A stretch of DNA of 64,000 bases from Amycolatopsis japonica (GTDB lineage: Bacteria > Actinomycetota > Actinomycetes > Mycobacteriales > Pseudonocardiaceae), in assembly GCF_000732925.1 (NCBI RefSeq), contig NZ_CP008953.1, positions 3,100,001 to 3,164,000 on the forward strand, written 5' to 3'. This document shows positions 1-64,000 of the stretch, in pieces. The translations under genes and the position numbers were made by a program. Within the stretch, counting starts at the first letter, position 1; each line of letters begins with the position of its first letter. The notes beneath the pieces were generated by a model that searched no databases, was not told where the DNA came from, and worked only from the letters and a program-made list of their open reading frames with translations.

Positions 1-542
1 TTGCGGACGACGACTTCCGTGGAGTAGCCCTGTTTCGTGAACACTCCGTCGAGATAGAACGTGCCGTAACCGTGCGCCTGGGTGAACAACTGCTCCATCA
101 GTTCGAGCCCGTCCTCCGGCCGGTCGGCGACGGTGAGGCAGAGCATGACGAACTGGTCGGTCAGGCGGCGGGTCTGCTCGTGCAGTGCGGCGTGTTCCGG
201 GCCCTGCAAGCCGTCCGAGTAGATGATGTTCATCCCGGCCCGGCGTTCGATCAGGTACTCCGTGTACGCACCGGCGGCCGCGGCGAGCGCGGCGACCGGT
301 TCGCTTTCGGCCTCGATGGCGTCGTGCACCCTGTCCGCCAGCTGGCAGGCGACCTTGGCGGCGATCGCGGCCAGGAGGCTTTCCTTGTCCGGGAAGTGCC
401 GATAGGGCGCGCCGGGGCTGACTTTCGCGCGCCTGGCGACCTCGGCGACCGAGAACGCGCCGAGCCCTTGTTCGGCGATCAGGTCGAGGGAGACCCGCAC
501 GAGTTCGGCGCGAAGGTCGCCGTGATGGTACTTGCCGCCCAT
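1..542 (-). CDS. TetR family regulator (3' end cut by window edge)
   Basis: Reading leftward from an ATG at 542, the frame stays open to base 1, about 180 residues. It begins MGGKYHHGDLR and continues with an N-terminal TetR helix-turn-helix (roughly residues 10-55; SVAEVARRAKVS then PYRHFPDKESLL), followed by a helical ligand/dimer domain with a WHG-like character. The C-terminus lies outside the window. It is divergent from the zinc alcohol dehydrogenase at 643, and two copies of a 16-bp palindrome sit between them, so it most likely represses both itself and the dehydrogenase. The inducer cannot be read from the sequence. Confidence 0.85.
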   Translation of the reverse strand, partial: MGGKYHHGDLRAELVRVSLDLIAEQGLGAFSVAEVARRAKVSPGAPYRHFPDKESLLAAIAAKVACQLADRVHDAIEAESEPVAALAAAAGAYTEYLIERRAGMNIIYSDGLQGPEHAALHEQTRRLTDQFVMLCLTVADRPEDGLELMEQLFTQAHGYGTFYLDGVFTKQGYSTEVVVR

Positions 543-575
543 GTCGTGGATCACACCGTCCCGGTCGCGGAATAT

Positions 576-614
576 GTAAGAGGCCTCTTACGCTAGTTGT
601 AAGTGACCTCTTAC
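576..614. promoter_or_regulatory. Twin TetR operators
   Basis: GTAAGAGGCCTCTTAC at 576-591 is a perfect 16-bp palindrome. GTAAGTGACCTCTTAC at 599-614 is the same site with one arm slightly changed. The centres are 23 bp apart, about two helical turns, in the divergent gap between the TetR gene and the alcohol dehydrogenase. Spacing and symmetry fit cooperative binding of two TetR dimers. Assignment to the adjacent regulator is inference. Confidence 0.8.
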
Positions 615-642
615 ATGGTCTCACTGTTTCTCGGAGGGTTTC

Positions 643-1692
643 ATGACGACGACCACGCACGCCATCGCCGCGCCGTCCCCGGGCGCCGCCCTGTCGCCGA
701 CGACGATCGAGCGTCGCGACCTGCGTCCGGACGACGTGCTGATCGACATCGCGTACGCGGGGATCTGCCACAGCGACATCCACCAGGTGAAGGAGGACTG
801 GGGCAGCGCGATCTTCCCGATGGTGCCCGGTCACGAGATCGCCGGCGTCGTCGCCGCGGTCGGCTCCGACGTGACGAAGTACCAGGTCGGCGACCGGGTC
901 GGGGTCGGCTGCATGGTCGATTCCTGTGGCGAGTGCGAGTACTGCCTCGCGGGCACCGAGCAGTTCTGCGTCAAGGGCAACATCCAAACGTACAACGGTG
1001 TCGGGTTCGACGGCGAGAACACCTACGGCGGCTACAGCCGCCAGATCGTCGTGAAGGACGGTTTCGTCTGCCGCATCCCGGAAGGCATCGGCCTCGACGT
1101 CGCCGCCCCGCTGCTGTGCGCGGGTATCACCACCTACTCCCCGCTGAACCGCTGGGGCGCCGGGCCGGGCAAGAAGGTCGCCGTCGTCGGCCTCGGCGGG
1201 CTCGGGCACATGGCGGTCAAGATCGCGGTCGCCATGGGCGCCGAGGTCACCGTGCTCAGCCAGAGCCTGAAGAAGCAGGAGGACGGGCTGAAGCTGGGTG
1301 CGAAGGACTACTTCGCGACCGGAGACGCGTCGACGTTCAAGGCGCTGCGCGGCCGCTTCGACCTGATCCTCAACACCGTTTCGGCGACACTGCCCGTCGA
1401 CTCCTACCTCGGCATGCTGCGCGTCGGCGGCGCGATGGTGAATGTCGGCGCGCCCGGCGAACCGCTGTCCTACAACGCCTTCTCGCTGCTGGGCGGGAAC
1501 AAGGTGCTCGCCGGCTCGATGATCGGCGGGATCGCCGAGACCCAGGAGATGCTCGACTTCTGCGCGGAGCACGGGATCGGCGCGGAGATCGAGACGATCT
1601 CGGCCGACCAGGTGAACGTGGCCTACGACCGGGTCGAGAACAGCGACGTCCGCTACCGGTTCGTCATCGACGCGGCGACCATCGGCGCCTGA
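643..1692 (+). CDS. Zinc-dependent alcohol dehydrogenase (YahK/AdhC type)
   Basis: A 349-residue medium-chain zinc alcohol/aldehyde reductase. Catalytic-zinc ligands are visible as Cys42 (GICHSD), His64-Glu65 (PGHE) and Cys159 (LLCAG). The structural-zinc lobe has Cys95, Cys98, Cys101 and Cys109. The nucleotide loop GLGGLGH is at 183-189. This arrangement is typical of the cinnamyl-alcohol-dehydrogenase/YahK subgroup, which usually reduces aldehydes with NADPH. The ATG at 643 follows a GGAGGG ribosome site at a good distance; an earlier in-frame start is not needed. It is probably controlled by the divergent TetR through the twin operators, which would fit an aldehyde-response gene. The true substrate is unknown. 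Confidence 0.9.
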
Positions 1693-1705
1693 CTTCCCTT
1701 TCCGT

Positions 1706-1748
1706 GAAGGCCTCCTTGAGGGACCCAGAGTCCCTCAAGGAGGCCTTC
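1706..1748. terminator. Long hairpin repeat after adh
   Basis: A near-perfect hairpin: GAAGGCCTCCTTGAGGGAC, a 5-base loop CCAGA, then the complement. It starts 13 bp after the dehydrogenase stop and has no T-run. A 48-nt stretch here (1701-1748) is repeated identically about 49 kb away after the large surface-protein gene. It probably acts as a terminator or mRNA end, and it belongs to a dispersed intergenic hairpin family. Confidence 0.7.
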
Positions 1749-1785
1749 GTGCGGTGCCGAGACAACGCAGGCCTCAGTCGGTGCG

Positions 1786-1832
1786 CCCAATGTGGCATCG
1801 GAGACGCTCAGTGTCCCCAATGCCACATTGGG
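1786..1832. repeat. Inverted repeat CCCAATGTGGCAT
   Basis: Arms CCCAATGTGGCAT (1786-1798) and its exact complement (1820-1832) flank a 21-base spacer containing GCTCAGTGTCCCC. The same arrangement recurs at about 37,914-37,960 and, with base changes, at 37,284, 37,467 and 37,746. It is a dispersed intergenic repeat lying in the 288-bp gap between two convergent genes. No protein is supported in this gap. Confidence 0.7.
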
Positions 1833-1873
1833 GGCACGGACGAATCCGCCAAGGGATGTCTTCGCACCTTCCC

Positions 1874-1932
1874 AAGTACATGAAGGCCCCCATCCTTGTG
1901 CCTATGTACAGGAAGGGGGCCTTCATGTACTT
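1874..1932. terminator. Hairpin between convergent genes
   Basis: Arms GTACATGAAGGCCCCC (1876-1891) and the exact complement (1915-1930) are separated by 23 bases. Flanking AA/TT extends the stem to 1874-1932. It lies between the dehydrogenase and the convergent CPBP protease gene, so it can stop transcription from either side. The GAAGGC core resembles the other hairpins in this window. Confidence 0.6.
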
Positions 1933-1980
1933 CGGCTTCAGCTGCCCAATCCGAATCGCAACTCACGACCAACCGCCGGC

Positions 1981-2862
1981 TCACATCAACAGCAGCGGCA
2001 GCGTGTTCATCGCGGTGTGCGCGGCGATCGGAGCCCAGAGATTGCGGTATCGCGACCACAGGTAACCGGTGAACAGGCCGAAGAACCCTTGGAAGGCAAC
2101 GATCGCGCCCAGGGTGAGTGGCAATGACCCCTGTCCGTGCGTCGGCAGATGCAGCCACGCGAACAGGAGTGCCGACAGCAGGATTCCCGGCCACCGGCCG
2201 AAAAGTGCCTCCAGCCGGGTCTGCAGCATGCCGCGGAAGAACACCTCTTCGAGGACGTTCGCGGTGAAGAACGTCAGCGTCGCGCCGACCGCCAGGTACA
2301 CCGGGTCCGGGTAGTCCTCCGAAGTGGGCAGCGGCGGCGCGAGCGGGCCGAGGACGTAGAGCCAGCCGAACACGAGCACCGCCGGGATCGGCGCGAGCCA
2401 TTGCCAGGTCTCCCGGGGCCGCCACGTGAGCCGGAAGGAATCCCGCGCGGGCAGCGCCCGAAGCAGAATCAACGGCAGCGCCAGGAAAACCAGCGGCTTG
2501 GCGAGCGCCCAGATGTCGCGGACCAGTGCCTGCTGTCCCGCCGCCGACACCAGGTACAACGCCAACGGCCACAGGAACGCGATGAGCGCCAAGGCTGTCG
2601 CCTGTCTGCCCAGCCCGCGCCGGTCGGTCACCTCGGGGAGCAGTTTCGGCGCGTGGAGCGGGATCCCGTGGATCAGCAGGATCCCGGCGAGCGTGGGGAG
2701 CAGGGCGCCCGCGAGGGAAAGCTCCTTGGCCGAATCCGCGGACGGCTTGATCGCGTCGTGCCCGGTGGTCAGCAGCAGTACGGGCGCGGCCGCGAACACC
2801 GCGAGCCCGCCGAAGAGGATTCCCCAGGCGGCACCCGGGCGGGTGCCGGTTTTTTCTGTCAC
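1981..2862 (-). CDS. CPBP family intramembrane metalloprotease
   Basis: A 293-residue multi-pass membrane protein with about eight hydrophobic segments. The C-terminal CPBP/Abi (CAAX protease-like) domain shows the conserved motifs in order: LEEVFFRG (paired Glu and Arg), FAWLH and AHTAMN (His and Asn), all predicted to sit in the membrane. Family members cleave membrane peptides or process prenylated or signal-like substrates; the substrate here is unknown. The start is a GTG at 2862 with only a weak ribosome site. The gene lies 52 bp downstream of, and co-directional with, a TetR gene, so the two may be co-transcribed. Confidence 0.85.
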   Translation of the reverse strand: MTEKTGTRPGAAWGILFGGLAVFAAAPVLLLTTGHDAIKPSADSAKELSLAGALLPTLAGILLIHGIPLHAPKLLPEVTDRRGLGRQATALALIAFLWPLALYLVSAAGQQALVRDIWALAKPLVFLALPLILLRALPARDSFRLTWRPRETWQWLAPIPAVLVFGWLYVLGPLAPPLPTSEDYPDPVYLAVGATLTFFTANVLEEVFFRGMLQTRLEALFGRWPGILLSALLFAWLHLPTHGQGSLPLTLGAIVAFQGFFGLFTGYLWSRYRNLWAPIAAHTAMNTLPLLLM

Positions 2863-2914
2863 CGGGCCAGGATCTTCGAAGTGGCGCGAGTCCGCGTCAT
2901 CACTTCGGAGGACT

Positions 2915-3484
2915 TCAGCCGACCGCGATGACCTTTTCCAGGCTGCGCAGGCACAACGTGAGCGCCTCGTGCTTCGGTGTCTTCTCCCGCACCAGCTCCC
3001 ATGCCGTGTAGAGCAGGCTCCAGAGCAGTTGCAGCAACCATTCCTTCGTCATCGCCGGATCGATCGAGCCCTCGGCGTGCCCGCGTTCGACGAGCCGCAG
3101 CAGGCGACGGTCGTCGTCGCTCTCCTCCGCCCATTCGGGCCGCGTCACCAGATCCGGCATGGTGAACAGCAACTGGAAGACGTCGCCGTGTTCGAAGTAC
3201 TCCTGGCACAGCCGCGCCAGCGCGTCCGGCGCCGGACCGTCGTCGAGCCGGGCCCGTTCGGTGCTCTGGGAGATCTTGTCGAGGGCGTCGTGGCTGATCG
3301 CGTCGATGAGGTCCGATCGCTCCGCGAAGTACCGGTGCACCGTGGTGCGCCCGACGTTCGCCGCCGCCGCGATATCCGCGAGCGTCGCGCTCGGTTGCTT
3401 GGTCAACGTCTCGATGGCCGCGTCCAGGATCGCGCGCCGGGTCCTCGCCCGGACACCCGTCTCGGTGACCACACCCTCACTCAT
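2915..3484 (-). CDS. TetR family regulator
   Basis: A 189-residue regulator. The N-terminal helix-turn-helix spans about residues 14-60 (ATLADIAAAANVGRTTVHRYF), followed by a helical effector domain. The gene is divergent from the ABC exporter at 3558, and a GAACA...TGTTC inverted repeat sits in the 73-bp gap. It probably represses the exporter, like many TetR/exporter pairs. It may also drive the CPBP protease gene downstream. The ligand is unknown. Confidence 0.85.
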   Translation of the reverse strand: MSEGVVTETGVRARTRRAILDAAIETLTKQPSATLADIAAAANVGRTTVHRYFAERSDLIDAISHDALDKISQSTERARLDDGPAPDALARLCQEYFEHGDVFQLLFTMPDLVTRPEWAEESDDDRRLLRLVERGHAEGSIDPAMTKEWLLQLLWSLLYTAWELVREKTPKHEALTLCLRSLEKVIAVG

Positions 3485-3532
3485 GGCGGTACCGTACCTC
3501 GCTCCCGATATGGAACTCGGTTGACGATTTTA

Positions 3533-3546
3533 GAACAGGCGTGTTC
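3533..3546. promoter_or_regulatory. Putative TetR operator
   Basis: GAACAGGCGTGTTC is a 14-bp inverted repeat (GAACA, 4 bp, TGTTC) just upstream of the ABC exporter start. A further TGGAAC half-site lies at about 3511-3516. Its position between divergent regulator and target genes suggests an operator. Confidence 0.55.
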
Positions 3547-3557
3547 CATTAAGAACC

Positions 3558-5297
3558 ATGAAGACTCCACGATTGAAGGTGCTGTGGTCGTTCGCGCGAC
3601 CGCACAAGGGGGCACTCGCGATCGGCCTGGTCCTCGCCCTGCTCGGTTCGGCGACCGGCCTCGCCTCGCCCATGGTCACGAAGTGGGTGCTGGATTCGCT
3701 CGGCTCGTCGGCGTCGCTGGCCGGGCCGGTGCTGGCGTTGCTCGGCCTGATGCTGGTAGGGGCGGTGATCTGGCTGGCGGAGTGGATCCTGCTCGGCACG
3801 ATCGGCGAGCGGGTGGTGCTGAAGGTGCGGGAATCGATGGTGCGGCGGTTCTTCCGCGCGACGATCCCGGCGATCACGAAACGGCCGACAGGGGAGCTGG
3901 TCACCCGCGTCACCTCGGACACGGTGCTGTTGCGCGAGGCGGCGTCGTCCAGCGTGATCGGCTTGATCAACGGCGTGGTGATGCTCGCCGGCACCCTGGT
4001 GCTGATGAGCGTGCTCGACCCGGTGCTGCTGGCGACGACCGTGGCCGCCGTGCTCGTGGTCGTCGCGTTGTTCGCCTGGCTCATGCCCGCGATCGCGAAG
4101 GAACAGGAGAAGGCGCAAGATCGTTTGGGCCGTCTCGGCGGCGTCCTCGAGGGCGCGCTGCGGGCGATCCGCACGGTGAAGGCGAGCCGTGCCGAAACCC
4201 GGCAGGCCGACCGGATCCTGGTCGACGCGGAAGCCGCCACGGCGCACGGCGTCCGCGCGGTGCGGCGGGAAGCCGTCGCCTGGGTGGTGGCCTGGACGGG
4301 GATCCAGGGCGCGATCCTGGTGATCCTCGGTCTCGGCGCCTGGCGGGTCGAAGCGGGTTTGCTCGAAGTGTCGAGCCTCATCGCGTTCCTGCTGTACGCG
4401 TTCGCGTTGATGGAGCCGATCACCGAACTGAGCCAGAACATGACCGCGCTGCAGGCGGGGATCGCCGCGGCCGGGCGGATCCGGGAGATGGACACACTGG
4501 AGGTGGAAGAGGACCGGGCGCCCGCCAAGGCGGAGTCCGAGGGGGACCACGACGGCCCGGTGCTGGAACTGCGCGGCGTGACCGCGGGCTACGGCGGAGA
4601 CCCGGCGTTGCGCGACGTTTCGCTGGCGATCCCGCGTCGCGGGCACACCGCGATCGTCGGGCCGTCCGGCGCGGGCAAGACCACGATGCTGTCGCTGATC
4701 ATGCGGTTCGTGCGGCCGCAATCGGGTTCACTGCTGCTGGACGGCCGCGAGTACGCGGACCTGCCGTACGCGGACGTGCGATCCCGGCTGGCCTACGTCG
4801 AGCAGGAGACGCCGATCGTGCCGGGGACGATTCGGGAGAACCTGCTCTTCACGCATCCGGACGCGACCGAGGACGAGGTGCGGCGGGCTCTCGAAGAGGT
4901 CCGGTTGAGCGACAAGATCGCCGCACTCGACGACGGTCTGGACACGCCGCTTTCGTCGACGTCGGTGTCCGGCGGGGAACGTCAGCGGATCGCGCTGGCC
5001 AGGGCGATCCTGCGCACGCCGGACGTGGTGCTGCTGGACGAGGCGACCGCGCAGGTCGACGGCCGGACCGAAAGCGCGATCCACGACTGCATCCGGCGGC
5101 TGGCCAGCGAGGGTGCCGTCGTCACCGTGGCGCACCGGCTGTCCACCGTGATCGACGCGGACACCATCGTGGTGATGGAGGCAGGCCGTGTCCGGGCGAG
5201 CGGCAGCCACGAGCACCTGCTCGCCACCGACACGCTGTACCGGGAATTGGTGGAGGCGTTGAGGATCGCGGGGGAGGCCGCTCCGGTACCCGGCTGA
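3558..5297 (+). CDS. ABC exporter half-transporter (TMD-NBD fusion)
   Basis: A 579-residue MsbA/LmrA-type exporter. The N-terminal membrane domain (residues 1-310, six predicted helices) is fused to an ATPase domain. The ATPase motifs are complete: Walker A GPSGAGKTT near 368, signature VSGGERQ near 470, Walker B VVLLDEA near 490 and the H-loop AHRLST near 524. As a single half-transporter it presumably works as a homodimer exporting lipids, peptides or drugs. The divergent TetR suggests induction by a toxic ligand. No strong ribosome site is visible before the ATG. It ends 2 bp from the convergent sigma factor gene. Confidence 0.9.
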   Translation: MKTPRLKVLWSFARPHKGALAIGLVLALLGSATGLASPMVTKWVLDSLGSSASLAGPVLALLGLMLVGAVIWLAEWILLGTIGERVVLKVRESMVRRFFRATIPAITKRPTGELVTRVTSDTVLLREAASSSVIGLINGVVMLAGTLVLMSVLDPVLLATTVAAVLVVVALFAWLMPAIAKEQEKAQDRLGRLGGVLEGALRAIRTVKASRAETRQADRILVDAEAATAHGVRAVRREAVAWVVAWTGIQGAILVILGLGAWRVEAGLLEVSSLIAFLLYAFALMEPITELSQNMTALQAGIAAAGRIREMDTLEVEEDRAPAKAESEGDHDGPVLELRGVTAGYGGDPALRDVSLAIPRRGHTAIVGPSGAGKTTMLSLIMRFVRPQSGSLLLDGREYADLPYADVRSRLAYVEQETPIVPGTIRENLLFTHPDATEDEVRRALEEVRLSDKIAALDDGLDTPLSSTSVSGGERQRIALARAILRTPDVVLLDEATAQVDGRTESAIHDCIRRLASEGAVVTVAHRLSTVIDADTIVVMEAGRVRASGSHEHLLATDTLYRELVEALRIAGEAAPVPG

Positions 5298-5299
5298 TC

Positions 5300-6058
5300 T
5301 CAGGCGGGGACGGCGCGGACGCCCGGCGGCATCTCGCGGTTGACCTCGTCGAGCCGGGTGGCGACGGTCCGGCAGGGTTCACAGCCCGCCAGATGCGCGG
5401 CGATCAGATCCGCGCGGCGGCCCGGCACACCGCCGCGCAGCCACGCGCCCATCCGGCGCCGCGCTTCCTGACAACACGGCGTTCCCGTTTCGGGGACCTG
5501 CGCCTGGAGGAAGGCCTGGCGCAGCCCTTCGCGGGCCCGCAAGGCGAGGACGGAGGCGCCGTTGGGCGACACGCCCAGCAGCGGCGCCACCACCTTCGGG
5601 GAATCGCCCTCGGCTTCGGTCCGCCACAGCACGGTCCGCCAGCGGCCGGGCAGCGCGCAGTACGCCGTCCACGCCAGCCGGGCGTTCGAGCGGAGGATGA
5701 CGAGTTCCTCCGCGCCCACGACTCCGGCGGCCTCCTCGACCGCCGGAGTCGTGCCGTACAGCTCGACCCGTTTGTGGTGACGGCTCCACTTGGCGGCGAG
5801 ATTCCGGATGGTGACCGCGAGGTAGGGGCGGAGGTTTTCGCGCGGCCCGCCGCCGTCGCGGATGACGCTCAGGACCCGTACGAAGGCTTCGGCCACGAGG
5901 TCGTCCCGCTCGGCGGGGTCGGCGACCCAGCCGGCGGCGATGCGGCGGAGCGGCTCGGCGTGGCGCCGGAAAAGTGTCTCGCCGGCGGCGATGTCACCGG
6001 CGCGGAAGGCGTCGAGCAGCGTGGCGTCCGCTGTGGTGTCTTCGACGTCATTCCTCAT
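5300..6058 (-). CDS. ECF-like sigma factor with C-terminal zinc finger
   Basis: The 252-residue protein starts at ATG 6058; the longer open frame upstream is antisense to the next TetR gene and is rejected. Sigma region 2 spans about residues 20-95 and includes a DLVAEAFVRVL segment. Region 4 spans about 130-185 (LPGRWRTVLW, then a helix-turn-helix around SPKVVAPLLGVS). The last 60 residues carry a zinc-finger-like cluster, Cys195-Cys196 and His222-x3-Cys226-x2-Cys229, resembling the ZAS domain of anti-sigma factors. No separate anti-sigma gene is adjacent, so self-regulation by the tail is plausible. It is divergent from a TetR gene. Confidence 0.85.
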   Translation of the reverse strand: MRNDVEDTTADATLLDAFRAGDIAAGETLFRRHAEPLRRIAAGWVADPAERDDLVAEAFVRVLSVIRDGGGPRENLRPYLAVTIRNLAAKWSRHHKRVELYGTTPAVEEAAGVVGAEELVILRSNARLAWTAYCALPGRWRTVLWRTEAEGDSPKVVAPLLGVSPNGASVLALRAREGLRQAFLQAQVPETGTPCCQEARRRMGAWLRGGVPGRRADLIAAHLAGCEPCRTVATRLDEVNREMPPGVRAVPA

Positions 6059-6072
6059 CGCGGTCTCCCGAA

Positions 6073-6100
6073 GTAACGGGTACGGCAGTGTACCGGTAAC
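6073..6100. promoter_or_regulatory. Inverted repeat between sigma factor and tetR
   Basis: GTAACGGGTAC (6073-6083) and GTACCGGTAAC (6090-6100) form an 11-bp imperfect inverted repeat (9 of 11 pairs) with a 6-bp spacer, in the 66-bp divergent promoter. It is the best operator candidate for the TetR protein at 6125, controlling both genes. Confidence 0.6.
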
Positions 6101-6124
6101 CCGGCCACCGATAAACTCCGGGGG

Positions 6125-6808
6125 ATGACGCCTGAAGCCGACGCGCCGCGGCCGGACGGCCGGGCGGCGCGCTGGGCGGGACAGCGGGAGCGCCGCCGAC
6201 GGGAATTCGTCGACGCGGCGCTGCGCGCGATCGCCGAGCACGGTCCGGAGGTCTCCACCGAACAGATCGCCGACGAGGCGGGGGTGGCCAGAACCCGGGT
6301 GTACAAGCATTTCGACGACGCCGCCGACCTGCAGCGTGCGATCGCCGACCGCGCCGTCCGCCTCATCACCGCCGAACTGGCCCCGCTGTGGGACCCGAGC
6401 GGGACGCCCATGCAGCTGATCACCATCGCGGTGGGCGCGCATACCGGCTGGCTCGCCGAACACGGGAACCTCTACCGCTATCTCGCCAGGCACTCCCAAG
6501 CCGGGCGGCGCGGCGGCGACGCCATCACCGACGTCAGAACGGCGATCGCCCGGCAGCTCTCCATCCTGTTCGAGCACTACCTCGACACCTTCGATCTCGA
6601 CGGCCGGATCGCCGAACCGCTCGCCTTCGGGCTGGTCGGCCTCGTCGACACGAGTGCCGCGCGCTGGCTGGAGAATCCGGGCGGCCTCGAACTCCCGGAG
6701 CTCGCGAGCCAGCTGGTGCGATGGATCTGGCGGGTCATCGACGACACGCTCCGGGAACGCGGGGTCGAACTCGACCCGCATTCGCCGCTGCTCGTGCCGG
6801 GCGGCTGA
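6125..6808 (+). CDS. TetR family regulator
   Basis: A 227-residue regulator with a basic N-terminal extension (RERRRREF) before the helix-turn-helix (VSTEQIADEAGVARTRVYKHF, about residues 42-62). The C-terminal domain is all helical. It is divergent from the sigma factor gene with a palindrome between, and a GNAT gene follows 55 bp downstream on the same strand. The N-terminal RQ-rich layout resembles TetR proteins tied to lipid metabolism, but that is only a weak impression. Confidence 0.85.
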   Translation: MTPEADAPRPDGRAARWAGQRERRRREFVDAALRAIAEHGPEVSTEQIADEAGVARTRVYKHFDDAADLQRAIADRAVRLITAELAPLWDPSGTPMQLITIAVGAHTGWLAEHGNLYRYLARHSQAGRRGGDAITDVRTAIARQLSILFEHYLDTFDLDGRIAEPLAFGLVGLVDTSAARWLENPGGLELPELASQLVRWIWRVIDDTLRERGVELDPHSPLLVPGG

Positions 6809-6863
6809 GCGCTCAGGATGTGGGAGCGGGAATGAAAGCCGGTCCGCCGGTGTCGGAGCGGTC

Positions 6864-7544
6864 ATGGTCACCCCTTTCGACGACCCGGCCTGGGCTTCGC
6901 TGACCGGCCCGCACGCCCATTTCGCTGAGCGCTCCGGCCAGGTCCTGCGCTACCAGGTCGACGTCGCGCCGTTCTTCGCCCTTCCCCCTGAGCCGGACGA
7001 CGGCGTGTGGGCCGACGTCGCCACGCTGGCGGGCCCCGGTCAGACGGTCACCGTCCACAACGCGCTGCCCGTCCCGGCCGACTGGGAAGTCCTCGGCAGG
7101 ATCGCCGGAGTCCGGCTGGTCGACGTCGCGCTCGAAGCCGCCGAAGATCCCGAAGCGGTCGTGCTGGGGCCCGACGACGTCCCGGAGATGCTCGACCTCG
7201 TCGAACGGACCAAGCCGGGTCCGTTCCGGAAGCGGACCATCGAATTGGGGACATACCTGGGAATCCGGCGCGACGGCGAGCTGATCGCGATGGCCGGGGA
7301 GCGGATGCACCCGCCCGGCTGGACCGAGATCAGCGCCGTCTGCACCGACCCGGCGTATCGCGGCCAAGGACTGGCGACCCGGCTCATCCGCGCGGTGGCG
7401 GCGGGGATCCGGGCCCGCGGCGAACACCCGATGATGCACGCGGCGGCGACGAACACGCCGGCCATCAGGCTCTACGAATCGATCGGTTTCGAGGTGGTGC
7501 CGCGGCCGGACTTCGTGTCGGTCCGCGTCCCGGGCTCCTTGTGA
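6864..7544 (+). CDS. GNAT family N-acetyltransferase
   Basis: A 226-residue protein. I chose ATG 6864 because a GGAG site precedes it and the family's usual start fits; upstream in-frame ATGs lie inside tetR. The GNAT fold occupies the C-terminal half: [17 protein letters not shown] is the acetyl-CoA-binding motif A (R/QxxGxG/A type), and [14 protein letters not shown] is motif B. The overall layout is that of FR47-like acetyltransferases, whose acceptors are usually small amines or amino acids. The acceptor here cannot be inferred. It may be co-transcribed with the TetR gene upstream. Confidence 0.85.
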
Positions 7545-7614
7545 AGACACGCTAACGAGGGATTTCAGAAACTCGCGATGGACTGAACAGCACGGGCGGG
7601 CCAGACTTCGCGCC

Positions 7615-8646
7615 ATGAAGGCATTGGTCAAAGCCGACCGAGCACCCGGGCTGGAACTCACCGACGTTCCGGACCCCGCGGTCGGCCCCGGCGACGTCGC
7701 CGTCCGCGTGCTGCGCGCCGGGATCTGCGGTACCGATCTGCACATCGACTCCTGGGACGACTGGGCGGCGCGCACCATCGCCGCGCCGCTGGTCATCGGG
7801 CACGAGTTCGTCGGCGAGGTGGTCGAGATCGGCCGGTCGGTGACCACGGTCAAGGTGGGCGACCTGGTCAGCGGCGAGGGACATCTCGTCTGCGGAAGCT
7901 GCCGCAACTGCAAGGCCGGGCGGCGTCACCTGTGCGCCAGGACCAAGGGGCTCGGCGTGCACACCGATGGCGCCTTCGCGCAGTACGCCGTGCTGCCCGA
8001 GATGAACGCCTGGGTGCACCGCACCAAGGTCGACCTCGACATCGCCGCGATCTTCGACCCGCTCGGCAACGCCGTGCACACCGCGCTGTCCTTCCCCGTC
8101 ATCGGCGAGGACGTGCTGGTCACCGGCGCCGGCCCGATCGGCATCATGGCCGCCGCCATCGCGCGCCACGCGGGCGCGCGCAACGTCGTCGTCACCGACG
8201 TCAGCGAGCACCGCCTCGAACTGGCCCGCAAGGTCGGCGTCGACCTCGCGCTGGACGTCTCTTCCGCGACCATCGCCGACGCGCAGCAGAAGCTCGGCAT
8301 GGCCGAGGGCTTCGACGTCGGCATGGAGATGAGCGGACGGCCCGAGGCGCTGCGCGACATGATCGCGAACATGTCGCACGGCGGGCGCGTCGCGCTGCTC
8401 GGCCTTCCCGCTTCCGACGTGTCGGTCGACATCGCGTCCGTGGTGCTGAAGATGATCCAGCTCAAGGGGATCTACGGACGCGAGATGTTCGAGACGTGGT
8501 ACTCGATGTCCGTCCTGCTGCAGGCCGGGCTGGACATCTCGCCGGTGATCACCCACCGGTTCGGCTACACCGAATACGAGAAGGCGTTCGCGACGGCCAG
8601 GGAAGGCCGCTGCGGCAAGGTCATTCTGGACTGGACGGAGAACTGA
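7615..8646 (+). CDS. tdh: L-threonine 3-dehydrogenase
   Basis: A 343-residue zinc-dependent medium-chain dehydrogenase that oxidises L-threonine to 2-amino-3-ketobutyrate with NAD. Catalytic-zinc ligands are Cys38 (GICGTD) and His63-Glu64 (GHEF). The structural-zinc lobe has CGSCRNC. The NAD fold contains GAGPIGIM. The C-terminal ITHRF and GKVILDW segments match the Tdh pattern. The next gene encodes the partner enzyme Kbl and starts within the tdh stop codon (TGATG), which makes the assignment much stronger than homology to dehydrogenases alone. The pair converts threonine to glycine and acetyl-CoA in the cytoplasm. Confidence 0.93.
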
Positions 8647-9827
8647 TGTACGGCGCGATGCGCGACGACCTCAAGGCCGGGCTCGCCGAGATCCGGGAAG
8701 CCGGGCTGTACAAGGGCGAGCGGGTGATCCAGGGACCGCAACGGGCTTCGGTCAGCGTCGGCGACGGCGACGTCCTCAACTTCTGCGCCAACAACTACCT
8801 CGGCCTCGCCGACCACCCCAAGCTGATCAAGGCCGCGCAAGAGGCGCTGGACCGCTGGGGCTTCGGCATGGCGTCGGTGCGGTTCATCTGCGGGACCCAG
8901 CAGCCGCACAAGGAGCTCGAGGCGAAGCTGTCGGAGTTCCTCGGCACCGAGGACACGATCCTCTACAGCTCCTGTTTCGACGCCAACGCCGGGCTGTTCG
9001 AGACGCTGCTGACGGATCAGGACGTCATCATCTCCGACGAGCTCAACCACGCGTCGATCATCGACGGCGTCCGGCTCTGCAAGGCGAAGCGGATGCGCTA
9101 CCGCAACCGTGACGTCGCGGATCTGGAGGCCAGGCTGAAGGAGGCGTCCGGCGCGCGGTACCGGATGATCGCCACCGACGGCGTGTTCTCGATGGACGGC
9201 TACCTCGCGCCGCTCGACGAGATCTGCGAGCTGGCCGAGCGCTACGACGCGCTGGTGATGGTGGACGACTCGCACGCCGTCGGCTTCACCGGCCCGACCG
9301 GTCGCGGAACGCCGGAGCTGTTCGGCGTGCAGGACAAGGTCGACGTGCTGACCGGCACGCTCGGCAAGGCGCTCGGCGGCGCGAGCGGCGGCTACACCTC
9401 GGGCCGCGCGGAGATCGTCGAGATGCTGCGGCAGCGCTCGCGGCCGTACCTGTTCTCGAACTCGCTGGCGCCGTCGATCACCGCGGCCGCGCTCGCCACG
9501 CTGGAACTGCTGGACTCCTCCAGCGACCTGCTGGGCAAGCTGCGCGCCAACACCGAGCTGTTCCGGCGCCGGATGACCGAGGCCGGTTTCGATCTGCTCC
9601 CGGGTGAGCACCCCATCATCCCGGTGATGATCGGTGACGCCGCCAAGGCGGGCAAGATGGCGGATCTGCTGCTCGACCAGGGCATCTACGTGATCGGCTT
9701 CTCGTATCCGGTGGTGCCGCTCGAGCTGGCCCGGATCCGGACGCAGATGTCGGCCGCGCATTCGACCGAAGACGTCAACCGGGCCGTCGACGCGTTCGTG
9801 ACGGCAAGGTCCATGATGGACGAATGA
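8646..9827 (+). CDS. kbl: Glycine C-acetyltransferase (2-amino-3-ketobutyrate CoA ligase)
   Basis: A 393-residue PLP enzyme of the alpha-oxoamine synthase family. It cleaves 2-amino-3-ketobutyrate with CoA to glycine and acetyl-CoA. Visible motifs are [11 protein letters not shown] near the N-terminus, the SCFDANAG cofactor segment, [10 protein letters not shown], and GTLGKALGG with the PLP-binding lysine near residue 242. The start ATG overlaps the tdh stop by one base and fixes the N-terminus (MYGAMRDDL). It is translationally coupled to tdh, and its own stop overlaps the next gene's ATG (ATGA). Confidence 0.95.
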
Positions 9828-10738
9828 TCGATCCGCGACGGCTGCGCGTGCTGCGTGCCCTCGCCGACCACGGCACCGTGACGGCGGCGGGTCAGGCGCT
9901 GCACCTGACGCCGTCCGCGGTCTCCCAGCAGCTGGCCGCCCTCGAAGCCGAGTGCGGCCAGCAGCTGCTCCGCCGCCGGGGCAGGCGGGTTTCGCTGACC
10001 CCGGCGGGTGAATTGATGGTGGTGCACGCCAACGCCGTCGCCGCTGAACTGGAACGGGCGCGGGCGACCCTCGCCGCGCTCGATTCCGGTGTCCAGGGCA
10101 TGGTGCGGCTGGCGAGTTTCGCCTCGGCGATCACGATGGTCGTGGCGCCCGCGATCGCGTCGCTGCGTGCCGGTTCGCCTGGGGTCACCATGCAGGTGCA
10201 GGACGTCGAGGGGCACGCGAGCATCCCGCTCCTGCTCGACGGCGAGGTCGATCTGGCGATCACCGAGGAGTACCGGCTCTCGCCACGGACGGATGAAAGC
10301 AGGCTCACCCGGTTCCCGTTGTACGTGGAGCCCTTCGACGTCGTGCTGCCCACCGCGCACCGGCTCGCCGGGGCGTCCGAAGTGGACATCGACGAGCTCG
10401 CCGACGACGAGTGGATCGCGCCGAAACCCGGGAATCCCTGCCGCGACGTGCTGATGATCGTCTGCGCCAACCCGGAGATCCGGCACGTCTCCGACGATTT
10501 CCACGCGATCACCACCCTGGTCGCCGCCGGCGAGGGCGTGGCCTTGGTGCCGCGCAACGCTTTCACGGCGGTTCCCGGTGCGGTCGCCGTCCCGTTGCGC
10601 GGCGAACCGCCGTTGCGCCGGGTGTTCGCCGCCGTCCGGCGGGGGAGCGCGGATCACCCGTTGCTCAAGACCGTGCTCGCCGCGTTGCTGGACGCGGCGC
10701 CGGGTCATGCGAATGCGGAGCGGGGGAGTCGCATTTAG
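9824..10738 (+). CDS. LysR family regulator, third gene of the tdh-kbl operon
   Basis: A 304-residue LysR-type regulator. The N-terminal winged helix (residues 1-60; [24 protein letters not shown]) is followed by a periplasmic-binding-like effector domain. The start overlaps the kbl stop by four bases, so it is co-transcribed with tdh-kbl. LysR genes are more often divergent from their targets, so the operon position is slightly unusual. It could respond to threonine or glycine and control the operon or an unlinked target; this is inference. Confidence 0.88.
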
Positions 10739-10777
10739 GATCTGGGCACCTGCCGTCGAAGGAAAGACAGGGTCCGG

Positions 10778-11773
10778 ATGCTCCAGATCGATGCCCTCAC
10801 CTGGATCGTCACGATCGGGCTGGTGCTCGGGCTCCTGGCGCTCGATCTCGTCCTCGCGGCGGTGCGGCCGCACAAGGTCGGCTTCGGCGAGGCGGTGGCC
10901 TGGTCGATCGGCTACATCCTGGTCGCGGTGGCGTTCGGTGTCTGGCTGACGCTGGCGCACGGCGGCGACTTCGGGCAGCAGTACTTCGCGGGCTACATCG
11001 TGGAGAAGAGCCTGTCGGTCGACAACCTCTTCGTCTTCGTGATCATCATGAGCACCTTCGCGGTACCCGAGGAACATCAGCACAAGGTGCTCACGTTCGG
11101 CATCGTCGTCGCGCTGATCATGCGCGCGATCTTCATCGCCCTCGGCGCGACGCTGCTTTCCTTGTTCTCCTTCATGTTCCTGCTGTTCGGGCTGCTGCTG
11201 ATCTACACCGGTATCCAGCTGTTCCGGCACCGGGACGAGGATCCGGACGTCGAGAACAACGTGGTGGTGCGGACCGCGCGCCGTCTGCTGCCGCTGTCGA
11301 CCGAGTACGACGGCGGCAAGCTGTTCACCCGGGTCGAGGGAAAGCGTGTGGGCACGCCGCTGGTCGTGGTGCTGCTCGCGATCGGCGGGATCGACCTGCT
11401 GTTCGCGCTGGACTCGATTCCGGCGGTCTTCGGTGTCACCGACGAGCCGTATCTGGTGTTCGCGGCCAACGCGTTCGCCCTGTTGGGCCTGCGGGCGCTG
11501 TACTTCCTCGTGAAGGGCCTGCTCGATCGACTGGTGTACCTGTCCGCCGGGCTCGCGGTGATCCTCGGGTTCATCGGGATCAAGCTGATCCTGCACTGGG
11601 CCCACGTCGACATCGACGAAAGCGTTCCGGAGATCTCGACGCCGGTCAGCCTCGCGGTGATCATCGGCATCCTCGTCGTGGTGACGGTGGCGAGCCTGCT
11701 CAAGACCCGCAACGATCCTTCCGCCAAAGCGCACCCGGGCTCGCTGCGCGGCTCCCGTCCCGAAGAGGACTAG
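10778..11773 (+). CDS. TerC family integral membrane protein
   Basis: A 331-residue multi-pass protein with about seven to nine hydrophobic helices. TerC hallmarks are present: LSVDNLFVFVIIM with an in-membrane Asp, and GGIDLLFALDSIPAVFGVT. Relatives (Alx/TerC) are linked to manganese export and, in other bacteria, to tellurite resistance and to metal supply of exported enzymes. No ter operon or metal riboswitch is visible nearby. The stop overlaps the convergent TetR gene by four bases. Confidence 0.9.
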   Translation: MLQIDALTWIVTIGLVLGLLALDLVLAAVRPHKVGFGEAVAWSIGYILVAVAFGVWLTLAHGGDFGQQYFAGYIVEKSLSVDNLFVFVIIMSTFAVPEEHQHKVLTFGIVVALIMRAIFIALGATLLSLFSFMFLLFGLLLIYTGIQLFRHRDEDPDVENNVVVRTARRLLPLSTEYDGGKLFTRVEGKRVGTPLVVVLLAIGGIDLLFALDSIPAVFGVTDEPYLVFAANAFALLGLRALYFLVKGLLDRLVYLSAGLAVILGFIGIKLILHWAHVDIDESVPEISTPVSLAVIIGILVVVTVASLLKTRNDPSAKAHPGSLRGSRPEED

Positions 11774-12333
11774 CGCCAGCCTGCTTCGAGGAGATCGAAG
11801 ATCCTCTCGACGTCCTCTCGCGGATCCTTTCGGCCTCGGGTGAGGGCCGGGATGTCCAGCACGAAGCGGGCGAGGGCGCGGCAAGCGATGTCTTCGGAGC
11901 TCACGCCGGTCTCCTCGGCGATGGCGGCGCCGAGGGCCGCGGCGTGCCGGGTCCACATACGCTCGCCGTACTCCTGCAGAGCCGGGGTGCCGCTCACCAG
12001 CGCGGTGAACTCGGCGTACTGGGGGTGCGTCGTGAGCGGAAGCCAGGTGGCGAGCACGTAGGCGCGCAACGCCTCGACGATGCTCTGACCTTCTTCGCGC
12101 TCCCGGACGGCGGCGACCAGGCGTGCCTCACGGTCTGCCGACTCGTCGAAGACCAGCGCTTCCTTGCCGGGGAAGTGCTTGAACAGCGTCGTCGTCGAGA
12201 CGTCGGCCGCCTCGGCGATGTCGCGGATGCTGACCTGGTCGTAGCCGCGCTCCAGGAACAGGTTCAGCGCGGCGTCCGCCAGTGCCTGGCGGGTGGCCGC
12301 CTTCTTGCGTTCACGCCGTCCCGGTGTCTCCAT
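11770..12333 (-). CDS. TetR family regulator
   Basis: A 187-residue regulator. It begins METPGRRERKKAATRQALADAAL, so the helix-turn-helix lies at about 20-62 (VSIRDIAEAADVSTTTLFKHFPGKE), a pattern common in TetR proteins controlling flavin monooxygenases. It is divergent from the FAD monooxygenase at 12416 and convergent with terC. An AGTTGA...TCAACT repeat in the gap is a likely binding site. Confidence 0.87.
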   Translation of the reverse strand: METPGRRERKKAATRQALADAALNLFLERGYDQVSIRDIAEAADVSTTTLFKHFPGKEALVFDESADREARLVAAVREREEGQSIVEALRAYVLATWLPLTTHPQYAEFTALVSGTPALQEYGERMWTRHAAALGAAIAEETGVSSEDIACRALARFVLDIPALTRGRKDPREDVERIFDLLEAGWR

Positions 12334-12369
12334 AGGCGCACTCTACCTCAAGGGTTGTCACGGTCACTA

Positions 12370-12394
12370 AGTTGACTCGTTGCACTTTTCAACT
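12370..12394. promoter_or_regulatory. Putative TetR operator upstream of FAD monooxygenase
   Basis: AGTTGA (12370-12375) and its complement TCAACT (12389-12394) flank 13 bases. A direct ACTCGTT repeat (12375-12381 and 12392-12398) overlaps it. The 82-bp divergent gap contains no better symmetry. Confidence 0.45.
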
Positions 12395-12415
12395 CGTTCT
12401 GCTTTTCTGGTGCTC

Positions 12416-13468
12416 ATGACGATCAGCATCATCGGAGCGGGTCCGGGTGGCCTGACCTGCGCCCGCATCCTTCAGCAGCACGGCATTCCCGTGACGGTCT
12501 ACGACCGCGACCCCCATCCCGCGGCTCGCAATCAGGGCGGCACCCTCGACCTCCACGTGGACGACGGGCAGCTGGCCCTGCGCGAAGCCGGCCTCCTCGA
12601 CGAGTTCTTCGCGCTCGCCCGGCCGGAAGGGCAGGAGATGCGCAAACTGGATCCCGACGGACGGCTCTTGGCGCACCATGTCCCGGCCGAGGGGGAGCTG
12701 TTCAAGCCGGAGATCGACCGCGGTCAGCTGCGTGGCCTGCTTCTCGACTCGCTGAAGCCGGACACTGTCCAGTGGGGACGGACCCTGGATCGCGTCGAGG
12801 CTCCCGGGCTTCTTCGGTTCACGGATGGGGAGACGGTCGAGACGGACCTGATCATCGGCGCCGATGGCGCGTGGTCGCGGGTCCGTCCGGCGGTGTCGGA
12901 GGCCGTGCCCGAGTACGTCGGTGTCACCTTCCTGGAGGCCTGGTTCGACGATGTCCGGAACGCGCACCCTGAACTCGCCGAACTCGTCGGCCAGGGCAGC
13001 GCGATGGCGGCCGACGGCGAGCGGTGCCTGTTCGCGCAGCGCAACAGCGGCGACCACATCCGGGTCTACATTGTCCAGCGGATGCCCGCGGACTGGGCCG
13101 GGTCGGGTTGTGACGTCCGCGGTCGGCTGCTCGAAGCGTTCTCCGGCTGGTCGCCGTCGTTGCTGCGGACGATCACCGACAACGACGGGCCGTATGTCGA
13201 TCGGCCGTTGTTCGCGCTGCCGGTCCCGCATACGTGGGAGCACAGGCCTTGGGTGACCCTGCTCGGCGATGCCGCTCACCTGATGCCGCCGCTGGGTGTC
13301 GGGGTCAATCTGGCCATGCTCGACGCTTGCGAACTCGCCCTGGCGTTGGCCGGTTCGGCCAGTTTGGGTGAGGCGGTCGGGGTTTATGAGGCGACGATGC
13401 TGCCGCGGTCGGCTGAGTTCGCTCGGCGGCTGGAGAATGGTGCTGAGGGTTTGCTTGATGTCGATTAG
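12416..13468 (+). CDS. FAD-dependent monooxygenase (TetX/PHBH-like)
   Basis: A 350-residue class A flavoprotein hydroxylase. The FAD motif IIGAGPGGL is at residues 5-13. The DG motif appears in LIIGADGAWSRVR, and the GD motif with the flavin loop in LLGDAAHLMPPLGVGVNLAM. Length and the early residues GGTLDLH resemble tetracycline-inactivating TetX-like monooxygenases, but many unrelated aromatic hydroxylases share this layout. I chose ATG 12416; an upstream in-frame ATG at 12380 lies inside the putative operator. Control by the divergent TetR would fit induction by its own substrate. Confidence 0.85.
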   Translation: MTISIIGAGPGGLTCARILQQHGIPVTVYDRDPHPAARNQGGTLDLHVDDGQLALREAGLLDEFFALARPEGQEMRKLDPDGRLLAHHVPAEGELFKPEIDRGQLRGLLLDSLKPDTVQWGRTLDRVEAPGLLRFTDGETVETDLIIGADGAWSRVRPAVSEAVPEYVGVTFLEAWFDDVRNAHPELAELVGQGSAMAADGERCLFAQRNSGDHIRVYIVQRMPADWAGSGCDVRGRLLEAFSGWSPSLLRTITDNDGPYVDRPLFALPVPHTWEHRPWVTLLGDAAHLMPPLGVGVNLAMLDACELALALAGSASLGEAVGVYEATMLPRSAEFARRLENGAEGLLDVD

Positions 13469-13522
13469 CGTTGCTGTGTAAGGGTTTTAGAAACTGTCGG
13501 TGGTCGGTTGTACGTTCTGCGG

Positions 13523-14758
13523 GTGGACACACTCAACGCCACTGTGGCGCTATTGAAGGAAATCACCTCGTCGGATTTGTTCAAGGAGGTTAATGCTTCG
13601 CTGGATTCGTTGGGGGACAACGATGCCGTGGATGTCGCCGTGGCGGCGTCGGAGGGGATCGCGCGGTTGGAGGCTGTTCGGTTCCGTGCTTTGGGTCGAT
13701 TAAGCCGTCACCGTGACGGTGCTTCCAGTGTCGTGCAAGAGGTTGCGTTCGCTCTGTCCGTTGTGGACGGTCATGCTGCTGGGCTGGTCTCTACGGCTGA
13801 GGCACTGACCACTCGCCTGCCACGAACCCTGGGACTGTTGGATGCCGGGAAGGTCGGCGGGTACGGGGCGATGAAAGTCGCCACGGCCACCGCCTGGCTC
13901 TCGGACGAGGATGCTCGCGCGGTGGACGCGGTGCTGGAGGATCGGATACCGGACCGGAACTCGGATCAGATCCGGAAGGCGGCCAATCACGCGGCGATGA
14001 TGGCCGACCGTGATGGGGCGGCTCGGCGGGTCGAACGGAATCGGAGCGGGCGTCGTTTGTCTGTGCGGCAGGGAGAGACCGGGGTGGCGTCCATCGAGGT
14101 CGAAGACGGGCCGGTGGAGAAGGTGGCTGCCGCCTATACGCGGATCGACCGTGAGGCTCGGGCGCTGCGGGCGGGTGGGGAGACGCGCACGTTGGATCAG
14201 TTGCGTGCGGATGTCGCTCTTGATCTTTTGTTGGGTGGTCAGGGCGGGAAGAGCGAACGGTCGGAGGTGTTCCTCTACATGGACTTGAACACCTACCTCG
14301 GGTTGAACGATGATCCCGCCGAGATGGCCGGGCATGGCCACATCCCGGCGTCGCTGGCCCGTGAGATCGCCGGCGGGTCGAACACGGTGTTGCGGCGGAT
14401 CATCACCGACCCGCTCTCCGGGCAGGTTCTCGACCTCGGCCGGGATCGGTACCGGCCCACCGCCGGTCTGGACGAGTTCGTGCGGGTGCGGGACCGTGAG
14501 TGCCGAAGACCCGGATGTCATCGTGTGGCGCAGGCTTGCGATCTCGATCATTCGCTGCCGTGGCAACACGGTGGCCATACCGCGGATACCGAACTGATCG
14601 ATCTATGCCGCCGTGATCATCGGTTGAAGGACGAGCCCGGCTGGAACTATCGGCTGGGTTCTGATGGGACCCTGACGATCACGACGCCTACGGGCCGGAG
14701 TTACGACAGCTCGCCTCCGCCGCTGCACGAACCCCGCGAGGAAGCGCCACCGTTCTGA
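13523..14758 (+). CDS. DUF222/13E12 family HNH endonuclease
   Basis: About 411 residues. The N-terminal two thirds is the helical DUF222 region of actinobacterial 13E12 repeat proteins. The C-terminus has an HNH nuclease module: paired Cys in ECRRPGCH, then CDLDHSLPWQHGG, then LCRRDHRLKD. Start choice is uncertain: GTG 13523 (VDTLNAT) is used here, TTG 13508 is possible, and neither has a strong ribosome site. Third-position GC is clearly lower than in neighbouring genes, which fits the mobile, multi-copy character of this family; in M. tuberculosis REP13E12 copies serve as prophage attachment sites. It stands next to transposase debris. Confidence 0.85.
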   Translation: MDTLNATVALLKEITSSDLFKEVNASLDSLGDNDAVDVAVAASEGIARLEAVRFRALGRLSRHRDGASSVVQEVAFALSVVDGHAAGLVSTAEALTTRLPRTLGLLDAGKVGGYGAMKVATATAWLSDEDARAVDAVLEDRIPDRNSDQIRKAANHAAMMADRDGAARRVERNRSGRRLSVRQGETGVASIEVEDGPVEKVAAAYTRIDREARALRAGGETRTLDQLRADVALDLLLGGQGGKSERSEVFLYMDLNTYLGLNDDPAEMAGHGHIPASLAREIAGGSNTVLRRIITDPLSGQVLDLGRDRYRPTAGLDEFVRVRDRECRRPGCHRVAQACDLDHSLPWQHGGHTADTELIDLCRRDHRLKDEPGWNYRLGSDGTLTITTPTGRSYDSSPPPLHEPREEAPPF

Positions 14759-14890
14759 GGCATCGCCGGAAAACGGCGACGGCTCAGGTGTCACCACCGT
14801 TCGGAGCTGTTGCCGGAAAACGACCACGATGTTGCAAGCCCACCGGTTGTGTTGCCGGGAATCGGCGATGGTTCTGGGGCGGGCTTTCTC
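14759..14890. repeat. Copies of a GCCGGAAAACGGC-like motif
   Basis: Short variants of a GCCGGAAAA-CGGC/CACG element occur at about 14,765 and 14,812, with the flank GGCTCAG. Related copies lie beyond the transposase remnant (about 15,387-15,610), so the remnant seems embedded in this repeat. No coding is supported here. Confidence 0.5.
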
Positions 14891-15335
14891 AGGTCATTAC
14901 CGCCGCGGGGTAGCGGTTCCCGAGGGCGGACGCGGCGAAGGTGTCCAGCTCGAGACGGGCGGCCTCGGCGGCGGGCGTGGTGTAGATCGGATTCAGTGCG
15001 GCGGCGATCTTCCTGCGGTCGGAGTAGGACACGAACCGCATCGCGGCGCGGATCAGATGGACCGTGCAGGTTTGTACGGTTGTCTGCGACCAGGTCCTCG
15101 ATGGTCTCGGGAAACCCGGTGAGGTCGTCGCAGCACACGATCAGCACGTCCCGGATTCCGTGGTTGCACAGCTCGGCGCAGACCCGGCCCAGAACTTCGC
15201 CCCCTCGTGGCCTGGACCCAGATCCCCGCTTTCACCAGCTCAGGCAGCGGCCCTCCCTCGCCGGTCAACGTCACGCCACCATCCACTTTGGACATAGATT
15301 GATCAAGAAGGCCAGCGTCAACCATGTCGTCGACC
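14890..15335 (-). pseudogene. IS256-type transposase remnant, frameshifted and deleted
   Basis: On the minus strand, disconnected frames encode pieces of a Mutator/IS256 transposase. An N-terminal scrap (LTGEGGPLPELVKA, about 15,280-15,230) is followed by a jump into the core: VLGRVCAELCNHGIRDVLIVCCDDLTG. A further shift is needed to read VQTCTVHLIRAAMRFVSYSD and the following AALNPIYTT region, ending near LGNRYPA at about 14,895. IS256 transposases are about 400 residues; roughly 140 residues survive in at least three frames. No terminal inverted repeats or target duplication were recognised. It is not functional. Confidence 0.8.
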
Positions 15336-15379
15336 GCCTGCCTGGGCCGACCTCGTCATGCGTCGTTGCCGCGCTGTAC

Positions 15380-15606
15380 CGTCGCCGGAAAATGACCACG
15401 GCTCAACTCCGAAGAGGTCCTCACACAGTCTCCTTCGGCTGGGACAGCTGTCGCCGAAATCCGGCTACAGCTCAACGAGTCCTGAGACGGTGAACATGCC
15501 AGGCCGAATCGTTCAACGGGTAGCGATTGCCCCTTGCCGAAACGCGGCCGTCACCGTCGTGCATCTCGTGAGGGCGCCGTTGGGTCTCTGTCGCCGGAAT
15601 TCGGCA
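15380..15606. repeat. Degenerate GCCGGAATTCGGC repeat cluster
   Basis: At least four variants of a short palindromic element lie here, at about 15,387, 15,453, 15,537 and 15,593 (the last is GCCGGAATTCGGC, perfectly symmetrical around its centre). The same element family recurs five times between 37,376 and 37,998. The last copy lies inside the 3' end of the transporter frame on the minus strand. Confidence 0.6.
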
Positions 15607-16987
15607 ACAGTCTGACGCAGCGGACAGTACTCAAAACGTGGCCGCCCACAACAGAATCCCGAGCAGGCACCTCGCCCACCTCCAAGGAAGAACCCCGCGA
15701 AGGCTCCCGCACCACCAAAGTCGCCACGAACGTCAGCCCGATGCACCCCGTGACCCACCAGAAGAACACGCTCTCGTGCCCAGCCTGCTTCAAGGCCAGT
15801 GCGATCGGTTCCGAAAGGCCGCCGAACACCGCGGTCGCCAGGGCGTGTGGCAGGCCGACGCCGAGCGCGCGGACGTTGGTGGGGAACATTTCCGCCTTGA
15901 TGATGGCCGAAAGCGCGGTGTAGCCGCTGAGGAAGACCATGGCGGTGAGCATGAGGAGGAAGGCGATCCACGGATTCCCCGTCCGCCCCACGAGCGTCAT
16001 GATCGGCACGGTCAGGAGCATGCCGCCGACGGAGAAGCCGAACATGACCGGGCGGCGGCCCCAGCGGTCGGAAAGGGCGCCGGCGACGGGCTGCATGAAG
16101 ATGAACAGGAACAGGGCGGCGAAACCGATGAGCGAAGCGGTCGGCTTCGGGATTCCGGCGGTGTTCACCATGTACTTCTGCAGGTAGCTGGTGAAGGTGT
16201 AGAACGCCACCGTCCCGCCGATGGCGAGGCCGAGGACGGCGAGGACCTGGCGGCGGTGCTCGCGCAGCAGGACCCGCAAGCCGCCAGGAGGCGAACCGGC
16301 CGCCGAAGCGCGTCGGAAGTGTTCCGATTCCACCATGCTGCGGCGGAGGTACATCACCACGAGCCCGGCGATCGCGCCGAGGACGAACGGGATCCGCCAG
16401 CCCCACGCGTACATCTGCGCTTCGGTGAGCAGCGACTGCATCACGATCATCACCAGCAGCGCCGAGAGCTGCCCGACGGTGATCGAGACGTACTGGAAGC
16501 TCGAGTAGAACCCGCGTCGCCGCGGAGTGGCGATCTCGGACAGGTAGGTCGCGCTCGAACCGAACTCGCCGCCCACCGAGAGACCTTGCGCGAGCCTGGC
16601 GACCACCAGGATCACGGGCGCGAGGATGCCGATCGACGAATAGCCCGGCGTGAGCGCGATGGCCAGCGAGCCCAAGCTCATCAGCGTCACGGACAGGGTC
16701 AGCGCGGCCCGCCGGCCGAACCTGTCCGCGTAGAGGCCCAGGAGCCAGCCGCCGAGCGGACGCATCAGGAACCCGACCGCGAACACGACGGCTGTCGAGA
16801 GCAACTGCGCCGTCTGGTTTCCCTCGGGGAAGAAACTGGCCGCGAAGTAGATGCTGAACGAGGCGTAGACGAACCAGTCGTACCACTCGACCAGGTTTCC
16901 GAGGCAGCCCCGGACCACGTTCGCGACGACGCCGGGTGTCTTGTGCGGCAAGGGAAGCTCCTTCGCTCCGGGAATGCCGACCATCAT
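15551..16987 (-). CDS. MHS-type major facilitator transporter
   Basis: About 478 residues and twelve predicted helices. Metabolite:H+ symporter subgroup features include NLVEWYDWFVYASFS in helix 1, the loop motif DRFGRRAAL, GGEFGSSATYLSE in helix 4-5 and SDRWGRRPVM in the second half. The family imports organic acids such as alpha-ketoglutarate, shikimate or citrate, and also osmolytes. I chose ATG 16987 (MMVGIPG) because an AGGGATC site precedes it. The last 40 or so residues after VREPSRGSS are low-complexity and are encoded by the intergenic repeat, so the original stop was probably lost. Confidence 0.85.
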   Translation of the reverse strand: MMVGIPGAKELPLPHKTPGVVANVVRGCLGNLVEWYDWFVYASFSIYFAASFFPEGNQTAQLLSTAVVFAVGFLMRPLGGWLLGLYADRFGRRAALTLSVTLMSLGSLAIALTPGYSSIGILAPVILVVARLAQGLSVGGEFGSSATYLSEIATPRRRGFYSSFQYVSITVGQLSALLVMIVMQSLLTEAQMYAWGWRIPFVLGAIAGLVVMYLRRSMVESEHFRRASAAGSPPGGLRVLLREHRRQVLAVLGLAIGGTVAFYTFTSYLQKYMVNTAGIPKPTASLIGFAALFLFIFMQPVAGALSDRWGRRPVMFGFSVGGMLLTVPIMTLVGRTGNPWIAFLLMLTAMVFLSGYTALSAIIKAEMFPTNVRALGVGLPHALATAVFGGLSEPIALALKQAGHESVFFWWVTGCIGLTFVATLVVREPSRGSSLEVGEVPARDSVVGGHVLSTVRCVRLLPNSGDRDPTAPSRDARR

Positions 16988-17051
16988 GAGCTGTGATCCC
17001 TGCGGTTGAGAAATAGAAATCCGCGATGGGCGCATACCCGGCAGGCATGGT

Positions 17052-17834
17052 CTACCCGAGGAAGTCGCTCACCAGGTCACTCGATTCGGGGCGGCACTCG
17101 TCGAAGTAGGCGTGCCGTGCCCCGGCGAAGAGGTGCATCCGCGCGTCGGGAATCCGCTCCGTCAGCAACGGCGCGTTCGCCACGGGCGCGAGCAGATCGT
17201 CGTCGCCGTGCAGGACCAGCGTGGGCGCGCTGATCTCCGGAAGTACGTCCCAGGCGTCGTGGCCGTTGCTCGCGACGAGATGCCCGCGCACCGCGTTCGG
17301 CGGCATGCCGTGCGCGCCCAGCACCCGGTACGGACCGGGATTCGCCGCGCGCCAGGCGGGCGTGTACATCAAGTCCGTCAGCGTCTCGCGAGCCTCCACC
17401 GAGGAACGTCGCGCCAGAGCCAGCCGTACGTCGTTCGATCGCTCGACGCCGTGCTTGCCGCCCGGGGTGGTGCAGCCGAGCACCAGCCGCCGCACCCGAT
17501 CGGGATACCGCGCGGCGACCCACTGCGCGACGCGCCCGCCCATCGAGGTGCCGTAGACATCGGCCTCGCCGACCCCGAGCCCGTCGAGCACCGCGATCAC
17601 GTCGTCCGCGAAACCCGTTGTGGAGTAGGCGGAATCGGGTGCGTCACTGGCGCCGGTGCCGCGATAGTCCATGGTGATCGTGCTCGGGAAGTCCCCGCGC
17701 GTGCGGTCCCACCACGTGTGGTCGTTCGCCTGCCCGGCCAGCAGCATGAGCGGCCGGCCGGTGCCGTGCCACTGGTAGGCCAGCCGGGTGCCGTCCGCGG
17801 CGATGGCGTGGCCGGTGCGGGGGAGCGTGCTCAT
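17052..17834 (-). CDS. Alpha/beta hydrolase
   Basis: A 260-residue alpha/beta-hydrolase fold protein. The nucleophile elbow is GTSMGGR (Ser near residue 95), followed by the acid in LVLHGDDD and the His in GARHAYF. The N-terminal strand shows HGTGRPLMLLAGQAN, an oxyanion-hole region. Start ATG 17834 has a CAGGAGAAG ribosome site and overlaps the stop of the upstream LysR gene by four bases, so the two form an operon. The family includes 3-oxoadipate enol-lactonases and esterases; the substrate is unknown. Confidence 0.88.
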   Translation of the reverse strand: MSTLPRTGHAIAADGTRLAYQWHGTGRPLMLLAGQANDHTWWDRTRGDFPSTITMDYRGTGASDAPDSAYSTTGFADDVIAVLDGLGVGEADVYGTSMGGRVAQWVAARYPDRVRRLVLGCTTPGGKHGVERSNDVRLALARRSSVEARETLTDLMYTPAWRAANPGPYRVLGAHGMPPNAVRGHLVASNGHDAWDVLPEISAPTLVLHGDDDLLAPVANAPLLTERIPDARMHLFAGARHAYFDECRPESSDLVSDFLG

Positions 17835-18778
17835 TCTTCTCCTGTTCGGTCTTCCCAGAGCCGCGCCGAGGGCCACTCGCCCTCGCGCACGGTCCGGTGG
17901 ATCTGCCGGACCAGCGCCCGGGCGACGGCGTCGACGGCGGGCGTGACGCGCCCTGTCCTCGGCGTGCCGAGGACGACGGTCCGCCAGACCTCCGGTTCGC
18001 AGACCGGAGCCGCGCTCAGGGTGCCGTCGGCGACGTCCGCAGCGATGCCGATACCGGGCAGGATCGTCCAGCCGTGCCCGCCGAGCACGAGGCGTTTCTG
18101 CAGGGTCATGGCGTTGGTCTGCACGGTGACCTCCGCCTCGGCGCCCGCCTCACGGGCCGCGCCGTCGATGAGGGTGCGCAGCGCGTGCCCCTCGGACGGC
18201 ATGACCAGCGGATGCGCGGCGACCTCGGCGAACGGCACGGGCCGCGCGGGGTCGAGCGCTGCCGACGGGGGAGCGACCGCCCAGAGCCGTTCGCGGACCA
18301 GCGGGCGGACGTTGAGCGACGGCGTGCTGGTCAGGTTGTAGAGCAGGCTCAGATCGACGTCACCGTCGTCGATCCACCGCTGGAGATGCCCCGAGTACGC
18401 GGTGAGCAGCCGCAGTTCGATGCCCGGATGCTCACGCAGCACGGCCGTCGTCAGCGGCGCGGCGAGCCGTTCGGCGGCGCTCTCCAGCAGGCCGACCGTG
18501 ACGATGCCGGTGACCACCCCGGGTTTCGGGGCGAGTTCGGCCCGGGCCCGGTCGAGTTCGGTGAGCGCCCGGCGTGCCCGTTCGACGAGCGTCGCGCCCG
18601 CCTCGGTGGGGCGCATCCCGTGGCGGGTCCGCTCGAACAACGGCACCCCGAGTTCCTGTTCCAGGGTGCGGATCTGCCGGGTGACCGCGGGCTGGACCAG
18701 GTGCAGCAGTTCGGCCGCGCGGGTCACGCTGCCGACCTCGGCGACCGTCACCAACGCCTTGAGCTGCTTGAAGTCCAC
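17831..18778 (-). CDS. LysR family regulator of the divergent CoA-ester operon
   Basis: A 315-residue LysR protein with an N-terminal winged helix (residues 1-60; SVTRAAELLHLVQPAVTRQIRTLE) and an inducer-binding domain. It is divergent from the acyl-CoA dehydrogenase operon, separated by 86 bp that contain two nested inverted repeats. The itaconate-degradation clusters of Pseudomonas and the rip cluster of enteric pathogens have a divergent LysR as well, so an activator responding to a C5 dicarboxylate is plausible. It is co-transcribed with the hydrolase downstream. Confidence 0.88.
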   Translation of the reverse strand: MDFKQLKALVTVAEVGSVTRAAELLHLVQPAVTRQIRTLEQELGVPLFERTRHGMRPTEAGATLVERARRALTELDRARAELAPKPGVVTGIVTVGLLESAAERLAAPLTTAVLREHPGIELRLLTAYSGHLQRWIDDGDVDLSLLYNLTSTPSLNVRPLVRERLWAVAPPSAALDPARPVPFAEVAAHPLVMPSEGHALRTLIDGAAREAGAEAEVTVQTNAMTLQKRLVLGGHGWTILPGIGIAADVADGTLSAAPVCEPEVWRTVVLGTPRTGRVTPAVDAVARALVRQIHRTVREGEWPSARLWEDRTGEE

Positions 18779-18812
18779 CGTCGTCCCTTCACATCGCGGA
18801 CCGGTATGCGGC

Positions 18813-18859
18813 TATCATGATTCGGTATTTCACATACCGTCTCATCATCGCTCATGATA
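18813..18859. promoter_or_regulatory. Nested inverted repeats in LysR/operon promoter
   Basis: CGGTAT (18823-18828) and ATACCG (18834-18839) form a tight inverted repeat with a 5-bp spacer. TATCATGA (18813-18820) and TCATGATA (18852-18859) form a wider pair around it. Both lie just upstream of the first gene of the operon and fit LysR recognition plus activation sites. Confidence 0.6.
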
Positions 18860-18864
18860 ACAAC

Positions 18865-20013
18865 ATGACCGAGGAAGAGACCGAGATCGTCGCGCTCGTG
18901 GCCGAGTTCGTGGATCGCGAGGTCCGGCCCGTCGCGCGGGAGCTCGACCACACGAACACCTATCCCGGCGAACTCATCGACCAGATGAAGGCGATGGGAG
19001 TCTTCGGGCTGGCCGTGCCCGAGCCGTGGGGCGAGACCCACGTCTCCGCCGAGTGCTACGCGTCGGTGACGGAGGAGCTCGCCCGCGGCTGGATGAGCCT
19101 CGCCGGCGCGATGGGCGGCCACACCGTCGTCGCGAAACTCCTTGCCACGTATGGCACTCAGGAGCAGAAGGACACCTACCTGCCGAAGCTGGCGACGGGC
19201 GAGATCCGCGCGACGATGGCGCTCACCGAACCCGGCGGCGGCTCGGACCTGCAGGCACTCCGCACCACCGCACGCCGTGAGGGCGACGAGTACGTGATCA
19301 ACGGCAGCAAGACGTGGATCACCAACGCGCGCCGGTCCCAGCTGGTCGCGCTGCTGTGCAAGACCGACCCCGCCGCCGAACCCGCGCACAAGGGCATCTC
19401 CGTCCTGCTGGTGGAAAAAGGGCCGGGTTTCGAGGTCTCGCGGGATCTGCCCAAGCTCGGTTACAAGGGCGTCGAGAGCTGCGAACTCTCCTTCGACGAC
19501 TTCCACGCGCCGGTCACCGCCCTGCTCGGTGGCGTGGAGGGGCGTGGCTTCGCCCAGATGATGCGGGGCCTGGAGATCGGCCGGATCCAGGTCGCGGCCC
19601 GGGCGCTCGGCGTCGGCCGGGCGGCACTGGAGGATTCCCTGCGCTACGCCCAGGAACGCGAGAGCTTCGGCAAGCCGATCTGGAAGCATCAGTCGGTCGG
19701 CAACCACCTGGCGGACATGGCGACCAAACTCGAGGCCGCGCGTCAGCTGGTGCACCACGCGGCGCGCCGCTACGACTCGGGCGAACGCGCGGATCTGGAG
19801 GCCGGGATGGCGAAACTGTTCGCTTCCGAGGCAGCGATGGAGATCGCGCTCGACGCGGTCCGCATCCACGGCGGCTACGGCTACTCGACGGAGTACGACG
19901 TCGAACGGTACTTCCGCGACGCGCCACTGATGATCGTCGGCGAGGGCACCAACGAGATCCAGCGCGGCGTGATCGCGCGCCAGCTGATCGAACGGCACCG
20001 CATCCCGTCCTGA
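18865..20013 (+). CDS. Acyl-CoA dehydrogenase
   Basis: A 382-residue FAD-dependent acyl-CoA dehydrogenase. It has an N-terminal helical domain, the FAD/substrate segment MALTEPGGGSD, KTWITNA, and the C-terminal IHGGYGYSTEY followed by VGEGTNEIQR with the catalytic Glu near residue 360. I chose ATG 18865 (MTEEETEIV); the upstream ATG at 18817 lies inside the regulatory repeats. It is first in a five-gene operon with CoA-transferase, hydratase and lyase. The Pseudomonas itaconate cluster also includes an acyl-CoA dehydrogenase. It may oxidise a C5-dicarboxyl-CoA such as methylsuccinyl-CoA, but the substrate is inference. Confidence 0.9.
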   Translation: MTEEETEIVALVAEFVDREVRPVARELDHTNTYPGELIDQMKAMGVFGLAVPEPWGETHVSAECYASVTEELARGWMSLAGAMGGHTVVAKLLATYGTQEQKDTYLPKLATGEIRATMALTEPGGGSDLQALRTTARREGDEYVINGSKTWITNARRSQLVALLCKTDPAAEPAHKGISVLLVEKGPGFEVSRDLPKLGYKGVESCELSFDDFHAPVTALLGGVEGRGFAQMMRGLEIGRIQVAARALGVGRAALEDSLRYAQERESFGKPIWKHQSVGNHLADMATKLEAARQLVHHAARRYDSGERADLEAGMAKLFASEAAMEIALDAVRIHGGYGYSTEYDVERYFRDAPLMIVGEGTNEIQRGVIARQLIERHRIPS

Positions 20014-20030
20014 CCACCGAGGAAGGCTTC

Positions 20031-21185
20031 ATGCGCCAACCACTCGAGGGAATCACCGTCGTCGCCTTGGAACAGGCCGTCGCCGCGCCCTTCGCCTCAC
20101 GCCAGCTCGCCGACCTCGGCGCGCGCGTGATCAAGATCGAACGCCGCGGTGTCGGCGACTTCGCCCGTGACTACGACCGGACCGTGCACGGGCAGTCGAG
20201 CTACTTCGTCTGGCTCAACCGGGGCAAGGAAAGCGTCGAACTCGACATCAAGGATCCGGCGGACCGGGCTCTGCTCGGCGCGATGATCGGCCGGGCGGAC
20301 GTCTTTCTGCAGAATCTCGCCCCCGGAGCGGCGGAACGGCTCGACCTCGACGCCGCGACGTTGCGCGCGGAACGCCCGGAACTCGTCCACTGTTCGATCT
20401 CGGGCTACGGTCCGGAAGGCCCATATCGGACGAAGAAGGCCTACGATCTCTTGGTGCAGTGCGAAACCGGCCTCGTGACGTCCACCGGAACGCCGGAGAC
20501 CCCGGCCAAGGCGGGGATCTCGATCGCCGACATCGCCACCGGGATGTACGCCTACAGCGGCATCCTCACCGCGTTGTACGAGCGCGAGCGCACCGGTGAG
20601 GGGGCGAGCCTGCACGTCGCGATGCTCGATTCGCTCGGCGAATGGATGAGCCAGCCCGCCTATTTCTCCCGCTACGGCCAGGAACCGCCGAGGCGCACGG
20701 CGGCGGCACATCCGTCGATCTCGCCGTACGGGCCGTTCCGCACCGGTGACGACCAGGTCTTCCTGAGTGTCCAAAGTGAACGGGAGTGGGTCGTTCTCTG
20801 CCGGGAGGTCTTGGTACATCCCGAACTCGCCGGAGATCCGCGGTTCCGGACCAACGACGATCGCGTCCGCAACGACGGCGAGCTCACCGCGATCCTGGAA
20901 GAGACCTTCACCGGCCTGACCGCCGACGAGGTCGGAGATCTGCTGGAGCGGGCCGGGATCGCCAACGCCCGGTTGCGGACGCCCGAGCAGTTCACCCGAC
21001 ATCCGCAACTGATCGCGCGGAACCGCTGGCGCGCGGTGGAAACCCCGGCGGGCCCGCTGGAGGCGCTGCTCCCGCCGGTCGAGGTCGACGGCCGCGAACC
21101 GGTCATGGGGCCGGTGCCCGCGCTGGGTGCGCACAACGAGTCGATCCGGGCCGAGTTCGGTGCCCGGCAGGAGGTACGAACGTGA
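20031..21185 (+). CDS. Class III CoA-transferase (CaiB/Frc family)
   Basis: A 384-residue family III CoA-transferase. Start ATG 20031 has a GAGGAAGG site 17 bp after the dehydrogenase stop. The family N-terminus (LEGITVVALEQAVAAPFASRQLADLGARV) is complete. The conserved catalytic aspartate is in KKAYDLL (Asp139), and the GISIADIATGMYA segment follows. Such enzymes move CoA between dicarboxylic acids, for example succinyl-CoA:itaconate or mesaconyl-CoA C1-C4 transfer. The adjacent hydratase and CitE lyase make a C5-dicarboxylate substrate the best guess. Confidence 0.9.
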   Translation: MRQPLEGITVVALEQAVAAPFASRQLADLGARVIKIERRGVGDFARDYDRTVHGQSSYFVWLNRGKESVELDIKDPADRALLGAMIGRADVFLQNLAPGAAERLDLDAATLRAERPELVHCSISGYGPEGPYRTKKAYDLLVQCETGLVTSTGTPETPAKAGISIADIATGMYAYSGILTALYERERTGEGASLHVAMLDSLGEWMSQPAYFSRYGQEPPRRTAAAHPSISPYGPFRTGDDQVFLSVQSEREWVVLCREVLVHPELAGDPRFRTNDDRVRNDGELTAILEETFTGLTADEVGDLLERAGIANARLRTPEQFTRHPQLIARNRWRAVETPAGPLEALLPPVEVDGREPVMGPVPALGAHNESIRAEFGARQEVRT

Positions 21186-21970
21186 AGGAGATCCTGCAGC
21201 CCGGCCCCTCGGAAGCGCTGGCCTCGCTGCTCGACGTCGACCTGCCGGATCTGGACCGCGACGGCCTGCCCCCGCTGTGGCACTGGTTCTACCTGCTGGA
21301 TCGGCCCGCGCAGGCCGATCTGGGACCGGACGGCCATCCGGTCCGTGGCACGATCCCCGCGCCGCCGGAGCCGGGACGCCGCCGGATGTGGGCGGGCGGG
21401 CGAGTGCGGGCGCTCGGGCCGTTGCGGTGCGGGCTGCCCGCCGAACGACATACGGAAGTGCTTTCCACGACGGAAAAGCAGGGCCGCACCGGACGGCTGA
21501 CCTTCGTCGTGACCGGCCACAGGATCGTCCAGAGTGGCGCGGTCGTGGTCGAAGAGGAGCAGGACATCGTCTACCGCGACGCCGCTTCCGGACAGGTCGA
21601 AGCGGCCATCGAGGAGCCGGAAGTGCCGGCGGCCGAGGACGAATGGGCGATCGATGTCTCGCCGACTCTGCTGTTCCGCTTCTCGGCGCTGACCTACAAC
21701 GCTCACCGCATCCATTACGACCGCGACTACGCCCGCGATGTCGAGGGCTATCCGGGGCTGCTCACTCACGGCCCGTTGCAGGCGCTCGCGATGGCCGAAG
21801 CCGCCAGGAAACAGGGGAGCACCGGACGGCTGGCCTTCGACTACCGTCTCGTCTCGCCGCTGTTCGACCATCAGGGCCTGATCGTCCGGGCCGACGAGGG
21901 CGGCACCGCCGTGCGCGATCGCCACGGACGGCGGACGGCGACCGGGACGATGCGGAGCCTCGGCCGATGA
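21182..21970 (+). CDS. Mesaconyl/itaconyl-CoA hydratase-like protein (MaoC/FAS1-like)
   Basis: A 262-residue double-hotdog hydratase. The N-terminal half is FAS1-like (LPPLWHWFYLLD, an aromatic segment typical of mesaconyl-C4-CoA hydratases). The C-terminal half has the hydratase-2 signature FSALTYNAHRIHYDRDYA followed by GYPGLLTHGPL. Relatives add water to mesaconyl-C4-CoA or itaconyl-CoA to give citramalyl-CoA. The GTG start overlaps the CoA-transferase stop (GTGA), and its stop overlaps the next ATG, so the three genes are translationally coupled. Confidence 0.87.
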   Translation: MKEILQPGPSEALASLLDVDLPDLDRDGLPPLWHWFYLLDRPAQADLGPDGHPVRGTIPAPPEPGRRRMWAGGRVRALGPLRCGLPAERHTEVLSTTEKQGRTGRLTFVVTGHRIVQSGAVVVEEEQDIVYRDAASGQVEAAIEEPEVPAAEDEWAIDVSPTLLFRFSALTYNAHRIHYDRDYARDVEGYPGLLTHGPLQALAMAEAARKQGSTGRLAFDYRLVSPLFDHQGLIVRADEGGTAVRDRHGRRTATGTMRSLGR

Positions 21971-22767
21971 ACGAAACCAGTGCGAAGACCTTCCTGTTCG
22001 TCCCCGGTCACCGGCCGGACCGCTTCGCCAAGGCCGCGGCCAGCGGCGCCGACGTCGTGATCCTCGATCTGGAGGACGCCGTCGCGCCCGAGCGGAAGGA
22101 GTCCGCCCGCGAACACGTCCGGGCGTGGCTGGACGAAGGTCATCAGGCGGTCGTCCGCATCAACGGCGCCGGAACCGCTTGGTACCACGAGGATGTCGCG
22201 AGCATCGGGCGCGCGCTCGCGGTGATGCTGCCCAAGGCCGAGGATCCCGCCGAGATCGATTCCCTCGCCGGGCGGCTGCCCGGGGTCCCGATCGTGCCGC
22301 TGGTGGAGACGGCGACCGGCATCGCGAACGCGGTGGCGGTCTGCGGCGCGGACGCGGTGGTGAGGCCCGCTTTCGGCAGTGTCGATCTGGCCGCGCAGCT
22401 CGGCGTCGATCACCGGTCGCACGAGGCGTTGCGGTACGCGCGGTCCGCGCTCGTCGTCGCCGCGGCGGCCACCGGCCGGGCGGCCCCCATCGACGGCGTC
22501 ACCACGGCGCTCGACGACGAAGCCGCGCTCATCGCCGACCTCGACCACGCCAAAACCCTCGGCTTCACCGGGAAACTCTGCGTGCATCCGCGTCAGGTCG
22601 CGGTCGCCGATCGTGGGCTGGCCCCGTCGGCGAGTGAGATCGAGTGGGCGAGGGGAGTGGCGGCGTTCGTGGGCGACGGTTCGGTGGCCGTGGCGGACGG
22701 CCAGATGATCGACAAGCCGGTCGAAGCCCGGGCCAGGGCGATCCTCGAACGCGCGGGTGAGGAGTGA
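21967..22767 (+). CDS. CitE-type lyase (citramalyl-CoA lyase candidate)
   Basis: A 266-residue HpcH/HpaI aldolase-superfamily protein of the CitE group. It starts with KTFLFVPGHRPDRFAKA and has the metal-binding motif VVILDLEDAV, a conserved RING segment and LCVHPRQV near the C-terminus. Stand-alone CitE-like proteins cleave citramalyl-CoA or malyl-CoA. After a mesaconyl/itaconyl-CoA hydratase, cleavage of citramalyl-CoA to pyruvate and acetyl-CoA is the expected step. Citrate lyase subunits CitD and CitF are absent, which argues against citrate lyase. Confidence 0.88.
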   Translation: MNETSAKTFLFVPGHRPDRFAKAAASGADVVILDLEDAVAPERKESAREHVRAWLDEGHQAVVRINGAGTAWYHEDVASIGRALAVMLPKAEDPAEIDSLAGRLPGVPIVPLVETATGIANAVAVCGADAVVRPAFGSVDLAAQLGVDHRSHEALRYARSALVVAAAATGRAAPIDGVTTALDDEAALIADLDHAKTLGFTGKLCVHPRQVAVADRGLAPSASEIEWARGVAAFVGDGSVAVADGQMIDKPVEARARAILERAGEE

Positions 22768-23717
22768 GCGGCGTGCACGAACCGAAGGTGACGGAATTCG
22801 CGACCACCGATCCGGAACAGGCGTGTGCCCTGCTCGCCGAGGCGTACCGGGACAATCGCCTGCGGGTCCGCGGCAGCGTCGAAAGCTACCGTTTCGAGCA
22901 CAACCGCTGTGATCTCGGCGATGTGCACTTCGACTTCCTGCACAACACGCTGACCACGGAGGTCGTCGTCCAGCCGTTGGGCAGGGTGGTGCTTTTGCGG
23001 GTGCTGGACGGTGAACAGGAGCTCGACGACGGGGTCAGCGACCGCAGGCTCGGTCCGGGGGACGTGTTCGTCGGTCCGCATCCCGACCGCGAGTACCGGA
23101 CGGGGCTGCACGGCACGCGGCTGCAGATCACCGGGATCGACCTCTCGCTGTTCAGCGGAATCGACCCGGAACCTGTGGTGGAGCGGTTGTGCTACGAGCC
23201 GGTGAGCCCGGAGAAGGCCCGGCGATGGAGCCGGACGGTCGACTACATGACCGCCTTGTTCACCGATCCGGGCGTGGAGAACGGCCCGCTGGTACTCGGC
23301 GCGGCGGGCAGGCTGATGGCCGCCATGGCACTGGACACCTTCACCACGGGCCGGGGCGAAGAGCGCCCGATTGACCGGCGGGATGCCGTTCCGGACACGG
23401 TGCGCCGCGCGGTCGCCTTCCTGGAGGCGAATCCGGACCTCGACCTCGGGGTCGCGGACATCGCCCGCGCCTGCCGGGTCTCGGTGCGGGCCCTGCAACT
23501 GGCGTTCCGGCGGCATCTGGACACCACGCCCATGGCCTACCTGCGCCGGATCCGGCTCGACCTGGCCAGAGCGGACCTCCGTGCCGCCGCGCCCGGCGAC
23601 GGCACGACGGTGACGGGCGTCGCGGCGAAGTGGGGTTTCCTGCACGGCAGCCGGTTCAGCGCGCAGTACCGCGCGGCGTTCGGCGAACCGCCCAGCCACA
23701 CCCTGCGGAATCCGTGA
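22764..23717 (+). CDS. AraC family regulator, last gene of the operon
   Basis: A 317-residue regulator. The N-terminal 200 residues resemble the cupin-like domain of AraC/feaR-type activators. The C-terminal DNA-binding domain (about 215-317) has both helix-turn-helices: VADIARACRVSVRALQLAF and TGVAAKWGFLHGSRFSAQYRAAFGEPPS. The GTG start overlaps the citE stop (GTGA), so it is produced together with the pathway. With the divergent LysR, this operon has two dedicated regulators; positive feedback is possible. Confidence 0.9.
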   Translation: MSGVHEPKVTEFATTDPEQACALLAEAYRDNRLRVRGSVESYRFEHNRCDLGDVHFDFLHNTLTTEVVVQPLGRVVLLRVLDGEQELDDGVSDRRLGPGDVFVGPHPDREYRTGLHGTRLQITGIDLSLFSGIDPEPVVERLCYEPVSPEKARRWSRTVDYMTALFTDPGVENGPLVLGAAGRLMAAMALDTFTTGRGEERPIDRRDAVPDTVRRAVAFLEANPDLDLGVADIARACRVSVRALQLAFRRHLDTTPMAYLRRIRLDLARADLRAAAPGDGTTVTGVAAKWGFLHGSRFSAQYRAAFGEPPSHTLRNP

Positions 23718-23816
23718 AGGTTCGTTTTCGTCGGTGCCGGTATGCGTTTCAGGCGCTAGACCCGGCTGTCCGGACCCTGTTCCATAAGCGTGGCACCAGT
23801 ATCGCCCAGACCCCGC

Positions 23817-24449
23817 CTACTGGTGCGTCGCTATCCCGTCGTACATCACCCGGCGGACCGCCCGGCTCATCGCGACCTGCCGCTCCGGTGAAGGATCGCG
23901 CAGTTCGGACAGCACCGACGCGAGGATCATCCCGTTGATCGCGCGGGCGGTGGAGTCCACGTCCAGGTCCTCGTGCAGATACCCGAGGCGGACGCCGTGG
24001 TGCAGATAGCCCGCGGTCAGCTCGGCGGCGGTCTCGTAGAAGTCCAGCACCCGCTCCCGCATCTCGGCGTCGATACCCGCCGCCTCGAGCAGGAGGAACC
24101 GGGCCATCCGCGGGTCGCTGCCGAAGATCCGGGCGAGCGCGTCGCCGATCCGCGCGCTCTGCTTGCGGTACTCGGCCAGGCTGTTGACCGCGTCCGGCGC
24201 GTTGTCCGCGGCCAGCGCGCCGACCACCTTCTCGACCAGGTCCGTGATGACGTGGTCGACGATGTCCCGCTTGTTCTGGAAGTACCGGTAGAAGGTGCCG
24301 TGCCCGATGCCCAGCCGGGCGGCGATGTCGGCGATGCCGGTCGCGTGGTAGCCCCGTTCGGCGAAGCAGTCGAACGCGGTCTCCACGATCTCGCGCCGTA
24401 GTTCCTGCTTCTTCCGTGCGGCCCTGCTGACCGGGATCTCCGTCGTCAT
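23817..24449 (-). CDS. TetR family regulator
   Basis: A 210-residue regulator. A basic N-terminus (SRAARKKQELRREIV) leads into the helix-turn-helix (TGIADIAARLGIGHGTFYRYFQNKRD, about residues 37-62). It is divergent from the patatin-SDR-monooxygenase operon with a 48-bp gap holding AAATGACA repeats. It probably controls that operon. The 99-bp gap on its 3' side (23,718-23,816) shows nothing further. Confidence 0.88.
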   Translation of the reverse strand: MTTEIPVSRAARKKQELRREIVETAFDCFAERGYHATGIADIAARLGIGHGTFYRYFQNKRDIVDHVITDLVEKVVGALAADNAPDAVNSLAEYRKQSARIGDALARIFGSDPRMARFLLLEAAGIDAEMRERVLDFYETAAELTAGYLHHGVRLGYLHEDLDVDSTARAINGMILASVLSELRDPSPERQVAMSRAVRRVMYDGIATHQ

Positions 24450-24476
24450 TCCGCCAGCTTATTGCCTGACGCGTTC

Positions 24477-24509
24477 AAATGACATACCGTTCCGGAAATG
24501 ACACGTCAT
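24477..24509. promoter_or_regulatory. AAATGACA repeats and ATGACACGTCAT palindrome
   Basis: AAATGACA occurs at 24,477-24,484 and 24,496-24,503. The second copy is part of the 12-bp palindrome ATGACACGTCAT (24,498-24,509), which includes the start codon of the patatin gene. Binding there would block translation or early elongation as well as the promoter. A role as TetR operator is inference. Confidence 0.45.
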
Positions 24510-25445
24510 TCCGCGAGGGCGCTGGTGCTCGGCTGCGGCGGGACCTTGGGGTTCGCCTGGACGGCCGCGGTCCTCGACGCGCTGCACGCCGAGGCCGGCT
24601 GGGATCCACGGGAGGCGGACGTCCTGGTCGGCACGTCGGCGGGGGCCGAAGCGGTGGCCATGCTCGGGGCGGGCATCCCGGCGAAAGCGATCCTCGACGC
24701 GGTGGCGGGCGCGCCCGGTGGCGACGCCGTCGTCGCCGCGCACGTCCGGCGGGTGCCGGACCGGCTTCCGCCGGTGCCGTCCCCGCGCTGGCCGGCGGCC
24801 GGATTGGTCCGGGCCGCGCTGCGCCGGGACGTCGACACGCTCGCCGGTCTCGCGGGTCTTCTGCCCCGGGGACGCGGTGATGCGACTTGGCTTCGCGACC
24901 TCGGGGACGCGCTTGCACCCGGCGGCTGGGTCCCGCATCCCGCGACCTGGCTGATGGCCGCGGACCTGACGGGGGAGCGGATCGCGCTAGGTTCCCCGGA
25001 CGCACCACCCGCCCGGCTCGGTGAGGCGATCGCCGCGTCGTGGGCGATCCCCGGCTGGTTCCCACCGTCCGTTGTGGACGGACAGCCGTTGCTCGACGGC
25101 GGCACGATCTCGCCGACCTCGGCTGATCTCCTGCTCGGTCACGACGTCGGCGAGATCGTGCTGATCGCACCGATGAGCAGCGAGGGCGGTGCACCGGCGC
25201 GTGGCGCGGCCCGGCTGGAACGGCTGCTGCGGACGGCGATGACCAGGCGGGTCGACGACGAGGCGCGACGGTTGCGCGCGGCCGGTGTCCGGGTGGTGCG
25301 GATCGAGCCGGGGCCCGCCGATCTCGCCGCCATGGGCGCGAACTTCATGGACGGACGGCGCCGGGAGCACGTGCTCGCCACGGCGTCGAGGACGGCGCCC
25401 GCCCTGGTCGCCGAAGCCTTCGAACGAGCAGGAGTACGCGCATGA
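24498..25445 (+). CDS. Patatin-like phospholipase
   Basis: A 315-residue patatin-fold lipid acyl hydrolase. The oxyanion loop GCGGTLG is at residues 12-18, the nucleophile elbow GTSAG at 45-49 (Ser47), and the catalytic Asp in LLDGG near residue 199. The dyad is intact, so it should be active on phospholipids or other acyl esters. It is first of three overlapping genes (patatin, SDR, flavin monooxygenase). In M. tuberculosis a patatin-like gene lies close to the mymA monooxygenase/SDR cluster, so a role in processing envelope lipids or ketone-derived esters is possible. Confidence 0.87.
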   Translation: MTRHSARALVLGCGGTLGFAWTAAVLDALHAEAGWDPREADVLVGTSAGAEAVAMLGAGIPAKAILDAVAGAPGGDAVVAAHVRRVPDRLPPVPSPRWPAAGLVRAALRRDVDTLAGLAGLLPRGRGDATWLRDLGDALAPGGWVPHPATWLMAADLTGERIALGSPDAPPARLGEAIAASWAIPGWFPPSVVDGQPLLDGGTISPTSADLLLGHDVGEIVLIAPMSSEGGAPARGAARLERLLRTAMTRRVDDEARRLRAAGVRVVRIEPGPADLAAMGANFMDGRRREHVLATASRTAPALVAEAFERAGVRA

Positions 25446-26290
25446 CCAAGTACCCGCATCTCGACCTCGCTCGCGCGCACGTGGCGATCACCGGCGCGGG
25501 GCAGGGCATCGGCCGCGCGACCGCGGAACGCATGGCCGCCCTCGGCGCCCGCGTGTCCATCGGCGACCTCGACCTCGAAGCCGCGAAACGGACCGCCGCC
25601 GACATCGGCGGTACCGCGCATCATCTGGACGTCGCCGATCCGGCGTCGTTCGCCGCGTTCCTCGGCGAGGCCGAACAGGCGAACGGACCGCTCGCGGTGC
25701 TCGTCAACAACGCCGGGATCATGCCGAACGGCGGCTTCCTCGATCTCTCCGACGCGCTGAACCGGGCGACCATGGAGGTCAACGTCTTCGGCGTCGTCCA
25801 CGGCATGCGGCTGGCGCTGCCCGGCATGCTGGAACGCGGGCGCGGCCACATCGTCAACGTCGCTTCGTTGGCCGGGAAGTTCCCGGTGAAAGGGCTGGCG
25901 ATCTACAACGCCAGCAAGTTCGCCGTCGTCGGGCTGACCGCGGCGACCCGGCTGGAGTACGCGCCGCACGGCGTGAGCGTCTCGGCCGTGCTGCCGTCGG
26001 CGGTCGACACCGCGCTCGCGTCCGGGCTCGACATGCGGCCGATCCCCAAGGTGAAACCGGAGCGGATCGCCGACGCCGTGGTGGATTCCGTCCGCACACG
26101 GGCCGCGGAGATCGCCGTGCCCGGTTACGTCGGCGCGCTCGCGACCCTCGCGGCCGTGACCCCCGAACCGGCGCTCAACGCGTTCCGGCGGCTGATGCGG
26201 GACGACCGGGCGCTGCGCCCCGATTCACCCGAGCGGGACGGCTACCGCGCCCGCCTCGACCAGGACACCCACCGGGAGGAAAACGCATGA
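25442..26290 (+). CDS. Short-chain dehydrogenase/reductase
   Basis: A 282-residue classical SDR. The cofactor motif is ITGAGQGIGRAT near the N-terminus, NNAG supports the fold, the catalytic Ser is in NVASLAG, and YNASK carries Tyr155 and Lys159. The start overlaps the patatin stop (ATGA), and the stop overlaps the next gene likewise. Together with the downstream Baeyer-Villiger-type enzyme it could interconvert an alcohol and a ketone, with the monooxygenase then making an ester for the patatin to hydrolyse. That pathway is inference from order. Confidence 0.9.
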   Translation: MTKYPHLDLARAHVAITGAGQGIGRATAERMAALGARVSIGDLDLEAAKRTAADIGGTAHHLDVADPASFAAFLGEAEQANGPLAVLVNNAGIMPNGGFLDLSDALNRATMEVNVFGVVHGMRLALPGMLERGRGHIVNVASLAGKFPVKGLAIYNASKFAVVGLTAATRLEYAPHGVSVSAVLPSAVDTALASGLDMRPIPKVKPERIADAVVDSVRTRAAEIAVPGYVGALATLAAVTPEPALNAFRRLMRDDRALRPDSPERDGYRARLDQDTHREENA

Positions 26291-27768
26291 CCACGCAGTA
26301 CGACGCCGTCGTCGTGGGGGCCGGTTTCGGCGGGATGGGCGCGGCGATCCAGCTCAACCGGCTCGGCTACGACAACCTGCTCATCCTCGAACGCGAATCC
26401 GACCTCGGCGGCACCTGGCATGTGAACCGCTATCCCGGACTGGCCGTCGACATCCCGTCGGCCACCTACTCGTACTCGTTCGAGCCGAATCCGCACTGGT
26501 CGCGGCTTTTCGCGCCGGGCGCGGAGCTGAAGCGGTACGCCGAGCACGTCGCGGACAAGTACCGGCTGCGGCGCTACATGCGTTTCGGCTCGGTGGTCAC
26601 CGGTGCGGTCTGGGACGAGGCGGACGCGCACTGGAAGGTCTCGCTCGCCGACGGCGACCCGGTCACCGCCAAGTATCTCCTCACCGCCACGGGATTCCTT
26701 TCCCAGCCGAAGAAACCCGACATCGCCGGGATCGGCACCTTCGGCGGCAAGGTCATCCACACCACGGCCTGGGACGACGAGTACGACCTCGCGGGCAAAC
26801 GGGTCGCGGTGATCGGCACGGGCGCGACCGCGGTCCAGCTGATCCCCGAGATCGCGAAGGTCGCGCGGGACCTCACCGTGTACCAGCGGACCCCGATCTG
26901 GGTGAGCCCCAAACTGGACTTCCCGGTGCCGAAGGCGGTCCGGCGCGCGTTCGCGGCGCTCCCGTTCACCCAGTGGGCCGCCCGGCTGACCGGGACCGCG
27001 CTGCTGGAGCTGATGATGGTCTCCGGTGTGCTGCACTACAAGCAGCTGCCGATGGCGAACCGGCTCGGCAAGCTGTGGTGCCAGGCGCATCTGCGCCGTC
27101 AGGTGCGGGACCCGGGGCTGCGCGCCGAGCTGACGCCGCGCTATTCGTTCGGCTGCAAGCGCCCGACGTTCTCCAACGAGTACTACCCGGCCTTCACCAA
27201 GGACCACGTGCACCTGGAGACGACGTCGATCGCGAAGATCGACGAGAGCGGGATCGAGACCGCGGACGGACGGCGGCGGGACATCGACGTCCTGGTGCTG
27301 GCGACCGGATTCGACCTCTGGGAGGCGAACTTCCCGGCGATCGAGATCATCGGACGCGACGGCCGGGATCTCGGGAAGTGGTGGCGGGAGAACCGTTTCC
27401 AGGCCTACGAGGGTGTCGCGATCCCGAAGTTCCCCAACTTCATCTCGCTCAACAGCCCGTATTCCTACTCGGGACTGTCCTATTTCACCACCATCGAGAC
27501 CCAGATGCGGCATATGGACCGGCTCTTCGGCGCGATGCGGCGGCGTGGCGCGACGGAGTTCGAGGTGACGCAGGAGGCGAACGACGCGTTCCTCGACCGG
27601 ATGACCGAACGCCTCGGCGACTCGATCTTCACGCTCGGGAACTGCGCCCCGGCGAACAGCTACTACTTCAACCCGCACGGGGAGGCGACCCTGCTGCGGC
27701 CGTCGTCCACACTGAACGCGATCAAGGAGGCGCAGAGCTTCCCCATCGAGGACTACACGTTCGCCTGA
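26287..27768 (+). CDS. Flavin-binding monooxygenase (Baeyer-Villiger type)
   Basis: A 493-residue class B flavoprotein. The FAD motif GAGFGGMG is near residues 11-18 and the NADPH motif GTGATAVQ lies mid-protein. The type I Baeyer-Villiger fingerprint, FGG-KVIHTTAWDD, sits between them, with Asp replacing the usual Pro after Trp. The LATGFD motif follows in the C-terminal half. It resembles MymA/EthA-like enzymes that oxygenate ketones or sulfur compounds. Last of the three-gene operon; the stop is followed at once by a hairpin. Confidence 0.9.
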   Translation: MTTQYDAVVVGAGFGGMGAAIQLNRLGYDNLLILERESDLGGTWHVNRYPGLAVDIPSATYSYSFEPNPHWSRLFAPGAELKRYAEHVADKYRLRRYMRFGSVVTGAVWDEADAHWKVSLADGDPVTAKYLLTATGFLSQPKKPDIAGIGTFGGKVIHTTAWDDEYDLAGKRVAVIGTGATAVQLIPEIAKVARDLTVYQRTPIWVSPKLDFPVPKAVRRAFAALPFTQWAARLTGTALLELMMVSGVLHYKQLPMANRLGKLWCQAHLRRQVRDPGLRAELTPRYSFGCKRPTFSNEYYPAFTKDHVHLETTSIAKIDESGIETADGRRRDIDVLVLATGFDLWEANFPAIEIIGRDGRDLGKWWRENRFQAYEGVAIPKFPNFISLNSPYSYSGLSYFTTIETQMRHMDRLFGAMRRRGATEFEVTQEANDAFLDRMTERLGDSIFTLGNCAPANSYYFNPHGEATLLRPSSTLNAIKEAQSFPIEDYTFA

Positions 27769-27773
27769 CGGTG

Positions 27774-27856
27774 GGCTGAAAGCGTCCTTCACCGCATGCC
27801 ACGCGGTGAAGGACGCTTTCCTTGCATCGCATGCGGTGAAAGCGTCCTTCAGCCCG
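27774..27856. terminator. Compound hairpin repeat between convergent genes
   Basis: GAAAGCGTCCTTCACCGC (from 27,778) pairs exactly with its complement ending at 27,820, around a 7-base loop. A third related element, GCGGTGAAAGCGTCCTTC, follows, and outer arms GGGCTGAA/TTCAGCCC enclose all of it. The same core is found at 56,953-57,009. It sits between convergent genes, so it probably serves as a two-way terminator. Confidence 0.7.
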
Positions 27857-27872
27857 CCCGCATACTTGGCGC

Positions 27873-28625
27873 CTACTGCTTGCGGAGCCGCAGCGTGACG
27901 GCCGTGCCCGCGGCGGCGAGGAAGACCGCGCCGAGCGCGTACGGCCACCACGGCACCTCGGTGTCGCCCACCGGGGCGGCACCGTAACCACCGGCGGCAC
28001 CGGTGCGGTCGTACGTCGAGCCGGGCAGCTTGTCGCCGTAGCGGCTCTGCAGGGCTTCGCGGTAGGCGGCGAGCGACATCTTCTCGCCGGTCTTCGCCAC
28101 CGACGAGCCGTCGAGGACGGTCACGGTGTCGCCGTCGACGGCGTACCAGGCACCCGCCTGAGGTTCGCTCAGGAGGTAGCCCTTGCCGACCTGCGCCGCG
28201 AGGCGCTTTTCGACGTCACCCGAGGCGACGTTGTAGACCGACCAGCCCGAGCCCTCACGCTGCGACCACACGGTCGCGGCGTCACCGTTGCCCAGGGTCG
28301 CCGGAGTGGCGACATAGGCGAGTTCGGCCGGGACGGTGGACGTGCCGGCGATGAAGGCCGCGGTCGGCTGGTAGACCGCCACCGGTGTCCGCGGATCGGC
28401 CTTGGCGGTCTTGGCCGCGAGGGCCGTGTCCGCCTTGGCGGCGCCGGGGAACTGCGCCTTGGCGAGCCGCTGGGTGGTCGCGTCGCTGGTGACCACTGTG
28501 GACACCGCGGCGAGGTCGGCGGCGGTGGGCGCGCCGCTGGGGGCTTCGGCCGCGGAGGACTGGCCGCCGAGCGCCAGCGACAGTCCGAGGGCGAGGATCG
28601 TGGCGCCGAGGAAGGTTCGCTTCAT
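27873..28625 (-). CDS. Exported protein with C-terminal membrane anchor, unknown function
   Basis: A 250-residue protein that I do not recognise. It has a signal peptide (MKRTFLGATILALGLSLALG, cleavage probably after SSA), an alanine/threonine-rich extracellular part, and one C-terminal membrane helix (WWPYALGAVFLAAAGTAVTLRL) with a short basic tail, with no LPxTG motif. It starts 4 bp after the stop of the secreted cysteine protease, with an AAGGA site inside that gene's end, so the two are made together. It may be a surface partner, substrate or inhibitor of the protease. Confidence 0.75.
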   Translation of the reverse strand: MKRTFLGATILALGLSLALGGQSSAAEAPSGAPTAADLAAVSTVVTSDATTQRLAKAQFPGAAKADTALAAKTAKADPRTPVAVYQPTAAFIAGTSTVPAELAYVATPATLGNGDAATVWSQREGSGWSVYNVASGDVEKRLAAQVGKGYLLSEPQAGAWYAVDGDTVTVLDGSSVAKTGEKMSLAAYREALQSRYGDKLPGSTYDRTGAAGGYGAAPVGDTEVPWWPYALGAVFLAAAGTAVTLRLRKQ

Positions 28626-28629
28626 GGTT

Positions 28630-29220
28630 TCAGTCCTTGATCCCGTAGACGGTGTGGGTCCAGGTGAACGAGTTGTTGGACCGGTAGGCGCTGTAGCTCA
28701 TCTGGTTGTAGCGGGGGCTGGAGCCCCACGGGTCGCCGTAGTACACCGTCGTCGCGCCGTTGGTGTTGTCGTAGCCGTAGAGCACGTGCATGTGGCCGCC
28801 GCCGTTGCGCCAGCCGATCCGGGTGCCGATCGGCTGCCGCGCGTCGACCTGGCTCTTGATCGAGGCGAAGCTCAGCGTCTGGCCCGAGGAGCTGTAGGTG
28901 CCGACGTTGCTGAACCCGAGCCAGCGGAACACGCGCTGCTGATCGCTCAGGTAGCCCTGGTTGTTCGCGCAGTCCGAACCGGACTCGTTGTGCGCGACCT
29001 GGCAGAACTTCGTCTGGGTGAGGGAGTGGCCCCACCAGGCGGCGATCGTGTTGCCACTGGCGTCCCAGCACCAGTTGCTCTTCTCCTGGGCCTGCATCTT
29101 GATCGGGATCGTGGTGGCCGCCGTGATGGCGGGTGCCGCGGTGGCGGGCGCCTGCAGGGCGACCAGCGCGGCGACACCGGCGCAGGCCGTGGCCAGCCCG
29201 CGCCTGAACGAGGTCTTCAC
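28630..29220 (-). CDS. Secreted papain-fold cysteine protease
   Basis: A 196-residue protein with a signal peptide (about residues 1-29, ATAA-P). The mature part has a compact papain-like fold: Gln45 and Cys51 in MQAQEKSNWCWDAS, His143 or His145 in GGHMHVLYGYD, and Asp163 in YYGDPWG. This is the arrangement of the C39/AvrRpt2-like (C70) group. No long propeptide is present. It is first in a two-gene unit with a membrane-anchored protein and is divergent from the LAL regulator across a 385-bp gap. Confidence 0.82.
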   Translation of the reverse strand: MKTSFRRGLATACAGVAALVALQAPATAAPAITAATTIPIKMQAQEKSNWCWDASGNTIAAWWGHSLTQTKFCQVAHNESGSDCANNQGYLSDQQRVFRWLGFSNVGTYSSSGQTLSFASIKSQVDARQPIGTRIGWRNGGGHMHVLYGYDNTNGATTVYYGDPWGSSPRYNQMSYSAYRSNNSFTWTHTVYGIKD

Positions 29221-29605
29221 CGTCGGAACACTCCTAACTGGATGGTCGAACGCGAAGCAAGCGCGGCGGGCCGCCCGTAAGGGACAGGTGGGGACTTCGG
29301 CTACCCGACTGGGTGGCCGACCGGCGCGTGCGGGGGAGTTGCGCTGTGGCGAGGTAACAGAGGGGCACTGCGAACAGTCTGAGATTCACCCTCTGGTGGT
29401 CTCATGGCAAGGCTCGCGGCAATACCTAAGGGTCCGTATTGCCGATGCGGGCGTCGGTGTCACCGCAGGTCGTCGTCGCCCGATCGAGTTAACAGTGCGG
29501 TGAAGTCGTGACTCCGGTGGTGTGGACCAGCGGAAAGCGCGCGGCTCGTGGTCACTGTTCGTGTTCCCGCCTTTCGGCGGGTGTCCGCTCGGTATGGTCC
29601 CGAGC
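29221..29605. other. Long divergent promoter region (385 bp)
   Basis: This gap separates the cysteine protease operon (leftward) from the LAL regulator (rightward). It holds one clear regulatory element, the inverted repeat at 29,419-29,442. Open frames that cross it have no ribosome sites or family resemblance. No RNA gene was recognised. Confidence 0.6.
29419..29442. promoter_or_regulatory. GCAATAC-N10-GTATTGC element, LAL-box candidate
   Basis: GCAATAC (29,419-29,425) and GTATTGC (29,436-29,442) are exact complements around 10 bases. Within it lies CCTAAGGGTCCGTATT, which recurs as CCTAAGGGCACGTATT at 32,415-32,430 upstream of the trypsin-like protease. Distances to the next rightward start are similar (about 165 and 150 bp). 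Confidence 0.6.
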
Positions 29606-32419
29606 ATGCCGACGATCGGTACGGCACCGGTGTTCGTGGCCCGCGACGCCGAATTGGCCGAACTGGTGCGCGTCGCCTCACGCCCGCCGTCGGTCGCCGT
29701 CGTCGAGGGCGAACCGGGGGTGGGCCGGAGCCGGCTGCTCGAAGAACTGGCCGCCCATCCTGCACTCGCCTCACGCGTGGTGTGGTCCGCCCGCTGCGGT
29801 TCGTTCTCCCGGCCTTGCCGTCTGGCGCCATTGGTCGACGCGTTGCTCGGGAAGAGCGCCGTGGCCGCCGCCCACGCGGCGGGCTTCTCCCCGGTGACCG
29901 GTGTCCTGCGGCGGCTCGTTCCCGAATGGTCGCCGTGGCTGCCGGCGTTCCCGGAGAACGCGGACGCGGAGACCGTCCGGCAGCAGGAGTTCCGGGCCGT
30001 GCGAGAGGTGTTGACGGGCTGCGGTCCGGCGGTACTGGTACTCGACGACGTCCACTGCGCGGACGACGACACATGGGAGTTCCTGCGCGGGCTCGCGGCT
30101 TCCCCGGCGGCGGCGCTGAGCGTGGTGGTCAGCGCGGGAACGTGCGGGCCGCGGCGATTCCCGCCGTTGCGTGAGACCGCCGCGCATCTCTGGCTCGCGG
30201 CGTTCACCGCCGTCCAGGTGCGGACGGTGCTGGACTCCTCTTTCGGCCGCTGCGCACCGGATTTCGCCGAAGCGGCGCACCGGCGGACGTCCGGGATCGC
30301 CGTCGACCTGACGGCGTTGGTCCAGAGTGTCGGAGACACGGCCGAAGCGCTTTCGGTGGACAGGCTCGCGTCGGCGACCGTGCCGCCGATCGTGCGGAGC
30401 CGGGTTTCCGGGCTGATGGCGGCGATCGGGCCCGCCGCTCGGGATGTCGTCCGCGCGGCCGCGGTGCTGGGATCGCCCGCCGGGGAGCCGGATCTGGGCG
30501 CGGTCGCGGCGTGCGCGGAGATCGAGAACGCGGTCACCGAAGCCGTGGAAACGGGGCTGCTGCGGGATCTCGGCCGAGGCCGCTATGTCTCGGGGAGCCC
30601 GCTGATCGCCGAAGCCGTCTACGCGCTGCTCCCCGGGCCTCAGCGCTGCGCGATGCACGGACGTGCCGCGGCCCGGCTCTCCGCGGACGCCGAACCCTTC
30701 GCGTCGCTCATCGCCCGTCACGCGCGGCTGGCGGGCGACATCGCCGCGTGGACACAGTGGACCGGCGTCGCGGTCGACAACGCCATCGAAGACGGCCGGA
30801 CCGAGGAAGCGAGCCGTCTGCTCGAAGCGGCCCTGCGGGACACGGATCTGCCGCGCACCGCGCGCGAATCGTTCGCCGTCCGGCTCGGCAGGGAACTGCC
30901 GCGCAGTATCGCGCACGCCGGCACGGTGCGGCTGCTGCGGGAGATCCTGCGCGAATGGCCGCTGAGCAAGGCCGCGCGGGGTGAGATCCGGGTCCACCTC
31001 GGACAGGTACTGATCAACCAGGTGGGCAAGGTCGAAGCGGGCAGGCTCGAAATCGAACTGGGCGCGGCCGACCTCGGCAGACGCCAGGCGCTGCTCGCCA
31101 GGGGGCTGGTCACCTTGGCGCTGCCGCATATCGGGACCGTCCCGGTCGAAGAGAACCTCCGTTGGCTCGACGAGGCCGAGCAGGTCAGCAAGGGGGAACA
31201 CGACGCCGGGCTGCTCGCCGCGATCACCGCCAACCGGCTTTCGGCGCGGATGCAGATCGCCGATCCGGAGGCCTGGCACGAGATCGCCGATCTCCCGCGG
31301 GCACCGGAGTCGGCGGAGGTCTGCCGTCAGGTCGCCCGCACCTACATCAATCTGGCCGACGCGGTGGCATGGAACGGGCACTATCCGGTCGCGCGGGCCT
31401 ACCTCGCGACCGCGCGGCGGCTGATCCGCGACGACCATCAGCCCTATCTCGACGCGCTCGCCGACGGCACGGAGCTGCGGTTGGATCTGGCGATGGGGGA
31501 GTGGGCGAGCGTCGCGGAGAAGGCGCGCGCGATGCTGACGCGGGTCGACAAGGACGGTTCGCTGGCGGCCGAGCCGCTGCTGGTGCTCGGCTGGTACGAG
31601 TACGGGCAGCACCGGCCGACGGCGGCCCTGCGCAGTTTCGACGCGGCGTTCGCGCTGTCCGCGGGCAGTGTCCCGGTGCAGGCTTCGGCGTACGCGGGGA
31701 GGGTGGCCGTCCATCAGGCGGGCAAGGATCTGCAGGCCGCCCGGCGCCTGGCCGAATTCGGCCTGGAAACCGTGCGCCGCAAGAACAACTGGGTCTGGGC
31801 GGCCGAGCTGATGCCGTTCGCCGTGCGCACCATGCTCGGGCTGGGACAGCACGTCGAGGCGCGAGAGCTGCTCGCGGAGTACCGGCAGGGCATCGACGGC
31901 AAGGACGCGCCGGTCGCCAACGCGTCGGCGTTGTTGTGCCGGGGCATGCTCACGCAAGCGCGTGGCGAGACACTGGCCGCCGGTGAACTGCTACTGGGCG
32001 CCGCGCAGGCCTACAGTGCCTTGCCACTCCCGTATTTCGCCGCCTACGCCGACGAACTCGCCGCCGGATGTTTCTCCGAAGCCGGGGTGCGGGAGCGTGC
32101 CGTCGCTTCCTTCACCACCGCGGAGACGACGTACGCGAGCCTCGGCGCCGCCGTGGACGCGCTGCGCTGCCGACGTTCGCTGCGGCGCTGCGATCCGGAG
32201 ATGCCCCGGCGCGGGCGCAAGGGTTACGGCGAAGCGTTGTCCCCGAGGGAGCTCGAAGTCGCCCGGCTCGCCGCCCAGAACCTGACGAACCGGGAGATCG
32301 GGGAGCGGCTGTTCCTTTCGCCGAGGACGGTCGAGATCCACGTGGGACGAGCACTGCGCAAATTGGGATTGCCTTCGCGTACCGTCCTGACCGCTGATCT
32401 GCTCAGCGACATTCCCTAA
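29606..32419 (+). CDS. LAL-type LuxR family ATPase regulator
   Basis: About 937 residues from ATG 29,606 (MPTIGTAPVFVARDAEL, the usual family start); an earlier in-frame ATG at 29,594 is possible. The layout is an N-terminal AAA-like ATPase, a long TPR-like helical middle and a C-terminal LuxR helix-turn-helix (ALSPRELEVARLAAQNLTNREIGERL then SPRTVEIHVGRALRKLG). The P-loop reads GEPGVGRS, with Arg41 where Lys is expected; Walker B VLVLDDVHCAD is normal. It lies between exported-protease genes and probably activates some of them. A motif overlapping its stop codon recurs in its own promoter. Confidence 0.9.
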   Translation: MPTIGTAPVFVARDAELAELVRVASRPPSVAVVEGEPGVGRSRLLEELAAHPALASRVVWSARCGSFSRPCRLAPLVDALLGKSAVAAAHAAGFSPVTGVLRRLVPEWSPWLPAFPENADAETVRQQEFRAVREVLTGCGPAVLVLDDVHCADDDTWEFLRGLAASPAAALSVVVSAGTCGPRRFPPLRETAAHLWLAAFTAVQVRTVLDSSFGRCAPDFAEAAHRRTSGIAVDLTALVQSVGDTAEALSVDRLASATVPPIVRSRVSGLMAAIGPAARDVVRAAAVLGSPAGEPDLGAVAACAEIENAVTEAVETGLLRDLGRGRYVSGSPLIAEAVYALLPGPQRCAMHGRAAARLSADAEPFASLIARHARLAGDIAAWTQWTGVAVDNAIEDGRTEEASRLLEAALRDTDLPRTARESFAVRLGRELPRSIAHAGTVRLLREILREWPLSKAARGEIRVHLGQVLINQVGKVEAGRLEIELGAADLGRRQALLARGLVTLALPHIGTVPVEENLRWLDEAEQVSKGEHDAGLLAAITANRLSARMQIADPEAWHEIADLPRAPESAEVCRQVARTYINLADAVAWNGHYPVARAYLATARRLIRDDHQPYLDALADGTELRLDLAMGEWASVAEKARAMLTRVDKDGSLAAEPLLVLGWYEYGQHRPTAALRSFDAAFALSAGSVPVQASAYAGRVAVHQAGKDLQAARRLAEFGLETVRRKNNWVWAAELMPFAVRTMLGLGQHVEARELLAEYRQGIDGKDAPVANASALLCRGMLTQARGETLAAGELLLGAAQAYSALPLPYFAAYADELAAGCFSEAGVRERAVASFTTAETTYASLGAAVDALRCRRSLRRCDPEMPRRGRKGYGEALSPRELEVARLAAQNLTNREIGERLFLSPRTVEIHVGRALRKLGLPSRTVLTADLLSDIP

Positions 32420-32430
32420 GGGCACGTATT
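32415..32430 (+). promoter_or_regulatory. Second copy of the CCTAAGGG-NN-CGTATT motif
   Basis: CCTAAGGGCACGTATT overlaps the TAA stop of the LAL gene and lies about 150 bp upstream of the trypsin-like protease start. It matches 14 of 16 bases of the copy upstream of the LAL gene, in the same orientation. A further GGTCCGTATT is at 32,498-32,507. Confidence 0.55.
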
Positions 32431-32483
32431 CGTCGATTCGCTGGGTATCACGTGAGAAACCGCTGGTGAGAGGCGTTTTCTTT

Positions 32484-32518
32484 AAATAGTGGGGCGCGGT
32501 CCGTATTCCACTATTTTT
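32484..32518 (+). terminator. AT-rich hairpin with T-run after the LAL gene
   Basis: AAATAGTGG (32,484-32,492) pairs exactly with CCACTATTT (32,508-32,516) around 15 bases, followed by more T. It is the only A/T-rich stem in the region and looks like an intrinsic terminator for the LAL gene. Its loop also contains GGTCCGTATT, so a regulatory role is possible. Confidence 0.6.
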
Positions 32519-32579
32519 CCGCTTCCGCCGTCGATCGATGGTTGTCGGGCAGTTCGCGATTTCCCGGAAAGGAAGCACC

Positions 32580-34037
32580 GTGAGCAGAAAACGGATCTTA
32601 GGCGTGGTCGCCCTGACCCTGGCCGCGCTGGCACCGGCGGCGGGTCTCGCCGGCGCGGAACCGGCCGGCACCCTTCGCGCAATCTCCCCGACCGACGCCG
32701 CGCCCATGCCGACGGGAGGCGTCCACGGCCAGAGCATCGGCGGCTCGCCCGCGTCGGTCAAGGACTACCCGTATGTCATCGCCGCCCTGCGGGAAGGCGG
32801 TTCGCGGCCGAAGGGCCAGAGCTGTTCCGGTTCCGTCATCGCGCCGCGGAAGGTCCTCGTCGCGGCCCACTGCAAGGAGCTGGCAGGCGAGAAGAGTGTC
32901 CTTTATGGACTCGACGACCTGAAGAGCGCGGGCGGTACCCAGCTGAAGGCCGTCGACTACAAGACACATCCCAAATTCACCCAGCCCTGGTACGGCTACG
33001 ACGTCGCGGTGATCACCGTCGACGGTGACATCCCGGTGCCGCCCGGCGGCTACGCGAAGGTCGCCACGTCCGCCGACACCGGTCTGGAGACACCCGGCAA
33101 GGACGGGTTCAGCCTCGGCTACGGCAAGAAGGACATCAACGACTCCACCCAGGACGTCACGCTGCACAAGCTGACCCTGCCGATCGTGAACGCGAGCCAG
33201 TGCACCGGCGTGGAGAACGGCGTCGATCCGAAGACGATGATCTGCGCGGGCTACTCGGACGGCCGCAAGACCATCCTCCCCGGGGACAGCGGTGGCCCGT
33301 TCGTCGTCAACGGGAAGGTCACCGGCCTCGCTTCCTGGAGCCGTAGCGATTTCCGCTGGTACAGCGTCTACAGCAGGCTCAACAACGACATGGGTGACTG
33401 GGTCGCCGAACAGATCGGCGGCGAGCAGCCCGGTGACGCCTTCACGCTCGCGGCTTCGCCGTCGTCGGTGAAGGTCCTGCCGGGCAAGTACGTGTCGGCG
33501 AGCGTCACGAGCAAACCGGGCAAGAACGGCGCCGAGGACATCACGCTCTCCGCGGCCGGGCTGCCCGAGGGTGCCAAGGCCACCTTCCAGCCCGCGACGA
33601 TCAAGGCGGGCGAGGTCGCCAAGCTGACCATCGAGACCGCCGCCGGAACTCCGGAAAAGGCCTATCAGGTCACGATTTCCGGGAAGGGGACCACCGACAC
33701 GGCCACCGCGGGGCTTTCGCTCACCGTCGGCGCGGGCGAACCTCCCGCCGGTGATTTGAAGGTGACCGTGAACCCGTCCTCCGGGTCCGGCCGCGTGGGC
33801 ACGCTCGTGAGCGCCACCGTCACCGCGCCCGGCGGCACCGGTTCGATCACGTTCTCCGCCAGTGGTGCCGGGCTGCCGCTCAGCCCCATGTTCTGGCCGC
33901 AGAGCGTTTCGAGCGGCGGCAGTTCGACCATGCAGGTCTTCGCGCCGTACAGCGCCGGTACATACCCGGTCACGGTGACCGCCAAGGACGGCGGCGGCAA
34001 GACCGCGACCACCACGTACACCCTCACCGTCCAGTGA
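32580..34037 (+). CDS. Secreted trypsin-like serine protease with C-terminal Ig-like domains
   Basis: A 485-residue exported S1 protease. GTG 32,580 follows a GGAAAGGAAG site. A signal peptide ends near AGLAGA. After a short pro-segment the catalytic domain (about residues 50-255) shows the full triad: His97 in VLVAAHC, Asp141 in GYDVAVIT, Ser237 in GDSGGP. Two beta-rich domains follow (about 265-390 and 395-485), resembling Ig-like/proprotein domains that bind surfaces or substrates. The gene is 28 bp upstream of a subtilisin gene, probably one operon under the LAL-linked motif. Confidence 0.9.
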   Translation: MSRKRILGVVALTLAALAPAAGLAGAEPAGTLRAISPTDAAPMPTGGVHGQSIGGSPASVKDYPYVIAALREGGSRPKGQSCSGSVIAPRKVLVAAHCKELAGEKSVLYGLDDLKSAGGTQLKAVDYKTHPKFTQPWYGYDVAVITVDGDIPVPPGGYAKVATSADTGLETPGKDGFSLGYGKKDINDSTQDVTLHKLTLPIVNASQCTGVENGVDPKTMICAGYSDGRKTILPGDSGGPFVVNGKVTGLASWSRSDFRWYSVYSRLNNDMGDWVAEQIGGEQPGDAFTLAASPSSVKVLPGKYVSASVTSKPGKNGAEDITLSAAGLPEGAKATFQPATIKAGEVAKLTIETAAGTPEKAYQVTISGKGTTDTATAGLSLTVGAGEPPAGDLKVTVNPSSGSGRVGTLVSATVTAPGGTGSITFSASGAGLPLSPMFWPQSVSSGGSSTMQVFAPYSAGTYPVTVTAKDGGGKTATTTYTLTVQ

Positions 34038-34064
34038 CCTTCGCCGAAACAGAGGTGATTTCCC

Positions 34065-35603
34065 ATGCGTGACAAGACGAAAACGCTGCTGGCGCTCGGG
34101 CTGCTGAGCCCGCTGCTCGCGCTCGGCGCCGGATCGGCCGTCGCCGCCGAAGCCGAAGGCACGGTGATCCCGGCCAAGGAGCACTACGGGGACCAGTACA
34201 TCGTCGTCCTCCACGACGTCGCGGCTGCCGGACAGACGGCGTCCGCCGATCTGGCCAAACGATACGGCGGGGAGGTCCGTTCGGTCTGGACGGCGGCCCT
34301 CCGCGGGTTCTCGGCCAAGAGCATGACCGCGGCCGAGGCACGCAAACTTGCCGCGGACCCGTCGGTCAAGGCGGTGTACGAAGACGGCACCGCCCGCGGA
34401 ACCGGCACTCAGCAGAACCCGACCTGGGGGCTGGACCGGGTCGACCAGAAGAGCCTTCCGCTCGACAAGGCCTACAACTACCCGAACGAGGGCTCGGGCG
34501 TCACCGCGTACGACCTCGACAGCGGTATCAACCCGTCGAACCCGGAGTACGAAGGCCGCGCCAGCCTCGGCAAGGACTTCATGGGCGGAGACGGCTCGGA
34601 CTGCCATGGGCACGGCAGCCACACCGCGGGCACGATCGGCAGCAAGACCTACGGTGTCGCGAAGAAGGTCAAGATCGTCGGGCTGAAAGTGCTGGGGTGC
34701 AACAACTCCGGGCCTGACTCGGGCATCATCGACGCCGTCGACTGGGTGACGGCCAACGCGAAGAAGCCCGCCGTGGCGAACATGAGCCTGACCATGGACG
34801 CCCCGGGTGTCGGGGACGACGCGGTGAAGCGGTCGATCGCGTCGGGCGTCGTGTACGGGGTGGCGGCGGGCAACGCCTCCACCGACGCGTGCAACACGAG
34901 CCCGGCACGGGTGCCCGAGGCGATCACGGTCAACGCCTCGGACTCCGCCGACAACCGGTCTTCGTTCTCCAACTACGGAAGCTGCACCGACATCTTCGCG
35001 CCCGGCTCGAACATCACGTCGCTGAGCCCGAGCAGCGGCGGTTCCGCGGTGATGAACGGGACCTCGATGGCGACGCCGCACGTCGTCGGCGCGGCCGCGC
35101 TCTACCTGTCGGCCAACCCGGGAGCCACGCCGCAACAGGTGCGGGACGCGCTGGTGAACGGCGCGACCGCGGGTGTCATCAAGAACGCGGGCAGCGGTTC
35201 GCCGAACAAGCTGCTGAACGTGTCGTTCATCGGCAGCGGCGGCCCCGGGCCGAACTGCGGGGCGAAATCGAACACCACGCCGGTGTCCATTCCGGACGCC
35301 GGGGCGGCCGTGACCAGTTCCGTGACCCAGGAAGGCTGTGACGGCAAGGCTTCCGCGTCGTTGTCGGTCAAGGTGGACGTTTCGCACACCTACAGCGCCG
35401 ACCTCGTGCTCGACCTGATCGGGCCGAGCGGCAAGGCCTACCGCCTCAAGAACTCGGGCGGTGTCGGCTCGGCCGAGGGTGTGCACCAGACCTTCTCCGT
35501 CGATGCCTCCGGTGAAACGGCCAACGGCACCTGGAAGCTGAGCGCTCAGGACGTCTACCGGTTCGACACCGGCAGCATCGACGGGTTCACCGTCACCTTC
35601 TGA
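34065..35603 (+). CDS. Secreted subtilisin-like protease with P-domain
   Basis: A 512-residue S8 peptidase. The order is signal peptide (1 to about 28), I9-type propeptide (about 35-110; DQYIVVLHDV), subtilase domain (about 120-390) and a proprotein-convertase P-domain (about 400-512; SADLVLDLIGPSGKAY). The catalytic triad is Asp152 (YDLDSG), His183 (HGHGSHTAG) and Ser334 (NGTSMATPH). This is the aqualysin/proteinase K subgroup with a P-domain as in several actinobacterial enzymes. Good AGAGGTG ribosome site. It follows the trypsin-like gene closely. Confidence 0.93.
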   Translation: MRDKTKTLLALGLLSPLLALGAGSAVAAEAEGTVIPAKEHYGDQYIVVLHDVAAAGQTASADLAKRYGGEVRSVWTAALRGFSAKSMTAAEARKLAADPSVKAVYEDGTARGTGTQQNPTWGLDRVDQKSLPLDKAYNYPNEGSGVTAYDLDSGINPSNPEYEGRASLGKDFMGGDGSDCHGHGSHTAGTIGSKTYGVAKKVKIVGLKVLGCNNSGPDSGIIDAVDWVTANAKKPAVANMSLTMDAPGVGDDAVKRSIASGVVYGVAAGNASTDACNTSPARVPEAITVNASDSADNRSSFSNYGSCTDIFAPGSNITSLSPSSGGSAVMNGTSMATPHVVGAAALYLSANPGATPQQVRDALVNGATAGVIKNAGSGSPNKLLNVSFIGSGGPGPNCGAKSNTTPVSIPDAGAAVTSSVTQEGCDGKASASLSVKVDVSHTYSADLVLDLIGPSGKAYRLKNSGGVGSAEGVHQTFSVDASGETANGTWKLSAQDVYRFDTGSIDGFTVTF

Positions 35604-35605
35604 AG

Positions 35606-36091
35606 TCACTGAGACTCGCCGGCAGGGGCGGGGAGGGAACCATCGGCGGGGTCGCTTTCGGCGGCCCCGCCGATGTCGCGGCTGAACCTGGTGTGCAGGA
35701 GCAACGCGACTGCCAGTGTGGCCGCCGCACCGATCAGGAACACGCCGGTGGGCCACGGCTGCAGGACCATCAGGCAGCCGGAGGCGACGGCGGGCGGATG
35801 CACCACCCGGAAGAGCAGCATGGCGCCGAATCCGGTGGCCGCCGCGACCGCGACGGCCACCGGACCGCGCGGCAGCGCGAACGCGGCGAGGACCCCGGCC
35901 ACCACGGCGAGCGCGTGGCCGCCGAAGACCGCGACCGGCCGGGCGGACGGGAGGGCCGGATTGGCGAGCACCAGGGCGAGACTGGCGGCGAGCGGTGCCG
36001 ACGCCGCCGGCCCGACACCGGAGCCCATTCCCGCGGCGGCCACCCCGCCCGCACCCGCCGCGGTCAGCAGTATCGGCGACGCGTGTCTCAC
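35606..36091 (-). CDS. HPP family membrane protein
   Basis: A 161-residue hydrophobic protein with about four to five membrane helices and the family signature VVHPPAVASG in the middle. Plant and cyanobacterial relatives act in nitrite transport; the role in actinobacteria is not settled. GTG 36,091 overlaps the stop of the AhpD-like gene (GTGA), which sets the start and indicates translational coupling. The longer open frame through the AhpD gene is antisense or out of frame and is rejected. Confidence 0.82.
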   Translation of the reverse strand: MRHASPILLTAAGAGGVAAAGMGSGVGPAASAPLAASLALVLANPALPSARPVAVFGGHALAVVAGVLAAFALPRGPVAVAVAAATGFGAMLLFRVVHPPAVASGCLMVLQPWPTGVFLIGAAATLAVALLLHTRFSRDIGGAAESDPADGSLPAPAGESQ

Positions 36092-36600
36092 TGGGACACC
36101 GCGGGGAAGTCGAGGTCGGGTTCGGCCACGTGGTTGAAGTAGTTGGACAGCACGTTGAGCGCGATATGGGCGACCACCTCGGCGACCTGCGCGTCGGTGA
36201 CGCCGTCCGCGCGGGCCTCGGCCAGCCGCTCGTCGGGGACGCGGCCGCGGTGGGCCATGACGGCGTCCGCCAGCCGGAGCACCGCGCGGGTGTGCGGGTC
36301 GGGGCTTTCCGCCTCGCGGGCCTTGTCCAGTTCGACGGCGGGGATGCGCATCTTCTCGCCGCGGAAGGTGTGCGCGGCGAGGCAGTAGCCGCATTCGTTG
36401 CGCTGCGCGGTGAACAGCGCGAGCAACTCGCGCTCGCGCGCGGTCAGTTCGCCGCGCGTGAGGGCGTCGCGCAAGGCGAGGTAGCCGCTCAGCGCCGCCG
36501 GGCCGTTGGCCATCGCGGCATAGAGGTTGGGCACCCGGCCGATCTGGGTACGGACGTCGGTCAGCAACGGATGCTCGGTGAGCTGGGGGATTCGGGGCAC
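36088..36600 (-). CDS. AhpD-like carboxymuconolactone decarboxylase family protein
   Basis: A 170-residue protein. I prefer GTG 36,600 because a GGAGAG site precedes it; the upstream ATG at 36,666 lies within the operators. The CMD/AhpD fold is shown by the CxxC pair in NECGYCLAAHTF with its following His, the proton-relay pattern of peroxidase-like AhpD proteins. Such proteins reduce peroxides or act as thiol adaptors. It is co-expressed with the HPP membrane protein and probably repressed by the divergent TetR. Confidence 0.87.
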   Translation of the reverse strand: MPRIPQLTEHPLLTDVRTQIGRVPNLYAAMANGPAALSGYLALRDALTRGELTARERELLALFTAQRNECGYCLAAHTFRGEKMRIPAVELDKAREAESPDPHTRAVLRLADAVMAHRGRVPDERLAEARADGVTDAQVAEVVAHIALNVLSNYFNHVAEPDLDFPAVSQ

Positions 36601-36612
36601 GATCTCTCCAAA

Positions 36613-36690
36613 CGGTACAGGTCTGTTCCGAGTTGGACGGTACAGATCTGTACCGTCTGCGGTCAACCAATTCGGTACAGAGTGGTACTG
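36613..36690. promoter_or_regulatory. Three TetR operators in the ahpD-like/tetR promoter
   Basis: ACGGTACAGATCTGTACCGT at 36,637-36,656 is a perfect 20-bp palindrome. CGGTACAGGTCTGTTCCG at 36,613-36,630 is the same site with one change. A CGGTACAG half-site at 36,673-36,680 followed by GGTACTG forms a weaker third site just before the tetR start. They cover both promoters, so autoregulation and repression of the AhpD-like gene are expected. Confidence 0.85.
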
Positions 36691-36698
36691 TTTCGCCC

Positions 36699-37250
36699 GT
36701 GGGAACCCGAGCGCGCGAGCGGCTGCTGAGCACGGCCGAAGAGCTGTTCTACGCCGGAGGCATCCGCGCGGTCGGCATCGATCGCATCCTGGAGGAGTCC
36801 GGCGTCGGCAAGGCGTCGCTCTATCGGCATTTCCCGAGCAAGGACGCGCTGGTCGAAGCGGTGCTGCGGGAACGGGACCGCACCTGGCGGCACTGGCTCT
36901 CCAGCACTGTCGACGGCTACCGTCTCGCTCCGGAGGACCGGATCCTGGCGGTTTTCGACGCCCTCTTCGAACGCTTCTCCCGCAAGGACTTCCGCGGCTG
37001 CGCCTTCATCAACACCATGGTGGAGACGGCGGATCCGGCGAGCCCCGTGCACGCCGTCGCGGCCGAGCACAAGGCGGCGCTGACCGAGTACCTGGCCGGT
37101 CTGCTCGCCGACGCGGGGCGGGCTGAGGTGGGGGAACTCGCCGCGCAGCTCGTTTTGATCGTGGATGGTGCGATCGTGACCGCGGTGCGCGAGAACGCGC
37201 CGGATGCGGCTGTTCGGGGTAAGGGGATCGCTGCCGCCTTGTTGCGCTGA
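36699..37250 (+). CDS. TetR family regulator
   Basis: A 183-residue regulator from GTG 36,699 (VGTRARERLL); the earlier in-frame ATG falls in the operator and has no ribosome site. The helix-turn-helix is at about 20-58 (IRAVGIDRILEESGVGKASLYRHFPSKDALV), typical of AcrR-like TetR proteins with a C-terminal pocket. It is divergent from the AhpD-like/HPP pair. Its last 60 bp are repeated, slightly changed, about 370 bp downstream. The downstream array begins right after the stop. Confidence 0.87.
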   Translation: MGTRARERLLSTAEELFYAGGIRAVGIDRILEESGVGKASLYRHFPSKDALVEAVLRERDRTWRHWLSSTVDGYRLAPEDRILAVFDALFERFSRKDFRGCAFINTMVETADPASPVHAVAAEHKAALTEYLAGLLADAGRAEVGELAAQLVLIVDGAIVTAVRENAPDAAVRGKGIAAALLR

Positions 37251-38010
37251 GCGCTTGGTGGCTTTGCGGCCTCGGCTCGCGGAGTTCCCAATGTGGAATT
37301 GGGGTCGCTGAGTGTCTCTGATGCGACTTTGGGGACCCGGGTTGTGGGTAGGTCGCTGGTCGCGGGCCTGTTGTTGCCGGATTTCGGCGAGGTCGCGCTG
37401 GATGTGGCAGGTGATCGCCGCTGCCCTGCTGTGCTGTGCGCCCGCGGCGGTCTCGGCTTTAGGGTTTCCAATGTCGCATTTGGGTCGCTGAGTGTCTCTG
37501 ATGCGACATTGGGAACCCGGGCCGTGAGTAGATCGCTGGCCCGCAGGCCTGATCTTGCCGAAATTCGGCGACACCCCGTCGGACGCGGCTGTTCGGGGTG
37601 AGGCGATCGCTGCCGCCTCGTTGCGCTGAGCGCTTGCTGTGGGTTGGAGTTCCCTGCTCGGGCTCTTGCCGAAATTCGGCGAGACCTTGCCGTACGTGGG
37701 AAGACGGTCGCCGCCTTGCTGTGCTGAGCGACCTCGGCTTGAGGGTTCCCAATGTCGCATTTGGGTCGCTGAGTGTCTCTGATGCGACATTGGGAACCCG
37801 GGCCGTGAGTAGATCGCTGGCCCGCAGGCCTGATCTTGCCGAAATTCGGCGACACCGCACCGGATGCGCATAACGGATCCCCATCGGGCTGGGCAAGCCG
37901 CGGCTCAGTGCGCCCAATGTGGCATTGGGGCCGTCGAGTGTCCCCAATGCCACATTCGGGGCCTTGGCGACGCAGACCCGGTCTCGCCGAAATTCGGCGA
38001 CACCGCATCG
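37198..38010. repeat. Tandem and interspersed repeats including copies of the tetR 3' end
   Basis: This 760-bp non-coding gap plus the tetR tail contains layered repeats. A unit with CCAATGT, GCATTTGGGTCGCTGAGTG and GATGCGACATTGGGAAC occurs at 37,284, 37,467 and 37,746; the last two are nearly identical over about 110 bp. A relative at 37,914 matches the repeat at 1,786. GCCGAAATTCGGC occurs at 37,557, 37,668, 37,838 and 37,986, with a variant at 37,376. The tetR end (GCGGCTGTTCGGGGT, GATCGCTGCCGCC) recurs at 37,575-37,632. No gene is supported here. Confidence 0.8.
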
Positions 38011-38072
38011 AGCGCGGGAAAGTCATCGCGCCGAACCACCCACTGCCCACTGCCCCCCACGTGAAGCCATCC

Positions 38073-38101
38073 TTGACATCAGGTAAGCCCACCCTTAGTT
38101 T
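38073..38101 (+). promoter_or_regulatory. Promoter with iron-box-like sequence (IdeR/DmdR candidate)
   Basis: TTGACA at 38,073-38,078 is a consensus -35 with a weak -10 (TAGTTT) 17 bp later. Overlapping them, TCAGGTAAGCCCACCCTTA (38,079-38,097) matches by eye 13 of 19 positions of the IdeR/DtxR iron box as I remember it (TTAGGTTAGGCTAACCTAA). It precedes tetR-irtA-irtB, genes expected to be repressed by iron. Confidence 0.6.
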
Positions 38102-38130
38102 CCCCCTATAACTTTCCCGGAGGGGGCGAC

Positions 38131-38829
38131 ATGCCGAACATCGGTGGCCGCCCGGCCATGGTCGCGGTGGACGACATCGTGCGGGCCGGTCGCGAGCTCG
38201 GGATGCGCGGGCTCAGCGTCAAGGCGGTCGCGGTCCGGCTGGGGGTGACCGCGACCGCCCTCTATCGCCACGTCGAGAGCCGGTGGGGGCTGGAGCGGCT
38301 GGTCGGCGAGAGCATCCTGGCCGAGCTGCGGCTCCGGGACGATCCGCGACACGACCTCGAACGACACCTGTTGTCCTTCGCGCTGCAGATGCGGGCCTTC
38401 ATGCTGGAGCACCCGGGCCTCGCCGGTTATCTGCAACTGCTGTTCCCGCGCGGAGACGGCGGTCAGCGCTTGCTGAACATCGAGGTCGACGCCCTCGTCC
38501 GCCGGGGTTACGAGCCCGGCGCGGCGATCGTGCTCAGCGGCGCGGTCGCGTCGATGACCATCGCGATGACCGCGTCCGAGGAGAACAGCGCGGCCGCCGA
38601 GGAGGCCGACGGCGACGGGCTGGACCGCGAGCGGGAGGCGGTCCGCGACCGACTGTCCCGTGACGACCGGCTCGCCGAACCGTCCGCCGCGTTGCCGCAG
38701 GTGCCGCGGCCCGAATACGTGCGGCTGCTGTTGACCGCGTCGATCCGCGGGCTGGTCGGGTCCTGCCCGCCGGGCAGGCCGGTCGCCGAGATGGTGGCCG
38801 ATCTGGCCGCCACGGGGGAGGGGTTGTGA
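38131..38829 (+). CDS. TetR family regulator at the head of the irtAB operon
   Basis: A 232-residue TetR protein. It begins [17 protein letters not shown] and has a helix-turn-helix at about 28-60 ([23 protein letters not shown]). A GGAGGGGG ribosome site precedes it. Its TGA overlaps the GTG/ATG start of irtA, so it is co-translated with the importer genes, which is unlike most TetR genes here that are divergent from their targets. It might sense the siderophore or a cell-state signal in addition to iron control through the upstream box. Confidence 0.88.
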
Positions 38830-41351
38830 TGGCGCGCGGATTCCAGGGCGCGGTGATGCGCGGTTTCGGGGCCAGAGACCACGAAGCGACCGTCGTCGAG
38901 ACAGAGGAGATCACGCCGAAATTCGTGCGGGTGCGGTTCGTTTCGCCGACGCTGTTCGAGGACGTCGTCGTGGAGCCGGCGGCCTGGCTCCGGTTCTGGT
39001 TCCCGGATCCGGAAGGCGGCACGACGGAGTTCCAGCGCGCGTACACGCTCACCGAGGCCGACCCGGAAGCCGGCACGTTCGCGATCGACGTCGTCCTGCA
39101 CGAGCCCGCCGGTCCGGCGTCGCGTTGGCTGCGTGACGCGTGCCCGGGCGCGAAGGTTCCGGTGATGTCACTGGGTTCCTCGTCCTTCTCGGTCCCCGCT
39201 GACCCTCCCGCCGGGTACCTGCTGATCGGTGACTCCGCCTCGATCCCGGCGATCAACGCGATCCTCGAGGTGATCCCGGCCGACCTCCCGATCGAGCTGT
39301 ACCTCGAAGAGCACGACGAGACCGACAGGCTGATTCCGTTGGGCGGACACCCGCGGCTGACCGTGCACTGGGTGCCGCGCCTGGACGCGACGTCGCTGGC
39401 CGCGGCGATCGAGACGCGCGACTGGTCGGACTGGCAGGCGTGGATCGCGACGGAAGCCGGTTCGTTCAAACACCTGAAGACGCGTTTGCGTGAGGCGTTC
39501 GGCTTCCCCAAGTCCGAGGTGCACGGCCGCGCGTATTGGTACTACGGCCGGGCCATGGGTGCTTTCCGCGGAGAGAAGGAAGAACCGGCCGCCCAAGTCC
39601 CGAAGCCCGTCGCAGCGGCGCCGAAGGGGGCATGGCGGGCACAGGCGGCCGGACGGCTGCTCGCGCCGGTGCGGCGGACGCTGATCTTCGCCGGGATCCT
39701 GCAGGCCGTCGTGACGCTGATCGGCCTCGCTCCCTTCGTCCTGCTGGTGGAACTGGTCCGGCGGCTGCTCACGGGCGGCGAATCGTTGTGGGCGCTCGGT
39801 GTCTCGGCGCTGGTCCTGCTCGGCGTCGGCACCCTCTTGGAGTCCGCCGTCGTTCTCTGGCTGCACGCGGCCGACGCGCGGTTCGCCCGCGACCTGCGTC
39901 AACGCCTGCTGGGCAAACTCGCGCGCTTGCCGCTGGGCTGGTTCACCGCGCGGGGTTCGGGCACGGTCGCGAAACTCGTGCAGGGCGACACGCTCTCACT
40001 CCACTACCTGGTCACGCACGCCGTTCCCGACGCGGTGGCGGCCGTCGTCGCGCCGGTCGCCGTGCTGGCGTACCTGTTCGCGGTGGACTGGCGGCTCGCC
40101 CTCGTCCTGCTCGTCCCGATCCTCGTCTACCTCGTCACCACGTCGATCATGGTCGTCCAATCGGGACCCAAGACCGGCCAGGCGATGCGCTGGGCCGAGC
40201 GGATGGCGGGCGAGGCGGGCGCGTATCTGGAAGGGCAGCCGGTGATCCGCGTGTTCGGCGGCGCCGCGGCTTCGTCGTTCCGGCGGCGGCTCGACGAGTA
40301 CCTCGGTTTCCTCGGCGACTGGCAGCGCCCGTTCACCGGCAAGAAGACCATGCTGGACTTCGCCACCCGGCCCGCCACCTTCCTGCTCCTGATCACCGGC
40401 ATCGGCACGCCGATGGTGGTGGGCGGCGGGATGGAGCCGATGACGCTGATCCCGTTCCTGGTGCTGGGCACCACTTTCGGCGCGCGGCTGCTGGGCATCG
40501 GTTACGGGCTCGGCGGCGTTCGCGAGGGAATGCTGGCCGCACGCCGGATCCAGGTCGTGCTCGACGAACCGGAACTGTCCACAGTGGAGCTGGCAGTCCG
40601 CGACGGCGTCGAGCCGGGCACCGTGGAACTGGACCGGGTGGGCTTCGCCTACCGCTCCGGCGTTCCCGTGCTGGAGAACGTTTCCCTGACCTTGCGTCCC
40701 GGCACGGTGACCGCGCTGGTCGGCCCGTCGGGAGCGGGGAAGTCGACGCTCGCCGCCCTCGTCGCGCGGTTCCACGACGTCACCGAGGGAGCGATCCGGG
40801 TCGGCGGCCGGGACGTCCGCGCGTTCGCCGCCGACGAACTCTACGGCCGCGTCGGATTCGTGCTCCAGGATCCGCAACTCGTCCAGGGGACCGTACGGGA
40901 GAACATCGCCCTCGCCGTTCCGGACGCCACCGAAGAGCAGGTCGTCGCCGCGGCCCGGGACGCGCAGATCCACGAGCGGATCCTCCGGCTGCCCCAGGGA
41001 TACGACACCGTCCTCGACGCCGGTTCCCAGCTGTCCGGCGGAGAACGCCAACGGGTGGCCATCGCCCGCGCGATCCTCGCCGACGCCCCTGTCCTCGTCC
41101 TCGACGAGGCGACCGCTTTCGCCGATCCCGAGTCGGAGTATCTCGTGCAGCAAGCACTCGACCGGCTCACCGCGGGCCGCACCGTCCTGGTCATCGCCCA
41201 TCGCCTGCACACGATCACCGGCGCCGACCGTATCGTCGTCCTCGACCGTGGGCGGATCGCGGAAAGCGGTACCCACGAAGCACTTCTCGCCTCGGATGGG
41301 CGCTACGCCCGCCTGTGGCGGGCCGGCGCCGGTGCGGGGGTGACCGCGTGA
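38826..41351 (+). CDS. irtA: IrtA-like siderophore importer with fused siderophore-interacting domain
   Basis: A 841-residue fusion. Residues 1 to about 245 form a siderophore-interacting FAD-binding domain (RAYTLTEAD is the flavin motif). About 275-570 is an ABC exporter-like membrane domain. About 590-835 is the ATPase: Walker [10 protein letters not shown], signature LSGGERQR, Walker [10 protein letters not shown]-loop IAHRLHT. This order matches M. tuberculosis IrtA, which imports mycobactin and reduces the ferric siderophore at the membrane. GTG 38,826 or ATG 38,829 overlaps the tetR stop. It pairs with IrtB downstream as a heterodimer. Confidence 0.93.
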
Positions 41352-43051
41352 TCCGCACGTTGCTGGGCCTGATCCCCGGGACGAAACGCTCGGCCTTCCG
41401 GCGTTATGTCGTGCTGGCCGTGCTTTCAGTGCTCCTGCGTGCCGCCGGTGTCGTCCTGCTGGTGCCGTTGGTGGGTGCCTTGTTCGGCGCGGAGCCTTCG
41501 GACGCGCTGTCCTGGCTCGCCGCGCTCGCGGCCGTCACCGCGGCGGGCTGGGCGATCGACGCCGTCGTGGGGCGGCTCGGCTTCGAGCTCGGCTTCGGGG
41601 TGCTGGACCACGCCCAGCACGACGTCGCCGAGCGGCTGACGGACGTCCGGCTGTCCTGGTTGGACGGTGAACACATCCAGACCGCCAGGCAGGCCATCGC
41701 CGCCACCGGCCCCGACCTCGTCGGCCTGGTCGGCTACCTGCTCACCCCGCTCATCGGCGCGGTCCTCCTGCCGATCGCGATCGCGCTGGCCCTCCTGCCG
41801 ATCTCCTGGCCGCTCGGTGTCGCCGCGCTGGCCGGGGTCCCGGTCCTGCTGGGCGCGCTGTGGGCGACCGGCCGGATCATCCGCCGCGCCGACCGGGCGA
41901 CGGCGGAGGCGAACACCACGCTGACCGAACGGATCGTCGAGTTCTCCCGCACCCAGCAGACGTTGCGGGCCGCCCGCCGCGTCGAACCCGCGCGCAGTCA
42001 CGCCGGCGCCGCGCTCACCGCGCACCACGGCGCGACCGTCCGGTTGCTCCGCCTGCAGATCCCGGGGCAGGTGCTCTTCGGCGTCGCCGGTCAACTGGCG
42101 CTGGTCCTGCTCGCGGGGACGACCGTCCTGCTCGCCACACGAGGCGAGCTGAGCGTGCCCGAGGCCGTCGCGCTGATCGTCGTGATCGCCCGGTACCTCG
42201 AACCGTTCACCGCGCTCGGGGATCTCGCACCCGGTATCGAGACCGCCACCACCACGCTCGGCCGCATCCGCACCGTCCTCACCGCGCCCGTGGCCCCGGC
42301 GGGGGAATCCACCGCACCGGCCGATGCACCGCAGATCCGGTTCGAGAAGGTCGGTTTCCGCTACTCGCCGGACACCGAGAACGTGCTGGAGGACTTCGAC
42401 GTCACCCTGGAACCGGGGACGACGACCGCGATCGTCGGGCCGTCCGGCTCGGGCAAGAGCACCGTGCTCGCGCTGCTCGCGGGTCTGCACCGGCCCACGA
42501 GCGGTCGCGTGCTCGCCGACGGCACGGATGTCGCGGAATTCCGCCGGGACCTCGTCACCTTCGTCTTCCAGCAGCCGTATCTCTTCGAGGGATCGGTGCG
42601 GGACAACGTGCTCGCCGGGGATCCCACGGCGAGCGACGAGCGGGTCGCCGAGGTCGTCGGGCTCGCCAGGGTCGACGAGCTGCTGGAACACACGGCCGTC
42701 GGCGAGGCGGGCACCGCTCTCTCCGGCGGCGAGCGGCAGCGGGTGTCCATCGCCCGCGCGTTGCTCAAACCCGCGCCCGTGCTGCTCGTCGACGAGGCGA
42801 CCAGCGCGCTGGACACCGAGAACGAGGACGCCGTGGTCCGCTCGCTCAGCGCCGATCCCGTGCCGAGGACGCGGGTGATCGTCACCCATCGGATCGCCGG
42901 GATCCGGCACGCCGACCGGGTGCTCTTCCTCGAGGACGGCCGGATCGCGGAATCCGGCACGGTCGAAGAACTCCTTGCGGCGCAAGGACGTTTCGCCGAG
43001 TTCTGGCGGCGGCAGCTCGACGCCACCGGCTGGAGGATCACCGCGGGATGA
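41348..43051 (+). CDS. irtB: IrtB-like ABC importer subunit
   Basis: A 567-residue half-transporter. The membrane domain (about 1-310, six helices) is joined to an ATPase with Walker [10 protein letters not shown], signature LSGGERQR, Walker B VLLVDEAT and H-loop VTHRIAG. It has no siderophore-interacting domain, as expected for the IrtB partner. GTG 41,348 overlaps the irtA stop by four bases. With IrtA it forms a heterodimeric inward transporter of exporter fold for ferric siderophore. No siderophore synthetase lies in the window, so the ligand may be made elsewhere or scavenged. Confidence 0.93.
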
Positions 43052-43163
43052 CCCACGCCAAGGCGAGGGCTTCACCGGGCCGACGGTCGTGTTCGAAGCG
43101 GATCGCCGGGTGCCGCGCTCGCGCGGCTGGGCCTGCTCAAGGTCGTCTTCGTCCGCGAGATCC
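43052..43163. other. Short gap with possible gene debris
   Basis: Between irtB and the convergent papain-fold gene are 112 bp that can be read as two fragments, GFTGPTVVFEAD and, in another frame, AALARLGLLKVVFVREILR up to a TGA at about 43,174. They look coding-like but I cannot assign them to a family. No terminator hairpin with a T-run is visible. Confidence 0.3.
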
Positions 43164-44114
43164 TCAGGCTGACGTGAGCGCCCGACGCAGGTCTTCGTAG
43201 GTCGGGGCGAGCGTCCGGAGGGTCGCGGCGGCCCGTGCGTCGTCCTCGACGACGAGGTCGTACTGCAGGGAGCCGATCAGCCGCGCCTGGGTGGTGAGGA
43301 CGGCGGCCGCGGCTTCGTGGCCGACCCGGTGCAGGCAGGTCGCGGCGTCGTTCGTCCGCCGGGCGCCGAGGCGCACCACGAAATGGACGAGCAGCCCACG
43401 CAGTTCCGGGTCGGGTCCTCCTTCGATCCGGGCGGCGAGCGCGAGGGCGGCGTCGCCGTTGCCCACCGTGCCGGGTGGGAGCCCGGTGTCCGTTTCACCG
43501 CTGAGCCGCCTGATCGCGCGGGGGAGGGCCGCGACGATCGCGGCTTCCTCCGAGACGACGGTGTGCCGTACGAAACGCGTCCGCATCGTGTGCGGTTTGC
43601 CGTAGGCGACGGTTTCGGCGAGCCAGGCGGCGGCGAAATCCGCCCGCGGGATCCGCGCGTACGGATATCCCTGCGGGTCGTGGGCGGTGACGGACTCGTC
43701 GTCCGCGGCGAGCGCGACCAGGAAATGGTCGGCGCCGATCGGGCCGGTCATTCCCGGCTGATGGCGCAGGTGCCCCATTTCGACCGGGCCGATCAGGACC
43801 GGTCCGTCGGAAAGGCTTTCGACGAGCCGGGCGAACGCTACGTCCGGATCCGGTTCGCTCGTCGTTTCCGCGCTCCAGCCGAGGGCGTCGAGCGCCTCGC
43901 CGATGCCGAGATCGGGATCCCAGCCGAAGGCGTCGAAAAACGGCTGCGTTCCGCCGACCAACTGCATGCCGAAGGGGCTGCCGGTCACGGTTTCGAGCAC
44001 GTCGGGGCCGGGAGCTTCCGCGCCGAGCAGCATCGCGAGGGAATGGGTATAGCAGTAGGGGCCGGAGCCACGATAAGGAATTTCGATCACGCGTTCGACG
44101 ATGCCGGATTTCAC
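43164..44114 (-). CDS. Papain-fold/BtrH-N-like protein, function unknown
   Basis: A 316-residue cytoplasmic protein. The N-terminal 180 residues resemble the BtrH N-terminal or C39-like fold: PYCYTHSLAMLLGAEAPG supplies a Cys at the start of a helix, GADHFLVAL a His, and TAHDPQGYPYARI an Asp, so a Cys-His-Asp triad is complete. The C-terminal 130 residues are helical and unassigned. There is no signal peptide. BtrH is an acyltransferase in butirosin synthesis; here no aminoglycoside genes are near, so the role is open. It starts at GTG 44,114 with a weak ribosome site. Confidence 0.65.
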   Translation of the reverse strand: MKSGIVERVIEIPYRGSGPYCYTHSLAMLLGAEAPGPDVLETVTGSPFGMQLVGGTQPFFDAFGWDPDLGIGEALDALGWSAETTSEPDPDVAFARLVESLSDGPVLIGPVEMGHLRHQPGMTGPIGADHFLVALAADDESVTAHDPQGYPYARIPRADFAAAWLAETVAYGKPHTMRTRFVRHTVVSEEAAIVAALPRAIRRLSGETDTGLPPGTVGNGDAALALAARIEGGPDPELRGLLVHFVVRLGARRTNDAATCLHRVGHEAAAAVLTTQARLIGSLQYDLVVEDDARAAATLRTLAPTYEDLRRALTSA

Positions 44115-44327
44115 GCCGAAACGCCACCCTCGCCTTTGTCCGTTGTGGACGGTGTTTCATCACCCGTCCGGGGGTTTCGGGGCCACTCAATGGGTTTTAT
44201 CCAGGAGACACCGCTGCTCCCGCTTGCCGACGACGATCTTGCCGACCCAGGATGACCATCACTTGGGCTCGCTGTCCCCGCCGTCCTGACCTGGGCCGAC
44301 GGGAGCGAGGGGTGAGGCGGAGGCGGC

Positions 44328-47300
44328 ATGGCGGAACGGCGTGGGCAAAATCGGTGGCGCCGGGGCGTAGCACTGCTCACGGTGGTCGTCGTGGCCCTGC
44401 TGATGGGCGCCCCGCTGCCCGCGAACGCACAGGTCCAGCCGCGCGGGGCGGGTACCGAGCGGCCGATCGGGCCGGAGCCGGTGTATTCCGGGCTGGCGCA
44501 CGGCGGCATCACGATGGCGGCCAACTCCGTCGTGCAGTGCGGTGTCGGCGTCGTCTGCAACGAGTCCGCGAGCAACGCGAGCCCGGTGTCGTGGATCAAG
44601 ACCGACCCGGCCGCGCCCGGCAACACCGCGTCCGCGGCGAATCTGAACGTGCCCGCCGGCGCGAAGGTGCTCAACGCCCGGCTGTACTGGCAGTTCAACC
44701 CGGTCGCCAGCAGCGGGACCTCCGGTGACGGCAGCCGGGGCAACCAGGTCTCCATCAAGACCCCGGGCTCCGGCGCGTATCAGCGGATCACCGCCGAAAC
44801 CTACGACTGGTTCCCCGCGACCACCACGGGCGGGTCCCCGACGCTGTACGCCTACGGCGGCGCGGCCGACGTCACGTCCCTCGTCACGAACGCCGGCACC
44901 GGGGAGTACACGGTCGCCGACATCCAGGCCTGCCAGGGCCAGTCGATCAGCCGGACGAACCTCGGCTGCTGGGGTGGCTGGTCGCTGGTGGTCGCCTACG
45001 AACTGCCCAGCGAGCCGCTGCGGTACCTGCAGGTCTGGGACGGGATGCAGGTGGTCGCGGGCGGCAGCACGCCGAGTTCGGCGACCATCGCGCTGAGCGG
45101 TATCAAGGCCCCGACCTCGCGTCAGCCCAACGTCGAACTCGGCATCGTCGCGGGTGACGGCGACGCGCCCATCACCGGCGACTACCTCCAGGTCGGCCCG
45201 GACGCCTCCAGCCTGCAGACGATCGCGATGCCCGCGCCCGGCGGCGTGGCGACCAACAACGCCTTCAGCAGCCGCATCGACCGGGTCACGGCCACCGGTT
45301 CGGGCACGAACATCACGTCGCGGAATCCCAATCCGGTGAACAACGTCGGGTACGACGCCCGCAGCATCGACATCACCGGCAAGGTCCCCGCGGGGACCAC
45401 CGCGCTCCAGGTCAAGATCGGCACCGTCGGCGACGCGCTGTACCCGCAGACGATCTGGCTCGTCACCGACGCCCTCGAACCGGATCTGCAGATCACCAAG
45501 GCCAACGACCCGGTCGGCAACACCGACGACAATCCACCTGGTTATGTCACCAAGGGCGGCGAGGTCACCTACACCTTCGACGTCGCCAACCGGCACGCCG
45601 ACGGCTCCACCACCGACCTCGACACCGCGACGAACGTCGTGCTCACCGACACCCTGCCCGACGGCGTCACGTTCGTGGCCGGGTCCAATCCGGACTGTTC
45701 GGCCGCCGGGCAGGTGGTCACGTGCAATCTCCGGAATCTGAGGCCGGGGCAGTCGCAGAAGGTCGCCTTCAAGGTCAAGGTCGGGCTCGACGTGCCGGAC
45801 GGCACCAAACTCGACAACACCGGCAAGCTCACCTTCCGCGGCGAGGACACCGGACGGCCGCAGGAACGCACGTCGAACACCGTGCGGAACACGGTCGCGT
45901 CGCCCGGGTACCAGCTGACGAAGACGGTCGACCTCGCCGAGGCGATCCCCGGCGACACCCTGACCTACCAGGTGACGCTGCGGAACACCGGCGTGATCCC
46001 CGTGCCCGCGCTCACGGTGCGCGACACGCTGCCGCCGGGGACGACCTACGTGTCGTCCACTCCCTCGAAGGGCACCGCGTCCGGGACCGGGCCGATCGAC
46101 TGGGCCGTGAATGGTCTCGCGGTCGGGGAGACCGCCACGCTGACCGTGCGCGTGAAGGTCGAGGAAGCCGCCATCGGCAAGGAACTGGTGAACCGCGCGA
46201 ACGTCCCGACCGGACCGCCGCCGGTCGTCCCGCCGGACAACCGCTGCCCGGACGATCCCGCGGCCGCGTGCGCGAAGACCAAGGTGCCGTCGCCGTCGTA
46301 CACGGTGACGAAGACCGCGGACAAGGAGTCCGCCGCCCCCGGCGACACCGTGCGCTACAAGGTCGTCGTCGCCAACACCGGCAAGGTGACCGCGGCGGAT
46401 CTCAAGGTCGTGGACGATCTGACCGGGGTGCTGGACGACGCGGTCTATCAGAACGACGCCACCGCGTCGCCCGGCTCGGTGTCCTATGCGGAACCGAAGC
46501 TGACCTGGACCGGCACGCTCGCCGCGGGGCAGAGCGCGGAGTTCACCTACTCGGTCAAGGTGAAGAACCCGAACACCGGTGACAACCGGCTCAAGAACGT
46601 GGTGACGTCGGAGACGCCGGGTGGTAACTGTCCGCCGGGTTCGACGGATCCGAAGTGCGGTACGACGACGCCGGTTTCGGGGCTGTTGATCGAGAAGTCG
46701 GTCGACAAGCAGTCCGCGAATCCGGGTGACGTGGTGAAGTACACGGTCACCGTGCGGAACACGGGGCAGACCAAGATCTCTGGTGCGACGTTCACCGATG
46801 ATCTGACGCAGGTGCTCGATGACGCGGATTACCAGAATGACGGTGCGGCGACGATCGGTGGTGTGACCTATGCGGCGCCGAAGCTGACGTGGACCGGCGA
46901 TCTCGGCGTTGGCGAAACGTCCACGGTGACGTACACGGTCAAGGTGAAGAATCCCAACCCGGGCGATGACGTGCTGAAGAACGCGGTGTCGTCGGAGACG
47001 CCGGGTGGTAACTGTCCGCCGGGTTCGACGGATCCGAAGTGCGGTACGACGACGCCGGTTTCGGGGTTGCTGATCGAGAAGTCGGTCGACAAGCAGTCGG
47101 CGAATCCGGGCGATGTCGTGAAGTACACGGTGACGGTGCGGAACACAGGCCAGACGAAGATTTCCGGTGCGACGTTCACCGACGATCTCACGCAGGTGCT
47201 GGACGACGCGGACTATCAAAACGATGGTGCGGCGACGATCGGTGGTGTCACGTATGCGGCGCCGAAGCTGACCTGGACCGGGGATCTGGAGGTCGGCGCC

Positions 47301-50300
47301 ACGTCGACGGTCACGTACACGGTGAAGGTCAAGAACCCGAACCTCGGTGACAAGAAACTGTCCAATGTGGTCACTTCGGAGACCCCGGGTGGTAACTGCC
47401 CGCCGGGCTCCACCGATCCGAAGTGCGGGACCACCACGCCGGTGTCGGGGCTGACGATCGAGAAGTCGGTCGACAAGCAGTCGGCGAATCCGGGCGATAT
47501 CGTGAAATACACCGTGACGGTGCGGAACACCGGGCAGACCAAGATCTCTGGTGCGACGTTCACCGATGATCTGACGCAGGTTCTCGATGACGCCGATTAC
47601 CAGAATGACGGTGCGGCGACGATCGGCGGCGTCACGTATGCGGCACCGAAGCTGACCTGGACCGGCGATCTGGAAATCGGTGCCACCTCGACGGTGACCT
47701 ACTCGGTCAAGGTGAAGAATCCCAACCCGGGCGACAACCTGCTGAAGAACGCGGTCTCGTCGGAGACGCCGGGCGGGAACTGCCCGCCGGGGTCCACGGA
47801 TCCGAAGTGTGGCACCACGACACCGGTTTCCGGTCTGAAGATCGAGAAGTCCGTGGACAAGCAGTCGGCGAATCCGGGCGATGTCGTGAAGTACACCGTG
47901 ACGGTGCGGAACACCGGTAAGACCAAGATTTCGGGCGCGACGTTCACTGATGATCTGACGCAGGTTCTCGATGACGCCGATTACCAGAACGACGGTGCGG
48001 CGACGATCGGCGGCGTCACGTATGCGGCACCGAAGCTGACCTGGACCGGAGATCTGGAGATCGGCGCCACGTCGACGGTGACGTACTCGGTGAAGGTCAA
48101 GAATCCCGCCCCAGGCGACAAGAAGCTCATCAACACGGTCACCTCGGAGACGCCGGGCGGCAACTGTCCGCCGGGGTCCACGGATCCGAAGTGTGGCACC
48201 ACGACACCGGTTTCCGGCTTGAAGATCGAGAAGTCGGTCGACAAGAAGGCCGCGAATCCGGGCGATGTCGTGAAGTACACGGTGACCGTCACGAACACCG
48301 GCCAGACGAAGATCTCCGGTGCGACGTTCACCGACGATCTCACGCAGGTTCTCGACGATGCCGACTACCAGAACGATGGTGCGGCGACCATCGGCGGCGT
48401 CACTTACGCGGCGCCGAAGCTGACCTGGACCGGTGATCTCGGCGTCGGCGAGACCTCCACGGTGACCTACACCGTCAAGGTGAAGAACCCGAACACCGGC
48501 GACAATCGGCTCAAGAACGTCGTGACGTCGGAGACCCCGGGCGGGAACTGCCCGCCGGGTTCGACCGATCCGGACTGTGGCACGGAGACCCCGGTTTCGG
48601 GCCTGGAGATCAAGAAGGCGGTCGACAAGCAGTCCGCGAATCCCGGTGACGTCGTGAAGTACACGGTCACGGTGCGGAACACCGGCCAGACGAAGATCTC
48701 CGGTGCCATGTTCACCGACGATCTGACCCAGGTTCTCGACGACGCCGTCTACTGGAACGATGGTGCGGCGACGATCGGTGGTGTCACGTACGCGGCGCCG
48801 AAGCTGACGTGGACCGGTGACCTCGAAATCGGCGCGACGGCCACGGTGACGTACTCGGTCCAGGTGAAGAACCCGGGCGACGGAGACAAGAAACTGTCCA
48901 ATGTGGTCACTTCGGAGACTCCGGGCGGGAACTGCCCGCCGGGTTCGACCGATCCGGACTGCGGCACGACGACGCCGGTCTCCGGGCTGCTCATCAAGAA
49001 GACCGCCGACAAGAAGTCGGTCGACCCCGGCGACACGGTGAAGTACACGATCACCGTCACCAACACCGGGCAGACCGAACAGATCGACGCCACCTTCACC
49101 GACGACATGACCGAGGTCCTGGACGACGCCGACTACCAGAACGACGGTGCGGCGACGATCGGTGGCGTCACCTATGCGGCGCCGAAGCTGACGTGGACCG
49201 GTTCGCTGGGCATCGGGCAGGCGTCGGTCATCACCTACACGGTCAAGATCAAGAACCCGAACCCCGGTGACAAGAAACTGTCCAATGTGGTCACCTCGGA
49301 CACGCCGGGCAACAACTGCCCGCCGGATTCGACCGACCCGAACTGTGTCGCGGACGTGCCGTCGCGCGAGCTGACGGTCAAGAAGACCTCGGACAAGCAG
49401 ACCGCGAACCCGGGCGACGTCGTCACCTACACCGTGACCGTCACCAACACCGGCAAGGTCCCCCTGGTCGGCGAGGACGCCGCACGGGTCACGGACGACC
49501 TGTCCGAGGTGCTCGACGACGCCGACTACTCCGACGACGCCACGGCGGCGCCGGTCGCCGGCACGTTCTCCTTCGCTGCGCCGAACCTGGTGTGGGTGGG
49601 GGATCTGCCGGTCGGAGCGACGACCACGCTGAAGTACTCGGTGAAGGTGAAGAACCCGGTGGCGGGCGATCACGAACTGCGGAACACCGTCAGCACCAAC
49701 ACGCCGGGCACGTGCCCGCCGCAGTCCGACGATCCGGCGTGTTCGACCGTCACCCCGGTGCCCGGGATCTCGCTGGAGAAGAAGGCGGACAAGGCCACGG
49801 CGAATCCGGGCGACGTCGTGAAGTACACGGTGACCGTGCGTAACACGGGCAAGACGAAGCTGACCGGTGCGACGTTCACCGACGACCTCACCGAGGTCCT
49901 CGACGACGTCGTGTTCCAGAAGGACGGCGCGGCGACGATCGGTTCGGTGACCTACGAGGAGCCGAAGCTGACCTGGACCGGCGATCTGGAGATCGGGCAG
50001 ACGGCGACGGTCACGTACAGCGTCAAGGTCACCAAGGCCGACGGCGACGGCAAGCTCACCAACGTGATCACATCCGACACCCCGGGCGGCAACTGCCCGC
50101 CGGGCAGCAAGGATCCGAAGTGCGGCACGACGACACCGCTGTCCAGCTTGAAGATCAAGAAGACGGTCGACAAGACGGAGGCGAAGCCGGGCGAGGTCGT
50201 CACGTACACCGTGACGGTGGAGAACACCGGGCAGGCCGTGGTGGACGACGCGACGTTCACCGACGACCTGAGCCAGGTGCTGGACGACGCGACCTTCGAC

Positions 50301-50708
50301 GGCACCGCGAAGGCGAGCATGGGAACGGTCACCTACTCCGCGCCGAAGCTCACCTGGAAGGGCGAGCTGAAGCCGGGGGAGAAGGCCACCGTCACCTACG
50401 CGGTCACCGTGCGGAAGCCGGCGACCGGTGACCACCGCCTCCGCAACGTCGTCACGTCGGACACACCCGGCGGCAACTGCCCGCCGGGCTCGGCGAACCC
50501 TGACTGCGGCACGGACACCCCGGTGCCGCCGACACCGCCGAACCCGCCGCCGCCGGAGAAGCCGAACCCGCAGCCGCCGACCACCCCGCGTCCGCCCGGT
50601 CTCGCCGTGACCGGCTCACCGGTGAAGACGATGACGGTGCTGGCGTTCGGGATGCTGGCCATCGGCGCGCTGCTGCTCCTCGCCGGACGGAGGCGCCGGG
50701 AGTCCTAG
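44328..50708 (+). CDS. Giant DUF11-repeat surface protein with LAxTG sortase signal
   Basis: A 2,126-residue exported protein. Signal peptide 1-34 (PANA-Q); an N-terminal beta-rich domain to about 385; two diverged DUF11 units; then eleven DUF11-like units of about 128 residues with Asp-rich turns (FTDDLTQVLDDADY) and a Cys pair around NCPPGSTDPKCG. A proline-rich stalk (about 2063-2090) leads to LAVTG at 2092-2096, a membrane helix and RRRRES. LAxTG suits a class E sortase, so it should be linked to the cell wall. Likely roles are adhesion, aerial surface structure or ligand binding. The long antisense frame over it is spurious. Confidence 0.9.
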   Translation: MAERRGQNRWRRGVALLTVVVVALLMGAPLPANAQVQPRGAGTERPIGPEPVYSGLAHGGITMAANSVVQCGVGVVCNESASNASPVSWIKTDPAAPGNTASAANLNVPAGAKVLNARLYWQFNPVASSGTSGDGSRGNQVSIKTPGSGAYQRITAETYDWFPATTTGGSPTLYAYGGAADVTSLVTNAGTGEYTVADIQACQGQSISRTNLGCWGGWSLVVAYELPSEPLRYLQVWDGMQVVAGGSTPSSATIALSGIKAPTSRQPNVELGIVAGDGDAPITGDYLQVGPDASSLQTIAMPAPGGVATNNAFSSRIDRVTATGSGTNITSRNPNPVNNVGYDARSIDITGKVPAGTTALQVKIGTVGDALYPQTIWLVTDALEPDLQITKANDPVGNTDDNPPGYVTKGGEVTYTFDVANRHADGSTTDLDTATNVVLTDTLPDGVTFVAGSNPDCSAAGQVVTCNLRNLRPGQSQKVAFKVKVGLDVPDGTKLDNTGKLTFRGEDTGRPQERTSNTVRNTVASPGYQLTKTVDLAEAIPGDTLTYQVTLRNTGVIPVPALTVRDTLPPGTTYVSSTPSKGTASGTGPIDWAVNGLAVGETATLTVRVKVEEAAIGKELVNRANVPTGPPPVVPPDNRCPDDPAAACAKTKVPSPSYTVTKTADKESAAPGDTVRYKVVVANTGKVTAADLKVVDDLTGVLDDAVYQNDATASPGSVSYAEPKLTWTGTLAAGQSAEFTYSVKVKNPNTGDNRLKNVVTSETPGGNCPPGSTDPKCGTTTPVSGLLIEKSVDKQSANPGDVVKYTVTVRNTGQTKISGATFTDDLTQVLDDADYQNDGAATIGGVTYAAPKLTWTGDLGVGETSTVTYTVKVKNPNPGDDVLKNAVSSETPGGNCPPGSTDPKCGTTTPVSGLLIEKSVDKQSANPGDVVKYTVTVRNTGQTKISGATFTDDLTQVLDDADYQNDGAATIGGVTYAAPKLTWTGDLEVGATSTVTYTVKVKNPNLGDKKLSNVVTSETPGGNCPPGSTDPKCGTTTPVSGLTIEKSVDKQSANPGDIVKYTVTVRNTGQTKISGATFTDDLTQVLDDADYQNDGAATIGGVTYAAPKLTWTGDLEIGATSTVTYSVKVKNPNPGDNLLKNAVSSETPGGNCPPGSTDPKCGTTTPVSGLKIEKSVDKQSANPGDVVKYTVTVRNTGKTKISGATFTDDLTQVLDDADYQNDGAATIGGVTYAAPKLTWTGDLEIGATSTVTYSVKVKNPAPGDKKLINTVTSETPGGNCPPGSTDPKCGTTTPVSGLKIEKSVDKKAANPGDVVKYTVTVTNTGQTKISGATFTDDLTQVLDDADYQNDGAATIGGVTYAAPKLTWTGDLGVGETSTVTYTVKVKNPNTGDNRLKNVVTSETPGGNCPPGSTDPDCGTETPVSGLEIKKAVDKQSANPGDVVKYTVTVRNTGQTKISGAMFTDDLTQVLDDAVYWNDGAATIGGVTYAAPKLTWTGDLEIGATATVTYSVQVKNPGDGDKKLSNVVTSETPGGNCPPGSTDPDCGTTTPVSGLLIKKTADKKSVDPGDTVKYTITVTNTGQTEQIDATFTDDMTEVLDDADYQNDGAATIGGVTYAAPKLTWTGSLGIGQASVITYTVKIKNPNPGDKKLSNVVTSDTPGNNCPPDSTDPNCVADVPSRELTVKKTSDKQTANPGDVVTYTVTVTNTGKVPLVGEDAARVTDDLSEVLDDADYSDDATAAPVAGTFSFAAPNLVWVGDLPVGATTTLKYSVKVKNPVAGDHELRNTVSTNTPGTCPPQSDDPACSTVTPVPGISLEKKADKATANPGDVVKYTVTVRNTGKTKLTGATFTDDLTEVLDDVVFQKDGAATIGSVTYEEPKLTWTGDLEIGQTATVTYSVKVTKADGDGKLTNVITSDTPGGNCPPGSKDPKCGTTTPLSSLKIKKTVDKTEAKPGEVVTYTVTVENTGQAVVDDATFTDDLSQVLDDATFDGTAKASMGTVTYSAPKLTWKGELKPGEKATVTYAVTVRKPATGDHRLRNVVTSDTPGGNCPPGSANPDCGTDTPVPPTPPNPPPPEKPNPQPPTTPRPPGLAVTGSPVKTMTVLAFGMLAIGALLLLAGRRRRES
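46290..50505 (+). repeat. 384-bp in-frame tandem repeat array
   Basis: A GATCCG/GACCCG marker recurs at 46,647, 47,031, 47,415, 47,799, 48,183, 48,567, 48,951 and 49,335, exactly 384 bp apart; later units are spaced 396, 381 and 384 bp. Each unit encodes 128 residues. Adjacent units are nearly identical in stretches, and non-adjacent units share unusual variants (AAACTGTCCAATGTGGTCAC at about 47,355, 48,892 and 49,276), a mosaic expected from unequal crossing-over or gene conversion. Confidence 0.92.
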
Positions 50709-50713
50709 GTCGA

Positions 50714-50770
50714 GGTCCGTGAAGGCCTCCTTGAGGGACCCAGAGTCCCTCAAGGAGGCCTTCACGGACC
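50714..50770. terminator. Long hairpin repeat after the surface-protein gene
   Basis: GGTCCGTGAAGGCCTCC... pairs with its complement ending at 50,770 around the CCAGA loop. The inner 48 nt are identical to those at 1,701-1,748. It lies between convergent genes, 6 bp after the surface-protein stop, and so is the likely two-way terminator. Confidence 0.75.
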
Positions 50771-50784
50771 GGGCCGAGCCACTG

Positions 50785-51198
50785 CTAAACGGCGCGCGGT
50801 ACCGCGATCAGGGCTTCCACCTCGACGACGAGCTCGGGACGGGCCAGTGCCGCCACGACGATCAGCGACTGGGCGGGCCAGTCCGCTTCGGGGTACCAGC
50901 GGGTGAAGGTCTCGCGCAACGCCGTGCGGAACCCGGCGAGGTGTTCGGTGCCGGACAGCATGCTGAACACCTTGACCAGGTGCTCAGGTCCGGCACCCGC
51001 GGCTTCGAGCAGCCGCTCGAGGTTGACGAGCAACGCGCGGGTCTGGGACTCGGCGTCGGGCCCGGCGAGTTCGCCGTCGGGCAGCACACCGATCTGACCG
51101 GACACGACCACGAGTTCGTGATCGGCGGGCACGCGGACCAGATGGCTGTACGGGCCGATCGGCGCCGCGACGGTCTCCGGGTTCCACCGCTGGATCAT
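50785..51198 (-). CDS. RidA family (YjgF/YER057c) protein
   Basis: A 137-residue RidA-fold protein. Start ATG 51,198 (MIQRWNPETV) has an AGAAGAGG site; the GTG seven codons upstream would put the ribosome site inside the gene. GPYSHLVRV and the VVSGQIG segment are typical; the C-terminal region reads PAQSLIVVAALARPELVVEVEA. The catalytic Arg of true RidA imine deaminases lies in a C-terminal R-PxR/E-VEIE pattern; here the segment is ALARPELVVEVEA, so deaminase activity is likely but not sure. Single gene. Confidence 0.87.
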   Translation of the reverse strand: MIQRWNPETVAAPIGPYSHLVRVPADHELVVVSGQIGVLPDGELAGPDAESQTRALLVNLERLLEAAGAGPEHLVKVFSMLSGTEHLAGFRTALRETFTRWYPEADWPAQSLIVVAALARPELVVEVEALIAVPRAV

Positions 51199-51304
51199 CA
51201 GTCCTCTTCTTTCGTCCACTCGGGAAAATCGTCTCCAACGTACCGATGATTCCGGGGCGCGCCGGGAGTCTCACCTTCGACGAACGACGACTGGAGGGTT
51301 CCGG

Positions 51305-51955
51305 ATGACGGATACGGGAACGAAGACCGAGCTCTGGCCGCTGGTCCACGCCGAGCGGGCGGCGCTGGCGGACGACCTCGCGGAGCTCACGGAGGAGCAG
51401 TGGGAGACGCCGTCGCTGTGTACCGGGCTGACGGTGCGCGAGGTGCTCGCGCATGTCACTTCAGGGGCGAGCCTCACACCGTTGAGGTGGATGATCGGGG
51501 TGATCCGCTGCCGATGGGACTTCGACAAGCAGGTCGCCATGCGGCTCGCCGAGCAGATGGGCGCCGACGGCGCCGAGACTCTGGAGCGCTTCCGCGGCGT
51601 GGTCACCAGCACGACGAAACCGCCGTTGCCGAAGATCGCGATGCTGGGTGAGGCGATCGTGCACGCCGAGGACATCCGCCGCCCGCTCGGCCTTCGCCGC
51701 GACTACCCGATCCCCGTCCTCACCGAACTGGCGGGGTACTACGGGGGCTCGGACCTGGTGGTGACGGCGAAGGGGCGCATCGGCGGGCTGCGGTTGCAAG
51801 CCACCGATGGCCCCTTCGCCGCCGGGTCCGGGCCGCTCGTCTCGGGCACGACACTGGCCCTGATCATGGCCATGACCGGACGGACGGCCTACCTCGCCGA
51901 ACTCGACGGCGAGGGGGTCCCGATCCTGCGGGAGCGCGTCCCCGCTCAGACCTGA
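51305..51955 (+). CDS. Maleylpyruvate isomerase family mycothiol-dependent-type protein
   Basis: A 216-residue DinB-like four-helix protein of the MDMPI family. Conserved His residues for metal binding appear in LTVREVLAHVT and GEAIVHAEDIRRPLG, with an acidic residue between. Family members use mycothiol in isomerisation or conjugation; most are uncharacterised. Its ending overlaps the convergent rhodanese gene by 10 bp. Confidence 0.82.
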   Translation: MTDTGTKTELWPLVHAERAALADDLAELTEEQWETPSLCTGLTVREVLAHVTSGASLTPLRWMIGVIRCRWDFDKQVAMRLAEQMGADGAETLERFRGVVTSTTKPPLPKIAMLGEAIVHAEDIRRPLGLRRDYPIPVLTELAGYYGGSDLVVTAKGRIGGLRLQATDGPFAAGSGPLVSGTTLALIMAMTGRTAYLAELDGEGVPILRERVPAQT

Positions 51956-52275
51956 GACTCGAGGGGCAGGCCAGCGCCGGCCCAGTCCTCGATGCCTTCC
52001 CGGTACTTGCGGACGTCGGTGTAGCCCAGCGCGGTGAGCCGGTCGGCGACCTGGCCGCTGTTGGGGCAGGCGGGGTTCGAGCAGTAGGTGACGATGGCGG
52101 CGCCGCGATCGGGCAGCACGGTCGCGGCGTGCGCGTCGACGTCGGCGAGGACGAGGGGAACGGCGCCGGGCAGATGCTGCTTGGCGTAGTACTCGCCACC
52201 CAGTGCGTCGACCACCGTCACGGTCTTCGCGTCGATCGCGGCCTTCAGCTCGTCACGGGTGATGAGTGCGGTCAT
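51946..52275 (-). CDS. Single-domain rhodanese-like sulfurtransferase
   Basis: A 109-residue rhodanese domain from ATG 52,275 with a GGAGG site. The active-site loop is YCSNPACPNS, with the catalytic Cys at the start; VVDALGGEYYAKQHLPGA is the usual N-terminal pattern. It probably moves persulfide sulfur or detoxifies reactive sulfur. It is divergent from a TetR gene with two palindromic operators between, so it is likely the regulated target. Confidence 0.9.
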   Translation of the reverse strand: MTALITRDELKAAIDAKTVTVVDALGGEYYAKQHLPGAVPLVLADVDAHAATVLPDRGAAIVTYCSNPACPNSGQVADRLTALGYTDVRKYREGIEDWAGAGLPLESQV

Positions 52276-52294
52276 GTCGCTACCTCCAGTTAAT

Positions 52295-52342
52295 CGGACT
52301 ATAGTCCGCATGTGCCTCACGACCATAACGGACCGCAGTCCG
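52295..52342. promoter_or_regulatory. Two TetR operators at rhodanese/tetR
   Basis: CGGACTATAGTCCG (52,295-52,308) is a perfect 14-bp palindrome in the divergent gap. CGGACCGCAGTCCG (52,329-52,342) is a near copy inside the first codons of the tetR gene, 34 bp further on. The second can block tetR elongation, so autoregulation is likely. Confidence 0.8.
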
Positions 52343-52932
52343 CTTTTGCAACCTCGTTGGATCTTCTGCGCACGCCGCCGCCCAAGGAGCGCGCCGATGC
52401 CGCCCGCAACCGGGCCGCGATCCTGGACGCGGCGGCGTCGCTGTTCGCTGAACACGGGGTGGAAGCGGTGTCGATGGATCAGGTGGCGGCGGCCGCGGGG
52501 GTGGGCAAGGGAACGCTCTTCCGCCGCTTCGGTGACAAGGCCGGGCTGGCCGTCGCGCTGCTGGACGCGCGGGAACGCCTGCTCCAGGAAGGAATCCTGC
52601 ACGGGCCGCCCCCGCTGGGCCCGGGTGCTCCGTCGGCCGACCGGCTCGTGGCCTTCGCCGACGCGTACGTCGACTACGTGCTCGAACATCTGCCGCTGGT
52701 GCGGATGTCGGAGACCGCCGCGCCGGGCGCGCGCTACCGCATCGGGGCGTACCGGTTCTGGCACCGGCACGTCGCGATCCTGCTCGACGGCACCCCCGAC
52801 CCCGAGCACGCCGCGCACGCCCTGCTGGCCCCGCTGGCGGCCGAACATCTGACCGCGTTGCTGCCGGAACTGGGGGAGGACCGCGTCCGCGCCGGGATCA
52901 CGCGCCTGTGGCGGGCGGCCGGATCCCAGTAG
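52312..52932 (+). CDS. TetR family regulator
   Basis: A 206-residue regulator starting with GTG 52,312 directly after the first operator, probably leaderless. The helix-turn-helix is at about 48-80 (VSMDQVAAAAGVGKGTLFRRFGDKAGL), followed by a helical domain with a possible ligand pocket. An N-terminal extension of about 25 residues precedes it. It faces the rhodanese gene and probably controls it. A small exported protein follows 24 bp downstream. Confidence 0.86.
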   Translation: MPHDHNGPQSAFATSLDLLRTPPPKERADAARNRAAILDAAASLFAEHGVEAVSMDQVAAAAGVGKGTLFRRFGDKAGLAVALLDARERLLQEGILHGPPPLGPGAPSADRLVAFADAYVDYVLEHLPLVRMSETAAPGARYRIGAYRFWHRHVAILLDGTPDPEHAAHALLAPLAAEHLTALLPELGEDRVRAGITRLWRAAGSQ

Positions 52933-52956
52933 GGTGTCGTCGAGAACCCTGGGAGT

Positions 52957-53349
52957 GTGTCGATGATGGTGGCGAGCCGAAGGACGGCCAAGCAGGCCGT
53001 ACTTGTGCTGCTCGCCGCCGTGCTGACCGCGCTCGGCCTGTTCTTCGCGCTCCACTCGGGCGGTTCCGCTTCGGCGGACGAGTCGCGCGGGGCGAACGCG
53101 ACGGTCGAATCCTCGGTCTCCAAGGCCGTCGCGCCGGTGCGCGCCGCGGGCAGGCTCGCCGCCGAACCCGCGCTCCTGGGTGTGCACGGTCACGGTGATC
53201 TGCCTCTCTTCGGCACCGTCCCGCACGGACCGGCGTCCACGACGCTGCTCCGCCTCAGCGAGCTCCACGACGAAGCAGCTCCCGCCTCGCGCACGGCGAA
53301 CCGCCTCGCGCTGGGTGATCGCGCTCCTCCTTTCCCGGTAGCCGTCTGA
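52957..53349 (+). CDS. Small exported or membrane-anchored protein, unknown function
   Basis: A 130-residue protein that I do not recognise. GTG 52,957 (VSMMVASRRTAK) is preceded by GGGAG. A basic N-terminus and one hydrophobic segment (AVLVLLAAVLTALGLFFAL) ending at ASA-D look like a signal peptide or anchor; the rest is Ala/Pro-rich and has no Cys. It lies just upstream of secDF with a GC-rich hairpin (53,356-53,377) between them. It might be a partner of SecDF or only a neighbour. Confidence 0.6.
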   Translation: MSMMVASRRTAKQAVLVLLAAVLTALGLFFALHSGGSASADESRGANATVESSVSKAVAPVRAAGRLAAEPALLGVHGHGDLPLFGTVPHGPASTTLLRLSELHDEAAPASRTANRLALGDRAPPFPVAV

Positions 53350-53404
53350 CGCTCACGGGCGCGTGTTCGCGCGCCCGAACCGGGAAATCACCAAGGAGAA
53401 CTTC

Positions 53405-55675
53405 GTGCCGCGCGAAACCGCGCGGCGAGGCATGACCGGGCGAGCCGTCGTCTCGCTGGTCGTTCTCGCCGCGACCGTGTACCTGTTGCTGACCACCGCC
53501 CCGAGACTGGGGCTCGATCTGCGTGGTGGCACGCAGATCGTGCTGGAGACCAAGGATTCGCCCACCGTCACCGCCGACGCGGAGACCACCGACCGGACGC
53601 TCGAGGTGCTGCGCCGCCGCGTCGACGCACTGGGCGTCGCCGAGCCGATGCTGGCCCGCTCGGGAGACAACCGGATCATCGTCGAACTACCCGGCGTCCG
53701 GGATCCGCGCGAGGCCGTCGAAGTGATCGGCCGCACCGCGCAGCTGTCCTTCCATCCCGTCCTCGCCACTGGCGCCGCGGACTCCCGTGTGCTCAACGAC
53801 GAGAGCGGGCAGCCGATCACCCTGGGACCCGCCGCGCTGACCGGCGAAGGCGTCGACGAGGCGCTCTCGTCGATCGATTCGCAAGGCGGCGGCTGGCTCG
53901 TTTCGGTTGACTTCAAAGGGGATTCCGGCCGTGCCTGGGAGCGCCTGACCGGGCAGGCCGCGTGCTCGCCGCCAGGCGATCCCGCCCGCCGGGTGGCGAT
54001 CGCGCTCGACGACAAGGTGATCTCGTCGCCGCAGGTGAGCCCGCAGGTGGCTTGCGGGGTCGGGATCGTCGGCGGGAGCACGCAGATCACCGGGCGGTTC
54101 TCGCCCGCCGAGGCCAAGGATCTGGCCTTGCTGATCAACGCCGGCGCGCTGCCGACACCGGTCGAGATCATCGAGCAGCGCACCGTCGGGCCCACCCTCG
54201 GCGCCGCCGCCATCGACGCCAGTGCCCGCGCCGCCGTGATCGGGCTGGCGCTGACCGCGCTGTTCCTGCTCGCGGTGTACCGGCTGGCCGGGCTGATCGC
54301 CGTGGGCGCGCTGGTCGCGTACGCGGCCGTGTCCTATGCCGCGCTGCTCGCCGTCGGCGCGACGCTGACCCTGCCCGGGCTCGCCGGATTCGTGCTGGCC
54401 ATCGGCATGGCCGTCGATGCCACCGTGCTCGTCTTCGAACGGGCGAGAGAGGAACATTCCGTCAAACGGGGTGGCTCGCTGCCACGCTCGGTCAGCCGCG
54501 GGTTCAGCGGCGCGTTGTCGGCGATCGTCGATTCGAACGTGACCACCCTGCTCGCCGCGGGCCTGCTGTTCTGGCTGGCGTCCGGTCCGGTGCGAGGCTT
54601 CGGGGTGACGCTGTCGATCGGCGTCGTCGTCGCGTTGTTCATCTCGCTGGTGCTCACGCGTTTGCTGCTGCACCTCACGATGCGGGGCGTGGTCGCGCGC
54701 AAACCGCGGCTGTCCGGGCTGACCCACGAGGGCCGGGTCCGGCAGTGGGTGAACCGCCGCGATCCCGAATTCCTCGGGAAACCGAAACGCTGGCTGATGG
54801 TGGCGGGCGCGGTCGTGATCGCCGCGATCGCGGGCCTGTTCGTGGCCGGGCCGAACCTCGGTGTCGAATTCACCGGCGGCCGGGTCGTCGAATACAGCAC
54901 TTCGGCGCCCGCCGACGTCGAGCGGGTCCGGGACGCGGTCTCCGACGCCGGATTCCCCCGCGCCGTCGTGCAGATGTCCGGTGAGAAGGACATCTCGGTC
55001 CGCACCGAGCCGATCGACGAGGACGCCACCGAACGGATCCGGACCGCCGTCGCCGGGGTCGCGGGCGACGCCACCGAGATCCGCGACGAGAAGATCGGCC
55101 CGAGTCTCGGCGCCGAACTGCGCACCAAGGCGGTGATCGCGCTCGGCCTCGCGGTGCTGGCGCAGCTGATCTACCTGGCGGTGCGGTTCGATTGGCGGCT
55201 CGGCCTGGCCACGGTCGCCGCGCTCGCCCAGGACGTCCTGATCATCCTCGGGATCTTCGCCTGGCTGGGCAAGTCGATGGACGGCGTCTTCCTCGCCGCG
55301 CTGCTGACGGTGATCGGTTATTCGGTCAACGACTCGGTGGTGGTCTTCGACCGGGTGCGGGAGGTGCGGGGACAACGCCGCAAGGAACCGTTCCCGCGCG
55401 TCGTCGGCACGGCGGTACTGCAGACGTTGCCACGGACGATCAACACCGGCATCGGGGTGCTGTTCGTCCTCGGGGCGCTGCTGGTCCTCGGGGACGGTTC
55501 GCTGGCCGACTTCGCCCTCGCGCTCCTGCTCGGTCTCGTCGCCGGCACGGTGTCCACAGTGGCCACCGCGGGTCCCGTCGCGATCCTGCTCGACAAGCGG
55601 TGGCCCGGGGCCGGACGTCCCGCCCGGAAGGCGAATCCGACACGGCAGCGGGACGACAACGGCGCGGTGGTGTGA
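53405..55675 (+). CDS. secDF: SecD-SecF fusion protein
   Basis: A 757-residue protein translocation accessory factor. GTG 53,405 has an AAGGAG site; the longer frame starts inside the hairpin. The SecD half (to about residue 430) has the GLDLRGGTQIVLE segment, a large exported P1 domain and six helices with GMAVDATVLVFER. The SecF half has LGVEFTGGRVVEYS and GYSVNDSVVVFDRVRE. Both carry the Asp used in proton-driven pulling. Many actinobacteria have separate secD and secF beside yajC; this fused copy stands alone and may serve as a second export aid. Confidence 0.92.
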   Translation: MPRETARRGMTGRAVVSLVVLAATVYLLLTTAPRLGLDLRGGTQIVLETKDSPTVTADAETTDRTLEVLRRRVDALGVAEPMLARSGDNRIIVELPGVRDPREAVEVIGRTAQLSFHPVLATGAADSRVLNDESGQPITLGPAALTGEGVDEALSSIDSQGGGWLVSVDFKGDSGRAWERLTGQAACSPPGDPARRVAIALDDKVISSPQVSPQVACGVGIVGGSTQITGRFSPAEAKDLALLINAGALPTPVEIIEQRTVGPTLGAAAIDASARAAVIGLALTALFLLAVYRLAGLIAVGALVAYAAVSYAALLAVGATLTLPGLAGFVLAIGMAVDATVLVFERAREEHSVKRGGSLPRSVSRGFSGALSAIVDSNVTTLLAAGLLFWLASGPVRGFGVTLSIGVVVALFISLVLTRLLLHLTMRGVVARKPRLSGLTHEGRVRQWVNRRDPEFLGKPKRWLMVAGAVVIAAIAGLFVAGPNLGVEFTGGRVVEYSTSAPADVERVRDAVSDAGFPRAVVQMSGEKDISVRTEPIDEDATERIRTAVAGVAGDATEIRDEKIGPSLGAELRTKAVIALGLAVLAQLIYLAVRFDWRLGLATVAALAQDVLIILGIFAWLGKSMDGVFLAALLTVIGYSVNDSVVVFDRVREVRGQRRKEPFPRVVGTAVLQTLPRTINTGIGVLFVLGALLVLGDGSLADFALALLLGLVAGTVSTVATAGPVAILLDKRWPGAGRPARKANPTRQRDDNGAVV

Positions 55676-55767
55676 TCGACGTTCCTTTGTGGACCGCCGC
55701 GCTCCGCCCGGCCTCTATGCTCGTTCCCGGTGGCAGGGGAGTCCACCGGGAACGAGGGGCGGGGTAG

Positions 55768-56961
55768 ATGATCCAGAGCGTGCTCGTCGGCGCGGTCGTC
55801 GTGCTGGCTTGGACGATGACCGCGGCACGGCTGGAGCGCTGGCAGATCACCGCGCCGATGGCGATGGTCGCGGCCGGGCTGGCGATCGGGTTCACCACGC
55901 GCAACGATCTCGGCAACGGGCTCAACACCGAGATCGCGCTCAACGCGGCGGAACTGATCCTGGCGCTGCTGCTGTTCGTGGACGCCACCGCGGTGAAGGG
56001 CGGTTACCTCGGCCACGACGCGAAAACGGCGGTGCGGCTGCTGCTGGTCGCGTTGCCGCTGACGATCCTGATCGTCATGGGTGTCGGCCTGCTGACGCTG
56101 CCGGGCCTCGGCTGGGCGGCGGTCCTGCTGATCGCCTGCATCATCGCCCCGACGGATTTCGCGCCGGCGACGTCGGTGGTGCACGACGTGCGGGTGCCCG
56201 AACGCGTGCGGCATCTGCTGAACGTCGAGAGCGGATACAACGACGGCGTCGTCGCGCCGGTCTTCATCTTCGCGCTGACCCTCGCGGGGAGTCATCACCA
56301 GGCGAACACGCCGGGTGAGGCGCTGCAGGCCGCGATCCCGGCGGCGTTGCTGGCCGTGCTGGCGGGCTCCGTCATCGGGGCGGTGGCCGCGGTGGCGATG
56401 AACGTGACGGCCAAACACGGCTGGTCGACCCGGCATTCCGCGCGGGTCGCGGCCGTCGCCCTGCCGCTGCTGACCTACACCGCCGCCGTCGCGATCGGCG
56501 GCAACGGGTTCGTCGCCGCGTTCATCTGCGGGATCGCCTACAAGACCGCCCGGCACCCCGGTGAAGAGGAACTCGGGCTCGCCGAGGACGTCAGTTCGCT
56601 GTGCGGGCTGCTGATGTGGTTCGTCTTCGGCAGCACCGCGGTGCTGGTGCTGTCGTTCGGCCTGACGTGGGGCATCGTGCTCGTCAGTGTCGTCGCGCTG
56701 ACCGTCGCCCGGCTGATCCCGGTGCTGCTCACCTTGCTGCGGACGGACTTCAGGTGGCGGGACCGGATGACCATCGGCCTGCTGGCCCCGCGCGGCGCGG
56801 CGTCGATCGTGTTCGGGCTGCTGGCGTTCAACTCGCTCGACGGGGAAGCGGCCGACGTCGCGCTGAGCGTCATGTCGGTGACCGTGCTGGCGAGCGTCGC
56901 CGCGCACGGTGTGGGGGCTTCGGCGTTCCTGAACCGGAAGTCCAAGAGGACCGTGGGCTGA
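55768..56961 (+). CDS. Cation/proton antiporter (CPA1, NhaP type)
   Basis: A 397-residue membrane protein with about twelve helices. Conserved CPA1 motifs: ILALLLFVDATAV, IIAPTDFAPATSVV and NVESGYNDGVVAPV, where the Asp residues bind Na+ and H+. The family exchanges Na+ or K+ for H+ at the cell membrane to control pH and salt. A GGGGCGGGG site is close to the ATG. Its stop lies inside the following hairpin repeat. The 92-bp gap before it shows nothing further. Confidence 0.9.
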   Translation: MIQSVLVGAVVVLAWTMTAARLERWQITAPMAMVAAGLAIGFTTRNDLGNGLNTEIALNAAELILALLLFVDATAVKGGYLGHDAKTAVRLLLVALPLTILIVMGVGLLTLPGLGWAAVLLIACIIAPTDFAPATSVVHDVRVPERVRHLLNVESGYNDGVVAPVFIFALTLAGSHHQANTPGEALQAAIPAALLAVLAGSVIGAVAAVAMNVTAKHGWSTRHSARVAAVALPLLTYTAAVAIGGNGFVAAFICGIAYKTARHPGEEELGLAEDVSSLCGLLMWFVFGSTAVLVLSFGLTWGIVLVSVVALTVARLIPVLLTLLRTDFRWRDRMTIGLLAPRGAASIVFGLLAFNSLDGEAADVALSVMSVTVLASVAAHGVGASAFLNRKSKRTVG

Positions 56962-57009
56962 AGGCTCCCTTCACCGCATCAGATGCGGTGAAGGGAGCCT
57001 TCAGCCCAC
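56953..57009. terminator. 57-bp hairpin repeat holding both convergent stop codons
   Basis: GTGGGCTGAAGGCTCCCTTC... continues to CACCGCAT, a short loop, and the full complement ending at 57,009. The TGA of the antiporter (56,959-56,961) and the TGA of the minus-strand gene (56,979-56,981) both lie inside it. It shares its core with 27,774-27,856. It is probably a bidirectional terminator that inserted into, or grew within, two gene ends. Confidence 0.75.
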
Positions 57010-57773
57010 TCGGGATCGTCCGGCCAGGGAGTGCCGTCCTCCCACAGCCGTTCCGCCTCGTCGGCGAAGTGCCGGTACCAGGGCGCGTCCTTCGGTTCCA
57101 CTGTGAACACCGGCGAGGCTTCACCGGTCGGCCGGTATTCGTAGTGCTGAACGCAGATCAGCCCCCGTTTGGTGGAGACGTCGAGACAGTTGAAGCCCGC
57201 GGAGGAGATCCGCGACGACACCCTGATCTCCAGCCTCCCGCTCGTCCTGCTCTTCAAGGACGTCAGTTCGTCCAGGGTCGCGAGGATCCGCTGCCGCAGC
57301 CGTCCTTGTCCGAGGCTTTGGGAAATCCGGCGATCGGCGACTTCCACGATCGCTTCGTCGGTCGGATCCAGGACCAGTACCCGGATCCGTCCGCCCGAGT
57401 CGAGGATCGACCGGATATCGCTGCGCATGCCCTGCACGGTCCTGGTCATCGAATGGCCGATGAGAAGGATGTCGAAGGCCGCCGCTCGCCGGGAGATGAG
57501 ATCCGCCGGGAACTCCGGTTCGAAGAGTGCCGCGGGGCCGCCGCGATTCGAATCCCGGACCTGTTCGGTCAGCCGCCGCGAGCGGATCTGGGAGAAGGCG
57601 AGCAGGGCCAGCAGCGCCGTCACCACGGAGGAAAGCGTTTTGACGTCCGAGATCCCGGTCGCGCCCAGGACGGTGAACGCCAAGGCGACGGTGCCCAGTA
57701 CGTAGAGATCCAGGTTGTCGTCGGTGATCACCCGCGCCAGCGATCGCCGGATCCGTCCACGCTCGTCCGCCAC
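56979..57773 (-). CDS. Two-helix membrane protein with PLD-like/DUF5919-like domain
   Basis: A 264-residue protein that I cannot assign with confidence. Two hydrophobic helices (about 20-40 and 45-62) are followed by a cytoplasmic domain of about 180 residues. FDILLIGHSMTRTVQGM and GGRIRVLVLDPTDEAIV resemble the PLD-like, often inactive, fold seen with DUF5919; no HxK motif is visible. Such two-helix plus sensor/effector layouts occur in defence or stress proteins, but no defence genes are adjacent. Its last four codons and stop come from the hairpin repeat. Confidence 0.6.
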   Translation of the reverse strand: MADERGRIRRSLARVITDDNLDLYVLGTVALAFTVLGATGISDVKTLSSVVTALLALLAFSQIRSRRLTEQVRDSNRGGPAALFEPEFPADLISRRAAAFDILLIGHSMTRTVQGMRSDIRSILDSGGRIRVLVLDPTDEAIVEVADRRISQSLGQGRLRQRILATLDELTSLKSRTSGRLEIRVSSRISSAGFNCLDVSTKRGLICVQHYEYRPTGEASPVFTVEPKDAPWYRHFADEAERLWEDGTPWPDDPEWAEGSLHRI

Positions 57774-57901
57774 TGAACCCCCTCGTCGTCGGTTGCGTGG
57801 AGACAGTATCGGCCGGACGCCCCGGCATGTCCGGGATTGCTGACATCGATGGCATACCGCGAACCAAGCGATACGAAGCCATTTGGCTCAACCGTTTGTC
57901 T

Positions 57902-57912
57902 GGTCCAGTCCA
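57902..57912 (+). promoter_or_regulatory. GGTCCAGTCCA box upstream of the LysR gene
   Basis: GGTCCAGTCCA lies 24 bp before the LysR start. An identical box is at 58,941-58,951 upstream of the streptogrisin gene. CCATTTG also occurs near both. Shared boxes at a regulator and the next gene suggest autoregulation plus control of the protease. Confidence 0.6.
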
Positions 57913-57935
57913 GTTATGTCTACTAACGTAGAGGG

Positions 57936-58919
57936 ATGGAGCTGGAACTGCGCCACCTGCGCATCATGTGCGCGATCGCCGAACTCGGGAGTATCACCAA
58001 GGCGGCGAATACGCTCGGAATGGCCCAGCCTGCACTGACAGCACAACTGAAGCGCATCGAACGGACCCTCGGCGGGAAGCTGTTCCTCCGCGATCACACC
58101 GGCACGAGGCCGACCGCGCTCGGTCTCCTCGTCCTCGACCGGGCCAAGATGGTGCTCCCCGCCGTGTCGTCGCTGCACGACGAAGCGGCACGTCTCGCCC
58201 AGCACGCGGGCACCGGCGAGCCGGTGACCCTGCGGCTCGGCTCGGCGACGGGGCCGATGCTGGGGGCACTCCTGCAACGCCTCGGCACCACCCATCCCGA
58301 CATCCACGTCGCCACGCATACGTCGTGGTCGGCCAACAAACTGGCGGACATGACCGCCGAGGGCGCGCTGGACTTTGCCTTCGTCGGCGTCTGCGGTGAC
58401 GCGGGCCCGCCGCCGGAGCCCGGTCTTCGCTGGCGGACGCTCGCGCATCATCCGGTGTTCGTGCTGATGTCCGCGCGGGACGAGCGCGCGCAGCAGAACG
58501 AGGTCGAACTCGGCGCCCTCGCGGACGAACGCTGGTGCGCGACGCCGGGCGACGGATGCTTCGGCGACTGTTTCGCGTCCGCGTGCGCGAGATCGGGATT
58601 CACGCCGCGTTCGTTGTACGAGACCGATGTGCTGACCTGTATCGAGATGGTCGAGTCGGGACACGCGGTGGTGTTGTGCCAGCCGCTGTTCCACGAGATC
58701 CCGGGGATCGTCGCGGTCCCGATCGCGGGGAATCCGCTGAGCTGGCGGAATCTCGTCGGCTGGTCGGAGCGCGGGGAGATGGGGCCCTTCGCCGCGGAGA
58801 TGATCGCGCTGTCGCGCGCGGTGTACGGCGAGCTGATCGACCGGCGGCCGACCTACTCGAAGTACCTGGAGTTGAATCCGGGTTATGGCGTCGACTACAC
58901 GGACGCGGGAGTGGGCTGA
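57936..58919 (+). CDS. LysR family regulator next to streptogrisin gene
   Basis: A 327-residue LysR protein: N-terminal helix-turn-helix (GSITKAANTLGMAQPALTAQLKRIE), then an inducer domain with an unusual Cys-rich patch (CATPGDGCFGDCFASACA, about residues 197-215) that could sense redox state or metal. It is co-directional with, and 133 bp upstream of, the streptogrisin-like protease gene. The same GGTCCAGTCCA box precedes both. In Streptomyces several LysR genes lie beside secreted protease genes, so control of the protease is likely. Confidence 0.87.
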   Translation: MELELRHLRIMCAIAELGSITKAANTLGMAQPALTAQLKRIERTLGGKLFLRDHTGTRPTALGLLVLDRAKMVLPAVSSLHDEAARLAQHAGTGEPVTLRLGSATGPMLGALLQRLGTTHPDIHVATHTSWSANKLADMTAEGALDFAFVGVCGDAGPPPEPGLRWRTLAHHPVFVLMSARDERAQQNEVELGALADERWCATPGDGCFGDCFASACARSGFTPRSLYETDVLTCIEMVESGHAVVLCQPLFHEIPGIVAVPIAGNPLSWRNLVGWSERGEMGPFAAEMIALSRAVYGELIDRRPTYSKYLELNPGYGVDYTDAGVG

Positions 58920-58940
58920 CCAGCGCGGAAGCAGTCGAAA

Positions 58941-58986
58941 GGTCCAGTCCACTTGGTGGATATGACCTAAATGGTATGTACCATTT
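58941..58986 (+). promoter_or_regulatory. Streptogrisin promoter: GGTCCAGTCCA box and palindrome
   Basis: The GGTCCAGTCCA box is at 58,941-58,951. AAATGGTA-TG-TACCATTT (58,969-58,986) forms a symmetrical element with exact 8-bp arms. The palindrome lies about 70 bp before the start and may be an operator for a second regulator. Confidence 0.6.
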
Positions 58987-59052
58987 GTAGCAGGTGCCTC
59001 GTACGGTCTGGGACGAGATCTTCTTCCGGAACGCGGTGAGGAAACGCCTGAA

Positions 59053-60378
59053 ATGAACCGAAAGATCGTAGCGGCCGCCGCGGCGGCCCTTACCGGCGCG
59101 GGCCTGGTCACGGCCGTCGCGCTGACGCCGAGCGCCAGCGCCGGCCAGACCGCTTCGGCGGCCGACCAGGTCCAGTCGGAGATCGTCGCCGCACTGGCGC
59201 GCGACCTGAAGATCAGCCCGGATCAGGCGAAGACCCGTCTCGCCGGCGAGCAGAAGGCGGCCCGCGCCGACGGCGACCTCAAGACCCGGCTCGGCCCGTC
59301 CTACGCCGGATCGTGGCTGGACGCGTCCGGGACCACGCTGACCGTCGCGGTCACCGACGCGGCCCTGGAAGGCGTCGTCCGTGCGGCCGGCGCGACCCCG
59401 AAGACGGTCACCCGGAGCGCCGCGCAGCTCGACGCGGCGAAGTTGTCGTTGGACGCCAAGGGAACCAGCGCGCCGAAGACCGTGCCCGGCTGGTACGTCG
59501 ACGCCACCACCAACTCGATCGTCGTCCTGGCCAACGCCGGTGGCGAAGCCGCCGCGAAGTCGTGGGCGACCGCTTCCGGCGTGCGTGCCGACGCGGTGCG
59601 GGTCGAGACCAGCACCGAAAGCCCGGTGCCGCTGATCGACGTCATCGGCGGCAACGCCTACACCTTCGGCTCGGGCCGGTGCTCGATCGGCTTCTCGGTC
59701 GAGGGCGGCTTCGTCACCGCGGGCCACTGTGGCACCACCGGCACACGCACGTCGAACCCGAGCGGGACCGTCGCGGGCTCCAGCTTCCCCGGCAACGACT
59801 ACGCGTGGGTCCGGGTGGACGCGGGCAACACCCCGCGCGGACTGGTGAACCGGTACCCGGGCACCGTCCCGGTGGCGGGTTCGCAGGAGGCCGCGATCGG
59901 CGCGTCGGTCTGCCGCTCCGGTTCCACGACGGGCTGGCACTGCGGCACGATCCAGCAGAAGAACGCTTCGGTGAACTACCCGCAGGGCACCGTTTCCGGC
60001 CTCACGCGGACCAACGCTTGCGCCGAGCCGGGTGACTCCGGCGGCTCGTGGCTCGCGGGCGACCAGGCACAGGGCGTCACCTCCGGTGGCTCCGGCAACT
60101 GCAGCTCGGGCGGCACGTTCTACTTCCAGCCGATCTCGGAGATCCTGAGCGTCTACAGCCTCCGCCTGGTGACCTCGGGCTCGAACCCGCCGTCGAGCAC
60201 GACGCCGACCACCACGACGTCGAACAACCCGCCCGGCGGAACCTGGGCGGCCGGTACCACCTACGCCGCGGGCGCGACGGTGACCTACGACGGCGTTTCG
60301 TACCGGGCCCTGCAGGGCCACACCGCTCAGGTCGGTTGGGAGCCGCCGAACGTCCCAGCGCTCTGGGCGCGCGCCTGA
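59053..60378 (+). CDS. Streptogrisin-like secreted protease with chitin-binding tail
   Basis: A 441-residue S1E (alpha-lytic) protease. Signal peptide 1 to about 30; a long prodomain (about 31-195) that guides folding; mature domain about 196-375 with His225 (TAGHC), Asp249 (GNDYAWV) and Ser329 (GDSGGS). A Ser/Thr/Pro linker leads to a C-terminal carbohydrate-binding module (about 395-441; WAAGTTYAAGATVTYDGVSYRAL) of the CBM5/12 type, as in streptogrisin C. It likely attacks protein on chitin-rich material. A strong terminator follows. Confidence 0.94.
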   Translation: MNRKIVAAAAAALTGAGLVTAVALTPSASAGQTASAADQVQSEIVAALARDLKISPDQAKTRLAGEQKAARADGDLKTRLGPSYAGSWLDASGTTLTVAVTDAALEGVVRAAGATPKTVTRSAAQLDAAKLSLDAKGTSAPKTVPGWYVDATTNSIVVLANAGGEAAAKSWATASGVRADAVRVETSTESPVPLIDVIGGNAYTFGSGRCSIGFSVEGGFVTAGHCGTTGTRTSNPSGTVAGSSFPGNDYAWVRVDAGNTPRGLVNRYPGTVPVAGSQEAAIGASVCRSGSTTGWHCGTIQQKNASVNYPQGTVSGLTRTNACAEPGDSGGSWLAGDQAQGVTSGGSGNCSSGGTFYFQPISEILSVYSLRLVTSGSNPPSSTTPTTTTSNNPPGGTWAAGTTYAAGATVTYDGVSYRALQGHTAQVGWEPPNVPALWARA

Positions 60379-60421
60379 CCACCTAGCCGTCCGGGCCACA
60401 CGCAGGGGTGCGCCCGGACCC

Positions 60422-60465
60422 GACCGCCCCCGACGTCGTCCGTGCGTCGGGGGCGGTCCCTTTTT
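60422..60465 (+). terminator. Intrinsic terminator of the streptogrisin gene
   Basis: GACCGCCCCCGACG (60,422-60,435) pairs exactly with its complement (60,445-60,458) around 9 bases, followed by CC and TTTTT. It is the clearest rho-independent terminator in the window. Confidence 0.9.
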
Positions 60466-60483
60466 GCCGGGTCGTGACGCCGC

Positions 60484-60576
60484 ACTCGCGTGATCGGAGA
60501 CGGAACTCGCGTGATTGGACGCCGAACTCGATGATCGGCGTTCAATCACGCGAGTTCCGTCCCTGATCACGCGAGT
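60484..60576. repeat. 93-bp near-palindrome between convergent genes
   Basis: ACTCGCGTGATC...GACGGAACTCGCGTGATTG...ACGCCGA is followed after a short loop by the almost exact complement up to 60,576. Each arm is about 42 nt and itself contains a direct repeat of ACTCGCGTGAT. It can form a long hairpin or cruciform and separates the streptogrisin gene from sugE. It is probably another dispersed intergenic element. Confidence 0.75.
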
Positions 60577-60594
60577 CACGCCTTCGGCGCCGGG

Positions 60595-60909
60595 TCAGTG
60601 CAGGACCTTCAGGCCCACCACACAGGCGACGATCCCCACGATCAGCAGGATCCGGGCCACCGAAACGGTTTCCGCGCCGGACCACATGCCGTAGGCGACG
60701 GTGAGCGAAGCCCCGATGCCGACCCAGACCGCGTAGGCGGTGCCGACGGGGAGGTCCTTCATCGCGTAAGCGAGACCCACCATGCTGGCCACCAGCGTGA
60801 CGCCGAAGATCACCGACGGCACCGGCCGGGACAAACCTTCGGATTTGCCGAGGGCGGTGGCCCACACGGCTTCCAGTACACCCGAGACGACAAGGACAAG
60901 CCACGACAT
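60595..60909 (-). CDS. sugE: Small multidrug resistance protein, SugE/Gdx guanidinium exporter
   Basis: A 104-residue four-helix SMR protein. ATG 60,909 (MSWLVLVVSGVLEAVWATAL) has a GGGAG site 6 bp away. Hallmarks of the SugE/Gdx branch are LEAVWATALGKSEG with the essential Glu in helix 1 (Glu13) and MKDLPVGTAYAVWVGIGA. Gdx proteins work as antiparallel dimers that swap guanidinium for protons. A guanidine-III riboswitch aptamer directly upstream on the same strand agrees with this assignment. It is convergent with the streptogrisin gene. Confidence 0.93.
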   Translation of the reverse strand: MSWLVLVVSGVLEAVWATALGKSEGLSRPVPSVIFGVTLVASMVGLAYAMKDLPVGTAYAVWVGIGASLTVAYGMWSGAETVSVARILLIVGIVACVVGLKVLH

Positions 60910-60912
60910 GAC

Positions 60913-60966
60913 GCGCTCCCAGAGCGCCGTCTTGTCGCTGGCCGGGTACGGCACCCACTCGTCCGG
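60913..60966 (-). promoter_or_regulatory. Guanidine-III (ykkC-III) riboswitch upstream of sugE
   Basis: On the minus strand, CCGGACGAG opens the aptamer (60,966), GTGCCGTACCCGG follows, and GACAAGACGGCGC closes it (60,924). Order and sequence match the guanidine-III consensus I recall. GTGCCGT (60,954-60,948) can pair with ACGGCGC (60,930-60,924). The same 3' strand, GCGCTC (60,927-60,922), can instead pair with GAGCGC (60,918-60,913), which covers the GGGAG ribosome site. Ligand binding should free the site and turn on translation. Confidence 0.88.
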
Positions 60967-61068
60967 GGACCTCGTTCAGGAGGTTCCTCGACCAGGATGG
61001 CACACCGCCCGCGTGGACCGCCCGCCGGTTTGACGAGGGTCACCACGCGGGCGCGCCATTGTGGACGG

Positions 61069-62280
61069 TCAGGTCAGCACCTTGGGCGCCGACCAGGCGA
61101 GCAAACCCAGTTCCAGCACCGAGAATCCGATCAGCGCCCACGCGCTCGGCAGCCAGATCAGCGCGATGCCGACGAGCAGGATGGGCAGGACCAGCCCGGC
61201 GTAGGCGGCCAGGAACAGGGCGGCGAGGACCTCGCCGCGCACCGGCGGTTCGGCGAGGGCGGCGACGGTGGCCACCGACGCGCGGAAGCCCAGCCCGACA
61301 CCGGCGCCCGCCACGATCCCGCCCGCGACGAAGAGCCACAGCTGGGACGTCGTCACCGCGACCGGCAGCGCCACCAGCCCGCTCACCATCAGCCCGAGGC
61401 CGAGCCGCAGCTGGGTTTTCCTGGCCAGACCGGCGAAGAGCACCTGCGCCGTGGCCGCCGCGAGGAACACGGAGAACGACGCGAGACCGGCCAGCAGCCG
61501 CGAGCTCTCGTGCATGCCCTGCGCCAGCAACGTCGGCGTCAGCGCCATGAACAGGCCCGTGATCGCGAACGCCGCGAAGGCGCCGATCGCCGCGCCGAAA
61601 AAGGCGGGCCGCGCGCTCGACGGCAGCGAGACGCGCTGCGGCCGATAGGCGGGCCGTTCTTCGGCGCGTTCCACGGTTTCCGGCACGAGCGCGACGGCGA
61701 TGGCCGCGGCGAGCAGCAGGACCAGGAAGAACACGAACGGGGTGGTGAGCGGCTCGGTCGAATAGCTCGCGAACACGCCACCGAACAGCGGGCCGAGCGC
61801 CAGCCCGCCCATGTTGACGACGGTCGCGATCAGTCCCGCGCGGCCGTGGTCCTCCCGGGGCCGGGCGACGGCGCGGAGTTCGGACAGGTGCGCGGTGGCG
61901 GTCGCGGTCAGCGCGCCGATGCCCGCGCCGCCGACGAGCCTGGCCAGGATCAGACCCGGAACATCCGGCCACGCCAGGAAAAGCGTCGCGGACAGCGCCT
62001 GGGCCAAGGTCGCGGCGAGGATCACTCGCCGTCGTCCCAGCCAGTCGCTGACGTGGCCGGCCAGATACAGGCTGCCCATCACACCGACGGCATACGCCGC
62101 GAAGACGATGGTCACGACATAGGTCGGGAAGCCGTCGCGCTGCTGGTAAAGCACGTAGAGCGGGGTAGGGACGGTGGAGAAGGCGAGCGAGGCGGCGTAG
62201 GCCGCCGCGATGATCCAGAAACCGCGGCCGTGGCTGATCCGCCGGAACGCGGGACGGGGGAGGGCGACGCTGTTCAGCAT
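61069..62280 (-). CDS. MFS drug-efflux type transporter
   Basis: A 403-residue protein with twelve predicted helices. ATG 62,280 has a GTGGAG site; the longer frame covers the LysR gene antisense. The MFS loop motif is GHVSDWLGRRRVI between helices 2 and 3, and LARLVGGAGIGALTATATAHLSEL is in helix 4. It has the look of an exporter (DHA1-like). It is divergent from a LysR gene with an inverted repeat between, so the LysR most likely controls it. The substrate is unknown. Confidence 0.87.
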   Translation of the reverse strand: MLNSVALPRPAFRRISHGRGFWIIAAAYAASLAFSTVPTPLYVLYQQRDGFPTYVVTIVFAAYAVGVMGSLYLAGHVSDWLGRRRVILAATLAQALSATLFLAWPDVPGLILARLVGGAGIGALTATATAHLSELRAVARPREDHGRAGLIATVVNMGGLALGPLFGGVFASYSTEPLTTPFVFFLVLLLAAAIAVALVPETVERAEERPAYRPQRVSLPSSARPAFFGAAIGAFAAFAITGLFMALTPTLLAQGMHESSRLLAGLASFSVFLAAATAQVLFAGLARKTQLRLGLGLMVSGLVALPVAVTTSQLWLFVAGGIVAGAGVGLGFRASVATVAALAEPPVRGEVLAALFLAAYAGLVLPILLVGIALIWLPSAWALIGFSVLELGLLAWSAPKVLT

Positions 62281-62335
62281 GTCTCCACTGTGAATCTTCG
62301 GATCATCCAAGTCCAACGAACAATCCTGGTCACAG

Positions 62336-62354
62336 TTATCGGTGGATGCGATAA
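62336..62354. promoter_or_regulatory. LysR site candidate TTATCG-N7-CGATAA
   Basis: TTATCG (62,336-62,341) and CGATAA (62,349-62,354) are exact complements around 7 bases, within the 82-bp divergent gap. The outer T and A and the spacing fit a LysR box. Confidence 0.6.
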
Positions 62355-62362
62355 TCAACGCC

Positions 62363-63265
62363 GTGGAGACCCGCCAACTCGAGTGTTTCGTCGCCGTCGC
62401 CGAGGAACTCAGCTTCACGCGCGCCGCCCAGAGGTTGTACGCGGTGCAGTCCACCGTCTCTGCGACGATCCAGGCCCTCGAAGGCGAACTGGGGGTCAAG
62501 CTGTTCGATCGGTCCACGCGAAGGGTCGCGCTCTCCCCGGCGGGGAAGGTGTTCCTGCCCGAGGCGAAGGCCGCGCTGGAAGCCTTCGACAGGGCCCGCG
62601 ACGTGGTCACCGACGCCTCCGCCGGCCTGCGGGGCAGCCTCCGAATCGGCACGCTGACCAGCGTCGGCGATCTCGACCTGCCCGATCTGCTCGGCGCGTT
62701 CCATCGCCGTTATCCGCTGGTCGACCTGCATGTTTCGGTGTCGATCACCGGCTCGACCGGACTGGCCGAGGACCTGCGTCAGGGCAGGCTCGACGTCGCC
62801 CTCCTCGGTCTGCCCGAATCCGATCTCACCGGGCTCGAAGCCAAACTGCTCGGTTCGGCGCCGTTCGTCGCCGTGCTGCCCGACGGCCACCGGCTGAGCG
62901 GACGGCGTTCGCTGACGTTGGCCGACCTCGCGGGCGAGTCGTTCGTGGACAATCCCCGCGGCTTCGGCAACCGGGTGGCCCTGGACCGCGCTTTCGAGGC
63001 ACTCGGGGCGCCGCGCCGGGTCATCGTCGAGGTCGCCGACCTGCGTGCCGTGCCCTCCTATGTGGCGGCGGGGCTCGGTGTCGCCGTCGTGCCCGATCTC
63101 AAGCTGCTCGCGGGGGTCCGGACGATCCCGCTCGACGAGCCCGGCCTCACCTGGCCGCTGACCATCGCCACCCGGGGAGAGCGTCCGCCAAGCCGGGCCG
63201 CCCGGCTGCTGCTCGACCTCGTCGACAGCGGGGAGTTCTCCCTCGTGATCCCCGCCCGGACCTGA
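62363..63265 (+). CDS. LysR family regulator
   Basis: A 300-residue LysR protein. GTG 62,363 gives the usual family start (VETRQLECFVAVAEELSFTRAA); an upstream GTG at 62,342 lies inside the inverted repeat. The helix-turn-helix reads RLYAVQSTVSATIQALE, and the inducer domain follows from about residue 85. It is divergent from the MFS exporter. The stop is 2 bp from the convergent TetR gene. Confidence 0.88.
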   Translation: METRQLECFVAVAEELSFTRAAQRLYAVQSTVSATIQALEGELGVKLFDRSTRRVALSPAGKVFLPEAKAALEAFDRARDVVTDASAGLRGSLRIGTLTSVGDLDLPDLLGAFHRRYPLVDLHVSVSITGSTGLAEDLRQGRLDVALLGLPESDLTGLEAKLLGSAPFVAVLPDGHRLSGRRSLTLADLAGESFVDNPRGFGNRVALDRAFEALGAPRRVIVEVADLRAVPSYVAAGLGVAVVPDLKLLAGVRTIPLDEPGLTWPLTIATRGERPPSRAARLLLDLVDSGEFSLVIPART

Positions 63266-63267
63266 GC

Positions 63268-63849
63268 TCAGCCCGTCAGCAGCGTGCGTGTCGTCCGCGT
63301 CACCAGGTCGACGGTGCGCGGCGGCGGTGCCTCGCCGCGGTCGAGATGTCTCCTCACCGCGGCGTAGGGGAGGTCGACTAGGGCGAGCATCAGTTCGTCG
63401 GTGCTCCGGCCGGTCAGCGGACGCAGCTTCCGCAGCACCTTGGTGATCGCCGTGTCGAGCCGGTGGTTGGCGGCCTCGACACGGGCGCGATCCTCGGCGC
63501 TCCAGTCGCCGACGCCGAGTGCCCTGTCGCCCCCGTAGAGCAGTTTCGCCTCGGCGGGATGGTCGCGGCACCACCGGACGACCTGCGCGGCGGCCTCGAC
63601 GGCGGCTTCGACGGCCGGTTCCTGTTCGAGCGCTTCGAGGTAGCCCTGCTGGAAGCCGTCCAGGGTGCGGAGCCAGACGGCGGCGAGCAACGCCGGACGT
63701 CCGGGGAAGCGGTGGTAGATCGACCCGCTCGGCGCGCCGACCTCGCGGGCGACGGCCGACATGGTCACCCCGGCCGCCCCTTCGGTGGCGAAGATCCGCA
63801 CGGCGGCGTCGAGGAAGTCGTCGGCGGTGTGCCGCGGTGGCCGTCCCAT
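63268..63849 (-). CDS. TetR family regulator
   Basis: A 193-residue regulator with the helix-turn-helix near the N-terminus (VTMSAVAREVGAPSGSIYHRFPGRPAL, about 28-55). It is divergent from the partial gene at 63,909 and has an AGAGAC...GTCTCT repeat in the gap. It probably controls that gene. Confidence 0.87.
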   Translation of the reverse strand: MGRPPRHTADDFLDAAVRIFATEGAAGVTMSAVAREVGAPSGSIYHRFPGRPALLAAVWLRTLDGFQQGYLEALEQEPAVEAAVEAAAQVVRWCRDHPAEAKLLYGGDRALGVGDWSAEDRARVEAANHRLDTAITKVLRKLRPLTGRSTDELMLALVDLPYAAVRRHLDRGEAPPPRTVDLVTRTTRTLLTG

Positions 63850-63853
63850 TTTC

Positions 63854-63892
63854 AGAGACTATCCTCTACTATCGTTTTAGGGGAAGGTCTCT
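63854..63892. promoter_or_regulatory. Inverted repeat in tetR divergent promoter
   Basis: AGAGAC (63,854-63,859) and GTCTCT (63,887-63,892) are complements around 27 bases, with inner CTACTATCGTTTTAG. The site could be the operator of the TetR protein, although the long spacer lowers confidence. Confidence 0.4.
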
Positions 63893-63908
63893 AGAACTGG
63901 GAGGCGCG

Positions 63909-64000
63909 ATGCGCGTATGGAACAGGCATCACCGGATCGTCGACGTGGCACAGGAACGCGTCGGCGTGCTGATCGACACGCTGGCCACGGACGGCGACAG
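63909..64000 (+). CDS. Start of an SRPBCC-like gene (cut by window edge)
   Basis: ATG 63,909 has a GGGAGG site. The 30 visible residues begin MRVWNRHHRIVDVAQERVG and continue VLIDTLATDGD. This start resembles actinobacterial SRPBCC/polyketide-cyclase-like proteins, but too little is visible to be sure. It is divergent from the TetR gene. Confidence 0.55.
   Translation, partial: MRVWNRHHRIVDVAQERVGVLIDTLATDGD

Follow-up and report, generated by a model that had tools for sequence, protein, structure and literature searches.

A guanidine-III riboswitch that very probably turns on translation of a Gdx-type guanidinium exporter gene

The window (the whole stretch of DNA analyzed, 64 kb in length, from a soil actinobacterium) carries on its minus strand a structured RNA element located immediately upstream of gdx, a gene for a small membrane exporter. 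Our analysis indicates that the element is very probably a guanidine-III riboswitch turning on translation of the Gdx guanidinium exporter. Directly observed in this reading are the class of the aptamer, the type of the exporter, and two mutually exclusive pairings, which relatives maintain. An earlier sequence-only reading of the same DNA had proposed an ON switch, an interpretation that our comparison of related loci supports.

Searching the whole window with the Rfam covariance models, a check that this earlier reading had suggested for 60907-60990, returned a full-length match to RF01763 on the minus strand at 60989-60921 (model positions 1 to 67 of 67; 62.3 bits for a gathering cut-off of 36 bits; E = 1.8e-10), and no other family scored over its cut-off. 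The lack of a hit, which the earlier reading had named as a refutation, was thus not observed. The element, which occupies positions 60921 to 60989, is present in a single copy in the genome. Its 5′ hairpin (60969 to 60984) is formed, according to the model alignment, by ACCUC (60984-60980) and GAGGU (60973-60969). The pseudoknot aptamer (60924 to 60966) is readable in the sequence as helix P1, in which CCGG (60966-60963) pairs with CCGG (60945-60942), and helix P2, in which GUGCCGU (60954-60948) pairs with ACGGCGC (60930-60924), all on the minus strand. The strands of P1 and P2 interleave, as they do in an H-type pseudoknot. The sequence-only reading had placed the aptamer at 60924-60966; its coordinates and letters were correct on checking, and this interval is the pseudoknot part of the Rfam family, to which the 5′ hairpin has to be added. 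The pocket residues C6, G7, and G17 (numbering of the crystal structure in PMC5696562) correspond to C60961, G60960, and G60949. On the minus strand, the elements follow each other in the order CCGGACGAG...GTACCCGG...GACAAGACGGCGC, then TCTGGGAGCGCGTC, then the ATG.

Both helices were maintained in a set of 105 deduplicated relatives, pair counts being matched for 148 of 150 loci (L070 and L142 remained unmatched). The four pairs of P1 were standard in 103, 105, 105, and 105 of the 105 relatives and three change on both sides, as exemplified by the replacement of CCGG/CCGG by CCCG/CGGG in 9 rows. For P2, the pairs were standard, from the outer to the inner one, in 91, 61, 94, 91, 100, 105, and 105 of the 105 relatives; the register used for this count was a simple one, with some rows misplaced, and one outer pair fits only 61 of the relatives in it. 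P2 pairing was also kept despite changes on both sides. Pairs G17-C36 and U18-A35 were invariant (105/105). By these sequence criteria the RNA is a typical guanidine-III member, ordinary for its class, and membership in the class predicts that it binds guanidine and not urea, PMC5696562 giving a half-point of about 60 µM for the class. The Thermobifida fusca guanidine-III (ykkC-III) RNA of crystal structure 5NWQ (PMC5696562) shares with the window C6, G7, G17, P1, P2, and the core GACAAGAC, the aptamer comprising 43 nucleotides in the window versus 41 in the crystal construct. As in known guanidine-III riboswitches (RF01763), the element is located upstream of a guanidinium exporter gene and near the ribosome site. 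That site is 3 nucleotides from P2 in the window, versus 16 nucleotides stated for T. fusca in PMC5696562.

The gdx gene (60595 to 60909, minus strand) begins 11 nucleotides downstream of the RF01763 match with an ATG at 60909-60907 and encodes a 104-residue protein, a Gdx-type member of the SMR family according to profile matches and alignment. An in-frame GTG at 60954 (119 residues) was rejected as the start, since it falls inside the aptamer and the alignment with relatives begins at the ATG. The product matched PF00893 with 66.8 bits for a cut-off of 23.7. Its nearest solved relative is Gdx-Clo (PDB 6WK5), which aligns without gaps over residues 1 to 102 and whose residues E13, W16, S42, and W62 are kept, whereas T63 is replaced by a valine. 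According to PMC7695847, W16 is conserved in Gdx and replaced by glycine or alanine in Qac-type members. The NCBIfam model of SugE, NF008512, scored 94.2 bits, below its equivalog cut-off of 126, so that of the two names used by the sequence-only reading, Gdx is better than SugE, which we do not claim in the NCBI sense. By relation, the product is predicted to export guanidinium.

The 3′ strand of the aptamer can engage in a second pairing, which excludes P2. GCGCUC (60927-60922), which overlaps the P2 strand ACGGCGC (60930-60924), can pair with GAGCGC (60918-60913), which begins with the three letters that close the ribosome site GGGAG (60916 to 60920, 6 nucleotides from the ATG). This inner hairpin, GCGCUC-UGG-GAGCGC (60913 to 60927), has a loop of three nucleotides and shares positions 60927-60924 with P2. 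The two exclusive pairings described by the sequence-only reading, with GTGCCGT inside the aptamer and with GAGCGC next to the GGGAG, are therefore both present, as is its hairpin with a 3-nucleotide loop. The claim that this hairpin ends 3 nucleotides before the ATG was wrong. In the minimum free energy fold, the helix continues outward with GAC (60931-60929) paired to GUC (60912-60910), an A-A mismatch between A60932 and A60909 (the A of the AUG), and CGACA (60937-60933) paired to UGUCG (60908-60904), with a bulged G at 60928 or 60927, two forms of equal energy. The start codon is therefore inside the proposed full OFF hairpin (60904 to 60937), which rests on this fold and on the leader swap test. 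The 38 nucleotides from 60937 to 60900 fold at −20.0 kcal/mol, versus a mean of −11.6 kcal/mol (standard deviation, 2.6) for 200 shuffled sequences, 2 of which were as good.

We propose the following mechanism. Without guanidinium, the 3′ strand of the aptamer (60937-60922) would cover the start region, comprising the ribosome site, the GUC before the start, the AUG, and the codons after it, so that ribosomes could not start translation (OFF). Guanidinium bound at G60960, G60949, and C60961 would hold ACGGCGC (60930-60924) in P2, the OFF helix could not form, and the ribosome site and AUG would be released. The exporter would then be made until the guanidinium level drops. In the OFF state, an mRNA that has lost its ribosomes may in addition be degraded faster. 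This ON mechanism, the most likely one, is that already proposed in print for the class, in which freeing of the ribosome site turns translation on (PMC5696562 and PMC12186494). The workings of guanidine-II and -III switches are called less well established in PMC5696562, where the nearness of the ribosome site is the ground for inferring that it is released. Our analysis contributes support for the anti-site helix, drawn from the comparison of relatives, and proposes that the start codon is part of this helix.

The comparison relied on 156 aptamer loci, 79 fetched by the RNA and 77 by the protein. Leader tests used 150 of these, the loci left out being L051, L056, L062, L063, and L074, which have no Gdx after the element, and L060, in which two SMR genes occur in a row and the start was not placed; L003 and L035 were kept although their chosen start codons are doubtful. 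Spacers of at most 20 nucleotides were found at 125 of the 150 loci, leaving 75 short leaders after removal of near copies, whereas 25 loci with spacers of 21 to 56 nucleotides were excluded from the swap test. By eye, we observed in a group of the long-spacer leaders (L025, L027 to L030, L039, L041, and L046) that a tail GCAGTG can pair with CACTGC before the ribosome site, with variants of this hairpin in L023 and L033. Judged from their sequences, these leaders use the same aptamer with a different expression platform. Another arrangement, also seen by eye, occurs in one other genus (L066, L067, L072, and L073), in which a pairing of GCACC with GGUGC, over the ribosome site, is possible.

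In the 75 short leaders, the aptamer strand paired with its own leader at −10.85 kcal/mol versus −9.71 kcal/mol with swapped leaders (standard deviation, 0.25), and none of 10,000 swaps was as low, the gain averaging about 1.1 kcal/mol. The variable tail tested alone against the leader gave −3.92 kcal/mol for own and −3.00 kcal/mol for swapped pairs (0/10,000 as low). Stricter thinning, to 16 rows, led to a weaker outcome, with 50 of 5,000 swaps as low for the hairpin and 121 of 5,000 for the duplex. A control with shuffled leaders was set aside because shuffling also destroys the ribosome site. Together, these comparisons point to pairing between the 3′ strand of the aptamer and the leader that is kept in relatives beyond chance, and they argue at the sequence level for an expression platform that the leaders share. 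As evidence that the ligand raises translation, the pairing results are indirect and mixed. A pair of the inner hairpin is broken by a mismatch in some near relatives, such as L006 to L008 and L016. In a set of 76 deduplicated short leaders, the ribosome site was part of the helix or enclosed by it in a fraction of 0.97 of own versus 0.86 of swapped combinations (0/200 swaps), at least two letters of the site were paired in 0.36 versus 0.29 (10/200 swaps), and the AUG was in the helix in 0.83 versus 0.79 (37/200 swaps), while letters −3 to −1 were paired in 0.68 of both own and swapped combinations of these leaders; in this set, as in the 16-row, accessibility, and opening-cost tests, the cut of the aptamer strand was late by a few letters for some rows. 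The 75-row swap tests and the GUC count reported below used the corrected cut, with the same outcome as that for the 76-row set.

These results bear on a reading in which mRNA stability is a further, or even the main, target of the switch, the transcript being shielded from RNase E by the pseudoknot that guanidine folds. Such shielding is claimed for the class in PMC12186494, which cites another study for it and names it alongside freeing of the ribosome site. The long-spacer hairpin described above, which ends before the ribosome site, is a poor fit to blocking of the site alone. We nevertheless consider this reading unlikely, on odds that do not exclude the translational reading with which it overlaps, given that the ribosome site is in or inside the alternative helix both in the window and in nearly all of the 76 short leaders and that pairing of the aptamer strand with the leader is kept beyond chance in the 75.

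A quite improbable alternative is that the aptamer is real but high GC content and fixed letters (GACAAGAC, the ribosome site, and the ATG) yield the anti-start hairpin as a by-product, regulation being exerted otherwise or weakly. Swapped leaders do form much of the helix, as the fractions of 0.86 for the ribosome site and 0.79 for the AUG indicate. An invariant core cannot co-vary, and the fixed core tested alone displayed no preference for its own over swapped leaders (1,622 of 5,000 swaps as low). Modeling of accessibility is also on the side of a by-product, the ribosome site not being opened on average when the aptamer was blocked. In this test, which applied a simple blocking model to the leaders having a recognizable ribosome site (92 of a deduplicated set of 95), the mean unpaired probability of the site did not rise, being 0.53 free and 0.46 blocked in 73 short leaders and 0.42 and 0.38, respectively, in 19 long ones. 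A gain of more than 0.2 on blocking was found for 10 of the 73 short and 3 of the 19 long leaders. The window's own site had unpaired probabilities of 0.26 free and 0.28 blocked, and once the aptamer is blocked, it pairs with the beginning of the coding region. In favor of the switch, the modeled energy needed to open the start region in the window fell from 21.9 kcal/mol free to 7.6 kcal/mol with the aptamer taken away, and the corresponding difference averaged 6.65 kcal/mol for own versus 5.98 kcal/mol for swapped combinations, a moderate effect (43/5,000 swaps as large); the pseudoknot is not scored against the OFF helix by any model of this analysis. Against a by-product stand the joint change of the variable tail and the leader, reached by none of the 10,000 swaps, and the letters preceding the start codon. 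GUC immediately precedes the start in 36 of the 75 short leaders and 8 of 19 long leaders, versus 6 of 136 other genes that carry a ribosome-site motif at loci L080 to L159, a background of unannotated open reading frames some of whose starts are wrong. The trait is therefore about 10 times more common than in other genes (Fisher P = 3e-14 for a count of 37/76 versus 6/136). A tree of 94 Gdx proteins, built by a quick method from about 100 residues, requires at least 31 changes of the trait, which so is not merely inherited.

The GUC suggests a more specific form of the riboswitch mechanism. The letters GUC-AUG-UC around the start are the complement of the eight-letter core GACAAGAC, with one A-A mismatch. 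The same eight letters would act as the binding core with guanidine and as the cover of the AUG without it. We propose tentatively, at rather less than even confidence, that the invariant ligand core GACAAGAC doubles as a start-codon lock, that leaders across Actinobacteria would therefore have reached GUC repeatedly, and that the variable tail co-varies with the flank of the ribosome site. That the conserved core pairs with the start codon is a specific, testable prediction.

Control of transcription, with the OFF hairpin acting as an intrinsic or Rho-dependent terminator, is very improbable: the hairpin is stable and GC-rich, and Rho sites can become exposed on untranslated RNA, but no T run follows it and no intrinsic terminator-like site was found on the minus strand from 60380 to 61200.

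The association of the RNA with the gene extends well beyond the window. Among the best 80 of at least 567 confirmed Gdx relatives, located by protein alone, 77 have RF01763 upstream, the exceptions being L110, L130, and L143. Within Amycolatopsis, 57 of 80 genomes have the riboswitch, 57 have a Gdx at least 55% identical to that of the window, and 56 have both. Inspection by eye of the two exceptions in the genus, G006 and G021, revealed aptamers without the CCGGACGAG half. These guanidine-III remnants (L161 in G006 and L160 in G021) differ in that one is still before gdx and the other is without gdx. In wider samples, RF01763 was present in 111 of 249 genomes of the family and in 51 of 396 genomes of the phylum. 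The RF01763 class is found upstream of guanidine-related genes, and 5 of the 79 loci fetched by the RNA are those listed above as having no Gdx after the element. At three of them (L051, L062, and L063, from order-mates of another family), the guanidine-III element is located, as seen by eye, before a ureohydrolase-like gene instead of Gdx, the product of which is perhaps a guanidine hydrolase. At L056 and L074, the gene directly after the element encodes a small protein other than Gdx, membrane-like and about 155 residues long.

In the window, the element begins 79 nucleotides after the end (61069) of an MFS transporter gene on the minus strand. The open reading frame of that gene (61069-62652, 527 residues, GTG start as listed) overlaps a LysR gene (62342-63265) on the other strand, and its true start is therefore probably further in. 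No sigma-70 consensus promoter was found for the element. TANNNT motifs at −11 to −7 relative to the start of the Rfam match occurred 39 times in 119 deduplicated upstream stretches, but the window has none at this position, and we therefore claim no transcription start for it. Between gdx and the next gene, positions 60484-60576 contain a 42-nucleotide inverted repeat of ACTCGCGTGAT units. With 84 genomic copies of the 12-mer ACTCGCGTGATT (42 per strand), versus 0 for the reversed control, this is an interspersed palindromic repeat. On the plus strand, a terminator-like hairpin (60422-60458) of 15 pairs followed by CCTTTTTGCC is located after a gene encoding an alpha-lytic-protease prodomain (59053-60378).
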